Source of the DNA: Paraflavisolibacter caeni | GTDB lineage: Bacteria > Bacteroidota > Bacteroidia > Chitinophagales > Chitinophagaceae | Assembly: GCF_025628885.1 (NCBI RefSeq) | Contig: NZ_JAOTIF010000006.1 | Location: 172,721 to 236,720 of the forward strand | Reading direction: 5' to 3' | DNA length: 64,000 bases | Part shown: piece after piece, positions 1 through 64,000 of the stretch | Numbering within the stretch: the stretch's first letter is position 1 | Layout of the letters: the number at the start of each line of letters is the position of its first letter | Program-made: the position numbers and the translations under genes | The notes under the pieces: generated by a model | The model's input: the letters and a program-made list of their open reading frames with translations, nothing else | Told to the model about the DNA's origin: nothing | Databases searched by the model: none

Positions 1-186
1 GTCAATGGCCATAATTTAGGCAGGTATTGGGAAATTGGTCCCCAGCAAACTGTTTATGTGCCTGTGGAGTGGCTGAAACAAGGCAAAAACGAGATCATTG
101 TTTTCGAATTGCTGAAGCCGGAACAAACAGAACTCAAAGGGATCACTAAGCCTATCCTGGACGTCGTAAAAAAGCCCAACATCTGA
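1..186 (+). CDS. GH35-type beta-galactosidase, C-terminal fragment
   Basis: Only the last 61 codons are inside the window; the frame runs from base 1 to a TGA at 184-186. The peptide contains NGHNLGRYW followed by [14 protein letters not shown] and GKNEIIVFE. This is the hallmark end of the C-terminal jelly-roll domain of glycoside hydrolase family 35 beta-galactosidases. The catalytic barrel is not visible, so substrate cannot be judged. The gene points the same way as the CE15 esterase 430 bp downstream and fits a plant-polysaccharide utilisation cluster, but the long gap makes one shared transcript uncertain. Confidence 0.75.
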
Positions 187-617
187 TAATCATAGCCCGC
201 TGGAAAAACATGATTCCAGCAGATAAATCAATAATTCCCCGGTATACAACTCATGTACTGGGGATTTCTTTTAATATTTTCTTCCTCTTTCCTCTTCTCC
301 CCATAAAACCGCGACCCCTCTATCTCCCCACCTGCTCCCTACCAAAGCCCACACAAAGCCCTACCAAAGCCCAGGATAAAGCCCGAAAATGGCAAATTTC
401 TTCCTTAAACATACTCATAAAGAAATTTAGCAGAAGGTATTAACGCAACTGCACTCAGAAGGTAAATGGTATGCTGATGATAAACGGATCAGTGTAATGA
501 CAGTGAATGAGTAATAACTGACAGGACTTCAATGTTTATTTTCGTTAAAAAAGCTGCATTTTGGAAAGCAATAATATAAAGAATGCTTTATCTTAAACGC
601 TTAAATAACTGATATAA
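187..617. other. gene-free stretch with an 11-bp array
   Basis: This 431-bp stretch lies between the GH35 tail and the CE15 gene. It is pyrimidine-rich at 280-400 and holds the short 11-bp array listed separately. A 77-codon open frame at 210-443 crosses that array, has a low-complexity Pro/Lys/Ser composition and looks spurious. I see no convincing RNA gene or promoter. Confidence 0.6.
341..395 (+). repeat. 11-bp periodic array, shared with 59.3 kb
   Basis: Units in strict 11-bp register are ACCAAAGCCCA (341-351), CACAAAGCCCT (352-362), ACCAAAGCCCA (363-373), GGATAAAGCCC (374-384) and GAAAATGGCAA (385-395). The last three units recur almost exactly on the minus strand at 59301-59344. The match between two distant non-coding stretches shows a dispersed element, not chance. 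Confidence 0.75.
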
Positions 618-1916
618 ATGAAGCTTTTCTCAATAAATAAGTTAGTTATCCTTGTAGTATCTATACTGGCTTCATCTTTCCTATATGCCCAAACAGAAAA
701 TCTACCCAAAACTTCTGCAGGCTTTCCTGTCAACTATAATGAAGATTCCGTGGGGAATTATACACTTCCCGATGTGTTGACCTTGCAAAATGGAAACAAG
801 GTAACCGATACCAAAACCTGGAACGAAAAACGCAGGCCTGAATTAATAAAATTATTCGAGGAGCAACAGTTTGGGAAAATGCCGTCACGGCCGGCCGAAA
901 TGACTTTTAATGTATTTGACAAGGGTACACCGGCTTTTAATGGAAAAGCGATTCGTAAACAGGTGACAGTATATTTCACAAAAGATACTACACAGCATAA
1001 AATGGATTTGCTCATTTATCTGCCTGCAAATGCAAATAAGCCAGCTCCCTTACTGCTGGTAATAAACTTTGCAGCGAATTCCAATGCCGTAGACGACCCT
1101 GGTGTGAAACAAGGCTATATATGGTCCAGGGAAGGACAGAAGATACCTGCTGCCCAGGGAAGAAGTATGGGCAAGTTAGATGTGGCCAGCTTTGTTGCTG
1201 AAGGAATTGGCATTGCCACTGTATATTACGGAGATATTGAACCAGACTTTAAAGGTGGTATTCAGTTTGGCATTAGAGGCCATTACCTGAAGCCTGGAAC
1301 GACGCAGCCTGCTCCTGATGAATGGGGTGCTATTTCTGCTTGGTCATGGGGCTTGAGCCGTGCAATGGATTACTTCGAAACCGACAAGCAAATTGATGCA
1401 AAACGTGTGGCCTTACAAGGCACCTCTCGCTTAGGGAAAACGGTTTTGTGGACAGGTGCTCACGACCCGAGATATAAGTTGGTAATTGCCAGCTGCTCAG
1501 GCGAGGGAGGAGCTGCCTTAAGCAGGCGCAATTATGGAGAAAACATCGCACACATGACTGACACTTCGCGCTATTATTACCAGTTTGCTCCAAACCGGCA
1601 CAATTATGCTACTGATTTCAACAGTGCACCTGTTGATGCACACATGCTCGTTGCATTAATGGCGCCAAGACCTCTTTTGTTGCAAACTGGAGATACGGAC
1701 TATTGGTCTGATCCTAAGGGCGAATTCTTAGCCGCAGTAGCTGCCGAACCTGTGTACAAACTGTTTGGTAAAAAGGGGCCGGGGACAGATGTGATGCCTA
1801 AGGCGGGAGAACAAACGATGTTAAATACCCTTGGGTATTACATGCACGCCGGCGGTCACGGTACCATTCCTTCCGATTGGCCCGTTTATATAGCATATCT
1901 TAAAAAGTATTTGTAA
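618..1916 (+). CDS. CE15 glucuronoyl esterase-like hydrolase
   Basis: A 432-residue exported alpha/beta hydrolase of carbohydrate esterase family 15. CE15 enzymes cleave ester bonds between glucuronic acid on xylan and lignin alcohols. A signal peptide covers about residues 1-24, ending LYAQ. The nucleophile elbow GTSRLGK is at about 268-274; bacterial CE15 usually has GCSRxGK, so Thr replaces Cys here. The acid region CSGEGG is near 293-298 and the C-terminal histidine region HAGGHGTIP near 410-418. The stretch WSDPKGEFLAAV is also typical of the family. The ATG at 618 gives a proper signal peptide. The gene sits 28 bp before a Gfo/Idh/MocA oxidoreductase, probably in one operon. Exact substrate is unproven; some CE15 proteins act on other uronate esters. 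Confidence 0.85.
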   Translation: MKLFSINKLVILVVSILASSFLYAQTENLPKTSAGFPVNYNEDSVGNYTLPDVLTLQNGNKVTDTKTWNEKRRPELIKLFEEQQFGKMPSRPAEMTFNVFDKGTPAFNGKAIRKQVTVYFTKDTTQHKMDLLIYLPANANKPAPLLLVINFAANSNAVDDPGVKQGYIWSREGQKIPAAQGRSMGKLDVASFVAEGIGIATVYYGDIEPDFKGGIQFGIRGHYLKPGTTQPAPDEWGAISAWSWGLSRAMDYFETDKQIDAKRVALQGTSRLGKTVLWTGAHDPRYKLVIASCSGEGGAALSRRNYGENIAHMTDTSRYYYQFAPNRHNYATDFNSAPVDAHMLVALMAPRPLLLQTGDTDYWSDPKGEFLAAVAAEPVYKLFGKKGPGTDVMPKAGEQTMLNTLGYYMHAGGHGTIPSDWPVYIAYLKKYL

Positions 1917-1944
1917 ACCTTATTGTTAATTATAAACTCGTCAT

Positions 1945-3303
1945 ATGAACAATTCACGTCGTCATTTTATTAGAAATTCAGCATTGGCTGGAGCTGGTGT
2001 ATTGGTCTCTAAAATGGGATGGACAGCTCAGAGCTATAGAAGGATCATGGGGGCTAACGATAGAGTAAGAGTGGGCGTTGTAGGCTTTGCCGACAGGCAT
2101 AAAAACACGCACATGCCTTGTTTCCTGAACCACTACAAGGAATTAAATTTTGATGTTGTTGCTGTTTCTGATATATGGAGTAAACGGAGAGAAGAAGGTG
2201 CTGCGTTATGGAAAGAAAAAATGCAGCATGATATCGTCGCTTGCAGAAACAACGAAGAAATGTACAACCAAAAGCTGGTGGATGCTGTGTTCATTGCTAC
2301 TGCAGATTTTCAGCATGCTTTACATACCATAGAAGCCGTGAATGCTGGTTGCGATGCTTACGTGGAAAAGCCATTTGCGGAAACCATGGAAGATAACAGG
2401 GCGGCACTCAAAGCAGTTAAAGCCACAGATAGAATTGTGCAGATCGGCTCGCAAAGAAGAAGCGGTGCAAACTACCATGCTGCAAGAGAATTTATTAAGT
2501 CTGGTAAGTTTGGTGCGATCACGATGGTAGAATTGACTTGGAATGTAAATCAGCCAATGCGCTGGCGTAGGCCGGAGGTAGTGGCGCAACTAAAAGAAAC
2601 AGATACAGACTGGAAAAGGTTTCTGATGAACAGGCCATATGAGTCCTTCGATGCAAGGAAGTATTTGGAATATCGTTTGTTCTGGCCTTATTCATCGGGC
2701 TTGCCAGGCCAATGGATGAGCCATCAGATAGATACTGTACACTGGTTTAGCGACCTCCAGCATCCCCGGAGTGTAGTGGCCAACGGAGGTATCTACATGT
2801 GGAAGGATGGTAGAAAAAATTGGGATACCATCTACGCTGTATTTGACTATGGTCCGGTCGATGATCCCTCAACAGGTTTCCAGGTGACTTTTGGATCACG
2901 CATGCATAATGGTTCTGAAAGACCTGCGGAGATTTATTACTCAAATGGCGGTGAGCTAAACCTCAATACAAATAAAGTTTCTCCGGAAGGTGGTCTTACA
3001 GAAAGGATGGCCGCTCCGGCAGGCATGAAACCATTCCTGCTGCCTGAGGTAAGTTTGGCGAATACAGAACAAGTGGTAGCTTCTGCTAATACAGGCGGTG
3101 ATCAGCTAACATCAAATCACATTCGTAATTGGATGGAGTGTGTACGCAGCAGAAAACAACCAAATGCTCCAGTGGAGGCCGGGTATAGTCATTCTATTGC
3201 AACAATTATGACCAATGCCGCCGTGATCACTGGAAAGAAAGCCACATTTGATGACAAGAAACAGGAAATAATGGTTGACGGCAAAAAATTCAAACCTTAT
3301 TGA
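1945..3303 (+). CDS. Gfo/Idh/MocA family oxidoreductase with Tat-like signal
   Basis: A 452-residue NAD(P)-dependent sugar dehydrogenase-type protein. The N terminus NNSRRHFIRNSALAGAG is a Tat-like signal with a twin arginine, so export is likely. A Rossmann nucleotide-binding start VGVVGFADRH is at about residues 34-45, and the family motif EKPFAET, with the conserved lysine, is at about 141-147. The C-terminal half is the substrate-binding domain. Tat-exported members are abundant in Bacteroidota polysaccharide loci and often keep a tightly bound cofactor. It follows the CE15 gene by 28 bp and precedes a DUF6807 gene by 33 bp, so the three form a probable operon. The sugar substrate cannot be read from sequence. 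Confidence 0.88.
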   Translation: MNNSRRHFIRNSALAGAGVLVSKMGWTAQSYRRIMGANDRVRVGVVGFADRHKNTHMPCFLNHYKELNFDVVAVSDIWSKRREEGAALWKEKMQHDIVACRNNEEMYNQKLVDAVFIATADFQHALHTIEAVNAGCDAYVEKPFAETMEDNRAALKAVKATDRIVQIGSQRRSGANYHAAREFIKSGKFGAITMVELTWNVNQPMRWRRPEVVAQLKETDTDWKRFLMNRPYESFDARKYLEYRLFWPYSSGLPGQWMSHQIDTVHWFSDLQHPRSVVANGGIYMWKDGRKNWDTIYAVFDYGPVDDPSTGFQVTFGSRMHNGSERPAEIYYSNGGELNLNTNKVSPEGGLTERMAAPAGMKPFLLPEVSLANTEQVVASANTGGDQLTSNHIRNWMECVRSRKQPNAPVEAGYSHSIATIMTNAAVITGKKATFDDKKQEIMVDGKKFKPY

Positions 3304-3336
3304 TCTTAATCTAACAAAATATTAAAAACACGAGAC

Positions 3337-4380
3337 ATGATATATCTGAAATATGCCTGCCTCTGGGCATTTAGCATGTTCATTTTGGTGAGGGCAGGTG
3401 CCCAAAAGGAAGTGAAGTTCCTTCAAAAAGACAAAGAACAAAAGGTTGATGTACTGGTTGACGGAAAATTGTTTACTTCTTATCTGTATACAAACAACAT
3501 CGATAAACCTGTCTTATTTCCTCTGGTGACGGCATCTGGCCAAACGGTGACAAGAGGCTTTCCTTTAAATCCCCGGCCAAATGAAAGAACCGACCATCCG
3601 CACCATATTGGTATGTGGTTTAACTATGGAGATGTAAACGGCCTTGACTTCTGGAATAATTCTTATGCTATAAAACAGGAAGACAAGCCGAAATATGGGA
3701 GCATCCATCATCAGAGAATCATAAAGGCAGAAAGCGGGAAAGACAAAGGGACGCTTGTGGTTGCAGCAGATTGGGTGGACAATAAAGGCAATGTATTGTT
3801 GAAAGAAACGACAACATTTGTCTTTTACGGTGATGCGAGTAGCCGCACTATAGATAGATTGACTACCCTTACAGCCCAAAATGGAAAAGTGTCTTTCAAG
3901 GACAATAAAGAAGGTGTGCTGGGCATAAGGGTGAGCCGCGAATTGGAAATGCCAGCAGATAAGCCTGAAGTGTTTACAGATGCACAAGGTAATCCTACTA
4001 AAGTAGCTGTATTGAATAATGAAGGCGTAACCGGTAACTTTCTTACCAGTGAAGGTAAGACCGGCAATGATGCCTGGGGAACGCGGGGTAAATGGTGTAT
4101 GATGTATGGTACAAAAAACGGGCAGCCAGTTGCTATCTCAATCATTGATCACCCGGCCAATCCGGGATATCCCACTTATTGGCATGCACGGGGATACGGC
4201 TTGTTCGCTGCCAATACTTTAGGCCAGGAAGCCCTGAGCAATGGTAAAGAGAAATTGAACTTTTCTTTGGATCCTGGCAAATCAGTAACCTTCCGCTACA
4301 GGGTAAAAATTACGGATGGTGCTACCCCTACAGCCAATGAATTAAATAAAGAAGCAGAAGCATTTTCAAAGGTAAAATAA
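3337..4380 (+). CDS. DUF6807 (PmoA-like) exported protein
   Basis: A 347-residue protein with a signal peptide (about residues 1-22, ending RAGAQ). It belongs to the family annotated as PmoA or DUF6807, whose signature is visible as ERTDHPHHIGMWFNYG followed by GLDFWNN. These proteins are not methane monooxygenase subunits; the PmoA name is an annotation habit and the biochemical role is unknown. Family members commonly sit beside Gfo/Idh/MocA oxidoreductases and glycoside hydrolases, as here, so a role in processing a sugar or sugar acid in the periplasm is inferred. A paralogue lies at 19237-20292. A strong hairpin terminator follows 59 bp after the stop. Confidence 0.8.
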   Translation: MIYLKYACLWAFSMFILVRAGAQKEVKFLQKDKEQKVDVLVDGKLFTSYLYTNNIDKPVLFPLVTASGQTVTRGFPLNPRPNERTDHPHHIGMWFNYGDVNGLDFWNNSYAIKQEDKPKYGSIHHQRIIKAESGKDKGTLVVAADWVDNKGNVLLKETTTFVFYGDASSRTIDRLTTLTAQNGKVSFKDNKEGVLGIRVSRELEMPADKPEVFTDAQGNPTKVAVLNNEGVTGNFLTSEGKTGNDAWGTRGKWCMMYGTKNGQPVAISIIDHPANPGYPTYWHARGYGLFAANTLGQEALSNGKEKLNFSLDPGKSVTFRYRVKITDGATPTANELNKEAEAFSKVK

Positions 4381-4438
4381 AGGAGCAACTGCCAATCATT
4401 AATATCAATTTCAATTGATAGTTTAGTAATAAAAAAAT

Positions 4439-4462
4439 AAAAGCCCGGTCACCCGGGCTTTT
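4439..4462. terminator. bidirectional hairpin terminator
   Basis: Perfect stem AAGCCCGG (4441-4448) / CCGGGCTT (4453-4460) with loop TCAC, extended by two A-T pairs, with an A-rich tract before and T-rich tract after. It lies between the convergent DUF6807 and RRM genes and can serve both. Confidence 0.85.
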
Positions 4463-4487
4463 ATAAAACTTTAAATGCTATTATAAT

Positions 4488-4784
4488 TTACCACTTATTT
4501 TTGAAACCGCTATTAAAGCCACTATTGCGCGCAGGCCTGTCTTCTTTTGGTCTGGCTTCCATTACTTTGATAACCCTGTTATCAACAGTTTTACCATCTA
4601 ATGCAGAAATTGCTTTTTTTGCATCTTCTTGGTTAGGCATTTCAACAAAGCCAAATCCTCTGCTTTGATTGGTGAATTTGTCCATAATGACTTTGGCAGA
4701 GGAAACCTCGCCATACTCAGAAAAAAATCCTTTTAAGTCATCATCCTGCATGTCGAAGCTTAGATTTGAAATGTAAATGTTCAT
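4488..4784 (-). CDS. small RRM-domain RNA-binding protein
   Basis: A 98-residue protein that is almost entirely one RNA recognition motif. RNP2 is NIYISNL at residues 2-8 and RNP1 is RGFGFVEM at 42-49, both intact with their aromatic residues. A short tail rich in Arg, Asn, Gly and Lys (about 77-98) follows, as in the glycine-rich RRM proteins of cyanobacteria and Bacteroidota. Such proteins bind single-stranded RNA; in Bacteroides some RRM proteins act as global post-transcriptional regulators, in a group that often lacks Hfq. It is convergent with the DUF6807 gene across a shared terminator, and 354 bp separate it from a second RRM gene upstream. Confidence 0.92.
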   Translation of the reverse strand: MNIYISNLSFDMQDDDLKGFFSEYGEVSSAKVIMDKFTNQSRGFGFVEMPNQEDAKKAISALDGKTVDNRVIKVMEARPKEDRPARNSGFNSGFKNKW

Positions 4785-5138
4785 TGTGTTAATTTAAAAA
4801 ATAATTGAATAGTCTGAGGCGAAGCAAAATGTAAAGAAAACTAACGAGTAGAAGTAAAACTTAACAGATTAATTGTACAGTTACTAGATGCGAGACTCAA
4901 ATTGATTTATTAAAGATAAGATATTAATGAATGGTAAATGAAAATGTAAAGCATATTATTTGTTAAGGTATCTGGCACGTTCAACTTATTTTGCAATACA
5001 TAACATGTAAGTGATCCTTGTTCCTTGGCATGATCCTTCTATACGCGCCAATGGCAGTGTGTAAACGTGAAAAGTGTATGGTCAAAGGTGAATGGTCAGA
5101 TCATAAAATGATAATAACCTGAATGAAAAACGTACTGA
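4785..5138. other. gap between two RRM genes
   Basis: This 354-bp AT-rich stretch separates the two minus-strand RRM genes and must hold the promoter and leader of the 4488-4784 gene. No exact TAnnTTTG box was found; TACATTTTG on the minus strand near 4830 has one extra base. A 7-bp periodic array lies at 5061-5102. Confidence 0.5.
5061..5102. repeat. degenerate 7-bp periodic array
   Basis: Consecutive heptads GTAAACG, TGAAAAG, TGTATGG, TCAAAGG, TGAATGG and TCAGATC keep a 7-bp register with T and G at fixed places. The unit TGAATGG is the complement of the CCATTCA-type heptads at 47.3 kb. Confidence 0.45.
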
Positions 5139-5489
5139 TTAGTAAATTCTTCTTCTCGATCCTTTATTCTTTTTGTTTCCATTATTTCTTAAAATCCCAT
5201 AACTCTTCTGAGATCCGTTGCCCACTGCATAAGAGCCTTTTTGTTCCTCCTTTGGCTGTGCAACTGCAACAGATAGAGCACGGTTTTTAAACTCAAAGTT
5301 GTTTAACTGGTTGATAGCTTTCTGTCCCTCCTCGTCGTTGCTCATTTCAACAAAACCAAATCCTCTGGATTGCCCTGTAAAAACATCCAAAACTACTTCT
5401 GCAGTATTAACTTCTCCATATTGTTTAAATAAGTTTATTAATTGCTCGTTTGTAACTTCTTGATCTAAATTGGATATACTTATGTTCAT
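5139..5489 (-). CDS. small RRM-domain RNA-binding protein
   Basis: A 116-residue single-RRM protein, paralogous to the product of 4488-4784. RNP2 is NISISNL at residues 2-8; the aromatic residue found there in the paralogue is a serine, which could alter RNA binding. RNP1 RGFGFVEM is at 42-49 and identical to the paralogue. The C-terminal tail from about residue 80 is longer and strongly basic (KKNKGSRRR near the end). It is the third gene of a tight minus-strand row: the 90-residue gene upstream ends 25 bp before this ATG. Likely a cytoplasmic RNA-binding regulator or chaperone; targets unknown. Confidence 0.92.
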   Translation of the reverse strand: MNISISNLDQEVTNEQLINLFKQYGEVNTAEVVLDVFTGQSRGFGFVEMSNDEEGQKAINQLNNFEFKNRALSVAVAQPKEEQKGSYAVGNGSQKSYGILRNNGNKKNKGSRRRIY

Positions 5490-5514
5490 AATTGCTGTTT
5501 TTTATTAAAAATGA

Positions 5515-5787
5515 TTACTCTTCGAAAGCTTCTTTATATAAAACTAATCTGGAGAATTCTGATCCATTGAAGATTTTAGCCAGGTTAATATCTTTAGTTT
5601 TATGCCACTGATCAAAGTGAGTTTGGGTTACAATCCGCCAGAAGTTTTTTGACTTCAGATCATTATAATCATTGCTTTCAACGAAGATGCCGTAGATAGA
5701 ATCTCTTTTTTTAAAGTTGATTTTGATACACTGTTCCGGTTCTATTTTGTCTCTTTTTAAAAATTTTTCAATTTCTTCTATGTTCAT
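5515..5787 (-). CDS. small conserved-looking protein of unknown function
   Basis: A 90-residue protein that I do not recognise. It is mixed alpha/beta, starting with an acidic-basic helix (IEEIEKFLKRD) and then alternating hydrophobic and charged residues around IKINFKKRDSIYGIFVE, which resembles a small beta-barrel such as an Sm-like fold; that is only an impression. No signal peptide, cysteines or membrane segment are seen. It lies 11 bp after an equally small unknown gene and 25 bp before an RRM gene, and all start with ATGAACAT, so shared expression is likely. A role in RNA metabolism is inferred from position only. Confidence 0.7.
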   Translation of the reverse strand: MNIEEIEKFLKRDKIEPEQCIKINFKKRDSIYGIFVESNDYNDLKSKNFWRIVTQTHFDQWHKTKDINLAKIFNGSEFSRLVLYKEAFEE

Positions 5788-5798
5788 AATTCTTGAGT

Positions 5799-6074
5799 TT
5801 ATTGTTTGTTATGTAAAGAGATAAAATCTTTTGTTTCTTCTTCAATCACGTTTCCGAGTATCTCTTCTGCATTGTGGATCCAAATTGGTAGCGTCTGGGC
5901 TGAGGTATGCCAACGTCCTGAAGCGTCTTTATACATGCTAAAAACTAGCCTGGTCCCTTTATCATCTGTAACGTCTACATGGTAACTTGTCTGCGAATTA
6001 CCGGGAAGTTTTCTGAAATTAAACTCTCTTTGTTTATCGCCAACCTTTATAACTTTTGAAAAATAGATGTTCAT
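5799..6074 (-). CDS. small protein of unknown function, first gene of RRM row
   Basis: A 91-residue protein that I do not recognise. The N-terminal two thirds look like beta strands (SYHVDVTDD, RLVFSMYKD, RWHTSAQ) and the C terminus like a helix (AEEILGNVIEEETKDFIS). No signal peptide or membrane segment. It appears to be the promoter-proximal member of the minus-strand row 6074-5139, followed after 11 bp by another unknown gene and then an RRM gene. Similar short proteins near RRM genes suggest a conserved neighbourhood, but this could not be tested here. Confidence 0.7.
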   Translation of the reverse strand: MNIYFSKVIKVGDKQREFNFRKLPGNSQTSYHVDVTDDKGTRLVFSMYKDASGRWHTSAQTLPIWIHNAEEILGNVIEEETKDFISLHNKQ

Positions 6075-6566
6075 AAATAACTTTTGGTTTTAAATTTTTC
6101 GGCTAAACGATTGATACAATTGTTTCTTCCTGAATATTTTTTAGACCACAGTTTGTTATTTTTTTGGAAAATACGTAAACGCTGATCTTGATTAATGACA
6201 AGGAGAAACGGAATGCTATATGCTCATCATTCTGTAGACTGGATGAGCTTGCGGTGGAGAAAGATTATCTAGTCTGCTAAGGGCGAGTATATTGTATTGC
6301 AAGTAAAGATAATGAATTCCTTCATAATGCTTTGGTAAAAGGTGTTTGCAGACTTCTTGATCGTATGAGTATAAAATGTATTATATGCAAATCATCCCAA
6401 TATCATAATATTTCAACATAATTGAAAAAAGATGGGCCGCTGAACGGTTATAGTATTGTACGGTAAAGTCTGATAGAGGACTGTTCCCGGTATATTGATT
6501 GCCGGGAACAGGTTTAAAAATAATACTGAATCCATCTGAGTTTCGAGAAGTTGCTCGATCAACTTT
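6075..6566. other. gene-free stretch, possible gene relic
   Basis: This 492-bp AT-rich stretch lies between the RRM row and the GH42 gene. Around 6212-6280 one plus-strand frame reads DELAVEKDYL, similar to the start of LytTR-type response regulators, but stops and frame changes follow at once. A relic is possible but not proven. The hairpin at 6481-6511 is listed separately. Confidence 0.4.
6481..6511 (-). terminator. hairpin after the GH42 gene
   Basis: Perfect 10-bp stem CTGTTCCCGG / CCGGGAACAG with an 11-nt loop, 56 bp past the GH42 stop codon. On the minus strand no T tract follows, so it may be an mRNA 3-prime end stabiliser or a weak terminator. Confidence 0.55.
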
Positions 6567-8681
6567 TCATTCCTTCCAAACCACCACCTCTGCCGGTTTC
6601 AGGACTTTATTGCCTAGCAACACCTTTGCTTTTGCGGGTATGGCTAATGGATAATTATGATCCGAATAATTCATGCCCACCCAAAAACCATCACGCCATT
6701 CAACCACTATTCCTTGTGGGTAGTTTTCTGTATAGATACCGGCTTGTTGGTATACCTTTCGCAATACATCTCTTTCAAGTGCTCCATCATCTGTATCCGG
6801 ACCGATATAAGTAACTGTCCCTTTACCAAGTTTATGTGAAATAACTGCCGCCTTGCCGGCATAAAATTGGTTGGTGTAAGTTGCCCAGACTTCAGTGCCC
6901 GGATTAGCTTCTAATACATCACCCCAGTTGTTCCATTTGTAGCTTTGTGTTCCTGCTTTGATGGTACCCGTTACAGAATCTGGTAACAGGTCGTAGAAAG
7001 AAACTTTCCCACCAATTAGTTCATAGATAGGCTCAGCCCATTTCATTTCCCACAACTTACCTGTTCGGTCTTTCTGACCGGTACGGGAAGAAAGCACTAG
7101 ATGACCTCCATTCTGAACATATTGCTTCCAGCGTTCAACCAACTTGGCATCCAACAGTTCATAGGCAGGTGCTACCATTACGGGGTATTTGGAAAAATCT
7201 TTGTCTTCAGTAATAACATCTACAGGGGCGCCAAATTGTTTCAGTGCACCATAATAACGCATCAGGTGCTGCATGAAACTCCATTGATTGGTTTGTGGTT
7301 GATTATCCATTTCCCAGCGGTTATCCGGGTTGTATAAAACTGCGGTTAAACGCCGGCTGTATGCCGTTGGCATGACTGCATTCGGATCGTACTGCTTTTG
7401 CAGCCCTTTCATCTCCTTGATCACATTGATGTATTCAAGACCGCTGGTGCTGGGGGTAACCCCATCCGTGCTGATAATGCCGTAATGGTATTGTTCTCCT
7501 CCTGTTAAAGGCTGCTTGAAGCGATAGTTACAAACAAACTTGTTGCCGCCTGCAAAGGCATGCCATATCCACATCCGTACTGCTCCTGGCAAGGGTTGGG
7601 GGTTGAACTTGCCCCAGTTCACTTGGCCTGGTTGCAGCTCCATAACACCTGTGATTCCATTCAGAGAGCGGAAAAGATCATTGGCAAAAGCTATGCTGGT
7701 AGGTGATCCCATACGGAAACCCTGTGAGCCGACGCCTTTATCGTAACCTGCTACCAGGTACTTGGTATAAGTAAGAAAATCAAGGCTGGTAATGCGGGTT
7801 GGATCTACATCTACGTGTTCCGGCATAAGGTTGGTGGTGATCCATTGATCAGGAGAAATATATTTGCGCAATATCTTGTATTGAAAGCCTAAGAAGTCGT
7901 TAGCTTCATCTGCTGAAAAACGTTTAAAGTCCAGCACCGCATGCGGGCTCGGTTGTGCGATGAGTTCTTTTTGATTAGGAATGCGTATTTGGCCGAAATC
8001 GGAATACCTGATACTCCAGAAGGCAGTACCCCAGGCTGCATTAAGTGCATCTATGTTCTTGTATTTTGCTTGCAGCCACTTGCGGAAACTTTCCTGTGCA
8101 GCAGGACTGTAGTCGTATTGGCCATAATGTGATGGCTCATTATCTAACTGCCATCCCCATATGCGTTGATCATTCCCATAATGTTTGGCAATGGCTTCTA
8201 CCATGCGTTCTACATATTGCCTGTACACTGGACTCGACCAGGAAATCTGTTGCCTGGAGCCATGTTGCATAGTAATACCATTATCATTCACCATTAAAAT
8301 TTCCGGATGTTTTTGAGCTAACCAGGCGGGAGGAGTTGGCGTGGATGTACACATGATCACCTTGATACCATTTTGATGGGCTAATGCAACGGCTTCATCA
8401 AGCCATTTAAAATCAAACTTACCTTCTTCCGGTTCAATAAATGTCCAGGCAAATTCGCCATAGTGCGTAAAGTCAAATCCTACTTCCGCCATCTTTTTGA
8501 TATCTCTTTCCCAATACTGGTGAGGCCATTGTTCTGGATAATAATATGAACCTATGGTCATAAGGTCCTTCTTTGGAAAGAACTTTTCTGGTGTTTGAGA
8601 ATTCCCCTCAATCGACATGTTAATTAAAATTGATAGTAGGGTACTTTGCAGGATTAAATGAGACTTCTTCAATGGAAACAT
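6567..8681 (-). CDS. GH42 beta-galactosidase, exported
   Basis: A 704-residue glycoside hydrolase family 42 enzyme that cleaves terminal beta-galactosides. A signal peptide covers about residues 1-29, ending GNSQ. The catalytic TIM barrel begins at YYYPEQWP; the acid/base glutamate is E182 in WGWQLDNEPS and the nucleophile is E348 in GVMELQPGQVNW. A trimerisation/glutaminase-like domain follows from about residue 430 (VMVAPAYELLD) and a small C-terminal beta domain closes the protein. Length matches the family. Export is a Bacteroidota feature; many GH42 enzymes elsewhere are cytoplasmic. The gene stands alone on the minus strand, 53 bp downstream of a HupE/UreJ-like gene. Confidence 0.92.
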   Translation of the reverse strand: MFPLKKSHLILQSTLLSILINMSIEGNSQTPEKFFPKKDLMTIGSYYYPEQWPHQYWERDIKKMAEVGFDFTHYGEFAWTFIEPEEGKFDFKWLDEAVALAHQNGIKVIMCTSTPTPPAWLAQKHPEILMVNDNGITMQHGSRQQISWSSPVYRQYVERMVEAIAKHYGNDQRIWGWQLDNEPSHYGQYDYSPAAQESFRKWLQAKYKNIDALNAAWGTAFWSIRYSDFGQIRIPNQKELIAQPSPHAVLDFKRFSADEANDFLGFQYKILRKYISPDQWITTNLMPEHVDVDPTRITSLDFLTYTKYLVAGYDKGVGSQGFRMGSPTSIAFANDLFRSLNGITGVMELQPGQVNWGKFNPQPLPGAVRMWIWHAFAGGNKFVCNYRFKQPLTGGEQYHYGIISTDGVTPSTSGLEYINVIKEMKGLQKQYDPNAVMPTAYSRRLTAVLYNPDNRWEMDNQPQTNQWSFMQHLMRYYGALKQFGAPVDVITEDKDFSKYPVMVAPAYELLDAKLVERWKQYVQNGGHLVLSSRTGQKDRTGKLWEMKWAEPIYELIGGKVSFYDLLPDSVTGTIKAGTQSYKWNNWGDVLEANPGTEVWATYTNQFYAGKAAVISHKLGKGTVTYIGPDTDDGALERDVLRKVYQQAGIYTENYPQGIVVEWRDGFWVGMNYSDHNYPLAIPAKAKVLLGNKVLKPAEVVVWKE

Positions 8682-8733
8682 GTTAGTTGTTTAATTGACA
8701 TTTAATGCTTGAAGGTAATAAAGAATAAATACC

Positions 8734-9420
8734 CTATGTAAAAATCCTTTCAATCATCCAATAGGTGGCAATCAGCGCAATGCAAACAGATAGAGGATAC
8801 ACAACAACTTTTTTAAACCGAATATTGTTTCTGAAAGGAATGATCAGCAGTGCAAATACCATAGCGATCACAATGAATTGGCCTATTTCTACGCCAATAT
8901 TAAATGATGCTATAGAGAGCGATACTCTGTTGGGTGGTAGCCCCGTTTCATTGAGTGCAGAAGCAAATCCCATTCCGTGAATGAGTCCGAAAAGGAACAC
9001 GAGGATCACTCTCCATGGCTTTAAATCTTGTAATAATAAATTCTCAAGCGCAACAAATGCAATAGAAAGGGCGATGATCGGTTCTACAATGGCACCGGGC
9101 ATTACATAGATGTTTTGTACGCTCAACGTAAGTGTTATGGTATGTGCAACTGTGAAAGCTGTTGCCTGCCATAAAATAGTTTTAAACTTTGCGTTTAAAA
9201 GGCACAGGCTGGTAATAAATAATATGTGATCTAATCCATAAGGAATGATATGTGTGATGCCCAATTTTAAATAATTCCAGATAACATCAGTACTGGGAGC
9301 ATGCTGCAATACATAATTGATGTTATGGGCAAATAGCGGCAGGGTAATAATGATGCCTGTTAGCAATAAACAACAATGTTTGCTGTAATGATTCAAAATG
9401 GATGATGAAAACGGCAACAT
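8734..9420 (-). CDS. HupE/UreJ-like membrane protein
   Basis: A 228-residue polytopic membrane protein with about six or seven hydrophobic segments. It carries the HupE/UreJ_2-type motifs YGLDHILFI near residue 57, TVAHTITL near 90 and LIHGMGFASAL near 145. Conserved His and Asp inside membrane segments are the reason this family is proposed to carry nickel or cobalt. It is the last gene of a row DUF4331 - TPR - HupE/UreJ on the minus strand (33 bp after the TPR gene). The row is divergent from the urease operon 4 kb away, so nickel supply is a tempting but unproven role. Confidence 0.75.
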   Translation of the reverse strand: MLPFSSSILNHYSKHCCLLLTGIIITLPLFAHNINYVLQHAPSTDVIWNYLKLGITHIIPYGLDHILFITSLCLLNAKFKTILWQATAFTVAHTITLTLSVQNIYVMPGAIVEPIIALSIAFVALENLLLQDLKPWRVILVFLFGLIHGMGFASALNETGLPPNRVSLSIASFNIGVEIGQFIVIAMVFALLIIPFRNNIRFKKVVVYPLSVCIALIATYWMIERIFT

Positions 9421-9453
9421 AATGCAAGGGTTAAACCATACGTATAGAGTTTT

Positions 9454-10803
9454 CTAATGCAAGGCAGCAAGTGCATCAATGCTCTCCTTCTTTAATTCGG
9501 GATCCATAAAGGTGTTGTTTGCTAAACCTTGTTCTAGCAATGCTTTGGCTTTATTGTTTGCTCCTGCTTTGGCCGCAATCAGGCCGGCATGGCATAGCAA
9601 TACCGGGTTTTTATTGCCTGTCTTTAGAGCTGTTGTAATATGTCGATTTGCTTTAGATATATCTCCTTTTTTGAAATACACCCAGGCGAGTGTTTCGTTT
9701 ACCTCAATATTACCAGGTCTGCGGTTATATTCCAGCAAGGCATGTTCAAGGGCATTATTGTAATCTTTTGCTTTGATGTAAACCTTGGCTAACTCGCCAT
9801 CCGAATAATGTCCATGGGTGCTGCTATTAGTATTACCGGATGATTCTTTGAGCATTTCTTCAATAAGAGCCTTCCTGGTGTTGGTTGCCTTTTGAGATAG
9901 GTTCATTTGATCATAAACTTCAGCCAATTCTTCCCTGAAGCCATAATCGGAAATCATTGCATTGGCTTCAAGGTAAAGTTTTTCTGCTTGACGATAGTTC
10001 TTTGAAGCAAGCGCAATTCTTGCCAGGCCGCCCAAAGCATAAGGGTAGGATGGTCTGTATTGCAAAGCTGCTTGGTATAGTAAGTTGGCTGTATCTAAAG
10101 CCCCTGTTTTTTCATAAAGCCGGCCTAATTGAACGCGACACCATTCTGTTCCTTCATCTCCTGGAATGCCTGAATCTATGGCCATTTGCATGGCTTCCAT
10201 GGCACCCCTGAAATCACCAAAGATCTCGCGCAGGTAAGCTATTCTGGAGTAAGAACGTATATCAGGTCGTATGGATACCATCTTGTCTGCATTGTCAATG
10301 GCCGCTTTATAATTTCCAAGTTCTACATGGCTATCTACAATGATTCCATATACAAAAGCATTATAAGGATTAATATTTCGTGCTTGTTCTGCTACTTTCA
10401 AACCTTCTCTGAAATGATGCTGTGAGGCAAGTATGATGGCCTTGAACATCAATGCTTGAAAGTTGTTTGGCTCATTTTTTAAAACATATTCAACATACTT
10501 CAAGGCAGCCTTATCATAATAAGCATAATTTCCTGTTGCCCTTGCTTCCTGGATAAATAAAGCTGCTAAAGCTATAGATGCTTTTCTGTCATCAGGGTTG
10601 ATCCGTACTGTTTTGATCAGGTGTTCAGCATGGGATCTGACTGATGCCCATTCAGGCGCCCTTGCCAAATCGCCTTTTCTATCGAGTAACGTATAAAAGG
10701 TAAGCTGCTCTGTGATTTTACCCTTGTTGTATTTCACAACAATAAAACCTGCCAATACAACAAATAGTATGATAAGGGCTAGGTATAATCGTTTTTTGCT
10801 CAT
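9454..10803 (-). CDS. membrane-anchored TPR protein
   Basis: A 449-residue protein with one N-terminal membrane segment (about residues 5-24) and then repeated 34-residue TPR helices from about residue 85 to the end. Recognisable units include NNFQALMFKAIILA, NAFVYGIIVDSHVELGNY and NIEVNETLAWVYFKKGD. TPR arrays are protein-docking scaffolds; the N-terminal anchor would place the array in the periplasm. It lies between a DUF4331 gene and a HupE/UreJ-like gene in one direction; this trio recurs in Bacteroidota as far as I recall. A perfect 21-bp inverted repeat sits just ahead of its start codon and may control its translation or level. Confidence 0.85.
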   Translation of the reverse strand: MSKKRLYLALIILFVVLAGFIVVKYNKGKITEQLTFYTLLDRKGDLARAPEWASVRSHAEHLIKTVRINPDDRKASIALAALFIQEARATGNYAYYDKAALKYVEYVLKNEPNNFQALMFKAIILASQHHFREGLKVAEQARNINPYNAFVYGIIVDSHVELGNYKAAIDNADKMVSIRPDIRSYSRIAYLREIFGDFRGAMEAMQMAIDSGIPGDEGTEWCRVQLGRLYEKTGALDTANLLYQAALQYRPSYPYALGGLARIALASKNYRQAEKLYLEANAMISDYGFREELAEVYDQMNLSQKATNTRKALIEEMLKESSGNTNSSTHGHYSDGELAKVYIKAKDYNNALEHALLEYNRRPGNIEVNETLAWVYFKKGDISKANRHITTALKTGNKNPVLLCHAGLIAAKAGANNKAKALLEQGLANNTFMDPELKKESIDALAALH

Positions 10804-10818
10804 AAGTGAAAATTTTAT

Positions 10819-10869
10819 AGTTAGAGCTTTAGGTTCCAGATATCTTTCCTGGAACCTAAAGCTCTAACT
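10819..10869 (-). promoter_or_regulatory. perfect 21-bp inverted repeat between DUF4331 and TPR genes
   Basis: Arms 10819-10839 and 10849-10869 are exact complements with a 9-nt loop; the left arm begins AGTTAGAGCTTTAGG. On the minus strand the hairpin follows the DUF4331 stop by about 9 bp and ends 15 bp before the TPR ATG. There is no T run, so a partial terminator, an RNase barrier or a translation-controlling hairpin are all possible. Confidence 0.7.
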
Positions 10870-10878
10870 GGATTCGGC

Positions 10879-12969
10879 TTACTCTTTAACAATAGAAATT
10901 GTTTGTTTGATGTTGCCATTCTTAATAACCTGAATATAGTAAGTACCGGAAGGAAGTGCTGAGCCATTCAGGTCAAGAGTGTGAACCCCTGCTTCTAGGC
11001 TTTTGTTCATCAATGATTTTACTTGCTGCCCGTTAGAATTATAAATGATGATCGCCACATTCGATTTGCTGTCGACTTTATATCGTATGGTCGTACTGTT
11101 GGCAAAAGGATTGGGAGATGCTGACGCAAACACTTCTGGAGTTGCTATGTTTAGCTTTTGATCACTGACAATGGTGCTTTGATTTTGAATGGTATTAAGA
11201 TCCTTAGTTTGCTCTACTGGTGTCCCTGCGCATGCACATGTGCCCGGCCATGGCAATTGCACGTATGGGAAGGTCCTTCTGAAAGAGGTATCGTTTTTCT
11301 CTACGCCTGTTGTATAGGTAAGTACATTCAACAGGTTTGGCGTTAGTGGATTGCCTCCTGGAGTAAAGTCATCATACCACAAACCGAGAGACGCAAGTAC
11401 AATACCACCTACAGCTTGTAATTCTATCCTGGTAATGTCATCTTCTAGTCTTCTTCCATTAGGGAATCCATCCATATTCGGGATCCATTGCAGGGAAGTG
11501 TTGTTGTAGGCTGGCCTTGTCAAACCCAGTACAACTGCTTTTATTAACCCTTCTGCATTAAAATCACCGCTGTTACGTGGTGTGGGAGGAACAGCCATAT
11601 TCAAACGCAACATATCACCGCCATTGGGCAAAAAGTTGTTAATGAAAGGCTTGCCCGCTGCTAGCGGATTGCCTCCTTTTCCTGTGGCAAGTTGATAAGG
11701 TTTAAGATTAGGAACGCCCGTATTAAAAATCGGCCATAGATCCACCGAACGGGGTTTGCCAGCGCCAGGTAATAATAAAGTACCGAATATGGCATCGTCC
11801 AGGGCTGTACCCGCAACGGCCGAGGTGCCCTTTAGTCCGAACAAGCCGTTTTTGAAGTTGCGGAAATCAAATGCTCCAAGTGAATTGCTTTGAATACGCA
11901 GTTTGGAAAAAGCTGGTATGGCAGGCCCAAACTGGCTGTCATCCATGTAAAGGGCTAATTCGGGATTATAAAAGAAATTGCCAAATACATTGAGTTTTGC
12001 CAGGTCTTCATATGGAGTAATGGCATTCCATAGATCTTTGTAACCTATAGGAATGACCACCTCATTGGTTAATGGCATGCCAAGGCGTGAAACCTGTACC
12101 CATTCCCCGCTATGGCTTTCAGTACCTAAGCCGTTTCCGTTGAGAACCCTGATCTTCCGTCTGCTGGCTGAAGCCCAAACACCAATAACAAAATCAGGAT
12201 CTAATATGTTTTTAGCTTGCGATACTGACTTATGATCTTTTTGAAGTGTGGAAATATCTACTTGGAGAGCCAGGACGCTAACGTTCTTACAGGCAACCCC
12301 ATCCATTGGTTTGCCTTTTTGTCTGGGTAGGTCACCCAAGTCAAATACGCCACCTAGGTCTACAAAGAATGGGTCATCAGCTGTGCCGGCAAACACTTTT
12401 TCACCGCTCGTTGCAGTGAATACACCATTCTCAAATAGTCTTGAATATCGGGGTGCATTGAGCCCAACTGGACTTTCAATACTTCTGGGGCCTATATTGG
12501 GCGGAGGCACAATGCCATTGGTGATGATCGTGCTAAAAGAAGAGCCACCATTAGTACTGCGTTCTAACGTGTATGTGGTTTTAAGGTTTTCCTTTCCTAG
12601 TCGGATGTTGAAAAATGTTGTGGGATCTTCATTGGTTTTTTTGAAAGTAAAGCGGTAAATTATATCATCACCTTTAGTGCTGATATTGTTGTCTATATGA
12701 ATTTCATAGCGGATGTGTTCTCCAAACTGGTAATAGTTGGGACCACCTTGTGGTAATTGAAAAGGTATATACATCGCAAGGATGTTGATCTTGTTAGGTT
12801 GATTGGGATCGCGATACGCATACAGATCGGTGTTATCAGCAGCAGGGTCATTGGATATGAGAGGTGCTTCACGGTGACTTGATGAACTGAGAACTGCTGT
12901 AATGAGTAGTAAAATGATAGTCGAAACTCCCCAATTCAACCATCTGAACTGACTGGTGTTTTCTTTCAT
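10879..12969 (-). CDS. DUF4331 protein with T9SS sorting domain
   Basis: A 696-residue secreted protein. The N terminus has a hydrophobic signal (about residues 12-28) followed by SSHREAPLISNDPAADNTD, the DUF4331 signature that also resembles a calcium or metal-binding start. The DUF4331 body runs to about residue 590. The last 80 residues, starting ASPNPFANSTTIRYKV and ending IKQTISIVKE, are a type IX secretion system type A sorting domain, so it is probably displayed on or released from the cell surface. The role of DUF4331 is unknown. First gene of the DUF4331-TPR-HupE/UreJ row, divergent from urease. Confidence 0.88.
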   Translation of the reverse strand: MKENTSQFRWLNWGVSTIILLLITAVLSSSSHREAPLISNDPAADNTDLYAYRDPNQPNKINILAMYIPFQLPQGGPNYYQFGEHIRYEIHIDNNISTKGDDIIYRFTFKKTNEDPTTFFNIRLGKENLKTTYTLERSTNGGSSFSTIITNGIVPPPNIGPRSIESPVGLNAPRYSRLFENGVFTATSGEKVFAGTADDPFFVDLGGVFDLGDLPRQKGKPMDGVACKNVSVLALQVDISTLQKDHKSVSQAKNILDPDFVIGVWASASRRKIRVLNGNGLGTESHSGEWVQVSRLGMPLTNEVVIPIGYKDLWNAITPYEDLAKLNVFGNFFYNPELALYMDDSQFGPAIPAFSKLRIQSNSLGAFDFRNFKNGLFGLKGTSAVAGTALDDAIFGTLLLPGAGKPRSVDLWPIFNTGVPNLKPYQLATGKGGNPLAAGKPFINNFLPNGGDMLRLNMAVPPTPRNSGDFNAEGLIKAVVLGLTRPAYNNTSLQWIPNMDGFPNGRRLEDDITRIELQAVGGIVLASLGLWYDDFTPGGNPLTPNLLNVLTYTTGVEKNDTSFRRTFPYVQLPWPGTCACAGTPVEQTKDLNTIQNQSTIVSDQKLNIATPEVFASASPNPFANSTTIRYKVDSKSNVAIIIYNSNGQQVKSLMNKSLEAGVHTLDLNGSALPSGTYYIQVIKNGNIKQTISIVKE

Positions 12970-13379
12970 GGCTATAGGTTTAATAAATAAATAGATAAGA
13001 GTTTCTCAAAGGAAAAATGATCCCCGGGGAATTCATACGGGTATCGTATTCAGGAATACGGATTATGAATAGTAAATGGTGGCTGGCCGGTATTCGTTAG
13101 AGATACGAAAATTAAAAGGGAGTGGATTGGAGAGGACTCAAAATTAAATAAATATCTAGATATAATAGTTTGTGGTAATATTATTTATTGTAAATAAAAT
13201 TGTTATGTGTATATTTTCTTTTTGATGAATTTATTTTAATGGTATTTTGTGCTGATGTTTTGCTGAGCTTAATGCTTGTTTGTTGTAATGATTTAATTTG
13301 GTAATGGATCAAGCCATATATAAACATTTTTCAACTGTATTGTCGGACACAGTATTTCATAATATTTAATGCTCCAATT
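12970..13379. other. divergent control region between DUF4331 and urease operons
   Basis: This 410-bp AT-rich region must hold promoters for both directions. Nested palindromes lie at 13021-13070 (listed separately). No exact TTTG/TAnnTTTG pair was found in the urease direction; TTAATTTG near 13292 has one mismatch and no well-spaced partner. Confidence 0.5.
13021..13070. promoter_or_regulatory. nested palindromes, possible operator
   Basis: TCCCCGGGGA (13021-13030) is a perfect palindrome. CGTATTC/GAATACG (13045-13060) forms a second dyad, framed by ATTCATA (13031-13037) and TATGAAT (13064-13070). The cluster is 52 bp upstream of the DUF4331 start in the divergent region, a fitting place for a regulator-binding site. 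Confidence 0.4.
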
Positions 13380-13682
13380 ATGCACCTAACTCCAAGGGAA
13401 ACCGAAAAACTGCTCCTTTACTTGGCTGGTGAGCTGGCTCAAAAACGTAAGGATAGGGGACTGAAACTAAACTACCCCGAAGCGGTAGCACTAATTAGCA
13501 GCCAATTGCAGGAAGCTGCCAGGGATGGTAAGTCCGTGGCCGAATTAATGCATTATGGCGCCACGCTGCTGTCTCAGGATGATGTCATGGAGGGCGTTGC
13601 TGAAATGATAGATGAAATTCAGATTGAAGCCACCTTCCCTGACGGTACAAAACTGATAACTGTTCATAATCCAATCCGTTAA
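13380..13682 (+). CDS. ureA: urease gamma subunit
   Basis: A 100-residue protein of the exact usual length for UreA. It begins [20 protein letters not shown] and contains the typical [10 protein letters not shown] and [11 protein letters not shown] segments. It forms part of the (UreABC)3 complex in the cytoplasm that hydrolyses urea to ammonia and carbamate. First gene of the operon; ureB follows after 15 bp. Gamma and beta remain separate genes here, unlike the fused form of Helicobacter. Confidence 0.97.
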
Positions 13683-13697
13683 TTAAAACTCAGGCAT

Positions 13698-14072
13698 ATG
13701 ATACCAGGAGAATACATTTTGGCTTCAGGTTATATCGAATGTAATCAGGGGAGAAGGGTGGAAAGGATTAGCGTGACAAATACAGGTGATCGGCCTGTGC
13801 AGGTTGGTTCTCATTTCCATTTCTTTGAGGTCAACAGGCAAATGGAGTTTGATCGTGAAAAGGCCTATGGCATGCGTCTGAATATAGCTGCAGGTACAGC
13901 TGTTCGCTTTGAACCAGGTGAAGAAAAGGAAGTGGAGTTGGTAAGCTTTGGTGGTAATCAGAAAATATTTGGTTTCAACAACTTGGTAGATGGTGGTATT
14001 CAGGATAATGGAAGAAAAGAGTCCGCAATGGGCAAATTGTCTTCGGCTAACTTCAAAAACACAAGCTTATGA
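13698..14072 (+). CDS. ureB: urease beta subunit
   Basis: A 124-residue UreB. Signatures are MIPGEYILA at the start, [21 protein letters not shown] and the [17 protein letters not shown] segment. The C terminus is slightly extended ([18 protein letters not shown]) compared with about 100-110 residues in many species. The stop overlaps the ureC start by four bases (ATGA), indicating coupled translation. Confidence 0.97.
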
Positions 14073-15790
14073 GTCTTCAGATAAGCCGTGCAAGGTATGC
14101 AAGCATGTACGGACCAACAACTGGTGATAAACTTCGCTTAGGGGATACGAACCTGGTTATTGAAATTGAAAAAGATCATACCGTATACGGCGATGAAAGT
14201 AAGTTTGGTGGTGGTAAGACCATACGCGATGGTATGGCTCAATCAGCCACAGCTACGCGTGCTGAAGGTGTATTGGATATGGTGATCACCAGTGCGATCA
14301 TCATTGATCATTGGGGCATTGTGAAAGGAGATATTGGTATTAAAGATGGCAAGATTGTAGGGATTGGTAAAGCTGGCAACCCCGATACAATGGAAGGTGT
14401 AGATGAGAATATGATTATTGGTGCCTCTACTGAAGTACACGGCGGTGCTGGCTTGATTGCTACTGCTGGTGGTATTGATGCACACATACATTTTATTTGT
14501 CCCCAGCAAATTGACCATGCTTTATTCAGTGGGGTTACCACTATGATTGGTGGTGGTACTGGTCCTGCCGATGGCACCTCTGCTACTACCGTTACACCTG
14601 GCGCCTGGAACATCCGCAGGATGCTGGAAGCCGCAGATGCTTACCCTATGAACCTTGGATTTCTGGGAAAAGGTAATTGCGCGACAACGGCTCCGTTAAA
14701 AGAACAGATCGAAGCTGGTGCTTTAGGATTGAAGATTCACGAAGACTGGGGTTCAACACCTGCTGTCATCGACGCTGCATTGAAAGTGGCGGATGAATAC
14801 GATGTGCAGATTGCTATCCATACAGATACTTTAAACGAGGCTGGCTTTCTTGAAGACTCGATCAATGCAATCAATGGCCGCACGATTCATACCTACCATA
14901 CAGAAGGTGCCGGTGGTGGACATGCGCCGGATATTATCAAGGCAGCTATGTATCCCAACGTTTTACCTTCTTCTACCAATCCTACACGTCCTTATACCGT
15001 CAATACGATTGACGAGCACCTGGACATGTTGATGGTATGCCATCACCTGGACAGCTCTGTGCCCGAGGATGTTGCGTTCGCTGATTCCCGGATTCGGCCG
15101 GAAACCATTGCTGCAGAAGATATCCTGCACGATATGGGCGTGTTCAGCATGATGAGCTCCGACTCACAGGCAATGGGCAGGGTAGGCGAGGTGATCATTC
15201 GCACCTGGCAGACCGCTGATAAAATGAAATTGCAAAGAGGATTCTTGGAAGAAGACAAGGCAAATAACAATGACAACTTCCGTGTCAAACGTTATGTAGC
15301 CAAGTATACCATCAACCCTGCCATTACTCATGGCATTGCAGAACATGTTGGCTCTATGGAAAAAGGCAAGCTGGCAGATATGGTTTTATGGAAGCCTGCT
15401 TTCTTTGGTGTAAAGCCCGAGATGATCATCAAAGGAGGAATGATCATTGCCTCAAAAATGGGCGATCCCAACGCCTCAATTCCAACGCCACAACCAATCA
15501 TATACCGCCACATGTTTGGTGCACATGGGAAGGCGCTGTTTAATACCTGTATCACCTTCGTGTCGCAAGCTTCTATAGACAAGCAAATCGTACAGCAATA
15601 TGGTTTACAAAAAACTGTCCTTCCTGTGAAGAACTGCCGCACAGTTGCGAAGCGGGATTTGATACACAACAATGCCACACCGCAAATTGATGTAAATCCC
15701 GAAACTTATGAAGTACGTGTAGACGGTACCTTGCTCACCTGCGAGCCCGTTGCGGTTGTTCCTCTGGCACAACGATACTTTTTATTCTAA
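14069..15790 (+). CDS. ureC: urease alpha subunit, catalytic
   Basis: A 573-residue amidohydrolase carrying the di-nickel site. All key residues are visible: H139 and H141 in DAHIHF, the lysine that becomes carbamylated K222 in [11 protein letters not shown]251 in IHTDTL, H285 in GGGHAPD, the flap histidines in MVCHHLD and D365 in SSDSQAMG. Length matches the family, so the enzyme should be active once loaded with nickel by UreDEFG. It overlaps ureB by four bases; ureE follows after 38 bp. Confidence 0.98.
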
Positions 15791-15828
15791 TGAAGCCTTA
15801 CGTATTAATTAGGTTTAAATATTAGTAT

Positions 15829-16341
15829 ATGATCATCAGGGAGAAATTGGGAACGTTGACCTCATTTGATATAGGCGCAAGGACCATTGACCATTTATGC
15901 CTGGAATGGTTTGAAAAGGGAAAGCGGATCCTGCATAAACGTACAGCACAGGGTAGGGAGGTCATATTGAAATTTTTGAAGGAAAGACCTGAACTGCAAC
16001 AGGATGATGTATTGTACGAAGATGACCACTGCTTGATTGTTGTGCAGATTGAGCCATGTGATGTATTGGTGATTCAACCAAAAACCATGTATGAAATGGC
16101 ATTGGCCTGTTATGAAATAGGCAACAAACACCTGCCGCTCTTTTTCCAGGATGATGAATTGCTCATACCTTACGAAGCACCTTTGCACCGCATGTTGCAG
16201 GCTTTAGGTTTTCAATGTGAAGTGCAGGTGCGCCGGTTGCTATACCAATTAAAAACAACTGTATCGCCACATGCTCATACAGGTAGTGGAAGTTTGTTCT
16301 CTAAAATATTGCAATTCACAAACGCTTCTTCCAATGAGTAA
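15829..16341 (+). CDS. ureE: urease accessory protein UreE, nickel chaperone
   Basis: A 170-residue UreE, the metallochaperone that hands nickel to the UreG complex. It has the N-terminal peptide-binding-like domain with RTAQGREVI and the C-terminal metal-binding ferredoxin-like domain (MYEMALACYEIGNKHLPLFF), where the histidine of GNKHLP is the conserved metal ligand. The C-terminal tail has only isolated histidines (PHAHTGSG), not the poly-His run of Klebsiella. The stop overlaps the chosen ureF start by eight bases. Confidence 0.93.
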   Translation: MIIREKLGTLTSFDIGARTIDHLCLEWFEKGKRILHKRTAQGREVILKFLKERPELQQDDVLYEDDHCLIVVQIEPCDVLVIQPKTMYEMALACYEIGNKHLPLFFQDDELLIPYEAPLHRMLQALGFQCEVQVRRLLYQLKTTVSPHAHTGSGSLFSKILQFTNASSNE

Positions 16342-17023
16342 CACCAACCTGGTACGTCTGTTACAATTAACCGACCCAACGCTTCCTGTTGGTGGGTTTT
16401 CTCATTCTTACGGACTGGAAACTTACGTGCAAAAGCAACTTGTACATGATGCTGCATCTGCAAAAGACTTCGTATTGCAAATGCTGACGCAAAATATTCA
16501 CTTTACAGATGCAGCCTTTGTTTCATTAGCTTATGATTCAATCGCACATAAAAACATAGAACAAGTATTAGAACTGGATGAAGAATGTAATGCTGTTAAA
16601 TTGCCAAGGGAGTTGAGAGAGGCCAGTTTGAAAATGGGTATGCGTCTATTGAAAATATTTTCACCAATGCATAATGATGTGATACTACAACAATTCCGTA
16701 AAGAGACAACATCACGCAAAGCATTTGGCCACTACTGTATAGTATTTGGCCTGCTGGCATTCATCTTTAATATACCAAAACAAGATGCGCTCGCTGGCTT
16801 TTACTACAACGCGGCAACGGGCATGGTTACAAACTGTGTGAAATTGGTTCCCTTGGGGCAACAACAAGGGCAGGAAATCTTATTTTCTTTTCAGTCTGTA
16901 ATTCATGACTTAGCCCAAAAATCAATGAATCCTGACAGAGACCTTTTAGGCCTCTGCTGCAACGGCTTCGATATCCGTTCCATGCAACACGAACAACTAT
17001 ACACCCGGCTCTATATGTCTTAA
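16334..17023 (+). CDS. ureF: urease accessory protein UreF
   Basis: A 229-residue UreF. The start at 16334 (MSNTNLVRLLQL) was preferred over an in-frame ATG at 16271, because the longer form would add 21 residues deep inside ureE that do not look like UreF. The family pattern TDPTLPVGGFSHSYGLE follows directly. It is an all-helical protein that joins UreD and UreG to apo-urease and channels nickel and GTPase activity. The next gene, ureG, starts 26 bp after the stop. Confidence 0.93.
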   Translation: MSNTNLVRLLQLTDPTLPVGGFSHSYGLETYVQKQLVHDAASAKDFVLQMLTQNIHFTDAAFVSLAYDSIAHKNIEQVLELDEECNAVKLPRELREASLKMGMRLLKIFSPMHNDVILQQFRKETTSRKAFGHYCIVFGLLAFIFNIPKQDALAGFYYNAATGMVTNCVKLVPLGQQQGQEILFSFQSVIHDLAQKSMNPDRDLLGLCCNGFDIRSMQHEQLYTRLYMS

Positions 17024-17049
17024 ACCCATTCACCATCAAATAACAAACA

Positions 17050-17688
17050 ATGTCCGATAGAAATTACATAAAGCTCGGCATCGCCGGCCCAGTTGGGTCA
17101 GGAAAAACAGCCTTGATCGAACGGCTGTCGCGCAGGATGATGTCCGGTTACAGCATCGGCGTAATCACCAATGATATCTATACAAAAGAAGATGCAGAGT
17201 TCCTGACAAAGAATAGCCTGCTTTCTCCTGATCGTATCATTGGTGTGGAAACGGGTGGTTGTCCGCATACTGCGATCCGGGAAGACGCCAGTATGAACCT
17301 GGAAGCGGTGGAAGAAATGGCCAGCCGTTTTCCCGATGTAGAAATCATCTTCATTGAAAGCGGTGGTGATAACCTCTCGGCGACTTTCAGTCCAGACCTT
17401 GCCGACCTTACCATCTTCGTCATCGATGTGGCAGAAGGAGATAAGATCCCGCGCAAAGGTGGGCCCGGCATTACCCGCTCCGACCTCCTTGTGATCAATA
17501 AGATCGACCTGGCTCCTTATGTAGGCGCTAGCCTCGAAGTGATGGAACGGGACGCCCGTAAAATGCGCAAGGGCAACCCTTTTGTGTTTACGAATCTGAT
17601 GAGCGGCGATGGCTTGGAAGCTGTAATAGACTGGATCCGAAAATATGCGCTGATAGAAGAAGTGGAGGAACCAAAACTGTGGCGATGA
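17050..17688 (+). CDS. ureG: urease accessory GTPase UreG
   Basis: A 212-residue SIMIBI-class GTPase. The P-loop GPVGSGKT is at residues 13-20, the nickel-binding CPH motif is in [12 protein letters not shown], the switch region is in [10 protein letters not shown] and the guanine-specificity motif is NKIDL. GTP hydrolysis drives nickel insertion and lysine carbamylation of UreC. The stop TGA overlaps the ureD start ATG by four bases. Confidence 0.97.
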
Positions 17689-18509
17689 ATGGTGAATTAC
17701 ATATCGCAACCGGCAGAAAAAATGGACGAACTTTCCTGAAATCTGTATATAATACCCCACCTTTTAAGCTGGCCAATATTACCATCAACCGAACAGCAGA
17801 GAAGCTCCAATTGATGATCATGAGCGCGTCTCCTGGTGTATTGGATGGTGATAGGTATAATATCAAAGTGGAACTGGCTGAAGCTACCGCCGTTGAAATA
17901 AAAACACAATCCTACCAGCGTTTGTTTCAAATGAAAACGGGAGCTGTACAAACCATGGAGGTGTACATGGCAGACATTTCCTCTTTGTCTTATTTGCCTC
18001 ATCCCATTGTTCCACACAAGTCCTCATCTTTTACATCCCACAATAGAATTTTCCTGTCCGCAGGTTGCTCACTGATATGGGGTGAAGTGTTGACCTGTGG
18101 CCGCCAGTTAAATGGAGAGTCCTTCAGTTTTACACGCTACCATAATAAAACAGAAATATTTCAACAGGGAAAGTTAATAGTAAAAGAAAACCTGTTCCTG
18201 CAACCTGCTGTAATGAATGTTGGCGTTATAGGACAAATGGAAGGATATACTCATCAGGCATCTTTCATCTTCATAAATGAAAAGGTCAATACCAAGGATC
18301 TTTATAACGAAATATCGGGGCTGTTAAGCAGGGAACAGGATGTTTGTTTTGGCGTTTCCCTACTTCCTGTAAACGGATTAACAGTCCGTCTTCTGGGTTA
18401 CAAAGGTGAACAATTGCACAACTGCCTCGAGCAGATTGCTCAATTAATCGAATCACGCATGAATCAAGATCATTCACCATTCACCAAATCCCGCATTTAT
18501 GCCGAATGA
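17685..18509 (+). CDS. ureD: urease accessory protein UreD (UreH)
   Basis: A 274-residue UreD homologue, the scaffold that binds apo-urease and receives nickel through a tunnel. Typical segments are [37 protein letters not shown] and [11 protein letters not shown]. The ATG at 17685 forms an ATGA overlap with the ureG stop; a GTG six bases earlier is an alternative. The gene sits after ureG, unlike enterobacterial operons where ureD comes first. It overlaps the next gene, a permease, by 11 bases. Confidence 0.9.
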
Positions 18510-19200
18510 TATATACATGCTGATGATAGCGGCAACAACAATCGCATGCCTGCATACGCTTTCTGGCCCTGATCACTACCTGCCTTTTATTGCTTTATCG
18601 AAAGCTAGAGGCTGGTCCTTTGCCCGGACCCTGGTGTGGACTGCCATCTGTGGTTGTGGACATGTATGGAGTTCTGTATTGCTTGGTTTAGGCGGTGCTG
18701 CTTTTGGGTGGTCGCTCTCAAAAGTAGGTGGGTTGGAATCGGTACGTGGCAGCCTGGCCAGTTGGGTCTTATTAGTGTTCGGTTTTTTATATAGTGTATG
18801 GGGTATCTATAAAGCAGGACAAAATAAAAGACATAAGCACTTCGATATCTATGATGATGGAACGGTTTACGTTTACGAGCACAAGCACGGAGAGATCGTT
18901 GCTCCAAAAGAGAAACATAGAGTAACCCCATGGATAATGTTCCTGGTCTTTTTATTAGGTCCCTGCGAGCCCATGATTCCTTTACTTTATTTCCCTGCTG
19001 CCAAAAACTCCGGAATAGGTCTGCTCGCTTTGATAATGGTATATACTATAATCACCTTGTTAACAATGATGTTAATGGTAACATTAGGCTTCTATGGAAT
19101 ATCATTTTTAAAAACAGGCAAACTGGAGCGCTACCTCCATGCCTTAGGCGGCCTCACCATCTTTATCTGTGGCGCAGGTATGGTATTTATGGGCTGGTAA
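18499..19200 (+). CDS. probable nickel permease of the urease operon
   Basis: A 233-residue integral membrane protein with about six membrane segments. The first carries HTLSGPDHYLPF, similar to the His/Asp metal motif of NicO/RcnA and UreH-type nickel transporters, and a second conserved motif is CGCGHVWSSVLLGLGG. A His-containing cytoplasmic loop (KRHKHFDIYDDG and YEHKHGE) lies near residues 112-135. It overlaps ureD by 11 bases, so it is translated with the urease operon. Nickel import is well supported by context but the metal is not proven. Confidence 0.82.
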   Translation: MPNDIYMLMIAATTIACLHTLSGPDHYLPFIALSKARGWSFARTLVWTAICGCGHVWSSVLLGLGGAAFGWSLSKVGGLESVRGSLASWVLLVFGFLYSVWGIYKAGQNKRHKHFDIYDDGTVYVYEHKHGEIVAPKEKHRVTPWIMFLVFLLGPCEPMIPLLYFPAAKNSGIGLLALIMVYTIITLLTMMLMVTLGFYGISFLKTGKLERYLHALGGLTIFICGAGMVFMGW

Positions 19201-19236
19201 CTCCAAACTTCAAACGCTAAGTTGTATCTTCCCCCC

Positions 19237-20292
19237 ATGTACAAATCGCTCCTGACATTAAGTTTGTTATGCATTTGCTTCTTTGCCATGTCCCAGCAAA
19301 AGGATAAAGGTTTCCGAATAGTGGAGAAAAAAGATAAAAAAGAAGTGGCAATCCTGTTTAACAACCAATTGCTCACTGCTTATTGTTACTACGATTCCAG
19401 CAGGAAACCTGTCCTGTTCCCTGTAAATACTGTTGATGGTATAACGGTGACACGTAGTTATCCTTTTAGAATCGTTCCCGGCGAAAGAACCGATCACCCT
19501 CACCATACTGGTATTTGGTTCAATTATGAATCAGTGAATGGCTTGGACTTCTGGAACAACTCTACTGCTATACCCCTTGAAAAAAGGGCTCAATATGGTA
19601 CCATACGCCACCAAAAAATAATCAATAAAAAAGCTGATGGAGCCCAGGCATCTTTAACCGCTTCTTCTATATGGGTCAGGCCCGATAATAAAGTATTATT
19701 GAATGAAGAAACATCGTATCAATTCCGCGTTAGGGGAAATGATTTCATAATAGATTACTTTACAACCTTAACGGCTGCAGATACAACCGTGGTTTTTAAA
19801 GACGTCAAAGATGGCTTGCTGGCCATAAGGGTCGCAAGGGAATTGGAGATGCCTTCCAAAGATGCCACCGGTTTCGTTGATGAAAAGGGTAATGTTACTG
19901 CTGTTAAGAAGGTGGATAATGAAGGCGTAACCGGCATGTACTACAGCAGTGAAGGATTAAAAGGCGATGATGTGTGGAGCAGCAAAGGCACTTGGGTAAT
20001 GCTAACTGGCAAAAAGCAAAACAAAGACATAACCATAGGCCTTATAGACCATCCTGCAAATATTGGCTACCCTGCCTACTGGCACGCAAGAGGCTACGGA
20101 CTCTTTGCTGTTAATCCCTTGGGCAGAAAAGTCTTTAGTAATGGAAAGGAAGATCTGAACTTTACCCTCCAACCTCACCAGTCTGTATCTTTCAAATATA
20201 GGTTCATCATCCATTCCGGCCCATCACTCACAAACGACGACATGAATAAACTCGCGGCTGATTTTCTCTCTTTTAAACGTCAATCGCCATAA
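19237..20292 (+). CDS. DUF6807 (PmoA-like) exported protein, second copy
   Basis: A 351-residue paralogue of the 3337-4380 product with the same signature ERTDHPHHTGIWFNYE and GLDFWNN. The ATG at 19237 was chosen because it starts a good signal peptide (YKSLLTLSLLCICFFAMSQ); a TTG at 19222 is less likely. It lies 36 bp after the urease-linked permease but has no evident tie to urea. Function unknown; see the first copy. The last 20 bases overlap the convergent gene at 20273-21250. Confidence 0.8.
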   Translation: MYKSLLTLSLLCICFFAMSQQKDKGFRIVEKKDKKEVAILFNNQLLTAYCYYDSSRKPVLFPVNTVDGITVTRSYPFRIVPGERTDHPHHTGIWFNYESVNGLDFWNNSTAIPLEKRAQYGTIRHQKIINKKADGAQASLTASSIWVRPDNKVLLNEETSYQFRVRGNDFIIDYFTTLTAADTTVVFKDVKDGLLAIRVARELEMPSKDATGFVDEKGNVTAVKKVDNEGVTGMYYSSEGLKGDDVWSSKGTWVMLTGKKQNKDITIGLIDHPANIGYPAYWHARGYGLFAVNPLGRKVFSNGKEDLNFTLQPHQSVSFKYRFIIHSGPSLTNDDMNKLAADFLSFKRQSP

Positions 20293-21250
20293 TATGGGAG
20301 GCTTTATTTTCCGACTTATTTTCCGATTTGCCAGTTTTCAATAATTTCAAAACATCAATTAATAGCTGGTTCGAAGCCTCAATTTCTTCTTTCTTTATGG
20401 AAACACTCTCTATATTAAATCCTATTGGAATGTTTTTGCCCGTTGCATAGTCCATTATTTCAATAGCTATATTTCTACAGGTATTAACAGAGGCAGTCAA
20501 TATGTCTTTTGAGTGCTTTAGATCGTTATAAAGCCATTTTGGAACCTCAATACCAAGCCACTCCATAAACTGTAGAGTTTTTAATGAACCGCAAGGTGCC
20601 AGCGTGAATATGATAGGTGAAAACGCTCTACCATTATCTAATGTGGTGTAATAAAAGTCGGAAAGCAGATTTTTTGTGTCGTTCAGGCTGTAAACGCACT
20701 GTGACACAAAGAAACTGCAACCTTTATCAACTTTGTTGAATATCCTTAGATGTTCATCCCCTTTTTTGGTATGTCGTTCAGGAATGGTTACACCTCCAAT
20801 CAACAAAGGTTCCAGGTGCTTATTTTTAATGTCATAGGCATCATGTAATGAAAAGTTAGTGAGCTGAACTTGTTGCTGAGAGGAGGCACCAACAAGAACT
20901 GCATACTCTATATCCTGGTTTGACAGTAACCAATCAACAAATTGCCCTTGAGTCAGGTTAGCCATGCTTTTGTAAATAATCTTTGGAACTTTTAATTCCG
21001 TTAAATAGTTCCTGCTATAGTTCTCTGGAGCGATGGTGGGAGTAAAGGCAAAAGTTCTCTCTTTGTCTGTTCTGGACGATTCGTCCTGGATGTCGTAAAG
21101 AAGAAGTCCATCTATATTCAGGCTCCTGAGCCGCTCAATTTGTTTGTTGGCTATGACTTTAATTTTTTCCAGGTCAGTATTGACTTTAGGAGGCGTTAAA
21201 CTATAAAAAACTATCCCGGATTCTTTCTTCAAAATTTTATCTCTCAGCAT
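20273..21250 (-). CDS. methylenetetrahydrofolate reductase-fold protein, divergent
   Basis: A 325-residue protein of MetF-like TIM-barrel type. Recognisable are the barrel strands IDGLLLYDIQDE, EYAVLVGASSQQ, LLIGGVTIPERHTKKGDEH and KGCSFFVSQCVYS, and the length suits MetF. In canonical MetF the N terminus has FEFFPP with a catalytic glutamate; here the equivalent reads FYSLTPP, so that glutamate is missing. It may have a different folate or C1 substrate, or another role. It stands alone on the minus strand, with a promoter candidate 54 bp upstream, and its 3-prime end overlaps the DUF6807 gene by 20 bases. Confidence 0.7.
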   Translation of the reverse strand: MLRDKILKKESGIVFYSLTPPKVNTDLEKIKVIANKQIERLRSLNIDGLLLYDIQDESSRTDKERTFAFTPTIAPENYSRNYLTELKVPKIIYKSMANLTQGQFVDWLLSNQDIEYAVLVGASSQQQVQLTNFSLHDAYDIKNKHLEPLLIGGVTIPERHTKKGDEHLRIFNKVDKGCSFFVSQCVYSLNDTKNLLSDFYYTTLDNGRAFSPIIFTLAPCGSLKTLQFMEWLGIEVPKWLYNDLKHSKDILTASVNTCRNIAIEIMDYATGKNIPIGFNIESVSIKKEEIEASNQLLIDVLKLLKTGKSENKSENKASHIMAIDV

Positions 21251-21600
21251 TCAATATTGTCTTTTTGATGTGGCTTTGGCCTCTTAAAGGGGCTAATAGC
21301 GTGCAAAGATAGATTCTCCGATGCCATTTTATTGACATTAGATTATATGATAATGAGTTAAGAGGTGGCCATAAGGTGAAAGAGACTATTTTTTGCCTTG
21401 ACATGTATGATTGTTGTGGGGCAATGATAAAATTGTAAGTCTCGCCCCTGCATCGACAGAGTCAGGTCAGAGACAGTGTGAGGTAGAATTGAGAAAATAG
21501 GCAATCAGCGTTTGTTCACCGCAATTTTTGTTTTGATGCCTTTGGTTTGAGACCAGTTAGTAATTGATAATTGATATGAATGTTCATCATAAGATTTGAA
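21251..21600. other. gene-free stretch upstream of the MTHFR-like gene
   Basis: This 350-bp stretch separates two minus-strand genes. It holds a promoter candidate at 21304-21311. The rest is AT-rich and I see no RNA gene, repeat or clear hairpin in it. Confidence 0.5.
21304..21311 (-). promoter_or_regulatory. candidate -7 box for the MTHFR-like gene
   Basis: Minus-strand TATCTTTG fits the Bacteroidota -7 consensus TAnnTTTG exactly and lies 54 bp before the ATG. No clear TTTG was found at the -33 distance, so this is a candidate only. Confidence 0.35.
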
Positions 21601-22749
21601 TCAATCTGATATTATTTGTGATCCTGTTCTGCCCCCTGCAGGATCGCTTTCAACAACCGCAGCATGCCTACAAAGCTCCGCCAGGTTATTGAGGCCTTGA
21701 ATGATTCTTTTTTGCAATTTTGATTTCATCAGCAAATGGTAATACAAAAGAATAATGGGGTTGTTTCTGATCAATAGATCTATTTTCACCAGGGTTTCAT
21801 TGTCACTGACTTGCTCCAAATGAAAACTTAATCCTCCCATTCCTTTTTCATCCATTTCAATCAATTCCATGATGCCACTCTCAATTTTTGCATAATTGGT
21901 AACAATGAACGAATCATTCTCTCCATGAACAATACAGCAATGCTTAGTGCCTACCCGGTTGATATGATCATGACCCACTATTTCCACTTTGTCCACCCCA
22001 TCCATCCAATTAGGACGTTGTGACAGATCGAAAATAGGAGTAAAGACTTGTGCTATGGGAAATGGAATCAGTTGCTCGTGGCTAAAAACTGGTTTTGTTT
22101 TTTTATATAAATGATAAGCAGGAGGTGTAACCGGCGGCATCTCGTCATGCAGTCGGGAAAGGTCTGCTACGGTAAAATTGATGGTTCCTACATCATATTG
22201 TTCTGAAGCATCTTCGAACTCATACCAGGAAGGAGTTGAATGTAATGGCTGGGCATCTTGCAATAAATGTTTGGTGAATAAGGCATATTCCTTTTTATGT
22301 AAACTATTCTTTAATAATCGGTGCAGCACAATGACATCCTTTCCAAATAGCGTTCTATGTTCTTTAATGGAAACGCCGGTCACTTCGCCAAAATGGGCAA
22401 AAACCTTTAGCTTAAGATTTTTGGAACTGGAGCAGGCCCCACATGGACAAATGCGCTGATGATCATATAATTGAAGATGTTGATGAAAACGGGTAAACAT
22501 GGTTTGGATCTGCTCAAGTAATTGGTTCATTGATGGCGCGTTACCAATGCGGTAAAAGAATACGGCATCACCTTCTATTTCACTTACCTTAAGATCCAAT
22601 TGATTACTTTCTATGATGATTTCAAGTAGTTCCTTGATGATATTTTGTGCATGCATAATTTCATTGCTGTTTACAAACTCAGTAAAACCCGTAATGTCTG
22701 GCATAAACAGAAATGCTTTCTGAATTCCTGGAGTTTTTTGCGTGGCCAT
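21601..22749 (-). CDS. DUF2652 cyclase-like protein with SRPBCC domain
   Basis: A 382-residue protein when started at the ATG at 22749 (MATQKTPGIQKAFLFMPDITGF); a 22-codon longer reading frame has no support. Residues 13-190 match DUF2652, a relative of the class III nucleotide cyclase fold: FMPDITGFTEFV carries the Asp that binds metal in cyclases, and SEIEGDAVFFYR aligns with their second metal segment. A Cys-rich insert ICPCGACSSSKN is typical. The C-terminal half resembles an SRPBCC ligand-binding fold. Whether it makes a cyclic nucleotide is unknown. It is divergent from the PKD gene. Confidence 0.75.
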   Translation of the reverse strand: MATQKTPGIQKAFLFMPDITGFTEFVNSNEIMHAQNIIKELLEIIIESNQLDLKVSEIEGDAVFFYRIGNAPSMNQLLEQIQTMFTRFHQHLQLYDHQRICPCGACSSSKNLKLKVFAHFGEVTGVSIKEHRTLFGKDVIVLHRLLKNSLHKKEYALFTKHLLQDAQPLHSTPSWYEFEDASEQYDVGTINFTVADLSRLHDEMPPVTPPAYHLYKKTKPVFSHEQLIPFPIAQVFTPIFDLSQRPNWMDGVDKVEIVGHDHINRVGTKHCCIVHGENDSFIVTNYAKIESGIMELIEMDEKGMGGLSFHLEQVSDNETLVKIDLLIRNNPIILLYYHLLMKSKLQKRIIQGLNNLAELCRHAAVVESDPAGGRTGSQIISD

Positions 22750-22865
22750 ATTTTTACCGTTTAAAAATTTAGTGTTAGGATATACGGTAAATAGTGGGGG
22801 CCGGATTGATACCATTAAATTTACTAAACATCGATAACTTATTTATTAAATTCGTGGCACTTAAC

Positions 22866-22889
22866 TGATGAATACTAACTTCTTATCTC
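22866..22889 (+). repeat. 24-bp direct repeat, copy 1
   Basis: The 24 bases starting TGATGAATACTAAC cover the start codon and first codons of the PKD gene. They occur again without mismatch at 25710-25733 in the same orientation; the flanks differ on both sides. Confidence 0.85.
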
Positions 22890-23980
22890 TGCATTTCAGG
22901 AATATTTATGCCCGTTTTTTTTTAATCCTGGCCCTGTTTTCAGTAAGCTCGATCTCTTCCTTTGCCCAGGAAAAACGTAGTTACAAGATCTTTCAGTTTC
23001 CGCCCAATATGATACCCTCTATCGATGGAAAGGGAGAAGATTGGAAGGTTGTGCCGGATGATTATACAATTGGCATGGACCAATTGTGGGATGATAGCCG
23101 CAAGCATGAAAAGGCCGATCCAAAGAACCTGGATGTAAAAGTGAAAGTAGGCTGGGTGAAAGGGATGAACCGTTTGTACTTCTTATACGAAGCTTACGAT
23201 AACTACTGGGACTTTTCTTTACCCGACCTGCACAATGATATTTTTGAAATCGTTGTAGATGGCGATCAATCTGGTGGTCCATTGATCGATCGATTTCATC
23301 CCAACAAAGACCTCAGCATCATGGATGCCTACTTCTCCTTCCACGGCGTACATGCACAGAACTACCACATTTTTACGCCAGCAGAAGGTAAGGATTGGGC
23401 CCTAGCCTGGGGCAGCCAACCCTGGATTAAAGACCTGCCTTATGCCAATGCAGCCTACAACTATAACTTCAGGCAAGGTCAATCAGGCAAGCTGACATTG
23501 GAATTCTGGATTACTCCCTTCGACTATGCTGGTCCCGAAGGGCCTGCCCGTGCAGTAGAATCTATCCTGGTAGAAAACAAGAATATCGGCCTGAGTTGGG
23601 CCATCATTGATTACGATGATGTAAACGCAAAAGGCAACAACGGCTTCTGGAACCTCTCCAAAGAACACACCATGTACGGCAACGCTTCCTACTTGTTGCC
23701 CTTCAAACTCATGCCCTTGGAAGATCGCTTCAAAAAACCAATAGAAGCGCAATGGTCATTTACCGTCGTAGATATGCAGCGTCGTTTAGTCGCCTTTAAA
23801 GACGAATCTATCGGCAAAGTAAATTCTTGGAAATGGGACTTCGGTGATGGCTCCACCTCTACTGAACAACACCCAACACACATTTATGAAAAGCCTGATC
23901 ATTACATTGTAATCCTCTGGGTTGAAGGACCCGCCGGCAAATCCCGCCGGGCCAAAGTCTGGGATGTTGCAGTGAAGTAA
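22868..23980 (+). CDS. exported protein with sugar-binding-like and PKD domains
   Basis: A 370-residue protein with a signal peptide (about residues 1-33, ending SFAQ). Residues 45-250 resemble a CBM9-like beta-sandwich: IDGKGEDWKVVP at the start and LYFLYEAYDNYWDF and NDIFEIVVDGDQSGG inside. A PKD domain ends the protein, with the classic WKWDFGDGSTSTEQHPTHIY. Such proteins bind carbohydrates at the cell surface; no catalytic domain is seen. The first 22 bases of this gene, plus two bases before it, recur exactly at 25710-25733. Confidence 0.75.
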   Translation: MNTNFLSLHFRNIYARFFLILALFSVSSISSFAQEKRSYKIFQFPPNMIPSIDGKGEDWKVVPDDYTIGMDQLWDDSRKHEKADPKNLDVKVKVGWVKGMNRLYFLYEAYDNYWDFSLPDLHNDIFEIVVDGDQSGGPLIDRFHPNKDLSIMDAYFSFHGVHAQNYHIFTPAEGKDWALAWGSQPWIKDLPYANAAYNYNFRQGQSGKLTLEFWITPFDYAGPEGPARAVESILVENKNIGLSWAIIDYDDVNAKGNNGFWNLSKEHTMYGNASYLLPFKLMPLEDRFKKPIEAQWSFTVVDMQRRLVAFKDESIGKVNSWKWDFGDGSTSTEQHPTHIYEKPDHYIVILWVEGPAGKSRRAKVWDVAVK

Positions 23981-23981
23981 T

Positions 23982-24440
23982 TTATAAAAGACCAAACTGT
24001 TTAAAATGATGTGTAAAGTGCTTATTGTGTAAAATAACCCACTCTCTATGGTTCAAACTTCCTAATCTGGGATGAGTAAAAGTTGCTTCAGGATGATTTT
24101 CGAAGTAGGAATGAAAATCATCCAGTTCCTGGTTTAAATTCCTTTTAGCATCATCTAGGCTTGGATGTTTAAACGGGGGAGGAACGTTACCTAGTAAGGA
24201 ACTTTTGAGCCCCTGTGGCATTTCAATTTCAGTATAAATAAATGCTTCCTTAGCGGTCTTTCCCTCTTGCTCTGTCGTCCTTTGTGCCAGCAGCATTTTG
24301 CCATTGGAAAACTCCATTGTTGTCGCCAGGTGTTCTATCATATGCTGAGGTTTCATAAGACCCCACTTGGCTTCAGTATCTTCAAAAAGCCTGTCTATTA
24401 TGCTATTGAGTTCATCTCTTTTGTTAATATCTATCTTCAT
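23982..24440 (-). CDS. DinB/DUF1569-like protein
   Basis: A 152-residue soluble protein, started at the ATG at 24440 (MKIDINKRDELNSIID). It looks like a four-helix DinB/DUF1569 family member: KWGLMKPQHMIEHLATTM holds the first metal-type His, and REWVILHNKHFTHHFKQFGL at the C terminus holds the paired histidines. Family members bind a divalent metal, and some are thiol-dependent transferases. It converges on the PKD gene with one base between stops. It follows two minus-strand genes and may be cotranscribed with them. Confidence 0.75.
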   Translation of the reverse strand: MKIDINKRDELNSIIDRLFEDTEAKWGLMKPQHMIEHLATTMEFSNGKMLLAQRTTEQEGKTAKEAFIYTEIEMPQGLKSSLLGNVPPPFKHPSLDDAKRNLNQELDDFHSYFENHPEATFTHPRLGSLNHREWVILHNKHFTHHFKQFGLL

Positions 24441-24516
24441 AAATTCGAAGGTAAGCATATCTCGAATTTGAGAATTGTACTTTTTAGTGTGGCATTTATC
24501 ATTCCCTTGCTTAATC

Positions 24517-24954
24517 TCATTTCCGTTGATAAGTTAAGAGTCGGTTCCTGTCTTTCAATACCAATTGATTATTATCCAGGTGAACTACTTGATAAACGGC
24601 TGTATCAATGATCTCTTGGCGATTGCCCTTGCTTTCTGCTACCAAAAACAAATATTTATCTTTTGCCCACCACTTTTTATACAGCAAGGTTGCCATGTTA
24701 ATTGATGTTGCTAAACTGTCATGATTCAACCTAAACCCTTGGACCTCCTTTTCATTGATTGGATTAGGCTCTACCCACGAGCCATAAAGCATCTCATCGA
24801 AGCTTCTGGCCTTATTAGAGTCCGTAACTACATTAGTATCGGCATTTACATTCGGCTGACTGTCGTTTACAATCTTTGCCTTATTTTTTGAATTACCGTG
24901 ACAAGAACCTAGAAGTAAACTGATTCCTATTACTAATGTTAGGGTGATTTTCAT
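24517..24954 (-). CDS. small lipoprotein, lipocalin-like
   Basis: A 145-residue protein started at the ATG at 24954, which gives a clean lipoprotein signal MKITLTLVIGISLLLGSCHG with the lipobox LGSC. The C-terminal 85 residues show strands around YGSWVEPNP, EVQGFRLN, KWWAKDKYLFLVAES and NQLVLKDRNRLLTYQ, as in lipocalin-type lipoproteins of Bacteroidota. No function can be assigned. The gene lies between a methyltransferase-like membrane protein upstream and a DinB-like gene downstream. Confidence 0.7.
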   Translation of the reverse strand: MKITLTLVIGISLLLGSCHGNSKNKAKIVNDSQPNVNADTNVVTDSNKARSFDEMLYGSWVEPNPINEKEVQGFRLNHDSLATSINMATLLYKKWWAKDKYLFLVAESKGNRQEIIDTAVYQVVHLDNNQLVLKDRNRLLTYQRK

Positions 24955-24983
24955 GTTGTATACATTTGCAGGAGTTGACAAAA

Positions 24984-25682
24984 TTACCATAAAAAGGGAA
25001 TGAACCTGTAGCGCACTTTTTGTTTATAAGCTGCATAATCTTTGAATTCTTCCATCAACATTTTTTCTTCACCCAATGTCCTTAAGCCCATGAGAAATAT
25101 CACCAATACGCCTATAGCAATTCCAAAATAAGAACCCAATAATAAAGGAGTTCCTAAGAACATTAATAAAGCGCCTAAATACATTGGATGCCTGACAAAT
25201 GCATACACACCTGTGGTAATTAATTGCTGTTGGCGTTCCCGTTGTACGCGGACCAATGGAGATAAAAATGTATTATCAGAAAATGCACGAAAAAGAAAGA
25301 AACTGGAAAGCAATAACATGACCCCTCCAACATATTTAAGTGCAGTAGGAAATCCTGGCGTCCACCTGAACCGTTTGCTATCCAACGGTATGATCACCAC
25401 CCATAAAAGAAAAATTACCATAATAACTGCCATTAATACTTTATCCCAGGATTGTTGGTTCCCGGTGCCGGGCCTTCTGTAACGCTCAATCAGCAATGCC
25501 GGATCCTTGATGTACAAGTATACGGTTACCCCTATTGTTGTTGTAAGAAACCAGGTGCCGAAAATCCATCCTTCTGTCCAAAACCAGTCCCCTGAAAGAA
25601 ATAAAATAAGAGCCGGCCAGAACAGTAAATAAAATACTGTAAAAATGATCTGTCCAACAGTTAACTTCTTCTTTGTATCCAT
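24984..25682 (-). CDS. isoprenylcysteine methyltransferase-family membrane protein
   Basis: A 232-residue integral membrane protein with about five membrane segments. The C-terminal half has the ICMT/PEMT-type SAM-binding pattern: VRHPMYLGALLMFLGTPLL followed by LGEEKMLMEEFKDYAAYKQKVRYRFIP. Bacterial members methylate unknown small molecules or lipids; a protein prenylcysteine substrate is unlikely in bacteria. It heads a short minus-strand row with the lipoprotein and DinB-like genes. Confidence 0.82.
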   Translation of the reverse strand: MDTKKKLTVGQIIFTVFYLLFWPALILFLSGDWFWTEGWIFGTWFLTTTIGVTVYLYIKDPALLIERYRRPGTGNQQSWDKVLMAVIMVIFLLWVVIIPLDSKRFRWTPGFPTALKYVGGVMLLLSSFFLFRAFSDNTFLSPLVRVQRERQQQLITTGVYAFVRHPMYLGALLMFLGTPLLLGSYFGIAIGVLVIFLMGLRTLGEEKMLMEEFKDYAAYKQKVRYRFIPFLW

Positions 25683-25709
25683 AACTAATACATTTAAAAC
25701 TGGATTTGT

Positions 25710-25733
25710 TGATGAATACTAACTTCTTATCTC
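25710..25733 (+). repeat. 24-bp direct repeat, copy 2
   Basis: Exact copy of the start of the PKD gene (22866-22889), here in the 69-bp gap between the methyltransferase-like gene and the phosphatase stop codon. No gene follows it on the plus strand, so it looks like a remnant of a duplication or recombination. Confidence 0.8.
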
Positions 25734-25751
25734 ACCATTGGAAGCATAGGT

Positions 25752-27902
25752 CTACTTTTTATTATTATTCAACTGAGCTCTGTTTTTAGTTAGTGTTACC
25801 GGAGATATATTCGGGAAAGCGGTAACAGTGATATGATCAGTCAGGCAAGTACCTGTTGTGAAATCCTTAACCGTATAAACTGTAGTTCCTGCAGGAGGCG
25901 TTATGGTTATAGATCTTGTAGAAGCGCCTGTATTCCAGATATAACTGCCTGGCCAGGATGCTTTCAGCGTAATAGATGTTCCTGCGGTAATGCTGTAGGT
26001 AGATGTGTTATTTACATTCTGCATAATAGTAAACTTGTCAGCTACTATGCCATCGCGCCGGATAAATTTCGCATCCAGGCGGTTGTCATCCACTTCAAAA
26101 TACAGCATGCCGCCATCATCAAAAGAAAAGGGCATAGCATTATGCGGATAACCCGTATTCACACCGCCATCGGCGCCCGATGAACCTGCCACAACATAAA
26201 CAGTTCCATGGTTGGCTGCACCCGAAGCGGTAATATAAGGGCAGGAATTGCCGCTGCCATCGTACTTGCCCGAAGAGTTGCTCACGGCATGCGTAGCCAG
26301 GTTGAAAGTGGCTTCGTTTCCATAATGACCTTTCAACAAATAAGATCGCTCATAATCGTGGCTGTGGCCGCAGATGATCAAATCCACGCCATAACGCTCC
26401 AGGATACGGATGAAATTGTTGCGGATGTTGATCAGTTCAGTTTCCGTGTCGGAATTATGGCTGCCCATAGTGTAGGGAGGATGGTGCCAGTAGACCACCA
26501 CCCACTTTTTGGTGTTGGCGTTCAGGTCTTTTTTTACCCAGGTTACCTGGGGGCCTAATGTGTCGTATAGCCTTGTGTTATTTGGAGACTCCTGGCCATA
26601 GGAATCGAGCGACAGGAAATGAATATTGCCAATATCGAAAGAATAATAAGCCTCTGTGCCGGAAGCCACACCGCCACATTCACCGGCTTTAGGCATGGAG
26701 AAATTTTTATAATACGCCCCGGTTCGGGAAGTTTGTGAAGTTGAATAATAATCATGATTACCCGGCGCCGGATAAAGCTTATGATTTTTTAAAATGCTTG
26801 AACCATAAGGTGTGAAAAAGTTAGTTGTATATTCTGCATCAGTCCCACTGTTGTAGGCGTTATCGCCCAACAAAATCATGGCATCTGCGGCGTCGATACC
26901 GTTGGCAGTAAGATAGTTGCGGTATTGTGTCAGCGTCTGCGTTTGAAACGAATTGTCATTCCTGCCACAATCTCCAAAAGCGGCTATACGCACCTTACGC
27001 GTAGTATTAGCTGCCGGGACAGTAGTAAAGAAATTACTTGTACTTCCCTGTAGCACCTGGGTAGATGTACCAATACGGTAATAATACTTAGTGTTGGAGG
27101 TCAATCCTTTAATCCTTACCGCATGCTCAGTTGTTTTGTTGGTATCATTTACAACAATAGGATAAGACCCATAAACAGTTCCAATTTGAACTCTTGAGTT
27201 GGAAGCATAATTTGTCCGCCACCGGAATGTCAAAGCAGTCTGGCTGCCCATTTGCAGGTAAGGTCCGCGAGTGAGGCTGACAGAACTGGGAATGATGCCT
27301 GCCAACTGTAAGTCGAAGGTAAGATCGGATGAGGTAGTACTGTTTTGATGCACCTCTACAGCCAATACGTTGGTGCCGTTTACAAAATTTGTAGTGGGAA
27401 TATTGGCAAAGGTTTGTTCTATCTGTCCGTCATCTGCCGCCGCAGCTGTTGCAAATGTGTTATAGGCAGCACCGGCAACCAGGTTGTTACTTACAATCCT
27501 TACACCATTAATGTACACGGCCACCCCGTCATCACGGAACATTTTAATAGTAAAGGAAGAAAAAAGGCTTTTATTGGCAATAGTAAAAGATTTGCGAAAG
27601 TAATAAGTGATATATTTTGTGCATGTGGAAGGGTTGGGACTACAATAATTGCTTCCGCAGGAAACGCCGGGCTTGATGCAGGTTGCTACAGGATCTCCAT
27701 AACCAAAACGCGATCTTGCCGTTAGCCAGGATGCATCATTAAAGCTGCTGCTCCTCCAGGCTGTGCCTTGATTACTGCCATTATCCAGGTATTTCCATGA
27801 ATTGCCATAAGCAATTAGGATACTTTGAGCATCTGCATGTAGAAAAGTGATTAAAAGGAATAATAATATTCCTATTAACTTTGGATTTCTTGCAGCTGTC
27901 AT
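25752..27902 (-). CDS. purple acid phosphatase-type metallophosphoesterase, secreted
   Basis: A 716-residue exported protein (signal about 1-25, ending HADAQ). After an N-terminal beta-sandwich (about 30-205, with FRDDGVAVYINGVRI) comes a fibronectin-like purple acid phosphatase N domain (about 212-300). The metallophosphoesterase domain follows, with all metal motifs: FGDCGRN, LGDNAYNSG, GNHDYY, YWHHPPYT and GHSHDYER. A C-terminal Ig-like domain with FTIMQ and SITAGTSITLKASWPG ends the protein. The end SPVTLTKNRAQLNNNKK is abrupt; a T9SS sorting domain, common in such proteins, is absent. It probably releases phosphate from organic phosphates outside the cell. Confidence 0.88.
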   Translation of the reverse strand: MTAARNPKLIGILLFLLITFLHADAQSILIAYGNSWKYLDNGSNQGTAWRSSSFNDASWLTARSRFGYGDPVATCIKPGVSCGSNYCSPNPSTCTKYITYYFRKSFTIANKSLFSSFTIKMFRDDGVAVYINGVRIVSNNLVAGAAYNTFATAAAADDGQIEQTFANIPTTNFVNGTNVLAVEVHQNSTTSSDLTFDLQLAGIIPSSVSLTRGPYLQMGSQTALTFRWRTNYASNSRVQIGTVYGSYPIVVNDTNKTTEHAVRIKGLTSNTKYYYRIGTSTQVLQGSTSNFFTTVPAANTTRKVRIAAFGDCGRNDNSFQTQTLTQYRNYLTANGIDAADAMILLGDNAYNSGTDAEYTTNFFTPYGSSILKNHKLYPAPGNHDYYSTSQTSRTGAYYKNFSMPKAGECGGVASGTEAYYSFDIGNIHFLSLDSYGQESPNNTRLYDTLGPQVTWVKKDLNANTKKWVVVYWHHPPYTMGSHNSDTETELINIRNNFIRILERYGVDLIICGHSHDYERSYLLKGHYGNEATFNLATHAVSNSSGKYDGSGNSCPYITASGAANHGTVYVVAGSSGADGGVNTGYPHNAMPFSFDDGGMLYFEVDDNRLDAKFIRRDGIVADKFTIMQNVNNTSTYSITAGTSITLKASWPGSYIWNTGASTRSITITPPAGTTVYTVKDFTTGTCLTDHITVTAFPNISPVTLTKNRAQLNNNKK

Positions 27903-27933
27903 AACAAGTGAATGAATTTGGCCAATACTTGTA

Positions 27934-27964
27934 TAAAGGTATTTCCTTGCAGCATCAATTCAAA
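27934..27964 (-). promoter_or_regulatory. promoter candidate for the phosphatase gene
   Basis: Minus strand: TTTG at 27964-27961, 19 bp, then TACCTTTA at 27941-27934, one mismatch to TAnnTTTG. The spacing is right for the Bacteroidota housekeeping sigma factor, and the -7 box is 31 bp from the ATG. Confidence 0.5.
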
Positions 27965-28028
27965 TTTTAAAAGCATTAGCGGACACCTCCTACAGTCGTT
28001 AAACTGCTCCATTGATCTTTCAGCCTCT

Positions 28029-29555
28029 TCATTTAGACGTAGCACTAATCATCCCATTATTACTCACAAACGCAATCCGCTTACTATTCGGCGCCCACGA
28101 CGGCGTATTGATCGATCCCTGCCCACCATACACATAAGCAATTACCTTCGGCTGTCCTCCGCCTGCAGGCATCAACCTCAAATATACATGTCTATAAAAC
28201 GGATGATCACTGGGATCAATATCATTCATGAACGTCAGGAAAGCGATCCATTGGCCATCAGGCGAAATATGAGGGAACCAATTATTGTAATCATCAAACG
28301 TTAGTTGCTCCTGATCACTGCCATCAGGCTTCATGCGCCACAACTGCATCTTCCCGGTACGCACCGAGTTGAAGTAAATATACTTACCGTCAGGACTGTA
28401 TTCAGGACCATCATCCAAACCAGGCGCATCGGTCAAACGGAGTTCTTCCCCACCGTCCGATGATATCTTGTAAATATCAAATTCATTATCTCGTTGCCCG
28501 GTAAATACAAGGTATTTACCATCCGGCGACCATCCATGCAGGTAAGAAGGACCTATGGGTGTGATCTGTTTTGGCTTACCGCCCTGCACAGGAACCGTAT
28601 AGATCAGGGACCCATATTCCGGCTTCCCGCTCGATGCACTAAGTCCCAGCATCTTCCCGTCAAAAGAAAGCACATGGTCATTGTTGTTTTTCTTGACAAA
28701 ATCAGTATTGATCATTTCTGATTTTCTGCTCTTCAAATCAAAGCGGTACATCGATCCTTTACTGGTATTATAGATCAATGCCTTTCCATCTGGCGTCCAA
28801 TTAGGAGCTTGCAGCGAGCCCGGATCAGTATAAAGTATAGTGCGCTGGCCTGTAAATACTTCCAGTGTTTCTATATGGCTTCCGATATAATCCTTATAGG
28901 GAACAAAATTTTCCTGCACAGGCTTGATGATGCGAACATTGCTAATAATAGCTTTCTCCGTTACATCCTTATTGTGTGCACAAACAAACAGTCCCGCATA
29001 TACTTCATCACCTAAGTTGATATCAGAAATATCAGCTGTTGTAAATGGTTCACCAAACCGTGCTACAGACATGATATACCGGTTGCCCCTCCGCTCAAGT
29101 TGAAATACATCTGGACCCTTTACCGTTGAACGCACTTCTTCCACAGCTCCGCCTGTAGTTTTACGGTACTGGAGCGCAACCAGGCCATCTCCATGTATTT
29201 GTACGCTCACCATAGGCGAACTGCTATCCAGGCTGTTACGTACCATCCATCCTGTTTTACGGTGCGGATCGACTCCTTTACCAATCAACTTTCCATGTGC
29301 TTGCAGGATAAAGTCTCCTCCCAACTTTTTCCAGGCAAAATGAAATTCATCATGGCTCCCCCAAATATTAGCACCCGAACCAGATATGATATACTGTTGC
29401 CGTGCACCATCATACATAACAGAACCGCGGTGTAGAACTGCGCCCACATCACTATTGCCATCAAAAAGTTTAGAAGTGGATTGCGCAAAAGAAGATGCTG
29501 ACATTATAAGCATGGTCAAAGCAATCGTTTGAAGAAAATAGATATTGGCGGACAT
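28029..29555 (-). CDS. TolB-like propeller protein with N-terminal lectin-like domain
   Basis: A 508-residue protein started at the ATG at 29555 (MSANIYFLQTIALTMLIMSA), which gives a signal peptide ending SFAQ. Residues about 30-190 resemble a concanavalin-like domain (WKKLGGDFILQAHGK and GWMVRNSLDSSSPMVSVQIHG). The rest is a PD40/TolB beta-propeller with repeated WTPDGKALIY, WSPDGKYLVF, YSPDGKYIYFNS and ISPDGQWIAF blades. No catalytic residues are seen; such proteins act as binding platforms in the periplasm or on the surface. It follows a SnoaL-like gene by 25 bp in the same direction. Confidence 0.82.
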   Translation of the reverse strand: MSANIYFLQTIALTMLIMSASSFAQSTSKLFDGNSDVGAVLHRGSVMYDGARQQYIISGSGANIWGSHDEFHFAWKKLGGDFILQAHGKLIGKGVDPHRKTGWMVRNSLDSSSPMVSVQIHGDGLVALQYRKTTGGAVEEVRSTVKGPDVFQLERRGNRYIMSVARFGEPFTTADISDINLGDEVYAGLFVCAHNKDVTEKAIISNVRIIKPVQENFVPYKDYIGSHIETLEVFTGQRTILYTDPGSLQAPNWTPDGKALIYNTSKGSMYRFDLKSRKSEMINTDFVKKNNNDHVLSFDGKMLGLSASSGKPEYGSLIYTVPVQGGKPKQITPIGPSYLHGWSPDGKYLVFTGQRDNEFDIYKISSDGGEELRLTDAPGLDDGPEYSPDGKYIYFNSVRTGKMQLWRMKPDGSDQEQLTFDDYNNWFPHISPDGQWIAFLTFMNDIDPSDHPFYRHVYLRLMPAGGGQPKVIAYVYGGQGSINTPSWAPNSKRIAFVSNNGMISATSK

Positions 29556-29580
29556 ATCGGATGATTTATGAACGGAATCC

Positions 29581-30015
29581 TCATACCAGTTCAACGTTCC
29601 CATTTACATACTTCAGGTTGTATTTGAAAGCATCAATACGCCAACCTTTTTCTGTATAAACCAGGTGCAGGTTATAAGTACCTACAAACTCCCTGGTATT
29701 GCCTTGTGTTGCAGCTTTTTTGAAATGGGTTGCTGTGGCATAGGCAAAAACATCTGCCGTTAACTCGTTGATGGTTACTAAATAATTCCCCGCAAGATGA
29801 TTCACCGCGTCCAAACCCTCAAATCCCTTTTGCCAGCTCTCACAAACTTCCTTAGCCATAGCAGTCTTGGGCTCTCCACCAAGTGACGACATGTCAAACT
29901 GTATTTGTTCTGTAAACACTTCGCTTTGAAGCTTTGCCCATTCCTGTTCATCCGTATAAATGAATAGCTTATTAACAACTTCTATCACCTGCTCCCGGAG
30001 AGTAAAATGTTCCAT
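29581..30015 (-). CDS. SnoaL/NTF2-like protein
   Basis: A 144-residue cytoplasmic protein of the nuclear transport factor 2 fold. The pattern starts with REQVIEVVNKLFIYTDEQEW, the alpha helix that closes the cone, and continues with FDMSSLGGEP and VFAYATATHFK strands to GWRIDAFKYNLKYVNGN. SnoaL-like proteins bind or isomerise small hydrophobic ligands; no substrate can be named. First gene of a two-gene row with the TolB-like protein. Confidence 0.82.
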   Translation of the reverse strand: MEHFTLREQVIEVVNKLFIYTDEQEWAKLQSEVFTEQIQFDMSSLGGEPKTAMAKEVCESWQKGFEGLDAVNHLAGNYLVTINELTADVFAYATATHFKKAATQGNTREFVGTYNLHLVYTEKGWRIDAFKYNLKYVNGNVELV

Positions 30016-30122
30016 AGTTTTGAGTGTTCATGTAACACTAAATTTACGGATGTTTTACTTGTTAACACTTGCTTTCATATAAAATCATCGCGACTCACTT
30101 TCCAAATGAAACGATCATATGT

Positions 30123-31166
30123 TTATGTGGAATATTTCTTTTCCATTTCAAGCAAATGGCGTTTCCTCCAAAGTCCACCACCATAACCCGTTAATTGTCC
30201 GTCTGAACCTATTACCCTATGACAGGGAATAAGGATAGAGATTCTGTTCATGCCATTAGCGTTGGCAACAGCTCTGATAGATTCGGGTTTTCCTATTGCT
30301 ATAGCTTGTTCTTTATAAGACCGTGTACTGCCAAATGGAATAGTTTGCAGCTCTCTCCACGCTGAATTTTGAAAATCAGAACCGGGAGTTACTAATTGAA
30401 CCGTAAAGGCTTGACGTTTTCCTTCAAAATATTCCGTCAACTGTTGCTCCAGCAATATGAAATGTTCATTTTCTCCTTGCACAATAGTGGCATTGAACAG
30501 TTTTGCTAACGCTTTGAATTCTGTTTCCAGCATTTTCCTGTCGGTAAATTCCAGTAAGCAAATGCCTTCCCTTACGGCACAGGCATACATCGTCCCTAAT
30601 GGGGTTTCTATCCTTTTAAGGTCAATGATGTTTTGTTCTTTACTGTTTTTAGGTGAAACACCGAATATGTTTTTAAAAGAATCTGCAAAGCCGCTTAGTG
30701 ATTCATAACCTGCGTCAAAAGCAGTTGAAGTGACAGGCTCCCCGTTTTGAATTTTCTTAAATGCGCTATTGATTCTGAACATTCTTTGATAGGAATGAAA
30801 AGTAATGCCGTGATTTTTTAAAAACCACCTTCTGATCTGACTGGGTTCAATTCCTCTTTGAACCAGGTCATGATCTTTGAACTTTAGCGATGGATTACCG
30901 GTCAGTTCATGTAAAAGACTTTTTATCTTTTCTGGCGTTTCATTCAGGTGCTCCAATGGCTTACAAACACGGCATGGCCTGTAACCCTTTAAAATGGCTT
31001 CTTTAGATGTTCTGAAAAATTCTACATTTTCCCTTTTGGGTTTTCTGGCAGTGCAAGATGGCCTGCAAAAGATGCCTGTTGTTTTTACGGCCGTAAAAAA
31101 TAAGCCTTCAAAAGATGTATCTCTTTCTACACATGCTTGATACATGATCTCATCTGTCAGTTCCAT
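30123..31166 (-). CDS. ada: bifunctional Ada: transcription factor and O6-methylguanine methyltransferase
   Basis: A 347-residue Ada protein. The N-terminal zinc domain shows C34 and C38 in GIFCRPSCTARKP and the pair in PCRVCKP; the first of these takes methyl groups from DNA phosphotriesters. An AraC-type helix-turn-helix follows (about 95-185), and the C-terminal methyltransferase domain contains IPCHRVIG with the active C315. It repairs O6-alkylguanine and activates the adaptive response. Both active cysteines are present, so the enzyme should be functional. It has its own promoter candidate at 31238-31268. Confidence 0.95.
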   Translation of the reverse strand: MELTDEIMYQACVERDTSFEGLFFTAVKTTGIFCRPSCTARKPKRENVEFFRTSKEAILKGYRPCRVCKPLEHLNETPEKIKSLLHELTGNPSLKFKDHDLVQRGIEPSQIRRWFLKNHGITFHSYQRMFRINSAFKKIQNGEPVTSTAFDAGYESLSGFADSFKNIFGVSPKNSKEQNIIDLKRIETPLGTMYACAVREGICLLEFTDRKMLETEFKALAKLFNATIVQGENEHFILLEQQLTEYFEGKRQAFTVQLVTPGSDFQNSAWRELQTIPFGSTRSYKEQAIAIGKPESIRAVANANGMNRISILIPCHRVIGSDGQLTGYGGGLWRKRHLLEMEKKYST

Positions 31167-31237
31167 AAAATGTCTTTAAAGTTATTTTTAACCATGGGCA
31201 TGTCGCCTGTGTTTATCTGGGTATTTTGCTTGTAGCG

Positions 31238-31268
31238 CAAAATTACCTTGGGCCAGAAAGCTGTACAA
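31238..31268 (-). promoter_or_regulatory. promoter candidate for ada
   Basis: Minus strand: TTG at 31268-31266 (GTTG, one mismatch to TTTG), 20 bp, then TAATTTTG at 31245-31238, an exact TAnnTTTG. The -7 box lies 71 bp before the ATG. Confidence 0.5.
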
Positions 31269-31386
31269 CCGGAAAATTGACAAGTATTTTTATTCAATAA
31301 ATTGCACCACCATTTGAACCAATGCAGTCAGGTAGGGGCGTAGCCGATAGAGTCTGCCATCGGAAAAGAGGGAAATTACTAATCAT

Positions 31387-34300
31387 TTAGTTAGCTAAAG
31401 GATTTTCTGTCTTAGAAGCCCATTTCTGTAATTTATTGATCAACTCTTCCAGATTGATTGGTTTGCTGATGAAATCATCCATACCAGCATTAATGCACTC
31501 TTCTTTTTCTTCTTTTGCAACATTTGCCGTCATGGCAATGATCTTGGGTTGAACGCTGGCTGTTTTCCGGATGAACCGGGTGGCCTCACATCCATCCATT
31601 TCAGGCATTTGTACATCCATTAAAATAACGTCAAAAGGATTTTCAACTGCCATTTCCAAAGCTTGACTTCCGCTATTGGCTACTTTAGGTAAATAACCAA
31701 GCTTTTTAAGTATGGTTACAATCAGCATTTGGTTGACAGGGTTGTCTTCAGCAACTAAAATGTTCAACGGAAACTCCTTACTGAAATTGCCTTGTAATAG
31801 ATCACTTGTGCGTTTTTCAATAGCTGCAGGTCTAGTATTCAATAAAGCTTCTATTAAACACTTTTGCAGTAAATGCAGTTTTATTGGTTTATGCAACACG
31901 CACTTAAAAAGCGCAACGTCTTGATCGCTGACTTTGTCCTTGATCGTTCTTAATAGGAGAAGTGGTATAGAACTGTTGATCTTTTGTAGCTCCTGGGCAA
32001 GCTGGATGCCATTCATTTCAGGAATGTGCAAATCTATCAATACAGTGTCTATTGATGAAGATGATCTGGAGAATAATTCCAGTGCCTTTTTAGGAGAGTT
32101 CGACAGCGTTGATTTGATATTCAATGGTTCTAATTCATATTGAAGAGACGCAAGAACAGTATTATTATCATCAATGATTAAAATGTTTTTTCCAGCTAAC
32201 ACTTGAAGGTCTGGATGATCTTCATCCCTGGACATTTCTTGAACAGGCATGGTAAGAATATTAAAGCTGAAAGTTGATCCCTTACCATATTCACTGACCA
32301 CATGTATGCTTCCTCCCATCAGTGCAACCAGCTTTTCGCAAATGGCTAAACCAAGCCCCGTTCCTCCATGCTTCCTTGTGGTGGAGGAATCTACCTGTGA
32401 GAAAGATTTGAATAGCTTTTCTAATTTGTCATCTTTAATACCTATTCCGGTATCTTTTACATTGAAGTTTAATCGTAAATGATCATTCTCTAATCGATCC
32501 GGCACGGATACATCAATAAAGATCTCACCTTGCTTGGTAAACTTTATAGCATTTCCTACCAGGTTAAATAATATTTGCCGCAAACGAAGGCTATCCCCCA
32601 CAATATAAGGTGGCACATCATGTTGTATAATATATACAAGGTCAAGGTTGTGTTCTGCAGCCCTGACCGAAAAAGTTTCCAATACTTCTTCTATACAACA
32701 GCGTAAGTTAAAGGGCTCTGACTCCAGTTCCATTTTTCCAGACTCTATTTTGGAAAAGTCAAGAATATCATTGATAATACCCAGTAAGTTTTCGCCTGAG
32801 CTACGTATGACATCCGCATACATCTTTTGCTCACTGTTTAACGTAGTTTGCGATAGCAATGATGCCATGCCAATAACTCCATTCATCGGCGTACGGATTT
32901 CATGGCTCATAGTAGCAAGAAACATGCTTTTGGCGCGGTTGGCTTGCTCTGCTTCTTCTGTTTTTCTGGCTAGTTTTTCTGTCCGTTCTACAACCAGCCG
33001 CTCAAGCTCATGCCTTTGAGCATTAATACTGCGCATACGGTAATAATAGATCAATAAGGCACTGCCAGCGACGAAAACAAAGACGACTACTTTGAACCAC
33101 CATGTTCCCCAAATAGGCGGAGTGATAATTATTTTAAGCGTTGCTCCTTTTTCATTCCATATACCGTCATTATTAGATGCTTTTACTCTAAAAAAGTATG
33201 TACCTGCATCCAGGTTAGTATAAGTAGCTGAACGTTTATTCCCTACATAGTTCCAATCTTCATCAAATCCTTCAAGCTTATAGGCATATTGGTTCTTAGA
33301 TGGTATTATATAATTTAAAGCTGCAAATTCAATTGTAAATACAGACTGTTTATAAGAAAGAACAATTTCTTTAATTGCATTTATGGAAGAATGTAAAGGA
33401 GAATTATGACTGTCAATGTGAACTGGCTTATTGAAAATTTGAAGATTAGTGATATATACCGGAGGAATAATGTGGTTGTCTTTAACACTATCTGGATAAA
33501 AAGAATTCAGTCCCTCTGCTCCACCAAAAAACATTTCTCCGTCAGGTGCCTGATAACACGACTTTGCCTTGAATTCATTTCCTTGTAATCCGTCAGAAAT
33601 AGTATAATTACGAAAGCTTTTTGCTTTAATGTTAAACTTGCTCAAACCTTTATAAGTGCCAACCCAAAGATTACCCTTATGATCAGGAAGAATGCTTTTG
33701 ATGATATTGCTGCCCAGGCCATCTTTTTCTGTATAGGCTGTAAATATTCCTGTCTTTTTATCAAAATAATTCAACCCATCCTGGGTTCCCAGCCATAAGT
33801 TGCCCTTTTCATCTTCATAAATAGCATCAACATAATTGTTGCTTATGGAACGTTTATTCTTTGGATCATTTTTATGATGAATAAATCGGTTGTTTTTGCT
33901 GTCAAATAAGTCAAATCCATTGACGGTTCCTACCCATATGTTTCGATCATGATCTTCATAAACAGCAGTTACGAAATTGCTGCATATTGATTTGGGGTCA
34001 TTAGGATTATGCTGGTAACGTGTGATTTTTTTTGTTTTACTATTATATAAGTTTAGGCCTCCGCTCCATGTGGCCAGCCAAAAGTTTCCTTCACGATCTT
34101 GATACACCACATTTACACTCGATGCAGCAATCGAATTAGAGTCCTTTTCATTTGGCATATGATGGGAAAATGATCCTGTTTTCAAGTTGAACAGGTCAAA
34201 CCCGCCTCTATGATAACCTAAGGCAAGCATGTTGTTACCTATTTCAACAACAGAAAGAACATAGTCGCTCTTAATGCTGTTTTCATTTTTAGGATCATTT

Positions 34301-35613
34301 CTGTAATGGGTAAATTGTTTTGTTTTCCGGTCAAAATAATTCAACCCTCCGCCGTCCGTTCCTATCCAAAGGTTACCCTTCTTATCCCCGGTAACCGTTA
34401 GAATACTATTGTTGCTTAAACTGTTTGTAACGTTTGGTATTTGTCTGTAGAGATTAAATTTATCTCCAAATCGGGGAAGAAAATTGACGCCTCCCGACCA
34501 TGTCCCCGCCCAGATATTTCCGGTATTATCCCTATATAAACTGTAAACAGAATTATTGCTCAGGCTATAATGATCCGATACCTCGTTTTTATAAGTAGTA
34601 AATTGATTGGTTTTACCATCCATTACGCTGATGCCCCCATTCTCCGTTCCGATCCATAATTTGCCATCATTCCCTTCAACAAAAGATAGAATGTCATTAT
34701 AACCAATGGAATTCGGATTGCCAGGATCATGGCTGAAACTGATAAAGGAATTGTCGTTTCTGTTATACATTGAAATTCCATAACCTTGGGTGCCTGCCCA
34801 GATATTACCTCTACTGTCTTTAAAGACTGCTTTGATCCTGTTTCCGGCAATACTTTTCTTATTGGCCGGGTCGTGTCTGTAATTGATAAAATTCTGAGTT
34901 TCTGGATTAAATCGGCTGAATCCACTATCTGTTGCTATCCATAACTCACCATAATTATCTTCAGCTATTTTAAAAATAAAGTTATTACTCAAGCTGTTGG
35001 AGATTTCGTCATTGTGTTGAAACCATTTGCCTTTTCCCGTTTGGGCGTTAAAAAGACATAATCCTTCTGCAGTGCCAAGCCACATCCTTTTTTTGCTATC
35101 AATAAATATATCAATGACAAAGGTGTTCGTTTGTCCATTTAAATACCGGGTAAATGTTTCTTTCGTCCTGTTGAATTTGTTGAGACCTCGTGCAGTCCCG
35201 ATCCAGAGAATACTATTTTCATCCTCTATAATATCAAAAACATAGTTGCTGCTAATGGTTTCTGGCTTGTTTTTATCATGTTTGAAGGAGATAAATTGAT
35301 AGCCATCGTATTTATCCAGGCCATTTTCTGTTGCAAACCACATAAACCCATATCTGTCTTTTAAAATAGCGCTTACGTGATTTTGAGAAAGGCCTTCATT
35401 GGTAGTTATCCTAATGAACTTGGGTTTGTAAAGCTGTGCCTCTGTGCAGAAAGAAAAAAGTGTGATGAGTAAAAGCGCAAGAGCATATTTGGCAAGTCTA
35501 CCGAGCTTATTTTTTATTCCTTTATAGCAAATAATATCAATTTTACTTTTATTAAGCTTGGTGTATTTTGATTCATAAATGGCAAGGGAATATAGAAAAT
35601 GAATCAAATTCAT
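31387..35613 (-). CDS. hybrid two-component sensor kinase with propeller and two receiver domains
   Basis: About 1408 residues, started at the ATG at 35613; a TTG 30 bases upstream is possible. After a signal-like segment (KYALALLLITLFSFCTEAQ) come two seven-bladed Reg_prop propellers (repeats such as DNYGELWIATDSGFSRF and DHKGNLWVGTYKGLSKF), a Y_Y_Y domain, one membrane segment (FKVVVFVFVAGSALLIYYY), a HisKA domain with the phosphorylated H904 in TMSHEIRTPMNG, a HATPase with GTGLGLAICEK, and two receiver domains (VLIDLHIPEMNG and ILMDVQMPEMDG). Unlike classical Bacteroides hybrid regulators there is no AraC DNA-binding domain at the end, so a separate partner is needed. The ligand is probably a glycan fragment, by family. 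Confidence 0.93.
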   Translation of the reverse strand: MNLIHFLYSLAIYESKYTKLNKSKIDIICYKGIKNKLGRLAKYALALLLITLFSFCTEAQLYKPKFIRITTNEGLSQNHVSAILKDRYGFMWFATENGLDKYDGYQFISFKHDKNKPETISSNYVFDIIEDENSILWIGTARGLNKFNRTKETFTRYLNGQTNTFVIDIFIDSKKRMWLGTAEGLCLFNAQTGKGKWFQHNDEISNSLSNNFIFKIAEDNYGELWIATDSGFSRFNPETQNFINYRHDPANKKSIAGNRIKAVFKDSRGNIWAGTQGYGISMYNRNDNSFISFSHDPGNPNSIGYNDILSFVEGNDGKLWIGTENGGISVMDGKTNQFTTYKNEVSDHYSLSNNSVYSLYRDNTGNIWAGTWSGGVNFLPRFGDKFNLYRQIPNVTNSLSNNSILTVTGDKKGNLWIGTDGGGLNYFDRKTKQFTHYRNDPKNENSIKSDYVLSVVEIGNNMLALGYHRGGFDLFNLKTGSFSHHMPNEKDSNSIAASSVNVVYQDREGNFWLATWSGGLNLYNSKTKKITRYQHNPNDPKSICSNFVTAVYEDHDRNIWVGTVNGFDLFDSKNNRFIHHKNDPKNKRSISNNYVDAIYEDEKGNLWLGTQDGLNYFDKKTGIFTAYTEKDGLGSNIIKSILPDHKGNLWVGTYKGLSKFNIKAKSFRNYTISDGLQGNEFKAKSCYQAPDGEMFFGGAEGLNSFYPDSVKDNHIIPPVYITNLQIFNKPVHIDSHNSPLHSSINAIKEIVLSYKQSVFTIEFAALNYIIPSKNQYAYKLEGFDEDWNYVGNKRSATYTNLDAGTYFFRVKASNNDGIWNEKGATLKIIITPPIWGTWWFKVVVFVFVAGSALLIYYYRMRSINAQRHELERLVVERTEKLARKTEEAEQANRAKSMFLATMSHEIRTPMNGVIGMASLLSQTTLNSEQKMYADVIRSSGENLLGIINDILDFSKIESGKMELESEPFNLRCCIEEVLETFSVRAAEHNLDLVYIIQHDVPPYIVGDSLRLRQILFNLVGNAIKFTKQGEIFIDVSVPDRLENDHLRLNFNVKDTGIGIKDDKLEKLFKSFSQVDSSTTRKHGGTGLGLAICEKLVALMGGSIHVVSEYGKGSTFSFNILTMPVQEMSRDEDHPDLQVLAGKNILIIDDNNTVLASLQYELEPLNIKSTLSNSPKKALELFSRSSSSIDTVLIDLHIPEMNGIQLAQELQKINSSIPLLLLRTIKDKVSDQDVALFKCVLHKPIKLHLLQKCLIEALLNTRPAAIEKRTSDLLQGNFSKEFPLNILVAEDNPVNQMLIVTILKKLGYLPKVANSGSQALEMAVENPFDVILMDVQMPEMDGCEATRFIRKTASVQPKIIAMTANVAKEEKEECINAGMDDFISKPINLEELINKLQKWASKTENPLAN

Positions 35614-35676
35614 TTTAAAAAAATTGGTTTCGTATGGGCTCAAAAGTCACTGACTGCTAGGGCGAAAGAAAAACCA

Positions 35677-35684
35677 CAAACTTA
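35677..35684 (-). promoter_or_regulatory. candidate -7 box for the hybrid kinase gene
   Basis: Minus-strand TAAGTTTG matches TAnnTTTG exactly, 63 bp before the ATG. The nearest TTG upstream is 25 bp away, longer than the usual 19-21. Confidence 0.35.
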
Positions 35685-35906
35685 CCTTCCAGAAAATCCA
35701 CTGTATATTCAATCTGGAATGTGGGCTCTCTATATAAAGTTAATCAAATAACCATGATCTCACAATTTGCTGAAGCACTGATATGAAATAATTGTTGCTG
35801 CACTTTAATAATAGAAGATGAGCTTTTATACGCTCAAATACACTCACCTTCCTGAGTCCACACTTTAGCAAAAGCTTATCACCAAAATTTTGCTTGCCAT
35901 TATTGA

Positions 35907-37490
35907 ATGATGAAATTTTATAGCCTCAAATTTTGGTATATGCCCCTCAACCATATTCTGGTAGTTTATCTGGTTCAGCTCCTGGTCATGATACTACCTT
36001 CATTTGGTATTGCAAAACTCTTTGAGAAAGCTGGTGTGCCGAAGTGGAAAGCCTATATACCTTTTTACAATACCTGGGAAATGCTGCACCTCGCACATCG
36101 GCCAAAACACTGGGTGTTCTGGCAAGCCATTCCTGTAGTAGGCTGGTTCATTACCCCAGGCATCTTTATCGAATTTGTAAAATTGTATGGTCGCTTTTCC
36201 TTAGGCGATCACTTCTTGGCAGCCCTGTTGGCACCCTTTTATTTTCCTTGGTTAGGATATGCACCCGGCGTAAAGTTCCTTGGTTATGAAAGAATAAAAC
36301 TTCATAAAAAATCAGGTTGGCGCGAATGGTTGGATGCTGCAGTTTTCGCTGTCGTTGCAGCCGTGTTGATACGGACTTTTGTATTCGAAGCATATGCCAT
36401 TCCTTCCGGCTCTATGGAGAAGACCCTGCTGGTGAATGACTATTTATTTGTTAGTAAATTCAGCTATGGCCCTCGGATTCCCAACACTCCGCTTTCTGTA
36501 CCTTTTGTGCATAACTACATGCCAGGCAGTCAACTTAAGTCCTATTCTGAATTAATCAAACTTCCCTATATACGTTGGTTTGCAGCACCTGTAAATAGGG
36601 GCGATGTTGTGGTATTCAATGTACCCGCTGGTGATACTGTCATCAACGCCAAAGGCTTTCAGTCAGAAAGATTGTACTACGACGTGAAAAGAGCTGCTGC
36701 TCAGGGCGATCCTGATTCCCGGTATATATTGTCTCACCCGGATGAATATCCTTTAGCCATTCATCCCGTTGATAAATCTGATAACTATGTCAAACGCTGT
36801 ACAGCTGTGGCTGGTGATACCTTAGAGATACGTTCCGGTGACGTCTACATAAACGGTAAGAAACAACAATCACCTCCCGGAATGCAAATGAGTTATTTAG
36901 TGCGCACCAGCGGACAGTTTTTGGATGAGGATATCATGAAAACGGAATATGGTGTAAATATGAGCGACGTAGGACAAGTAACAGTAACCGGCCCCAATAC
37001 TTATCAAATGTTGTTGACTGCTGAAGCTGCACAAAAAATGAAAGACAATGGCTTGGCTAAGGAAATCAGCCTCTTAATAGACAAGCCTGGTGATACGAAA
37101 TACGCCTCTTCATATTCAATGCTCTTTCCCAATGATGATCTCCATCAATGGACACTGGATGACTACGGTCCCATCTGGATTCCGAAGAAGGGTGCAACAT
37201 TACCGCTGTCCAGGGAAAACTATCCAATTTATGAAAGATCCATCCGTGTATATGAACACAACGATTTTGAAATGCGCAACGGCAAATTCTATTTGAATGG
37301 GAGAGAGGCCAATTCCTATACTTTTAAAATGGACTATTACTGGATGATGGGCGACAATCGTCATGGCTCGCAAGACTCCCGTTTCTGGGGATTTGTACCC
37401 GAAGACCGCATCGTCGGTAAACCTGTATTGATTTGGTTTAGCTGGGACCACGCCCCCCGCTGGAATAGATTGTTCAAAACAATAAACTAG
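35907..37490 (+). CDS. lepB: signal peptidase I
   Basis: A 527-residue membrane-bound serine protease that cleaves signal peptides. The N terminus has two or three hydrophobic segments, a DUF5684-like extension (LFEKAGVPKWKAYIPFYNTWEM). The catalytic serine is S169 in IPSGSMEKT and the lysine K296 in NYVKRCTAVAGD; the family box D, GDNRHGSQDSRFWGFVPEDRIVG, is intact. It is much longer than the E. coli enzyme (324 residues) because of inserts between the boxes, as is usual in Bacteroidota. It is divergent from the hybrid kinase gene. Confidence 0.95.
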   Translation: MMKFYSLKFWYMPLNHILVVYLVQLLVMILPSFGIAKLFEKAGVPKWKAYIPFYNTWEMLHLAHRPKHWVFWQAIPVVGWFITPGIFIEFVKLYGRFSLGDHFLAALLAPFYFPWLGYAPGVKFLGYERIKLHKKSGWREWLDAAVFAVVAAVLIRTFVFEAYAIPSGSMEKTLLVNDYLFVSKFSYGPRIPNTPLSVPFVHNYMPGSQLKSYSELIKLPYIRWFAAPVNRGDVVVFNVPAGDTVINAKGFQSERLYYDVKRAAAQGDPDSRYILSHPDEYPLAIHPVDKSDNYVKRCTAVAGDTLEIRSGDVYINGKKQQSPPGMQMSYLVRTSGQFLDEDIMKTEYGVNMSDVGQVTVTGPNTYQMLLTAEAAQKMKDNGLAKEISLLIDKPGDTKYASSYSMLFPNDDLHQWTLDDYGPIWIPKKGATLPLSRENYPIYERSIRVYEHNDFEMRNGKFYLNGREANSYTFKMDYYWMMGDNRHGSQDSRFWGFVPEDRIVGKPVLIWFSWDHAPRWNRLFKTIN

Positions 37491-37511
37491 TCATTCTTCA
37501 AACCATCAGCT

Positions 37512-39021
37512 TCATAGTTTGGTAAAAACAATGTTCTTCAAAGAAGGCTCTAATGGTAAATCCACCCTTTCCACTTTACCACTTTTATTGAAAGTAAAAT
37601 TTACATTTCCAACTCCGCCATCTGCGACACTGCCATTTTCGAAATAGTGACTTGAAAAGAAATCCCGTCCTTCAGGCAGTAACACCAGCTTCATTCCGGC
37701 ATAGTGAAGCACTAAACGCTTAGAAAGTGTATCAATTGAAAGATGACCATACCCTGGATTGTAAAAAGAACCGCAGTACGAAGCTAGGGAATGAAAGGGC
37801 CTTTTGCTGGCTTGGTCTGTATTGTTCTTTTGTTTCTTTGACATTGCCAAGAGAGCCCTTTTTTGTTCTTCTAGTAATGTTGAATGTTGATCCCTTGGCT
37901 GAAGTTGAAAACAGAGATCCGTAATAAAATCGGGTATAAGATGAATTAAGGGAGAGTTATTCTGATTGGTTAGAATGACGATACCCATACTATCATAAGG
38001 ATAAAAAACCAGTTTGGAGGAAAATCCGCTCAGGTTACCTGTATGTTGCACTTTATAATGCCCCCTGTAGGAAGATAAAAACCATCCCAGGCCCATATTT
38101 TCAAAATATTCATCATTGTATTTATCAGGAAGGCCATTGGATATAATGAAGTGTGAAGAAATCGCATTTTTTACGAATTGCCCGGAAAGGACTTTTTTGT
38201 CGTGGTAAGTTCCTCCATTGATCCACATGATCAGCCAATGCGTCAGATCGCTTGCCGTGGAGTTGATAGCACCACCACCTTCCAGGTCATCCATTTGTAG
38301 TCTTTCCTCTAAACGGAAGGAGTCTTTGTAACTGTAAGTCAATGCCAGGTTGGAACGGTTGTCGATAACTTCATATCCGCCATAACTGTTGTGCATTTCC
38401 AAAGGAGCGAACAACTTATTTTTCAGTATATGATTCCAATCCATTCCAAACAGCTTTTCATTGAGCACACTTACAACCAGGTACATGAAACTGTTATATT
38501 GCCATTTGGTCCTTAGAGGGGCAGATGCTTCAAGGTTGCTGATTCTTTTGAAATACTCTTCATGGCTATAGTTCGTATTAAAAGTCCATGCCCAGTCATG
38601 GCCGGGGATGCCTGTTCTGTGTGTCAAAAGATCTTCTACGGTTACATGCTTTGTTAGGTAATCACTGGATAATTTAAACTTAGGTAAATATTGATGCGCT
38701 GGGCTATCTAATGAAATTCTGCCTTCATCTGTTGCGATGCCTGTAAGCGCCGCTGCAAATGTTTTTGAGCAGGAAGCGATAGGGAAGATGGTTTGAGGCG
38801 TAATTGGCAGTTGTTGTTCAAAGTCTCTGTACCCATAACCTTTCGAAAAAAAGGACACTATCTTTTCCAACGATCCCTATGGCAACGTCCATCACATGCC
38901 AGTCCTGCATTGTCCTTAGGGTAAAGCTATCTAGCTTTTCAATGGCCACAGGCGACAGTTGGGCAACAACAATAGAATACTCGATAAGACCAAATAAAAG
39001 CAGCTTTATTTTATTGTGCAT
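37512..39021 (-). pseudogene. class C beta-lactamase-family serine hydrolase, frameshifted
   Basis: Two frames together make one protein. From the ATG at 39021 the first frame gives a signal-like start (MHNKIKLLLFGLIEYSIVVA) and then DWHVMDVAIGIVGKDSVLFF. The second frame continues SKGYGYRDFEQQLPITPQTIFPIASCSKTF and runs to the stop at 37512. The SxxK motif SCSK and the YNS motif are both intact. The break is at a run of seven T on the coding strand (38846-38852 on the plus strand shows seven A). Eight T would restore VLFFSKGYGYRDFE perfectly. Either a recent disabling mutation, a sequencing error or a slippage-controlled gene. The intact product would be an exported peptidase or esterase. 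Confidence 0.85.
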
Positions 39022-39068
39022 ATCCGGTATATGATAGAAAACTGGTCGTTTCCTTGTGTTGCGAAAGT

Positions 39069-39518
39069 CTACTGCTTGTTAAATGCAAGGATTTTATTGC
39101 TGGTTTTGATGTTTAATTTTTCTCCGGCCTCAAAACTATATTGTTGGGCATTCCTGATATTGTCTACAAATAAACCACCCCAGGATGTTTCACCAACCTT
39201 TGTCATATTCAAATTAGGTATGGACAGCCTTTGGTTGGGTCCTGTCGTATAAGCATTTGTTCCAATGTCGTTTGAGGGCGTTTTCCCCGTAAATGATCCT
39301 GTTGTTGGACTGTTGGAAATAAAAGTAAGAATGACATCTCCTTGAACTGTTGAGGGCTTGGTTGTGACAGCACTGGTTGAATTGTCTTTCACAAGAACCA
39401 TTTTCCAGGTGCCGTCTAAGGATTTAGGCTCAGATTTATGATCGCAATCCGCTGAAAACTTTGTGCATGAAAAGAACACGAATCCAATTAAACCCATCAG
39501 GAGAAAAGAGCTTTTCAT
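39069..39518 (-). CDS. META-like lipoprotein
   Basis: A 149-residue protein with a lipoprotein signal MKSSFLLMGLIGFVFFSCTK and lipobox FFSC. The body begins LDGTWKMVLVKD and continues with ILTFISN, TGSFTGKTPSN, SIPNLNMTKVGET and a closing strand, as in META/heat-shock HslJ-like or lipocalin-like beta barrels. Function unknown. It stands 47 bp after the frameshifted serine hydrolase start on the same strand. Confidence 0.72.
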   Translation of the reverse strand: MKSSFLLMGLIGFVFFSCTKFSADCDHKSEPKSLDGTWKMVLVKDNSTSAVTTKPSTVQGDVILTFISNSPTTGSFTGKTPSNDIGTNAYTTGPNQRLSIPNLNMTKVGETSWGGLFVDNIRNAQQYSFEAGEKLNIKTSNKILAFNKQ

Positions 39519-39578
39519 ACCCGGAAATTTATATAAGGACAGCTGAAGCGAACAAAATGTTGCATTCCCGCATCCCTG

Positions 39579-40121
39579 CTACTTTCCTCTCGGCTTCAAC
39601 TCTTCAATCCTGATCCCAGCGGGCAACCCCTGGGGAAAGCGGGCATATTTCTTCAGCTTTTGCCAGCTATATCGCGGATGATCATAAAAGTTGATCCGGT
39701 TTGCTTCTGCATTTGTCGCTGCAATGCCCGTTGCTAAAGCAGCAGGGAAAGTAAATGCAGCAAAAGCCCCGTTTGCAAACGTACCAATACAGGCTAGGGT
39801 AGTCCAAAGCGCATAAGAAGAAGTTTGCGTATTATATAAAATGATTCTTGCCGTCTTTACACTGGACGAAACAATGCATTGAACCTGTTCGCTACACATA
39901 ATGTACAATGAATCGTTGCTCACCGCTATAAACTCGCCTGAAATCGGTTGCTGACCATCTTCTAACACAGCGGAGATCCATCCGCCGTAAGCATCGTTTT
40001 CGATACCTGTTCGACTGGGTACCGATCCCCTTGGCGCATTCACGGTACGGCAACTGCAGATCAGCGTAAGAATGATGATGATCAGGATGATGATGACCAG
40101 TATGAAATTATTTTTGAACAT
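39579..40121 (-). CDS. lipoprotein of unknown function
   Basis: A 180-residue protein started at the ATG at 40121 (MFKNNFILVIIILIIIILTL), followed by the lipobox ICSCR, so a lipid anchor is likely. The body has a strand-rich part (GEFIAVSNDSLYIM, SVKTARIILYNT) and then a glycine/alanine-rich hydrophobic segment (FANGAFAAFTFPAALATGIA) that may cross or touch the membrane. I do not recognise the family. The start overlaps the end of the upstream lipoprotein gene by 14 bases, so the two are probably coexpressed partners. Confidence 0.65.
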   Translation of the reverse strand: MFKNNFILVIIILIIIILTLICSCRTVNAPRGSVPSRTGIENDAYGGWISAVLEDGQQPISGEFIAVSNDSLYIMCSEQVQCIVSSSVKTARIILYNTQTSSYALWTTLACIGTFANGAFAAFTFPAALATGIAATNAEANRINFYDHPRYSWQKLKKYARFPQGLPAGIRIEELKPRGK

Positions 40122-41697
40122 AACGGCTATTCCAAAATGTTTTTTCCATGGTGGGTTCAATCTTCTTATACGGTCGTGCTGCTCTTTTTAGATACAGCGA
40201 GGGTTTGTTTACCATAAGATGAAGCTTCCGGAAATTCTGCTCGTTCATCCACTCCGTTCGAATCCATTCAAGGTAATACCCCCTTGAGTCAAGGAATAAT
40301 TCAGCATTGTTATACGGTAATTGATATTTTATTTTGTAGGAGTCTCCGGGATAGGTCACCAGGTATTCCTGCTCACGGGTAAGCTTTCCCAATGGATTCG
40401 ATTCCATTCCCTTAATGGTCTCAACAGCATAGGGTTGTATCACAGTAGGAGACACTTTCCCTGAAATGGTTGCCAATCCAAGATAGTCAATCCTCCATAG
40501 CCCCTTATTGAGCCTTAATTTTAAGTCTACCCTTCCTAGGTGTTTGCTGGCAAGTGGTACAATATTGAAGTCTGTTGCAATTGGCCCGGTCTCATGTAAC
40601 TTCCCTTCTGGTTGCCAGTTGCCGTTCTCATCCTTGGCGAAAACTTCAATTCCTCCCAGCAAATCAAAAACAGTTTCCCTGCGTGCTATCTTGCCCCTTT
40701 CCATTTCCGCCAACCAGTATGCTGCCGAATTGCCCATATAGGCAAGCCCTTGATACATCAGGAATGTGGTCAGAAGTGTTTGCCGCTTGCCAATAACCAG
40801 TCCCAATTCCTGCGCCTGCTCAGTGTTAAACGATACAATGATTTCTTCTTTGGAATTTAGATTATCCGCATCAGCCATGGAATAATATTCATCACCATCC
40901 ACCGACTGGATCTTATTCATACAATCGCCGCTATCGCTTTTGCAACTGGTAGGCTGGTAAACATTGTTACACTTGTAAAATGAGCCATCAGCACTAACAA
41001 AAACCCGTTCAGTGCCCTGCTTTTCAAACGCTAGTATATGGGCAAACCTGATAGAATGCGTTTCCAGTGCTTCATTGGTCACAACTAATGCAAAGTCCTT
41101 TTTGTAGCGCGCCGAATAAAGCATGTCAATATCATTCTTTTCCAGAGAAGGGGATATGCTGGTTGAAAAACCTTCAGCCTGTAAAGCAAGTGTATCTCCA
41201 TTATCCGCATAAAAAGTAGGGCAGGAGCCAAAGCATGCCTTGGGATTGGCAATGCAGAAAATAGTAAATCCAGCTGTAATACCCGTTACAATACCCAATC
41301 CGCCAGCAATGGAAGGACCAGGATCATTCGTTTCCAGTAATGCAACTTCCGTAAGTGGAATAGTGAATGGTTCGTCCTTTGTTCTCTTTTCGCCTCCGCG
41401 AGTTTCCATAACATTACGGTTAATATCAAGCAGGGAACCATATCCTGCCATTACATACCTGGCCGAATCATAAACCCAGTGATGGAGAATGTACACTTTC
41501 CCATCTTTCATATGGGTCTTCACAAACTTTTGTGTAGGACTGATCGACGATATTTCCTGGACAGCCTTGATCTCTCTCTTTACCGGCACTGTTTTACATG
41601 CTGGTAAAAACGATAAAAGACAATTGAAAAGAATAAAATTCAACTTGACGCACAGAAGTACATTACGAAAAGCTCTGATACTTTTCATACAATCCAT
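40108..41697 (-). CDS. large lipoprotein of unknown function
   Basis: A 529-residue protein with an N-terminal hydrophobic stretch (LNFILFNCLLSFLPACKTV) and lipobox LPAC; the ATG nine bases downstream (41688) is an alternative start. The body has no motif I recognise. Notable parts are KTHMKDGKVYILHHW (DUF-like beta strand), a hydrophobic Gly-rich segment AGGLGIVTGITAGFTIFCI and four cysteines between about 250 and 275 (YKCNNVYQPTSCKSDSGDC). It is followed by a second lipoprotein whose start overlaps its stop. Probably an envelope protein pair of Bacteroidota. Confidence 0.65.
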   Translation of the reverse strand: MDCMKSIRAFRNVLLCVKLNFILFNCLLSFLPACKTVPVKREIKAVQEISSISPTQKFVKTHMKDGKVYILHHWVYDSARYVMAGYGSLLDINRNVMETRGGEKRTKDEPFTIPLTEVALLETNDPGPSIAGGLGIVTGITAGFTIFCIANPKACFGSCPTFYADNGDTLALQAEGFSTSISPSLEKNDIDMLYSARYKKDFALVVTNEALETHSIRFAHILAFEKQGTERVFVSADGSFYKCNNVYQPTSCKSDSGDCMNKIQSVDGDEYYSMADADNLNSKEEIIVSFNTEQAQELGLVIGKRQTLLTTFLMYQGLAYMGNSAAYWLAEMERGKIARRETVFDLLGGIEVFAKDENGNWQPEGKLHETGPIATDFNIVPLASKHLGRVDLKLRLNKGLWRIDYLGLATISGKVSPTVIQPYAVETIKGMESNPLGKLTREQEYLVTYPGDSYKIKYQLPYNNAELFLDSRGYYLEWIRTEWMNEQNFRKLHLMVNKPSLYLKRAARPYKKIEPTMEKTFWNSRYVQK

Positions 41698-42159
41698 ATT
41701 GATTCAGGCATTTTTGAAAAAAGGCTTTGGTGCTTAGCATTTCAGCGCAGGTACTATGCGCAGAGTTAGGAGGATTTAAATAGGAACTATGATAACTAAA
41801 GTTAATAATCTTATGGAAATATTCCAATTAAAAGCACCAACTAACAGAAATGTATAATTGAAAAAGGAAGATTGCAATATTCAAATTAATTTGCCTACTT
41901 CATTGTTATCTTGATCCGACATGGAAATGAAATGTCTGTCAAAAGAAATGTCTGTCAAATTAGAATTGGCACCTGCTCGCTATCCACTATCACCACTCTC
42001 TTTGAATTGACAATAAATACCTGTTTATCTCTAAAGCCCTTTACCCCCTAAAACTACCACAACCCTTTTTTCCCTCCAATCCTTATGGCCGGTTTGGCAC
42101 AAAATGGCAGGAAATGACCGCTTTTGTCCCCTCCGGCAGCATGCATCCTTCGTTGCTTC

Positions 42160-42269
42160 AGTATACTTTAAGTATACCATAAGTATACCTAAAGTATACC
42201 TAGAGTATTCCAACCGTGTCCCTGGAGTATAGTTGAAGCATACTTACAGCATACCTGAAGCACGAAACA
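42160..42269 (+). repeat. 11-bp periodic array, 10 units, AGTATACCTAA type
   Basis: Ten consecutive 11-bp units: AGTATACTTTA, AGTATACCATA, AGTATACCTAA, AGTATACCTAG, AGTATTCCAAC, CGTGTCCCTGG, AGTATAGTTGA, AGCATACTTAC, AGCATACCTGA and AGCACGAAACA. The core GTATAC is itself a palindrome. The first five units and the leader TGACCGCTTTTGTCC just upstream match, inverted, the array at 59771-59858. Confidence 0.85.
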
Positions 42270-42289
42270 GATTTTGACCCCTCCCTTAA

Positions 42290-42399
42290 CTCCAAACCCT
42301 AAACTTCAACCCTCAAATCTTTAAATTCCAAAATCCCAAATCCCCTCTGCCATCTCTCATCCATCATCTACCAACTATCATCTCTCATCTACCATATTT
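42290..42399. repeat. two degenerate 7-bp periodic arrays
   Basis: 42290-42345 reads CTCCAAA, CCCTAAA, CTTCAAC, CCTCAAA, TCTTTAA, ATTCCAA, AATCCCA, AATCCCC. 42351-42399 reads CATCTCT, CATCCAT, CATCTAC, CAACTAT, CATCTCT, CATCTAC, CATATTT. Each keeps a 7-bp register with a different unit. Confidence 0.6.
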
Positions 42400-42430
42400 T
42401 CTCCCCCAATTGTCATTCCACTCATTTACC

Positions 42431-42496
42431 TTATAGTAATGTTATAGGAAACTTACAGTAAAGTTATAGTAAACTTATAGTAGAGTTATAGTAAAC
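42431..42496 (+). repeat. 11-bp periodic array, 6 units, TTATAGTAAAC type
   Basis: Six units in exact register: TTATAGTAATG, TTATAGGAAAC, TTACAGTAAAG, TTATAGTAAAC, TTATAGTAGAG, TTATAGTAAAC. The period equals that of the 42160 array but the unit is different and the two are not in the same phase. Confidence 0.85.
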
Positions 42497-42694
42497 ATTA
42501 GCCGTACATGCTAACTACCTCCTCCTCGACCACTCCTATACTACTCCGGATCAACCCCGTACCTACCATATACCTACACCCTACGATCCCCTTATCCAAC
42601 CCACCCAACTCCAACCCCAAAATCTCAAAATCCCAAAAAACCCCTAATTCCTCCCCATCCCATATTCAAACTCCATTATTTTTCAATTTTATCT

Positions 42695-42702
42695 TACCTT
42701 TG
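42695..42702 (+). promoter_or_regulatory. candidate -7 box for rpoC
   Basis: TACCTTTG is an exact TAnnTTTG, about 195 bp before the rpoC ATG. A T-rich stretch precedes it but no exact TTTG is at the usual distance. It implies a long leader containing the hairpin CCCGGA/TCCGGG at 42803-42818. Confidence 0.4.
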
Positions 42703-42896
42703 CCCTCTTAATTTAGGTATATTGGCATTTTCGGCGGCGCGATTATCTCTTATTTTATTGATACTCAACATTGTTGCACTATAACAGGTGCATTTTGTGC
42801 TGCCCGGAGGTTTCCGGGGGATAATTCTATTATTATGTCCAATCTGCCCGTATCTAATTAAGAATACAGAAAATTTTTAAAAATAGAAATCAAAGT

Positions 42897-45800
42897 ATGG
42901 CTCTAAGAAAAGACAATCGTCCGAAGGCGACCTTCTCCAAAATTACCATCGGACTGGCTTCACCTGACAGCATCCTTGAAAAGAGCTTCGGTGAGGTTTT
43001 AAAGCCTGAAACCATCAACTACCGTACGTACAAGCCTGAAAGAGACGGCTTGTTCTGCGAGAGGATCTTTGGCCCGGTTAAGGATTACGAATGCGCCTGC
43101 GGTAAGTACAAACGCATCCGTTACAAAGGGATCGTTTGCGACCGCTGCGGTGTAGAAGTAACTGAAAAGAAAGTGCGTCGTGAGAGAATGGGTCATATCA
43201 AACTGGTTGTGCCCGTAGTGCACATCTGGTATTTCAAAAGCCTGCCCAACAAAATCGGTTACCTGCTGGGTGTGAGCTCCAAAAAGCTGGAAAGCATTGT
43301 TTATTACGAACGCTTCGTGGTAATCCAGTCTGGTATCCGTGCCGATAAAGGCCAGAATCTGGGCGACTTACTGACAGAAGAGGAATACCTGGACATCCTG
43401 GATTCACTTCCAAAGGATAACCAGATGCTTCCTGACGAAGATCCAAACAAATTCATCGCTAAGATGGGTGCTGAAGCCGTGCACGACATGCTGGGCCGCA
43501 TCGACCTGGATCAGTTGTCATTCGACCTGCGCAATGCTGCCGCTACTGAAACTTCCCAGCAACGTAAAGCAGATGCCTTGAAACGTCTGTCTGTTGTTGA
43601 ATCTTTCCGTGATGCCAATACCCGTATCACCAACCGCCCTGAGTGGATGGTAATGCAGTATATCCCGGTTATTCCACCGGAATTGCGTCCGTTGGTTCCT
43701 CTGGATGGTGGCCGTTTCGCGTCTTCTGACTTGAACGACCTGTACCGCCGTGTGATCATCCGCAACAACCGTTTGAAACGCTTATTGGAGATCAAAGCTC
43801 CTGAGGTGATCCTGCGCAACGAAAAGCGTATGCTCCAGGAAGCCGTTGACTCCCTGTTCGATAACAGCCGTAAATCCAACGCCGTTAAGGCTGAAGGTGG
43901 CCGCGCCCTGAAATCCCTTTCCGATGTTCTGAAAGGTAAGCAAGGTCGTTTCCGTCAAAACCTGTTGGGTAAACGTGTTGACTACTCTGGCCGTTCCGTT
44001 ATCGTAGTAGGCCCTGAGCTGAAAATGCACGAGTGCGGTCTGCCTAAAGATATGGCTGCCGAGCTGTTCAAGCCATTTATTATTCGCAAACTCATCGAAA
44101 GAGGTATCGTTAAAACAGTAAAATCTGCCCGTAAGCTGGTAGATAAAAAAGAAGCTGTTGTTTGGGATATCCTCGAAAATATCCTGAAAGGTCACCCTGT
44201 AATGTTAAACCGTGCCCCAACACTGCACCGTTTATCAATCCAGGCCTTCCAGCCTAAACTGGTAGAAGGTAAAGCCATTCAGCTGCATCCATTGGTTACT
44301 ACGGCCTTCAACGCCGACTTTGACGGTGACCAGATGGCGGTGCACGTGCCTCTGAGCAATGCTGCCGTTCTGGAAGCCCAATTGCTGATGCTGGCTTCTC
44401 ACAACATCCTGAACCCTCAGAATGGTACGCCAATCACCCTGCCTTCTCAGGACATGGTATTGGGTCTGTACTACATTTCAAAAGGTAGAAAGTCTACCGA
44501 AACTGAAAAGGTAAGAGGTGAAGGAAAAGCTTTCTACAGCGAAGAGGAAGTAATTATTGCCTACAACGAAGGTCGTATCGACCTGCATGCGCACATCAAG
44601 GTGAAAGCCAATATCCGCACAGCTGAAGGCGAATTAGTGCATAAACTGATCGATACTACAGTTGGTCGCGTGCTGTTCAACCAGCACGTTCCTAAAGAGG
44701 TTGGTTTCATCAATGCCCTGCTCACTAAGAAAAACCTTCGTGAGATCATTGGTGACATCATCCGCATTACCAACGTTCCTAAAACTGCCAAGTTCTTGGA
44801 TGATATCAAACAACTTGGTTTCCGTATGGCCTTCGCTGGTGGCCTGTCGTTCTCTATCAATGACTTGATCATCCCTGATATCAAGAACGAACTGCTGGAA
44901 AATGCGAAGATGGAAGTTGAGGAAGTGTGGGAAAACTATAACATGGGTCTGATTACCAACAACGAGCGTTACAACCAGATCGTTGACATTTGGAGCCGTG
45001 TGGATACCCGCATCACTGAAACGTTGATCCGCGAACTGGCTTCTGATAAGCAAGGTTTCAACTCAGTATATATGATGCTTGACTCTGGAGCCCGTGGTTC
45101 CAAACAGCAGATCAAGCAGTTGGCTGGTATGAGAGGTCTGATGGCCAAACCAAGAAAATCTGGATCTACTGGCTCTGAGATCATCGAAAACCCGATCCTT
45201 TCCAACTTTAAAGGTGGTCTGAACGTATTGGACTACTTTATCTCTACCCACGGTGCTCGTAAAGGTCTTGCCGATACGGCCCTGAAAACAGCCGATGCCG
45301 GTTACTTGACCCGTCGTCTGGTGGACGTAGCTCAGGATGTGGTGATCACAGAAGAAGATTGTGGAACACTTCGTGGTATCGCAACTTCAGCCTTAAAAGA
45401 TAATGAAGATATTATCGAGCCGCTGTCCGACCGTATCGAAGGCCGTACATCAGTTCACGATGTTTATAATCCGCTTACAGAAGAACTGATCATTGCTGCA
45501 GGTGAAGAAATTACTCCTGAGGTTGCTGAAAAGATCGAAGAAGTAGGTATAGAAACCGTTGAGATCCGTTCTGTACTGGCCTGTGAAAGCAAACGCGGTA
45601 CTTGTGTGAAGTGTTATGGTAAAAACCTGGCAACAGGCTACCTGGCACAAAGAGGTGATGCTGTAGGTATTATCGCCGCTCAGTCCATCGGTGAGCCTGG
45701 TACCCAGTTAACCCTGCGTACCTTCCACGTGGGTGGTGTGGCCGGTTCTGCTGCAGTAGAATCTACATTAACTGCCAAATTCGACGGTACAATCCAGTTC

Positions 45801-47189
45801 GACGGTGTTCGTTCTGTAACTACTTTAAATAACGAAGGCGATAAAGTTCAGGTAGTAATTGGCCGTACCGGTGAGGTTCGGATCATGGATACCAAGAACG
45901 ACCGTCTGTTGATCACCAACAACGTACCTTACGGTGCTACACTGCAGGTGAAAGATGGTCAGCAGATCAAGAAGGGTGATGTGATATGTACTTGGGATCC
46001 ATTCAACAACGTAATCGTTGCTGAGATCGATGGTACACTGAAATTCGAGAATGTTATTGAAGGTGTTACATACCGCGAAGAGGCTGACGAACAAACTGGT
46101 CACCGCGAGAAAGTGGTTATTGAAACCCGTGATAAAACGAAAATTCCTTCAATGGTAGTGGAAGGCAAAGAACGCAAATCTTACAACTTACCAACCGGTA
46201 GCCATATCGTGGTAGAAGAAAGTGATAGCGTGAAAGCCGGCCAGGTAATCGTGAAGATTCCTCGCGTATTAGGTAAATTGAGAGATATCACCGGTGGTCT
46301 GCCACGTGTAACCGAGTTGTTTGAAGCTCGTAACCCAAGCAATCCTGCTATTGTATCTGAAATCGATGGTGTGGTAAGTATGGGTGCTGTGAAACGTGGT
46401 AACCGCGAGATCATCATTGAAGCAAAAGATGGTGTGACCAAGAAATACCTGGTACCTCTGACTCGTCAGATCCTCGCACAGGATGGTGACTTTACCAAAG
46501 CTGGTTCTCCACTTTCTGATGGTCAGGTTTCTCCTCAGGATATCCTGTCAATTCAAGGACCTTTCGCCGTTCAGCAATATGTGGTGAATGAGATCCAGGA
46601 AGTTTACCGTTTACAAGGTGTGCGTATCAACGACAAACACATCGAAGTAATCGTACGTCAAATGATGCGTAAAGTATCAATCGTTGATCCGGGTGATACT
46701 AAGTTCCTGGAAGAAGACCTGGTTGACAAGTTCGAATTCGTTGAAGAGAACGACTGGATATTTGATAAGAAAGTGGTAACTGAACCTGGTGAGTCCACAA
46801 GACTGAGAGCTGGTCAGATTGTAAGCCTGCGTGAAGTACGTGAAGAGAATTCAATCCTCCGTCGTTCTGACAGGAAGTTGGTAGAATTCCGTGATGCACA
46901 TCCTGCTACTTCTTCTCCAACATTGCTTGGTATCACCAAAGCTTCGTTGGGTACGCAAAGCTGGATCTCTGCGGCTTCGTTCCAGGAAACAACCAAAGTG
47001 TTGTCTTCTGCAGCCATCCAGGGTAAGACTGATGACATGCTCGGCTTGAAGGAAAACGTGATCACTGGTCACCCAATTCCTGCAGGTACTGGTCTCCGTG
47101 AGTTTGAAAGCATTATCGTAGGAAGCAAAGAAGAATACGAACTGTTGCAAACTACTCGCGAAGCCATGAACTTTGATGAAGAAGAGTAA
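42897..47189 (+). CDS. rpoC: RNA polymerase beta-prime subunit
   Basis: A complete 1430-residue beta-prime subunit. It starts [20 protein letters not shown], as in Bacteroidota, and has the N-terminal zinc finger ([20 protein letters not shown]), the magnesium triad D474/D476/D478 in [12 protein letters not shown], the bridge helix and trigger loop, and the second zinc site ([13 protein letters not shown]). Codon use is strongly biased to abundant tRNAs, as expected for a highly expressed gene. Unusually, rpoB is not directly upstream; instead there is a 1.2-kb repeat-rich gap and lipoprotein genes on the other strand. A strong terminator follows 41 bp after the stop. Confidence 0.99.
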
Positions 47190-47230
47190 TCACAGATTTA
47201 TCGAATCTCTTTAAGATAAATAATAGTTAA

Positions 47231-47258
47231 GAACCCCGCACCTGCGGGGTTCTTTTTT
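47231..47258 (+). terminator. rpoC terminator
   Basis: Stem GAACCCCGCA / TGCGGGGTTC (47231-47252) followed by a run of six T. Classic intrinsic terminator right after rpoC. Confidence 0.92.
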
Positions 47259-47266
47259 ATGATAAA

Positions 47267-47301
47267 CCATCCTCACCATTCACTATTCACCACTCATCTA
47301 T
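47267..47301. repeat. degenerate 7-bp periodic array
   Basis: Heptads CCATCCT, CACCATT, CACTATT, CACCACT, CATCTAT keep a 7-bp register between the rpoC terminator and the stop of the GlsB-like gene. Confidence 0.5.
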
Positions 47302-47305
47302 ATCC

Positions 47306-47572
47306 TCACACCTCTCTATCCCTTCTTCCCGTCACAGCAGCCCAAATAATCAATGCCAATACTGCACCACCAGTGGCAATCAAAATGCTATATAGGTTAA
47401 AGCCGTCCACACGTCCCCATCCCAACATGGTCGCAATCCAACCTCCGAGAACAGCGCCTATAATACCAATGAACATCGTTACAAAACAGCCCTGTGGGTC
47501 CCTGCCCGGCCTTAGGGCCTTGGCAATTGCTCCCGCAACAAGTCCTAATAAAATCCATGATAAAATCCCCAT
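47306..47572 (-). CDS. GlsB/YeaQ/YmgE-family stress membrane protein
   Basis: An 88-residue protein made of three hydrophobic segments: ILSWILLGLVAGAIAKAL, CFVTMFIGIIGAVLGGWIA and ILIATGGAVLALIIWAAV, with the family motif ARxLxPGRDPQG-like stretch (ALRPGRDPQGCF). These small inner-membrane proteins, formerly called transglycosylase-associated, are often induced by envelope or osmotic stress; the mechanism is unknown. It converges with rpoC and is divergent from ompH. Confidence 0.9.
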   Translation of the reverse strand: MGILSWILLGLVAGAIAKALRPGRDPQGCFVTMFIGIIGAVLGGWIATMLGWGRVDGFNLYSILIATGGAVLALIIWAAVTGRRDREV

Positions 47573-47768
47573 ATCTCTACTTTATGCACTAATAATCAAA
47601 ACATATACCGCTAAGGAAAGTCCCAGCTCATGGGTTATTTTCAACCAGCAAGGCAACCCCAAACTCCAAACGCCAGCCTACCACTTTTTCCCTGTTAATG
47701 TTTAATAAAAAGCCACTAACTCATTGGTTTAATAGGCATTTGCCCTTTATTTTGCACAAAATCATTAC

Positions 47769-48356
47769 ATGAATCGCGGATTACTTGTCTCTAACATTAT
47801 TCTTTTTATTCTGGTTGGTGTTTTATTCTTTCTCCACCTTTCTTCTGGGAAAAATCCTGGACCAAAAGCTGCTGTAAATAAAGAAGCAGATCCTGTAAAA
47901 GAATTCAAGATTGCTTACTTCGAAATGGATTCTCTGGAAAACTCGTTTTCCATGGTAAAAGACGTAAAAGCCGAACTGGGAAAGAAAGAAGATGCTATTA
48001 ATAGCGAACTTGCTCGTCTGGAAAAAACTGTCCGCGACAAAGGGAACATGTATCAAAGCCAGGCTGCAACCATGAATCAGGTGCAGTCCGAAATGGCAAC
48101 AAGAGATATGATGCAGCTTCAACAAAGTTTTCAAAGTAGGAAGCAAGCTTTGGATCAGGAATATCAAGACTTTTATATGCGCAAAATGCGTGATGTGAAA
48201 ACTAAAATCGAAGACTACCTGAAAGATTACAACCAAACAAAAGGCTACTCATATATATTTGCTTACGAACCTGGATTGTTCTACTATCGTGATACCGTAT
48301 ACAACATCACAAATGATCTGATCAAAGGACTGAACAATACTTATACAAAAAAGTAA
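47769..48356 (+). CDS. OmpH/Skp-family periplasmic chaperone
   Basis: A 195-residue protein with an N-terminal membrane or signal segment (GLLVSNIILFILVGVLFFLHL) followed by the OmpH pattern: IAYFEMDSLENSFSMVKDVK, then a long charged coiled coil (about 75-150, with KKEDAINSELARLEKTVRD) and a return strand YSYIFAYEPGLFYYRD. Skp-type chaperones carry unfolded outer-membrane proteins across the periplasm. The N-terminal segment is not clearly cleavable, so it may stay membrane-anchored. A hairpin terminator follows directly. Confidence 0.88.
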   Translation: MNRGLLVSNIILFILVGVLFFLHLSSGKNPGPKAAVNKEADPVKEFKIAYFEMDSLENSFSMVKDVKAELGKKEDAINSELARLEKTVRDKGNMYQSQAATMNQVQSEMATRDMMQLQQSFQSRKQALDQEYQDFYMRKMRDVKTKIEDYLKDYNQTKGYSYIFAYEPGLFYYRDTVYNITNDLIKGLNNTYTKK

Positions 48357-48660
48357 TAAATAACGCTATTATCAATAAAAAAGGGTGTCTCTAAAGTCCG
48401 AGACACCCTTTTTTATTCGGTTAGGTGATGGAATCAGTTTTCATTTATGCGATGCTTAGCGCCTTCATTTTACTTTTGATACATCCTATTTTTTATTGAT
48501 GGTAATAGCTCTAATTAGGGTCAAACAGGCTTTATGGATTGATCTTACCTTTTCAATTCAATAACGATGGGCTTAAAATACCAGAGTATCCCCTTATTTC
48601 GTCATTTGTAATTCGGATTATTCATCATTTGATTTATCTTGACGCCCAAATTAACCACCA
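48357..48660. other. gap between OmpH-family and permease genes
   Basis: Apart from the terminator at 48377-48414 this 304-bp AT-rich stretch shows nothing I can name. A 61-codon frame at 48539-48724 runs into the permease gene and looks spurious. No exact promoter box was found. Confidence 0.5.
48377..48414 (+). terminator. terminator after the OmpH-family gene
   Basis: Perfect stem AAGGGTGTCTC / GAGACACCCTT (arms 48381-48391 and 48400-48410) flanked by A4 and a run of T. Loop of 8 nt. Confidence 0.92.
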
Positions 48661-50118
48661 ATGCAAGAAATCTTATCGCCTAAAGAAGCGATCCACGAGG
48701 ACAAAGCTTTTAAAAGATCACTAGGCCTGCTCGATGCTACCATGATTGTTGCTGGATCAATGATCGGTTCCGGTATTTTTATTGTAAGCGCTGATATGCT
48801 GAAAGACCTTGGATCTGCAGGTTGGTTAATTGCAGCATGGCTCATTACTGGCTTTATGACGCTGACTGCAGCTTTAAGCTATGGTGAGTTAAGTGCTATG
48901 TTCCCTAAGGCTGGCGGGCAATATGTTTATTTGAAAGAGGCATACAACCCTTTAATGGGCTTCCTTTATGGATGGAGTTTCTTTGCAGTGATCCAGACAG
49001 GTACGATTGCCGCAGTAGGAGTTGCTTTTGCCAAGTTCGCTGCTTATATTTTTCCCGCACTCAGTGATAAAAACTACATCATTGGTGGTGCAGAAGGCTT
49101 CCATGTTTCTGCGGCGCAAATGGTATCAATACTTTTAATTGTCCTCCTTACTTATATAAACACGAGAGGTGTTAAGGAAGGCAAGATTATTCAAACAACC
49201 TTTACATTAGCCAAGTTAATTGCTCTCTTTGGATTGATCCTGTTTGGTCTTTTGTTCGCATCAAAGGCGGGCGTTTGGGATGCCAACTGGACAGATGCAT
49301 GGAATTTGAAGCAACATTCATCAAGAATCAACGGTTGGACAGGCTCAGATACTTGGGTCTCCTTAGCTGGACTTGCTACAGCCGGTGCAATGGCTTCTGC
49401 AATGGTAGGCTCAATATTCAGCTCTGATGCTTGGAACAATGTGACTTTTATTGCAGGAGAGATTAAGAACCCCCAACGCAATATTGGCCTGAGCCTGTTC
49501 ATGGGAACATTGATCGTGACTATTATCTATGTGGCTACCAACCTGATGTTCCTGGCTGTATTGCCTATCAATGAATTGGCTTTTGCTAAAGACAACCGTA
49601 TTGCCCTATCTGCCTCGCAAGAGATTTTTGGTGCTGCTGGTACTTCTATACTGGCCATCATGATCATGATCTCTACCTTTGGTTGCAATAATGGTTTGAT
49701 TCTGGCAGGGGCAAGGGTCTACTATACCATGGCGCAGGATGGGTTATTCTTTAAACAAACCGGTAGGCTCAATAAGAATGCTGTACCTGAAGTTGCCTTG
49801 TGGATCCAGTGTGTAGTGGCTAGCATTCTATGCTTAAGCGGCAAGTACGGCGACTTGCTTGACTATGTTTCCTTCGTAGTGGTTATCTTTTATATCCTTA
49901 CTATTGCTGGAATTTTTATTTTGCGCAAAAAGCGTCCGGATGCTGAACGGCCTTATAAAGCCTTTGGTTACCCTGTGCTGCCCATCTTATACATAGTTAT
50001 AGCTTTAGCCTTTTGTTTAGCGTTATTAATTTATAAACCAGGCTTTACCTGGCCAGGATTGATCATTGTTTTGATCGGAATTCCAATATATTTTGTTGCT
50101 TTGGCCCGTAAAAAGTAA
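48661..50118 (+). CDS. APC-family amino acid permease
   Basis: A 485-residue transporter with twelve predicted membrane segments. The first has the APC motif VAGSMIGSGIFIV, followed by AAWLITGFMTLTAALSYGELSAMFPKAGGQYVYLKEAY, the conserved helix 2-3 region. The central part has SIFSSDAWNNVTFIAGEIKNPQRN, typical of the LAT/cationic amino acid branch. It imports or exchanges amino acids across the inner membrane; the substrate is not readable. The gene is monocistronic or heads the following group through an 8-bp array. Confidence 0.9.
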   Translation: MQEILSPKEAIHEDKAFKRSLGLLDATMIVAGSMIGSGIFIVSADMLKDLGSAGWLIAAWLITGFMTLTAALSYGELSAMFPKAGGQYVYLKEAYNPLMGFLYGWSFFAVIQTGTIAAVGVAFAKFAAYIFPALSDKNYIIGGAEGFHVSAAQMVSILLIVLLTYINTRGVKEGKIIQTTFTLAKLIALFGLILFGLLFASKAGVWDANWTDAWNLKQHSSRINGWTGSDTWVSLAGLATAGAMASAMVGSIFSSDAWNNVTFIAGEIKNPQRNIGLSLFMGTLIVTIIYVATNLMFLAVLPINELAFAKDNRIALSASQEIFGAAGTSILAIMIMISTFGCNNGLILAGARVYYTMAQDGLFFKQTGRLNKNAVPEVALWIQCVVASILCLSGKYGDLLDYVSFVVVIFYILTIAGIFILRKKRPDAERPYKAFGYPVLPILYIVIALAFCLALLIYKPGFTWPGLIIVLIGIPIYFVALARKK

Positions 50119-50119
50119 A

Positions 50120-50215
50120 AGTTCAGGAACTCACTGGTTCTCGAATCGGATGTTTATTCAATTCATAAACCCGTAAACTCTTGAACCCGTGAGCTTGTAA
50201 ACTTGTGAACTCAAA
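50120..50215 (+). repeat. degenerate 8-bp periodic array before the heptose kinase gene
   Basis: Twelve 8-bp units fill the gap between the permease stop and the kinase start, for example AACTCACT, AACCCGTA, AACTCTTG, AACCCGTG, AGCTTGTA, AACTTGTG and AACTCAAA. The second half is clearest (50168-50215). Confidence 0.55.
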
Positions 50216-50219
50216 CAGC

Positions 50220-51221
50220 ATGGATTTCAAAGACTTATTCCAAAAGTTTAATACACTTAAGGTTGGCATCATAGGCGACGTAATGTTGGATTCTTATATA
50301 TGGGGCAATGTGGATCGGATTTCTCCTGAAGCTCCTGTTCCTATTGTTTCCCTGCACCATAAGGAGCAGCGCATTGGTGGAGCTGGTAATGTGGCATTGA
50401 ATGTTCAATCTCTGGGTGCAAAGGCCTTTGTGCTTTCTGTTACCGGCGATGATGAAGAAAGCAGACAATTATATCAACTGTTTGCTAAAAATAATATTGA
50501 TATTTCCTATTCTGTTTCCAGTTCAAGCCGCATCACTACCAACAAAACACGGGTGATTAGCCGTAATCAGCACATGATGCGACTGGACGCAGAAAATACA
50601 CATGATTTAAGTACTGAAGAAGAAAGCCGCCTGCTTGACTTGTTTGAGAAGTTCGTGCGGGAGGAAAAGCCTGACATTGTAATTCTGGAGGATTATAACA
50701 AAGGAGTTCTGACTCAGGCTGTCATACAAAGCGTGATTTCTATATGCAGGGAGGCTGGTATTATTACTGCCGTTGACCCGAAGCGGAAAAACTTCTTTGA
50801 ATACAGGCATGTTACCATCTTTAAACCAAATTTAAAAGAAGTTAAAGATGCACTGAACCTGCTGTCTGGCGAGGTGAATTTGCAAGCTTTAGAAAGTATC
50901 CACTTAGAACTCAATAATTTGCTGAAGCACCAGGTATCCTTCATCACACTTTCTGAAAAGGGAGTGTTTTATCATAATAAGGAGAAGTCTAGTCTGATTC
51001 CTTCCCATCTGCGCAATATTTCTGATGTTTCCGGTGCTGGTGATACAGTGATTGCTACCGCCTCAGTTGTATATGCTGCAACTAAAAATGTTCAATTAAT
51101 GGCTGAAATTGCCAATATTGCGGGTGGCTTGGTTTGTGAAGAGGTAGGAACCGTGGCCATCAGGAAAGATAAATTGTTACACGAGTGTGAACTCTTGCTG
51201 GAGAGTTTGGAGTTATCGTAA
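50220..51221 (+). CDS. PfkB-family ADP-heptose pathway kinase, HldE N-domain type
   Basis: A 333-residue carbohydrate kinase like the kinase half of HldE (RfaE): VGIIGDVMLDSYIWGNVDRISPEAPVPIV, the GGAGNVALN substrate site and the anion-hole motif DVSGAGDTVIATAS with the catalytic Asp. In HldE it phosphorylates heptose-7-phosphate for LPS core synthesis. The nucleotidyltransferase half is missing, so it is a stand-alone HldA-type kinase or a relative with another sugar. The ATG at 50220 was chosen over a GTG at 50205 in the 8-bp array. Followed by ispD after 39 bp. Confidence 0.85.
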   Translation: MDFKDLFQKFNTLKVGIIGDVMLDSYIWGNVDRISPEAPVPIVSLHHKEQRIGGAGNVALNVQSLGAKAFVLSVTGDDEESRQLYQLFAKNNIDISYSVSSSSRITTNKTRVISRNQHMMRLDAENTHDLSTEEESRLLDLFEKFVREEKPDIVILEDYNKGVLTQAVIQSVISICREAGIITAVDPKRKNFFEYRHVTIFKPNLKEVKDALNLLSGEVNLQALESIHLELNNLLKHQVSFITLSEKGVFYHNKEKSSLIPSHLRNISDVSGAGDTVIATASVVYAATKNVQLMAEIANIAGGLVCEEVGTVAIRKDKLLHECELLLESLELS

Positions 51222-51260
51222 TTGCGTACTTAACTTCGCACCTCGCAATTAAAGAAAATT

Positions 51261-51959
51261 ATGATGCACAAATATGCTGTTATAGTAGCTGGAGGTTCAG
51301 GATCCAGGATGGGAAGCGCTACACCTAAGCAGTTTCTGATGCTCAACGATAAACCACTTCTTTACTATACGGTTAAAACATTCCTGGAAGCCTTTGACGA
51401 CCTCCAAATAATACTGGTTCTTCCGGAACAATATACTGACCTGGGACGTGAGATTATAGACGCTTACTTTGATTATTCCCGTATACAGATCACTGCAGGC
51501 GGTGAAACCCGTTTTCACTCTGTAAAGAATGGTTTGCAACTGGTAAGGCAGGATTCTATTGTATTTGTGCATGATGCAGTTCGTTGCCTGATCTCTACGA
51601 ATTTGATCCATCGTTGTTATCAGAATACCCTCCATAGTGGTAGTGCAGTTCCTGTCGTGCGTTGCAAAGACAGCGTAAGATTATTGAACGAGGAAGGAAA
51701 TGACAATGAAGTGCTGGATAGAAGTAAAATAGTACTGGTACAAACACCCCAAACCTTCCACAGCCGTATTTTATTGCCCGCCTTTGAAATTGACTACAAA
51801 GAACGTTTTACCGATGAGGCCACAGTAGTAGAAACCTTTGGATTAAAAGTTTCTCTCGTAGAAGGTGAAGAAAACAACATTAAAATCACCCGCCCCGTCG
51901 ATCTCTTATTCGCTGAAAGCTTATTAAATCATTCGGAATATAAGTTGATAAATCAGTAG
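51261..51959 (+). CDS. ispD: 2-C-methyl-D-erythritol 4-phosphate cytidylyltransferase
   Basis: A 232-residue MEP-pathway enzyme that joins CTP to methylerythritol phosphate on the way to isoprenoids. The nucleotide-binding start VIVAGGSGSRMGSATPKQFL, the VHDAVRCLI segment and TDEATVVETFG are all family hallmarks. It lies between a sugar kinase and an FkbM methyltransferase and may be cotranscribed with them, although pathways differ. Related sugar nucleotidyltransferases exist, but the motifs fit IspD best. Confidence 0.92.
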   Translation: MMHKYAVIVAGGSGSRMGSATPKQFLMLNDKPLLYYTVKTFLEAFDDLQIILVLPEQYTDLGREIIDAYFDYSRIQITAGGETRFHSVKNGLQLVRQDSIVFVHDAVRCLISTNLIHRCYQNTLHSGSAVPVVRCKDSVRLLNEEGNDNEVLDRSKIVLVQTPQTFHSRILLPAFEIDYKERFTDEATVVETFGLKVSLVEGEENNIKITRPVDLLFAESLLNHSEYKLINQ

Positions 51960-51961
51960 TA

Positions 51962-52816
51962 ATGGAAGGAAGAGTAAAAGACTTCTTTTCAAAGCTATTC
52001 TTTTGTATAAAAGTTTCAGGTTCAATTGAAACTCTTTTTACTCTGATTTTGAATTCCAAAAGGTTCAGCAAGTTTTGTAATAGTGAAATACAACACTTTC
52101 AAGGCACATCAGAATCGCCGAATAGATATTTATTCAATCATAATGGGAAAAGAAGAAACATCTTCCTGAGAACTTTTTCAGGGGATATTGGAATATTTTA
52201 TGAAGTTTTTTGGCGAAGGGTTTATCATGTACCACATTTGGATTGGAAAGATTTTAAATGCATAGTCGATGTAGGTGCTAATGTTGGAATGACGGCTTTA
52301 TTTTTTGGGACGCTCTCACCCAAAGCTCAAATTATTGCAATTGAGCCAGATCCTGATAACTTCGACCTTTTATTGAGGAATACTGAAAACGATTCACATA
52401 TTAGCAGATTGACTGTTGTTCATGCTGCTGTAGCCGAAACAGATGGGTTTCTTTCTTTTGAAAAAGCTCGATTGGCTTATAACACTAGAGTAATTGATGA
52501 TTATAATGGCTCCCGAGTAAAATCTTTATCTTTAAATACACTAATAAGGAACCATTGTTTTGAAAAAGTAGATTTGGTTAAAATTGATATTGAAGGATTT
52601 GAACACCGGTTATTTGAAGGAAACACGGAATGGCTTGATCTGGTTCAAAACTTAATCATCGAAATACATTCCCAGGAGAATTTTAGTGCTTTTTCTCATT
52701 TGGTAACGAATTCTGGCTTTTCTATCAGGAAGTTAAGTAGAGATACTGAGGTTGAAGGTATTTATTGGGCATCAAGAGACTTTTCTTTAAGTAATTTGAT
52801 TGGCCACGGTAATTGA
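51962..52816 (+). CDS. FkbM-family SAM methyltransferase
   Basis: A 284-residue methyltransferase. The SAM-binding motif VDVGANVGMTALFFG is at about residues 101-115, followed by IIAIEPDPDNFDLL and the FkbM pattern VDLVKIDIEGFEHRLFEG. Members O-methylate sugars of polysaccharides or antibiotics. It begins 2 bp after ispD, so it is translated in the same operon, and overlaps the convergent FemAB/GNAT-like gene by 55 bases at the 3-prime end. Likely modifies a surface glycan; substrate unknown. Confidence 0.87.
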   Translation: MEGRVKDFFSKLFFCIKVSGSIETLFTLILNSKRFSKFCNSEIQHFQGTSESPNRYLFNHNGKRRNIFLRTFSGDIGIFYEVFWRRVYHVPHLDWKDFKCIVDVGANVGMTALFFGTLSPKAQIIAIEPDPDNFDLLLRNTENDSHISRLTVVHAAVAETDGFLSFEKARLAYNTRVIDDYNGSRVKSLSLNTLIRNHCFEKVDLVKIDIEGFEHRLFEGNTEWLDLVQNLIIEIHSQENFSAFSHLVTNSGFSIRKLSRDTEVEGIYWASRDFSLSNLIGHGN

Positions 52817-53682
52817 TTCCAGCGATAAAAAAAGTATTTTTGTTGTTCTGCACCAAAATTTTTATAAAAATGTGCAATCCCAGCAATGTCAGAGCCTTCA
52901 AAATCCAATAATAATGAGTTACCTGAAAATTCTTTAATAAGTTGATCTAGAAGAAAGTGATTTGCTTGTTTACTCCTTCCATTATTTATAGTGACTGATA
53001 AAAGAAAATAAATTCTCTTATTGTCTTTAGGACAAACAGATATGGCTAATATCTCCTTTTTTTCATCAAATACTTCACGGATTATAAGCTGATCTCTTTT
53101 CTGTAATTCTTTAAGAATGATATTGAGATTTTTATAATCGTTTGCACTAACATGAGAGATTCTGCTGCCATATTCTAATTGAAATAAAGTAACTGCATTC
53201 TGATAATTACTTGATGACTGATAGCGGAGTTTATGTCTATTAGATCTCTTAAGGTTCTTTAATAAATCACTTTTGTAGTTCTGACGAATAGAAGAATAAT
53301 TCTGGTTTAAATTTAATACATAGTTTGTTTTTTGTAATCCTATTGGGGGATTATGAAAATTAAAGAAGTACTCACCAAAAACGTAATTTCTTTGCATAAG
53401 ATCTAATGATTTTAAGTGCAGCGTTTTGGTAATTCTATTTCCGAATATTCCTAGTTGTTGTGTGAATGCTGGTGGATAGACATACTTTATCCCCCACTTC
53501 TTCCTCCAAGGTAAAGGCATGACAGCTTCGTAATTATTCAATACTAAAGCATCCCAGGCTGTGCACATGGCATCTAGGTAGTAGGTGTAGGCATAGATCA
53601 ATCCGTTTTCTGCAGTATCTATACAGCGGTTCCATGCTTCTTCATCTATGTCTTTCCGTTGCAGGTATTGAATATTGTTCAT
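52762..53682 (-). CDS. GNAT/FemAB-like protein of unknown substrate
   Basis: A 306-residue cytoplasmic protein started at the ATG at 53682 (MNNIQYLQRKDIDEEAWNRC); a TTG 18 bases upstream is a weaker option. The fold impression is of a FemAB/GNAT acyltransferase: NGLIYAYTYYLDAM near the start, AVMPLPWRKKWGIKYVYPPAFTQQLG, and a C-terminal SLLLDFEGSDIAGIAHFYKNFG that is typical of this Bacteroidota family. The exact function is unknown. It follows the M1 peptidase gene with its start 15 bp after that stop. Confidence 0.7.
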   Translation of the reverse strand: MNNIQYLQRKDIDEEAWNRCIDTAENGLIYAYTYYLDAMCTAWDALVLNNYEAVMPLPWRKKWGIKYVYPPAFTQQLGIFGNRITKTLHLKSLDLMQRNYVFGEYFFNFHNPPIGLQKTNYVLNLNQNYSSIRQNYKSDLLKNLKRSNRHKLRYQSSSNYQNAVTLFQLEYGSRISHVSANDYKNLNIILKELQKRDQLIIREVFDEKKEILAISVCPKDNKRIYFLLSVTINNGRSKQANHFLLDQLIKEFSGNSLLLDFEGSDIAGIAHFYKNFGAEQQKYFFYRWNQLPWPIKLLKEKSLDAQ

Positions 53683-53696
53683 GGATGATTCGTGTT

Positions 53697-56609
53697 TCAA
53701 AAGTCAATTTCTCTTTTCAGTTTGTTGATCAGTAGCTTGTTCAGCTCGATTGTAAAGGATATCTTTTTAAGAAAACGATCTTCCGTGAGATATGTTTTAA
53801 TGTAATCGCTATAAACATCACTATAAAGAAGTGGGATGAATACATTTACATTCCCATTCAATAAAGGGAGATGAATGCCTGCGTCGAAAAGAAAACGATC
53901 TGCTTCTGAGTCTGATTCCCATGCTTCTGAATAAGTACCAATATCCGCAAATAAATTAATCGGAATCTTGAGTATCGAAAGTGGATTGAACTTTGAAGGA
54001 ACCGTGGATGATAAATTAACTGCCATTAGCCAATTGTCACTAACACCTACTTCATTGGCGAGTAAATTGGTGCGTACTTTAAATCCGCCATCCCGCATGG
54101 CGATCTGCTGGCTGGCTAAACCTTCAAATTCATTGCGGCCGATAAAGTAATTGCTGTAAGTATAATCTTCATAACCGTCTGGTCCCGTCATTTGCAGGTG
54201 GTAGCGTTGGTTGGCAAACGTCTTTGAGTTGGTTTTGCTTCCGGTAAAAAAAAGCTTGCCTGCAAAAAAGCGAAGCTGCATTCCTCCTTCTTTAGGGTAA
54301 TTGAAAAAGTAATTGGCTGTAACTGTGGGCCGCACGAAATCTTTAGCCTGTTCAATACGTAAACTGATATCAAATGGATATAACTCCCGCATGTTTTCAT
54401 AGCGCAACTGGAGCTGATTTAAATAACGGCTCTCTTTAGAAACGCTAATATTTTTCAGAAGGCTTGTATCTGAATTATTGATAACAGTGTCTGTGCTGTA
54501 ATTAAATTTATCTTCACCGATGAAGAATGTTTTCCATTGAATTGTTTTACGTACAGTACTCAATGGATCCTTTTCTTTAAAAGTAAGTTGTACGCCAGGA
54601 GCAAGTTTGCGGAAATGTTCATAGAATGCCTTTCCTTCCGAGTTTTCATCCTTATCCATTGCAAAGGTTGAGCCACTTACAAAGAACTCAGTGTGGCGTA
54701 TGGCTTTCCTTGAATAAATAGAATAACTCATTCTACCAATGCCAGCGAACTGTTTGCTGCCGGTTGCGTATAATGGTACTGCAACAAACTGAAAAGGAGA
54801 GGGGGGCAATTTATAGTTGGTAATGATTCCGCCGACCATTGCTTTGTCATAGCTGTTGAAGCCAAAAGCCGGGGCAATAGTTAAGAGCTGTTGTGAAGGG
54901 GATTTGATATACTTTTTATAAGTACCTGGTACAAAAGGTGTGGCAATACGCCAACCTTTAAGTGGAGGGTGAAGTATACCTGTTTTGTGTAGTAAACCAA
55001 ATATGCTATCTGTGTCGTTACCTAGCGCTTTGGAAAAGTGCTGTTTGAAATCATCCTCCTGTGGATGTCTGAAACGCCATTGTTGGAAATATTGCTGCAT
55101 CAACTCTTTGAACTTATCCTTATCCAGTTTCTCTTCAATTAATTCGAACCAAACAGCTGTTTTATGATAAGCTGATAAAGCATAATTTAAATGGGAGAAC
55201 TCCTCTGATGGGGTTGCAATTGGTTGGTCTGTTTTCTGAGCGGCCTTTGTTCTGAGTAAAAACTCTTCAACATGCAATTGTGGCCCATATTTCCGCTCCA
55301 TGTATTTATACTCATAAAATGAATTGGTTCCTTCATCCATCCAGGGACTTTTGCGTTCATTACTTGCCAGCATTCCATAAAACCAGTTGTGTCCAATTTC
55401 GTGGGCCAATACATTATCCAGTAATTTCTCTGATGGCATGGGAGAGATTAAAGTAATGGTTGGATATTCCATGCCACCAGCAAAACTGCTAGGAGGGCCT
55501 TGAACGGCACTCACTACATCATATGGGTATTCGCCAACTTCTTCTGAGTAAAACCTGACTGCATCTTTGCAATATTGTACACTATTCTTCCACAACTTTT
55601 CGGACCCCGGTATGTAATAAGTATATACTTCTATGACTTTTCCTGAGGAAAGCTTGCAGGTATCATTGTTTACTATAAAGTCTTTATCCGCAAACCATGC
55701 AAAATCATGAATGCTGTCCTGAACATAGTGGAGTGTTTTGGTTTCAGGTGGTAACTGGGATCCAGTAATGTTTTGATGAGGATTTGGCTTTTTGTGCTTG
55801 GATGGGTGAGATGTGTTAGGGCTTTGCTTTTTGTTCTTTGATGCCTGGCTTTCAACATTTGTTACTGGAACTTTTTTCTTTGTATTCTGTTCTAAACTTT
55901 CATTATTCTTTCCTGTCAATTTCCTATTCTTTATCCATTCCTTCTCTTCTGCATTTTGCAATACACCTGTCGCTGCAACTACATAGTTTTTAGGAATGGT
56001 AACACGCACATCATATTTTCCAAACTCACTGTAAAACTCACCTTGATCTAAATAAGCCATGGGATGCCAGCCTTTGGTATCATACACTGCGGGCTTTGGA
56101 TACCATTGTGTAGCCTGGTAGGATTGCTTTTCATGGCCGCTTCGTGAAAAGTTGAAAGGCAGTTTAACATGAAAAGGAGTAGTGATGTTTATGGTTTGCT
56201 GCGGCAGCAGTGGAGCTGGTAATACTAGTTTTATTATATCAATATGCTGTGGGTGATCTACGGTTTGGGCAGCCATACCGTTTACTTTGAAGTCAAGGCG
56301 GTTGATATACCCGCGATCTTTATTTGAAGAAAAGTAGAAACTGGTTTCTCCATTTTTGAGTTCCTGGTCGGTGAAAGCTGTCTTGTCATTCTTGTATGCA
56401 TTAGGCCAAAGATGGAACCATATATAGAGTAATGTATCTGGTGAGTTGTTTGTATACGTAATTTTTTCAAAGCCATCAAGCGTATGCTCTTTGTCATTAA
56501 GTGAAACATCAATTGAATAATCCACTCGCTGTTGCCAGTAGGCGGAAGTCTGGGAATGGGCAGTTAACAATATGCAAAGGGCAAGTATTGAAAGAAGTAA
56601 TTTATTCAT
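53697..56609 (-). CDS. M1-family metallopeptidase, exported
   Basis: A 970-residue zinc aminopeptidase-like protein. A signal peptide (about 1-19) leads to the N-terminal beta-sandwich. The catalytic site is H403-E404-x-x-H407 with zinc ligand E426 (HEIGHNWFYGM ... WMDEGTNS). A low-complexity Lys/Asn/Ser linker lies at about 230-285 (for example KKQSPNTSHPSKHKKPNPHQ). The C-terminal 350 residues are beta-rich and resemble an outer-membrane-type domain. It probably trims peptides outside the inner membrane. Between a sugar transferase gene and a FemAB-like gene on the minus strand. Confidence 0.88.
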   Translation of the reverse strand: MNKLLLSILALCILLTAHSQTSAYWQQRVDYSIDVSLNDKEHTLDGFEKITYTNNSPDTLLYIWFHLWPNAYKNDKTAFTDQELKNGETSFYFSSNKDRGYINRLDFKVNGMAAQTVDHPQHIDIIKLVLPAPLLPQQTINITTPFHVKLPFNFSRSGHEKQSYQATQWYPKPAVYDTKGWHPMAYLDQGEFYSEFGKYDVRVTIPKNYVVAATGVLQNAEEKEWIKNRKLTGKNNESLEQNTKKKVPVTNVESQASKNKKQSPNTSHPSKHKKPNPHQNITGSQLPPETKTLHYVQDSIHDFAWFADKDFIVNNDTCKLSSGKVIEVYTYYIPGSEKLWKNSVQYCKDAVRFYSEEVGEYPYDVVSAVQGPPSSFAGGMEYPTITLISPMPSEKLLDNVLAHEIGHNWFYGMLASNERKSPWMDEGTNSFYEYKYMERKYGPQLHVEEFLLRTKAAQKTDQPIATPSEEFSHLNYALSAYHKTAVWFELIEEKLDKDKFKELMQQYFQQWRFRHPQEDDFKQHFSKALGNDTDSIFGLLHKTGILHPPLKGWRIATPFVPGTYKKYIKSPSQQLLTIAPAFGFNSYDKAMVGGIITNYKLPPSPFQFVAVPLYATGSKQFAGIGRMSYSIYSRKAIRHTEFFVSGSTFAMDKDENSEGKAFYEHFRKLAPGVQLTFKEKDPLSTVRKTIQWKTFFIGEDKFNYSTDTVINNSDTSLLKNISVSKESRYLNQLQLRYENMRELYPFDISLRIEQAKDFVRPTVTANYFFNYPKEGGMQLRFFAGKLFFTGSKTNSKTFANQRYHLQMTGPDGYEDYTYSNYFIGRNEFEGLASQQIAMRDGGFKVRTNLLANEVGVSDNWLMAVNLSSTVPSKFNPLSILKIPINLFADIGTYSEAWESDSEADRFLFDAGIHLPLLNGNVNVFIPLLYSDVYSDYIKTYLTEDRFLKKISFTIELNKLLINKLKREIDF

Positions 56610-56652
56610 CGATAAATGAATTGTACTTTATAGTTAATGGTTGTAACAGTAG

Positions 56653-58053
56653 TTATTTTCCTTTTCCTAAAAAGATAATGCGCAATGTATGCAGCATGAT
56701 CTTGAAGTCTAGTAATAACGAAATATTCTCAAGATACAACAAGTCAAAGCGACTGCGCTGGATCATTTCCTGTACATTTTCGGCATAACCAAATTGAACC
56801 ATACCCCATGATGTCAGGCCGGGTTTTACTTTCAGCAAGTATTTATAATACGGGAATTGTAAAGTAATCTGGTCGATGAAAAACTTTCGTTCGGGGCGTG
56901 GTCCTACCAGGCTCATGTCGCCACGCAGAACGTTCCATAATTGGGGTAATTCATCCAGCCGCCATTTGCGCATAATTCTGCCCCATGGCGTGATCCTTGG
57001 GTCCAAATCAGAAGAAAGTGCAGGGCCATCCTTTTCTGCATCTACATGCATAGAACGGAATTTATACATGCAGAAAGGAATGCCTTTATATCCAATTCTT
57101 TCCTGGCGTAAGATAATGGGACCAGCGGAAGAACGCCTGACTTTCAGAGCAACATACAACATAAATGGTGACAGCAGTATCAGTGCTATTATGGATAGCG
57201 AGATGTCGAAAAGGCGCTTGAAGTTCTGCTGCCACTGAGGCATGAGACCAGTTTTCAGGTCGATCAAAAGGGGACTTAATACGTTGCTTGTTTTCACTGA
57301 ACCCGCAAGAATATCCATATCATCTGCCTGTATTTTTATAGCTACATCTTTTTCGCCCAGCCGGTTTACGATACTCTGAATCAAAGCCTCATTATTTTTT
57401 TGAAAGGCTAAAACCACAAGATCAATTTGATGATAATAAATAATTTGTTCGAGTTGGTTCAATGTGCCTAAACAATCAATATCTTCTTGTGGCGGTTCTT
57501 CATTCAGAGTTAAGTATCCGCGGTAATGATATCCTGCAAAAGCCAATTGCTCCTTTGTGAGGCGGAAAGCTTTGGATATTTGCTCACCCTTACCGATAAG
57601 CAAGCTGTTAAACTGTACAATTCCTTGCCTGATCTGTTGTTTGACCAAAGTAAGAATAACGAGTCGGCCCATTGTGGTCAGGAAAAACTGTAGTGCCAGC
57701 AGCGAACCGAAAGCTTTATAATAGTAATTGTAATTGTAGTTGTATACATCATTCACCAGGAGCACGAAAAATAAAAGGGTGCATCCAATAAGGGAAGAAG
57801 TAAAGGTGGTGATGATCTCTTTGAGCCTTGATTTCTTGTAGAGCGACTGATAATTGCCGGAAAGAAAATATAACATCAGCCAGCCAATAGGGATATAAAG
57901 TACTTCTAAAAGTATAAGCCAATTACCAACAGGTGGCAAGTCTTCGGGCAGTAATGCTTTTCGAATAGAATCAAAGACCGCCCAAGTAATGGCCGAAAAA
58001 ACGTAGTCGCTGGCTGCATACCAAAAAGGAGAAATATTTTTTTTCAGCGCCAT
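56653..58053 (-). CDS. polyprenyl-phosphate sugar-1-phosphate transferase (WcaJ type)
   Basis: A 466-residue membrane enzyme that starts polysaccharide repeat units by loading a sugar phosphate on undecaprenyl phosphate. The N-terminal half has four or five membrane segments and a CoA-binding-like Rossmann domain. The C-terminal domain has the bacterial sugar transferase motifs: KRLFDISLSIIALILLSPF, KFRSMHVDAEKDGP and LDELPQLWNVLRGDMSLVGPRPE. The substrate is probably UDP-glucose or a related sugar. It lies 4 bp after a Gfo/Idh/MocA gene, so the two are one operon. Confidence 0.92.
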   Translation of the reverse strand: MALKKNISPFWYAASDYVFSAITWAVFDSIRKALLPEDLPPVGNWLILLEVLYIPIGWLMLYFLSGNYQSLYKKSRLKEIITTFTSSLIGCTLLFFVLLVNDVYNYNYNYYYKAFGSLLALQFFLTTMGRLVILTLVKQQIRQGIVQFNSLLIGKGEQISKAFRLTKEQLAFAGYHYRGYLTLNEEPPQEDIDCLGTLNQLEQIIYYHQIDLVVLAFQKNNEALIQSIVNRLGEKDVAIKIQADDMDILAGSVKTSNVLSPLLIDLKTGLMPQWQQNFKRLFDISLSIIALILLSPFMLYVALKVRRSSAGPIILRQERIGYKGIPFCMYKFRSMHVDAEKDGPALSSDLDPRITPWGRIMRKWRLDELPQLWNVLRGDMSLVGPRPERKFFIDQITLQFPYYKYLLKVKPGLTSWGMVQFGYAENVQEMIQRSRFDLLYLENISLLLDFKIMLHTLRIIFLGKGK

Positions 58054-58057
58054 ACTG

Positions 58058-59032
58058 CTATTGGGCAGAAAGGTTGTGACTTATTTTATCCAGGATCTGG
58101 TGCGCCACTTCCATAGCCCTGAAGCCATCAATTTCGTTTACAATCGTTTGGGTATTATTTTTTATCGCAGCAACAAACTCCTCCAATTCACGCTTGATGG
58201 CATTTACTTCAGGAACAGGAGGATTTGCAATGGCGATGGTGCGTGTGCCTTGGTGGGTTTCTATGTCGAAGGCAAATACGTTTTCATCACCTTCCTGTTT
58301 CATTTTGATGATCTCTGTTTTCTTATTCAGGAAATCTATACCGATATAAGCATCCTTTTGGAACAGCCTCGTTTTTCTCATCTTCTTCATGGAAATTCTG
58401 CTCGAAGTAAGATTGGCAACGCAGCCATTGTTGAATTCTATACGTACGTTGGCAATGTCGGGTGTATCGGTCATTACGGCAACACCACTGGCAGAAATGT
58501 TGCGGACATCGCTTTTAACAATGCTTAAAATGATGTCGATATCGTGGATCATCAGGTCAAGGATTACACTTACCTCTGTGCCTCTGGGATTGAATTGGGC
58601 CAGGCGGTGCACTTCGATAAACATTGGCTTCAGTTCAAAGCCTTTCATTGCCAGGAAGGCAGGATTGAAACGCTCTACGTGCCCTACCTGCAATTTGATA
58701 CCTGATTCCTGAACCAGTTTAACCAGCTTCTCGGCTTCTTCCATGGTATGAGCCAATGGTTTCTCAACGAAGACATGCTTGCCTTTGCGGATAGCTTGTT
58801 CGCAGACGCCAAAATGTAGATGGGTTGGTGTTACTACATCAATCGCATCGCAGGCATCGATCAGTTCTGCAACCTTTAAAAATCGCTTAATGCCGTACTG
58901 CTTGCTAACTGCTGCTGCTGTTTCATCATGAGGGTCGAAAAAGCCAACGATCTCTACGTCATTAATTTCTTTCCAGTTGTTCAAGTGAAACTTTCCCAAG
59001 TGACCAGTCCCGAAAACGCCAATTTTAAGCAT
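58058..59032 (-). CDS. Gfo/Idh/MocA family oxidoreductase, cytoplasmic
   Basis: A 324-residue NAD(P)-dependent oxidoreductase without a signal peptide. The Rossmann start KIGVFGTGHLGKFHLNNW is at residues 3-20, the catalytic EKPLAHTMEEA segment at about 92-102 and VGHVERFNPAFLAM at about 117-130. The last pattern is typical of UDP-sugar 3-dehydrogenases such as WlbA-type enzymes. It is directly upstream of the sugar transferase gene (4 bp), so a role in making a nucleotide sugar for a surface glycan is plausible. It differs from the exported homologue at 1945-3303. Confidence 0.9.
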   Translation of the reverse strand: MLKIGVFGTGHLGKFHLNNWKEINDVEIVGFFDPHDETAAAVSKQYGIKRFLKVAELIDACDAIDVVTPTHLHFGVCEQAIRKGKHVFVEKPLAHTMEEAEKLVKLVQESGIKLQVGHVERFNPAFLAMKGFELKPMFIEVHRLAQFNPRGTEVSVILDLMIHDIDIILSIVKSDVRNISASGVAVMTDTPDIANVRIEFNNGCVANLTSSRISMKKMRKTRLFQKDAYIGIDFLNKKTEIIKMKQEGDENVFAFDIETHQGTRTIAIANPPVPEVNAIKRELEEFVAAIKNNTQTIVNEIDGFRAMEVAHQILDKISHNLSAQ

Positions 59033-59300
59033 GAATCCGTTTGAGTTTTAAAGCTTCAAAGATAGCGGACTAGTCTAAAGGAGTAAGTGACTATTGGAAA
59101 ATTTATTAGTGATCGTTTGATTGGGCAAAAGCTTGGTCGTAGTTCAGGCGGAAACCAGATTAGGATTAAGCCATTTCAATAGGAAGGAGACAGGTTTGGA
59201 ACGGTGCTCATCCGTGGATTAGGATCGGATTACCCCAGGCTGAAAAGGGCGTAAGTAGGACGTTGGGTGGGCGGAGTAAAGAAGGAACATGGGAGCTAAT

Positions 59301-59344
59301 TTGCCATTTTAAGGCTTTATCCTGGGCTTTGGGTGGGCTTTGAT
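59301..59344 (-). repeat. 11-bp periodic module, copy of 363-395
   Basis: Plus-strand units TTGCCATTTTA, AGGCTTTATCC, TGGGCTTTGGG and TGGGCTTTGAT follow each other at 11 bp. Read on the minus strand they match ACCAAAGCCCA, GGATAAAGCCC and GAAAATGGCAA of the array at 0.34 kb. Confidence 0.75.
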
Positions 59345-59410
59345 AGGGAGTATCTATACAGGAGGTATGCTTTAGCGTGGATGAAAGGAAGGAATAACGA
59401 ATGAATTGAA

Positions 59411-59425
59411 TCCGCCAGAGGCGGA
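59411..59425. repeat. short palindrome TCCGCCAGAGGCGGA
   Basis: Arms TCCGCC and GGCGGA with a 3-base centre. It resembles the REP-like palindromes found in many intergenic stretches; only one copy was noticed in this window. Confidence 0.4.
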
Positions 59426-59451
59426 CACGTGCGAATGACGAATGGGGTATT

Positions 59452-59493
59452 GAGGTTTGAAGTTTGAATTTTGAAGTTTGGAGTTTGAAGTTG
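59452..59493 (+). repeat. 7-bp periodic array, GAAGTTT type
   Basis: Six heptads in register: GAGGTTT, GAAGTTT, GAATTTT, GAAGTTT, GGAGTTT, GAAGTTG. The complement AAACTTC resembles the CCTAAAC/CTTCAAC heptads at 42.3 kb. Confidence 0.65.
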
Positions 59494-59627
59494 GGGGGAT
59501 TCAAAACTTGGAAAATGGGGGTTGGTTTTGTACCTTTAGGCTTAGCCCCCTTGACTCCGTTCAGGGCTTTTTGGGCGTTCTGCCTGCAGGTTGTTTTCCC
59601 CTTATTTATGAGCATTTGCTCCATTCA

Positions 59628-59858
59628 GATCGAAGCATAGTCGAAAGATGGTCGAAGGATAGTCGAAGGATGATCGAAGGATGGTCGAAGTAGCCTAGGC
59701 TTAGGTACGGCTAAGGTATGCCTATGGTACGGCTTAAGTATGGGGTAAGTAGAGGGTATGGATGGATCCTATTGGAATACTCTAGCCCTACTTTAGGTAT
59801 ACTTAAGGTATACTTATGGTATACTTATGGTATGCTTCAGGTATACTTAAGGTACGAA
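59628..59858 (+). repeat. 21-unit continuous 11-bp array with changing unit sequence
   Basis: 231 bp in one uninterrupted 11-bp register. The first six units are of GTCGAAGGAT type (AGTCGAAAGAT, GGTCGAAGGAT, AGTCGAAGGAT, GATCGAAGGAT). Then follow GTACGGCTAAG, GTATGCCTATG, GTACGGCTTAA, GTATGGGGTAA. After two divergent units come TTAGGTATACT, TAAGGTATACT, TATGGTATACT, TATGGTATGCT, TCAGGTATACT and TAAGGTACGAA. The last eight units match, inverted, the array before rpoC. Confidence 0.9.
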
Positions 59859-60018
59859 GGATAAATGTGATTCAGGTGGACAAAAGCGGACAAATGCGGT
59901 CACTTCCGGTCAAAACGGCCAATGGGGGGACTGGAGGAGTGGGGGATGATCGGCTTGATGGGTGATTAGGGAAGAATAAGAGCGGTGTTATGGAGTATGA
60001 AAAAAACTTCAAGAAAAA

Positions 60019-60051
60019 TTTGTTTGGAAGTTTTTAAAACTCCTATATTTG
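60019..60051 (+). promoter_or_regulatory. tRNA-Asp promoter
   Basis: TTTG at 60019-60022, 21 bp, then TATATTTG at 60044-60051, an exact TAnnTTTG. A second TTTG overlaps at 60023. The start point would be about 30 bp before the tRNA. Confidence 0.75.
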
Positions 60052-60092
60052 CACTCCCAAAACGGTACACCGGTAACACGGAGAACGTTTAA

Positions 60093-60166
60093 GGATCGGT
60101 AGTTCAGTTGGTTAGAATGCCGCCCTGTCACGGCGGAGGTCGCGGGTTCGAGTCCCGTCCGGTCCG
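60093..60166 (+). tRNA. tRNA-Asp (GTC)
   Basis: A 74-nt cloverleaf without encoded CCA. The acceptor GGATCGG pairs with CCGGTCC; the anticodon stem CCGCC/GGCGG holds the loop CTGTCAC with anticodon GTC at 60127-60129; the T loop is GGTTCGAGTCC. The discriminator is G, as usual for tRNA-Asp. An integrase relic lies just downstream, suggesting that the tRNA 3-prime end served as an attachment site. Confidence 0.97.
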
Positions 60167-60189
60167 CAACTCAGACATCAAATCTTACT

Positions 60190-60223
60190 AAAACCCCGCA
60201 AATACAAGCTTTGTGGGGTTTTT
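60190..60223 (+). terminator. tRNA-Asp terminator
   Basis: Stem AAAACCCCGCAAA / TTTGTGGGGTTTT with one G-T pair and a 7-nt loop, followed by T residues. Confidence 0.85.
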
Positions 60224-60336
60224 ACTTTCTATACCATCTCCAAATTATTCAGATAATCGCATACTTGAAGTGCCCTATTTGGTGCCCTCGAACTTCGGTT
60301 ATACGAGGGGAGGGTAGGGTACCAAATCATGAACCA

Positions 60337-60654
60337 AAACGAGCCGATATTCCCAGCAAACGCTACATAGACCCCAAAAAAGAGGAACTCAAAAGCTCAG
60401 AAATCAGGTCCGTGAATGCCTATCTGAAAACTTTAGTGCAACTGGTGTATGATGCACACCGCTAATCGTTGGACGATAGCAAACGCATCGCCGCAGAATC
60501 CAAAAAACAAACTAACCGGCGTAGAAGTAAAACCGCGCATGCTGATCTAGGTCATCGAGCAGCATATGTACGGGAGGGCCGGTTTCAAACTTTTACGCAA
60601 GCGACTAATGCAGGATAATGCAGGATTCCAGCTAATCTTCCACCAAAATTGAAG
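60337..60654 (+). pseudogene. decayed tyrosine recombinase (integrase), N-terminal part
   Basis: Three frames together read like the N-terminal arm-binding domain of Bacteroidota tyrosine recombinases. Frame one: SKRYIDPKKEEL and then EIRSVNAYLKTLVQLVYDAHR, ending at 60462. Frame two, from 60469: LDDSKRIAAESKK. Frame three, from about 60500: NKLTGVEVKPRMLI, a TAG stop, then VIEQHM. Canonical members have SLNAYLKTL, VYDAHRELID and VKPRMLIEVFE at these places. At least two frameshifts and one stop make it non-functional, and the catalytic domain is missing. The position directly after tRNA-Asp fits a lost integrative element. Confidence 0.72.
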
Positions 60655-60742
60655 AAAACCACGTTCTATGTTTTTCCAGATTTGCCCTTCAATATTTTAT
60701 GGAGTTAAAAAATGTTAAAGGCCATTTTTTTAATTTTAGCCC

Positions 60743-61324
60743 ATGAATCATTCTTCATTTGATACACAAGAGGAATACCTGGGAGCGGAGGCTAATAAGG
60801 AATTTGAGTATTTATTCAAATTATACTATTCCCGTCTCTGTTATTTCGCATTCAACATGATTGAAGATAAGGATGCTTCAGAAGATATAGTTCAGGATGT
60901 TTTTATAAAGTTCTGGAAACAGAGGAGTGATTTTGATCATGAATTGTCTATAAAAACCTTCTTGTATGTATCTGTCCGTAATGCATGTATAAATAGGATC
61001 CGGCATGAAAAGGTAGAAAAGAAGTTTATCAAAGCCCAAAATTCAGAAGAAGTAGAAGAAGAAAAAGGATTGCAGCAAATGATTAAAGCAGAAGTGTTGG
61101 GTGAAATTTATAATGCCATCGAAGAATTGCCACAAGGGTGCAGGCAGGTATTAAAACTTGCCTATTTTGAAGGACTAAAAAATCATGAAATAGCAGAACA
61201 ATTGGGAATATCTGTCAATACTATTAAAACACAGAAGGCAAGAGCATTACAGTTACTTCGCTTAAAATTGGATTTGGGTGCTTTTACTTGTCTTTTGGTC
61301 ATGCTATCACATCAGAGATGTTGA
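60743..61324 (+). CDS. ECF sigma factor, FecI type
   Basis: A 193-residue extracytoplasmic-function sigma factor. Region 2 is visible as FEYLFKLYYSRLCYFAFNMI and EDIVQDVFIKFWKQR (about 22-75), region 4 as LPQGCRQVLKLAYFEGLKNHEIAEQLGISVNTIKTQKARAL (about 135-175). The short hydrophobic C terminus (LGAFTCLLVML) is typical for Bacteroidota members of this group. It would direct transcription of the following receptor locus when released by the FecR protein encoded 204 bp downstream. Confidence 0.93.
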   Translation: MNHSSFDTQEEYLGAEANKEFEYLFKLYYSRLCYFAFNMIEDKDASEDIVQDVFIKFWKQRSDFDHELSIKTFLYVSVRNACINRIRHEKVEKKFIKAQNSEEVEEEKGLQQMIKAEVLGEIYNAIEELPQGCRQVLKLAYFEGLKNHEIAEQLGISVNTIKTQKARALQLLRLKLDLGAFTCLLVMLSHQRC

Positions 61325-61528
61325 TAATTATTAACTATTGATGCATCTAATCCTTACTTTACTACTCCTAAATAAAGAAAGTTCCATACTATTTACAATG
61401 ATCTTTTCAGGGAAAAATGCACAATAGAACAAGATTTTTTTAAATCTGCAGAAATTTTTAAAAAAAATCTAGTTTTCTTTTCACCCATTTTTATTGGTAA
61501 TGTGTTCTTATTAATATCAATGCTATCT

Positions 61529-62725
61529 ATGGATCAATTTACTTCACCCTTTCAGCGTGCTCAGACAATTGTTAAATACCTAAAGAATGAATTAAATGAG
61601 GATGAAAGAAATGAGTTGGAAGCGTGGGTTTCTGCGAACGAAGAAAACCGCAAGTTATTTGAACAGTTTAAAAATGAAAACAAGCTGCAGGAAGAATTGA
61701 AGTTTTTTGAAAGTATAAATATTCAGGATGCGTGGCAAAAGATAACGGCACAAACAGAAGGAAGAGCTAAAGTGGTTACCCTACAGGCAAAAATGCGACG
61801 TTGGTGGTATGCCGCTGCAGCAGTTGTAATATTAATGGTTGGGTCTTTAGTTGTATACCGGTTATCTGTGTCTGGACCTGTATCGACAGAAATTACCAAA
61901 GAAAGCGGAACTAAACGTTTTAAAAACGATGTGCTTCCAGGTGGTGATAAAGCAGTGCTGACATTAGCTGATGGCTCTACCATAATACTTGATGACGCTC
62001 AGAACGGTGCCCTTGCTCAGCAAGGGGCTACCAAGGTAATCAAGCTGGGAGGGAAGCTGGCTTATGATCCAGCAAATACAGGAACAAAGGAAGTGGTATA
62101 CAACACTATAGCAACGCCAAGGGGAGGGCAATACCAAATAGAGCTCCCCGATGGCAGCCAGGTATGGCTCAATGCAGCTTCTTCTCTCCGGTTCCCAACT
62201 GTTTTTGTTGGCAAGGAAAGGAGAGTAGAGATAACAGGTGAGGCTTATTTTGAAGTAGCAAAGAATAAAGCTATGCCCTTCATTGTCAGTGTAAATGGTG
62301 CGGAAGTGCAGGTTTTAGGTACGCATTTTAATGTGATGGCGTATAATGATGAGGCTGCTGTCAAAACTACTTTACTGGAAGGATCTGTGCAATTTGTAAG
62401 TGGAAATAACAAAAGCCTGCTGAAGCCAGGCCAACAATCACAACTTTCTAAAGAAGGAGGAGTAAAAGTGGTGAGTGGTGTGGATGTTGAGGAAGTCATG
62501 GCGTGGAAAAATGGGAATTTCAGCTTTGAAGGTTCAGACATTGAAACTGTGATGCGGCAGGTATCTCGCTGGTATAATGTAGAAGTAGTATACAACAAAA
62601 AGACGGATGAATTATTTTATGCAGAGATGCCCCGCAATACAAAGCTTTCCGATGTATTGAAAGCATTGGAACTTACCGGTAAAGTTCGGTTTGATATTGA
62701 AGGTCAAAAAATTATCGTTATGTAA
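61529..62725 (+). CDS. FecR-family anti-sigma factor
   Basis: A 398-residue inner-membrane regulator started at the ATG at 61529 (MDQFTSPFQRAQTIVKYLKN); a GTG at 61502 is less likely. The cytoplasmic part (about 1-90) binds the sigma factor, then comes one membrane segment (WWYAAAAVVILMVGSLVVYRL) and the periplasmic FecR domain (ATPRGGQYQIELPDGSQVWLNAASSLRFP, ITGEAYFEVAK, VLGTHFNVMAY). A DUF4974 domain ends the protein (FSFEGSDIETVMRQVSRWYNVEVVY). It senses the state of the SusC-like receptor downstream and controls the sigma factor upstream. Confidence 0.93.
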   Translation: MDQFTSPFQRAQTIVKYLKNELNEDERNELEAWVSANEENRKLFEQFKNENKLQEELKFFESINIQDAWQKITAQTEGRAKVVTLQAKMRRWWYAAAAVVILMVGSLVVYRLSVSGPVSTEITKESGTKRFKNDVLPGGDKAVLTLADGSTIILDDAQNGALAQQGATKVIKLGGKLAYDPANTGTKEVVYNTIATPRGGQYQIELPDGSQVWLNAASSLRFPTVFVGKERRVEITGEAYFEVAKNKAMPFIVSVNGAEVQVLGTHFNVMAYNDEAAVKTTLLEGSVQFVSGNNKSLLKPGQQSQLSKEGGVKVVSGVDVEEVMAWKNGNFSFEGSDIETVMRQVSRWYNVEVVYNKKTDELFYAEMPRNTKLSDVLKALELTGKVRFDIEGQKIIVM

Positions 62726-62854
62726 TATTAAAATAGTGATTAGCCCAAAAGAAAACCGGAAGTACTGCGAATACTCCCGGCAAATAATTCAGGTTAATCC
62801 AATGGTAACACTAGGTATATTCTTTATTGTTTAACCCAAAATCAAAACAAATTT

Positions 62855-64000
62855 ATGCATTTGATTGCTTGTCGCAATCTCCTTAAAATAAAGGGGATTG
62901 GAAAAACTTTGTTAATGATGAAGTTCACTGCTGTATTTTTGCTTGCGCTCTGTTTGAATGCCACAGCAAATGGCTTTGCCCAAAAAGTCAGTCTTTCTGA
63001 AAAAGACGTTCCTCTTGACCGGGTATTTCAGGAAATTAAAAAACAAACCGGCTACACGTTCGTTTATACAGATGCTCTTCTACGGAAAGCAAAGAAGGTT
63101 ACAGTAACTATTAATAATGCTCCCCTGGTACAAGTGTTGGATCTTTGTTTTCAGGATCAGCCGTTAACTTATAGTATTCTGAATAAAATCATTGTCGTCA
63201 AAGAGAAGACTGTAATTCCTCAAAAAGAACAGGTTGCCATTCCACCTCCGCCAACAACTATAACAGGTGCAATCACCAATGATAAAGGCGAACCCCTTGC
63301 AGGTGCCAGCGTTCTGGAAAAGGGAACCCAAAACGCCACCATAACAAAAGATGATGGTAGCTTCACATTGAATGTTTCCAAACCGAATGCAACCTTGGTC
63401 ATCTCGTTTGTAGGATATGACACCAAAGAGATTTCCCTTTCCAATAAAACGCAAATAAGTCTTGCACTCCAACAGGCAAATAGAAGCATGGCAGATGTGG
63501 TGGTGGTAGGGTATGGTACTAAGAAAAGGGCAAACCTGACCGGTTCGGTTGCTACAGTAGATGCTAAAACATTTCAAAACCGCGGACCTCTTTCCAGCCC
63601 TATGGCAGCTTTACAAGGGCAGGTGCCTGGTGTCACTGTAAGCCGTAGTTCTGCTCAACCTGGCCGTGAAAGCTGGAGTTTCCTGATAAGGGGTAATACT
63701 TCTGTAAACGGATCCGAGCCATTGGTGATCGTGGATGGTTTGACACTACCCAGTGTAAGTGCATTGAACTCTTTCAACCCTGCCGATATTGATAACATCT
63801 CTTTCCTGAAAGATGCAGCGGCCTCTTCTATTTATGGTGCCAGGGCTGCAGGGGGTGTTGTGATCATTACTACAAAAAGAGCAAAAGGCGGCAAAGCTGT
63901 TATTGAATACAATGGGTCAGTGTCAAGAAAAGTAATTGGTCTGCAACCAAAACTGGTAGATGTTTCCGGCTGGGGACCAATGATGGAGGAAGCCAGGGTA
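62855..64000 (+). CDS. SusC/RagA-family TonB-dependent receptor, N-terminal part
   Basis: At least 382 codons; the gene runs off the window. The ATG at 62855 precedes a long signal region ending NATANGFAQ. An STN domain follows (VSLSEKDVPLDRVFQEIKKQTGYTF), the part that touches FecR in transducing receptors. Then come a carboxypeptidase-like domain (ITGAITNDKGEPLAGASVLEKGTQ), the TonB box region DVVVVGYGT and the start of the plug (LQGQVPGVTVSRSSAQPGRES, LVIVDGLTLPS, ASSIYGARAAGGVVIITTKR). With the upstream sigma and FecR genes it forms a cell-surface signalling unit; the imported ligand, probably a glycan or peptide, is not readable. A SusD gene is expected beyond the border. Confidence 0.93.
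   Translation, partial: MHLIACRNLLKIKGIGKTLLMMKFTAVFLLALCLNATANGFAQKVSLSEKDVPLDRVFQEIKKQTGYTFVYTDALLRKAKKVTVTINNAPLVQVLDLCFQDQPLTYSILNKIIVVKEKTVIPQKEQVAIPPPPTTITGAITNDKGEPLAGASVLEKGTQNATITKDDGSFTLNVSKPNATLVISFVGYDTKEISLSNKTQISLALQQANRSMADVVVVGYGTKKRANLTGSVATVDAKTFQNRGPLSSPMAALQGQVPGVTVSRSSAQPGRESWSFLIRGNTSVNGSEPLVIVDGLTLPSVSALNSFNPADIDNISFLKDAAASSIYGARAAGGVVIITTKRAKGGKAVIEYNGSVSRKVIGLQPKLVDVSGWGPMMEEARV

Follow-up and report, generated by a model that had tools for sequence, protein, structure and literature searches.

Minisatellite variant repeats and bacterial VNTRs are built from units of about 10 bp or more, which vary in sequence and number and keep a shared order. The array described here lies in a 64,000-nt stretch of the Paraflavisolibacter caeni genome (the window) and likewise consists of varying units in a shared order. 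In contrast to those systems, it is present at dozens of dispersed loci, and its words are too unlike to be forms of one unit.

Long simple sequence repeats are also tandem repeats of short period. Heptanucleotides are reported to be the most abundant class of 5-11-nt repeats in most genomes, and the preference for 7 nt has tentatively been ascribed to the length of polymerase contact (Mrazek et al. 2007, as quoted in PMC4679880 and PMC4692102). The parts of PMC4679880, PMC4692102 and PMC4060949 covered here describe an excess of heptamers and arrays of a single unit. TAACTGA heptamer repeats occur in Beggiatoaceae, Cyanobacteria and five Bacteroidetes; the arrays are intergenic, many lie upstream of start codons, and close relatives sometimes have no repeats at the same site (PMC4679880). 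The GGGAATC and GGGGA(T/C)T heptamers of Xanthomonas and Nostoc are abundant and intergenic, vary in length and sequence among relatives and sometimes form inverted pairs (PMC4692102).

With its noncoding 11-bp tandem unit, our array falls within the unit length of long simple sequence repeats (5-11 nt). However, those repeats are long series of one unit, as far as the sources covered describe them, whereas here degenerate words change in register and form dispersed mosaics, and periods of 11 (and 8) bp stand beside 7, with 9, 12 and 13 missing and 10 nearly so. The TAACTGA repeats are similar in being intergenic heptamer arrays that occur in Bacteroidetes too, but they consist of one fixed heptamer, and the covered parts of PMC4679880 describe no 11-bp class. 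The GGGAATC heptamers resemble our arrays in their abundance, intergenic position and variation between relatives; they represent one G-quadruplex-prone unit type, and an 11-bp class is likewise absent from the covered parts of PMC4692102. A search conducted mostly outside the subscription literature returned no work on 11-bp or Chitinophaga intergenic tandem repeats or on duplication lengths of 7 and 11 bp.

Structure of the array

Between positions 59628 and 59858 of the window, 150 of 220 positions are identical at a lag of 11 (0.68), compared with a mean of 58.9 (sd 7.0, maximum 88) in first-order Markov shuffles of the same bases (n=5000). Identity is 0.62, 0.52 and 0.47 at lags 22, 33 and 44, and 0.16-0.31 at the remaining lags from 4 to 44. 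Tandem repeat detection with TRF gives three 11-bp arrays at the locus, with 0% indels. No single near-perfect unit is iterated; the array contains several unlike words, and all 20 neighbouring unit pairs are identical at 4-10 of 11 positions.

As the preliminary description had proposed, the units change while the 11-bp register holds, and three word types, TCGAAGGAT, GTACGGCTTAA and GGTATACT, follow one another at lag 11 (Table 1). Its statement that the units run without a phase slip is true of the lag, but support is weak in the middle, where the phase of a GTA motif moves from 0 to 4 (59760-59792). The weakest links between units are 59749 to 59760 (4/11; P of at least 4 = 0.33), 59760 to 59771 (5/11; 0.14) and 59683 to 59694 (5/11), and lag-11 identity is 0.69 in section 59628-59759, 0.52 in 59738-59792 and 0.74 in 59771-59858. 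The same GTA offset is found in 12 of the 13 copies with that end type, the window copy counted.

The array runs on beyond 59858, with its terminal word finishing at 59862, and is flanked by a Gfo/Idh-type gene and a tRNA-Asp. A coding reading was rejected, in agreement with the preliminary description, because 11 is not a codon multiple and the two ORFs that meet the left edge (59208-59624, minus; 59478-59693, plus) found no support. Curvature by phased A-tracts was also rejected: neither A4 nor T4 occurs anywhere in 59628-59858. By eye, the same element contains another degenerate 11-bp stretch upstream (59309-59385), which is under the run threshold.

Table 1 Features of the array locus and of further arrays in the window
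Feature	Position	Strand	Remark
Second 11-bp array, GTATACTT / GTATGCTTCAG words	42144..42265	-	inverse orientation; GGACAAAAGCGG block beside it
7-bp array	42294..42402	-	separates the two 11-bp arrays
Third 11-bp array, TATAGTAAACT words	42418..42577	-	turns in register to TACTCCGTATC-like words
Gfo/Idh-type gene	58058-59032	minus	reading of ORF
Alignment extent of dispersed copies to the locus	59302..59912	+	400-kb sample; varies per copy
7-bp array (TTGAAGT)	59450..59492	+	same element as the window array
Left flank	59566..59627	+	non-repetitive, kept in dispersed copies
Six TCGAAGGAT-type words	59628..59693	+	left module; 41 matches at ~40 places in own genome
Six GTACGGCTTAA-type words	59694..59759	+	11-bp lag unchanged
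Middle words	59760..59792	+	weak matches (links 4/11, 5/11, 6/11); GTA phase moves by 4
GGTATACT-type words, then terminal word ACGAAGGAT	59793..59862	+	terminal word 59854-59862
15-bp spacer	59863..59877	+	sequence variable; mostly 15 or 26 bp in other block-bearing copies
Conserved block GGACAAAAGC GGNCA...	59878..59921	+	~10-bp units
tRNA-Asp	60093-60167	plus	

A dispersed family of copies

The genome comprises 7.01 Mb in 89 contigs, with the window on contig C56, and its genes and promoter-like motifs resemble those of Bacteroidota. Matches to the left module, window included, are 90-100% identical; 40 of 51 first-look candidates were scored, and one of the 41 matches is a 30-bp piece adjoining another. 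Neighbouring DNA from about 59302 to 59912 also recurs in part at other loci of a 400-kb sample, and the pattern of one of the genome's own words occurs 201 times, compared with 3 for its reversed control. The array is real, dispersed and in register.

Thirty copies, the window copy among them, were read in detail and cut into 11-mers from the first word. In this phase 445 words fit the lexicon built from other copies, whereas any of the ten alternative phases gives 1-33. With TCGAA words excluded, only 4 of 379 co-occurring word pairs conflict in order across the 30 copies, and the copies therefore look like edited versions of one master word order. They differ by substitutions and by the presence or absence of whole words. 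Array length was measurable in the 17 copies whose terminal word was found by pattern; the other 13 either have no terminal word of this kind or run across a non-repetitive junction. The length is 4 mod 11 in 12 copies and 0 mod 11 in 4, which finish in a different word type, and is 1 base off in one, so that 16 of 17 keep the register. As in minisatellites and VNTRs, copy number shifts by whole units, here from 12 to 21 among the 17 dispersed copies of one genome.

The survival of the register through unit replacement had been taken to suggest selection on spacing. This does not follow from the copies, which vary by substitution and by whole words. One non-11 length change was found in the 17 arrays (3406 bases), together with about 174 substitutions in words 1-3 off the lexicon and 20 further words more than 3 off; a gapped alignment of the 73-bp non-repetitive flank in 30 copies gave 111 substitutions and 3 distinct indel sites. 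The flank indels represent 16 copy-level cases, with one T-run site common to 14 copies, and the flank spacing is 73 in 9, 74 in 11 and 75 in 2 of the 22 rows left after 8 mis-anchored rows of 30 were excluded. Counted by copies, indels are more frequent in the flank than in the arrays; counted by distinct events, the numbers are very small. The lower count of non-unit indels in arrays (1 in 3406 bases) than in the flank (3 sites in 30 x 73 bases) leans towards constraint, on counts too few to decide on selection for spacing. The register would survive because changes are substitutions or whole words; selection on spacing may contribute but need not be invoked to explain it.

The preliminary description had also considered that such arrays could be decayed copies of one known insertion element. 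The array indeed proved to be one copy of a dispersed repeat, but it could not be matched to a described insertion element. Inverted TTCGT.GCTTCAG-like ends are visible by eye in some arrays, and copy edges are ragged. Neither a transposase nor, in an unsystematic look, a target duplication was found that could be linked to dispersal. A replication-strand bias of orientation was rejected: 9 of 11 matches on contigs C1 and C12 are on the minus strand, and the GC skew is noisy, with a sign that does not follow.

The protein of the Gfo/Idh-type gene was matched in all 18 genomes of the genus that were searched (own included), in three of them weakly. A scan of 14 same-genus loci for tRNAs found tRNA-Asp upstream in three and none in eleven. 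In those three, tRNA-Asp lies 149 bp (G009), 192 bp (G011) and 189 bp (G015, on the gene's own strand) from the same gene. Here the distance is 1060 bp, and the array therefore appears to occupy extra DNA.

Periods of noncoding tandem repeats

In 400 kb of evenly placed stretches of the genome, nine regions were found at lag 11 and nine at lag 7. Other lags from 3 to 30 gave 14 (three regions), 18, 22 and 27 (two each) and 9 and 21 (one each); shuffles of the sample gave zero regions at every one of these lags. In an 864-kb sample, lag 11 has 29 noncoding runs, lag 7 has 19, lag 8 has two and lag 4 has one, with zero at lags 5, 6, 9, 10, 12 and 13; among longer lags, 22 has 21 runs, 14 has 5, 21 has 3 and 16 has 2, and a single run was found at 17, at 20 and at 23. 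The excess at lag 11 that the preliminary description had looked to across the genome is thus present. Extrapolation gives about 235 period-11 and 154 period-7 runs per genome, and arrays cover 2.7% of the sampled noncoding bases. Autocorrelation of all noncoding DNA of the genome peaks at lags 7, 11, 21, 22 and 33, and also at 3, 4, 6, 8 and 15; the peaks are probably due in part to uncalled coding DNA. Small samples of seven relatives showed no clear lag-11 autocorrelation (highest z 2.1). An 8-bp run at 50166-50211 of the window represents a third period class, as in relatives.

Runs were also collected from nine relatives (1.2 Mb in all). Those of 11 bp occur in G013 (4), G015 (4), G008 (1) and G031 (1); those of 7 bp in G015 (22), G012 (9), G003 (2), G005 (2) and G014 (1); and those of 8 bp in G015 (6), G005 (3), G003 (1) and G012 (1, which is a heptamer run under an alias). 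Further runs were one of 10 (G015), one of 13 (G012, the same alias) and one of 6 each in G012 (alias) and G034. Zero runs were found at 4, 5, 9 and 12, and G034 is without period 7, 8 or 11.

Exact tandem pairs in 306 kb of noncoding DNA from the ten genomes comprise 53 at lag 7 (43 of them from our genome (18) and G015 (25)), 9 at lag 8 and 16 at lag 11, 12 of the last from our genome. Many pairs of our genome belong to dispersed copies and cannot be counted as independent. Lag 14 has four pairs, lags 10 and 17 have two, lags 6, 15, 16 and 24 have a single one, and lags 4, 5, 9, 12 and 13 are empty; by chance, roughly 0.5 pairs would be expected at each lag up to 10, and 0.12 at lag 11. Five further genomes were sampled. 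In G054, from another family, lag 7 has 10 pairs, lag 8 has 1 and lag 11 has 2 (one of them overlapping a heptamer array), and lag 10 has one. G011 has two at 7 and two at 8, G024 one at 14, and G022 and G103 zero. Coding DNA (2.10 Mb) gave 8, 7, 2, 15, 0 and 3 pairs at lags 6, 7, 8, 9, 10 and 11.

By eye, words also change without loss of register in G031 and in 7-bp arrays. The idea of a vocabulary common to genomes was rejected, as in 10 of 13 tests the relatives' words came no closer to our lexicon than their own shuffles did, and the three exceptions had been fetched by similarity to an own word. Among 57 relatives, the own-word pattern shows its largest excesses over the reversed control in G031 (17/1), G013 (8/0), G021 (7/0) and G054 (7/1); in G007 it occurs 12 times, compared with 24 for the control.

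Several single loci were recorded alongside. G015 (L178, L179, L181) has four 11-bp runs in 100 kb, with at least three unlike words, beside many 7-bp arrays. Four 7-bp arrays with different units lie in an apparent ribosomal protein operon (L095:9757-14059), several of them directly before a start codon and some as inverted pairs. In Thalassotalea sp., GTATACCTTGA occurs three times at period 11 (L166:6508-6536), the sole record that an own-type pattern gave in one scan of named genomes.

Nearly all tandem repeats in the sampled noncoding DNA of this genome and several relatives thus have a period of 7, 8 or 11 bp, whatever their sequence, and hardly any other. This restriction may point to a process of duplication, or to a constraint, that is specific to length. 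The near absence of 9-, 10-, 12- and 13-bp duplications is not explained by slippage alone. In its most extended form, which we advance tentatively, a step of replication or repair in this bacterium and its relatives would make tandem duplications of fixed length (7, 8 or 11 bp) independently of sequence. Arrays would accumulate in intergenic DNA, with a period that is inherited while the words drift, and the 11-bp class would in addition be kept in places where it acts as a phased promoter element.

Gene-linked copies and competing explanations

A subfamily of arrays is linked to a gene. The ORF is matched 26 times in the genome; 22 copies are full length and free of stops, and the family has a median dN/dS of 0.13 at a median dS of 0.62 (230 pairs). 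The array lies upstream of the ORF in at least 19 copies, and in 19 the layout is array, spacer, conserved block, promoter-like TAGCTTTAGGG and ATG. The Bacteroidota -7 box is TAnnTTTG, which we take TAGCTTTAGGG to resemble. In the 19 anchored copies, pairwise identity is 0.932 for the array bounded by two ACGAAGG words at a distance of 66 bp, 0.937 for the 44-bp block and 0.99 for TAGCTTTAGGG; it is 0.683 at 4-fold sites, 0.561 upstream and 0.767, 0.695 and 0.646 in the spacers. The identity of the array relative to 4-fold sites and neighbouring spacers argues for function or conversion. This subfamily would provide the strongest argument for a cis element that is functional and phased, but conversion between copies could also keep the blocks alike: variants of the two left words are common to copies of both ORF subtypes.

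A block follows 38 of the 102 instances of ACGAAGGAT and is absent after 64; among the 38, eleven have a spacer of 15 bp, fourteen one of 26 bp and five one of 27 bp. Where a row has an array and a downstream gene, the block points at the gene start in 26 of 30, mostly from the linked-ORF family. The linked-ORF protein has no match in Pfam, PDB or NCBIfam and one PHROG at E 0.2; its predicted model is poor (mean pLDDT 56). Members of the family (L031-L052, e.g. L031:1501-2112) have a conserved basic N-terminal region and variable C-terminal tails, and relatives have short homologues of about 97 aa. A homologue in G024 (L240:1417-2049) looks, by eye, fused to a winged-helix-like C-terminal part.

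One competing explanation of the arrays is a helically phased binding array, in which a regulator or nucleoid protein would contact one DNA face every 11 bp, with spacing selected and base changes tolerated. Eleven bp is close to one DNA turn, and the explanation would also account for the ordered blocks (0.93-0.99, compared with 0.68 at 4-fold sites), the block spacer of 15 or 26 bp in 25 of 38, the low dN/dS of the downstream gene family and, on small counts, the fewer non-unit indels in arrays than in the flank. However, arrays of 7 bp whose words drift in register in the same way are common, and some of 8 bp occur; neither period is one turn, and helical phasing cannot be the common cause of these 7- and 8-bp arrays. 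Of 10 rows outside the linked-ORF family, 7 have a block that points at a gene start, the words differ between genomes, and a promoter pattern with a TTTG- or TTG-type -33 element matched only 13 of 33 rows. Contacts on one face, as the preliminary description suggested, may thus apply mainly to the gene-linked subfamily, and as an explanation of the arrays we regard phased binding as possible, though doubtful.

The multi-copy ORF could also belong to an unrecognised mobile element that spreads the array. Its 22 stop-free full-length copies under a dN/dS of 0.13, the array upstream of at least 19 of them and distant homologues in only 5 of 146 other family genomes examined would fit such an element. 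Yet the downstream ends are ragged, the protein resembles nothing in the databases above beyond the PHROG at E 0.2, and many arrays, the window one included, are without such an ORF; we consider this explanation unlikely.

Structured RNA, which had been raised for this array and would here mean regular hairpins from 11-nt units, did not withstand comparison between copies. The window array folds better than nearly all of 200 dinucleotide shuffles (z -3.6 and -3.0 on the two strands, with 0 and 2 of 200 shuffles folding as well), but ten copies on both strands, window included, range from z -0.04 to -3.4, with 14 of 20 above -2. Good folding is therefore not common to the copies; palindromic words such as GTATAC by themselves raise pairing, the array has no Rfam match at E up to 0.1, and we consider an RNA role very improbable. 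A rho-utilisation or terminator element, whose pyrimidine contacts are spaced 11-12 nt apart and which would fit the excess of C over G on one strand of most arrays, is hardly credible because the gene context is wrong: of 19 intergenic 11-bp arrays, 1 is convergent, 8 are tandem and 10 divergent (0.75, 1.19 and 2.86 per 10 kb of noncoding DNA).

We therefore favour, with moderate confidence, an unusual dispersed, noncoding mosaic minisatellite that changes by substitution and by gain or loss of whole words and has perhaps been co-opted as a cis element. An ancestral array would have grown by tandem duplication of 11-bp pieces, and its words would then have drifted by substitution. Whole words, which have a few bases in common, may have been gained or lost at these through slippage or unequal exchange, with the register left intact, and recombination or a mobile element may have scattered the array over the chromosome. 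Less surely, arrays of the gene-linked subfamily could act as upstream cis elements of a promoter, maintained by selection or by conversion between copies. The restricted periods would most likely have their cause in a length-specific step of replication or repair. The conservation of the gene-linked arrays and the 15- and 26-bp spacers, which are 11 bp apart and together account for 25 of 38, count against the minisatellite reading.

The dispersed word mosaics provide many parallel records of unit gain and loss within one genome. The part most worth pursuing is the restricted set of periods. With tandem pairs at 7, 8 and 11, almost none at 9, 10, 12 and 13, and words that are not the same from one species to another, the idea of a polymerase-contact length becomes directly testable; if a length-specific process is at work, new duplications in these genomes would be expected to be mostly of 7, 8 and 11 bp.
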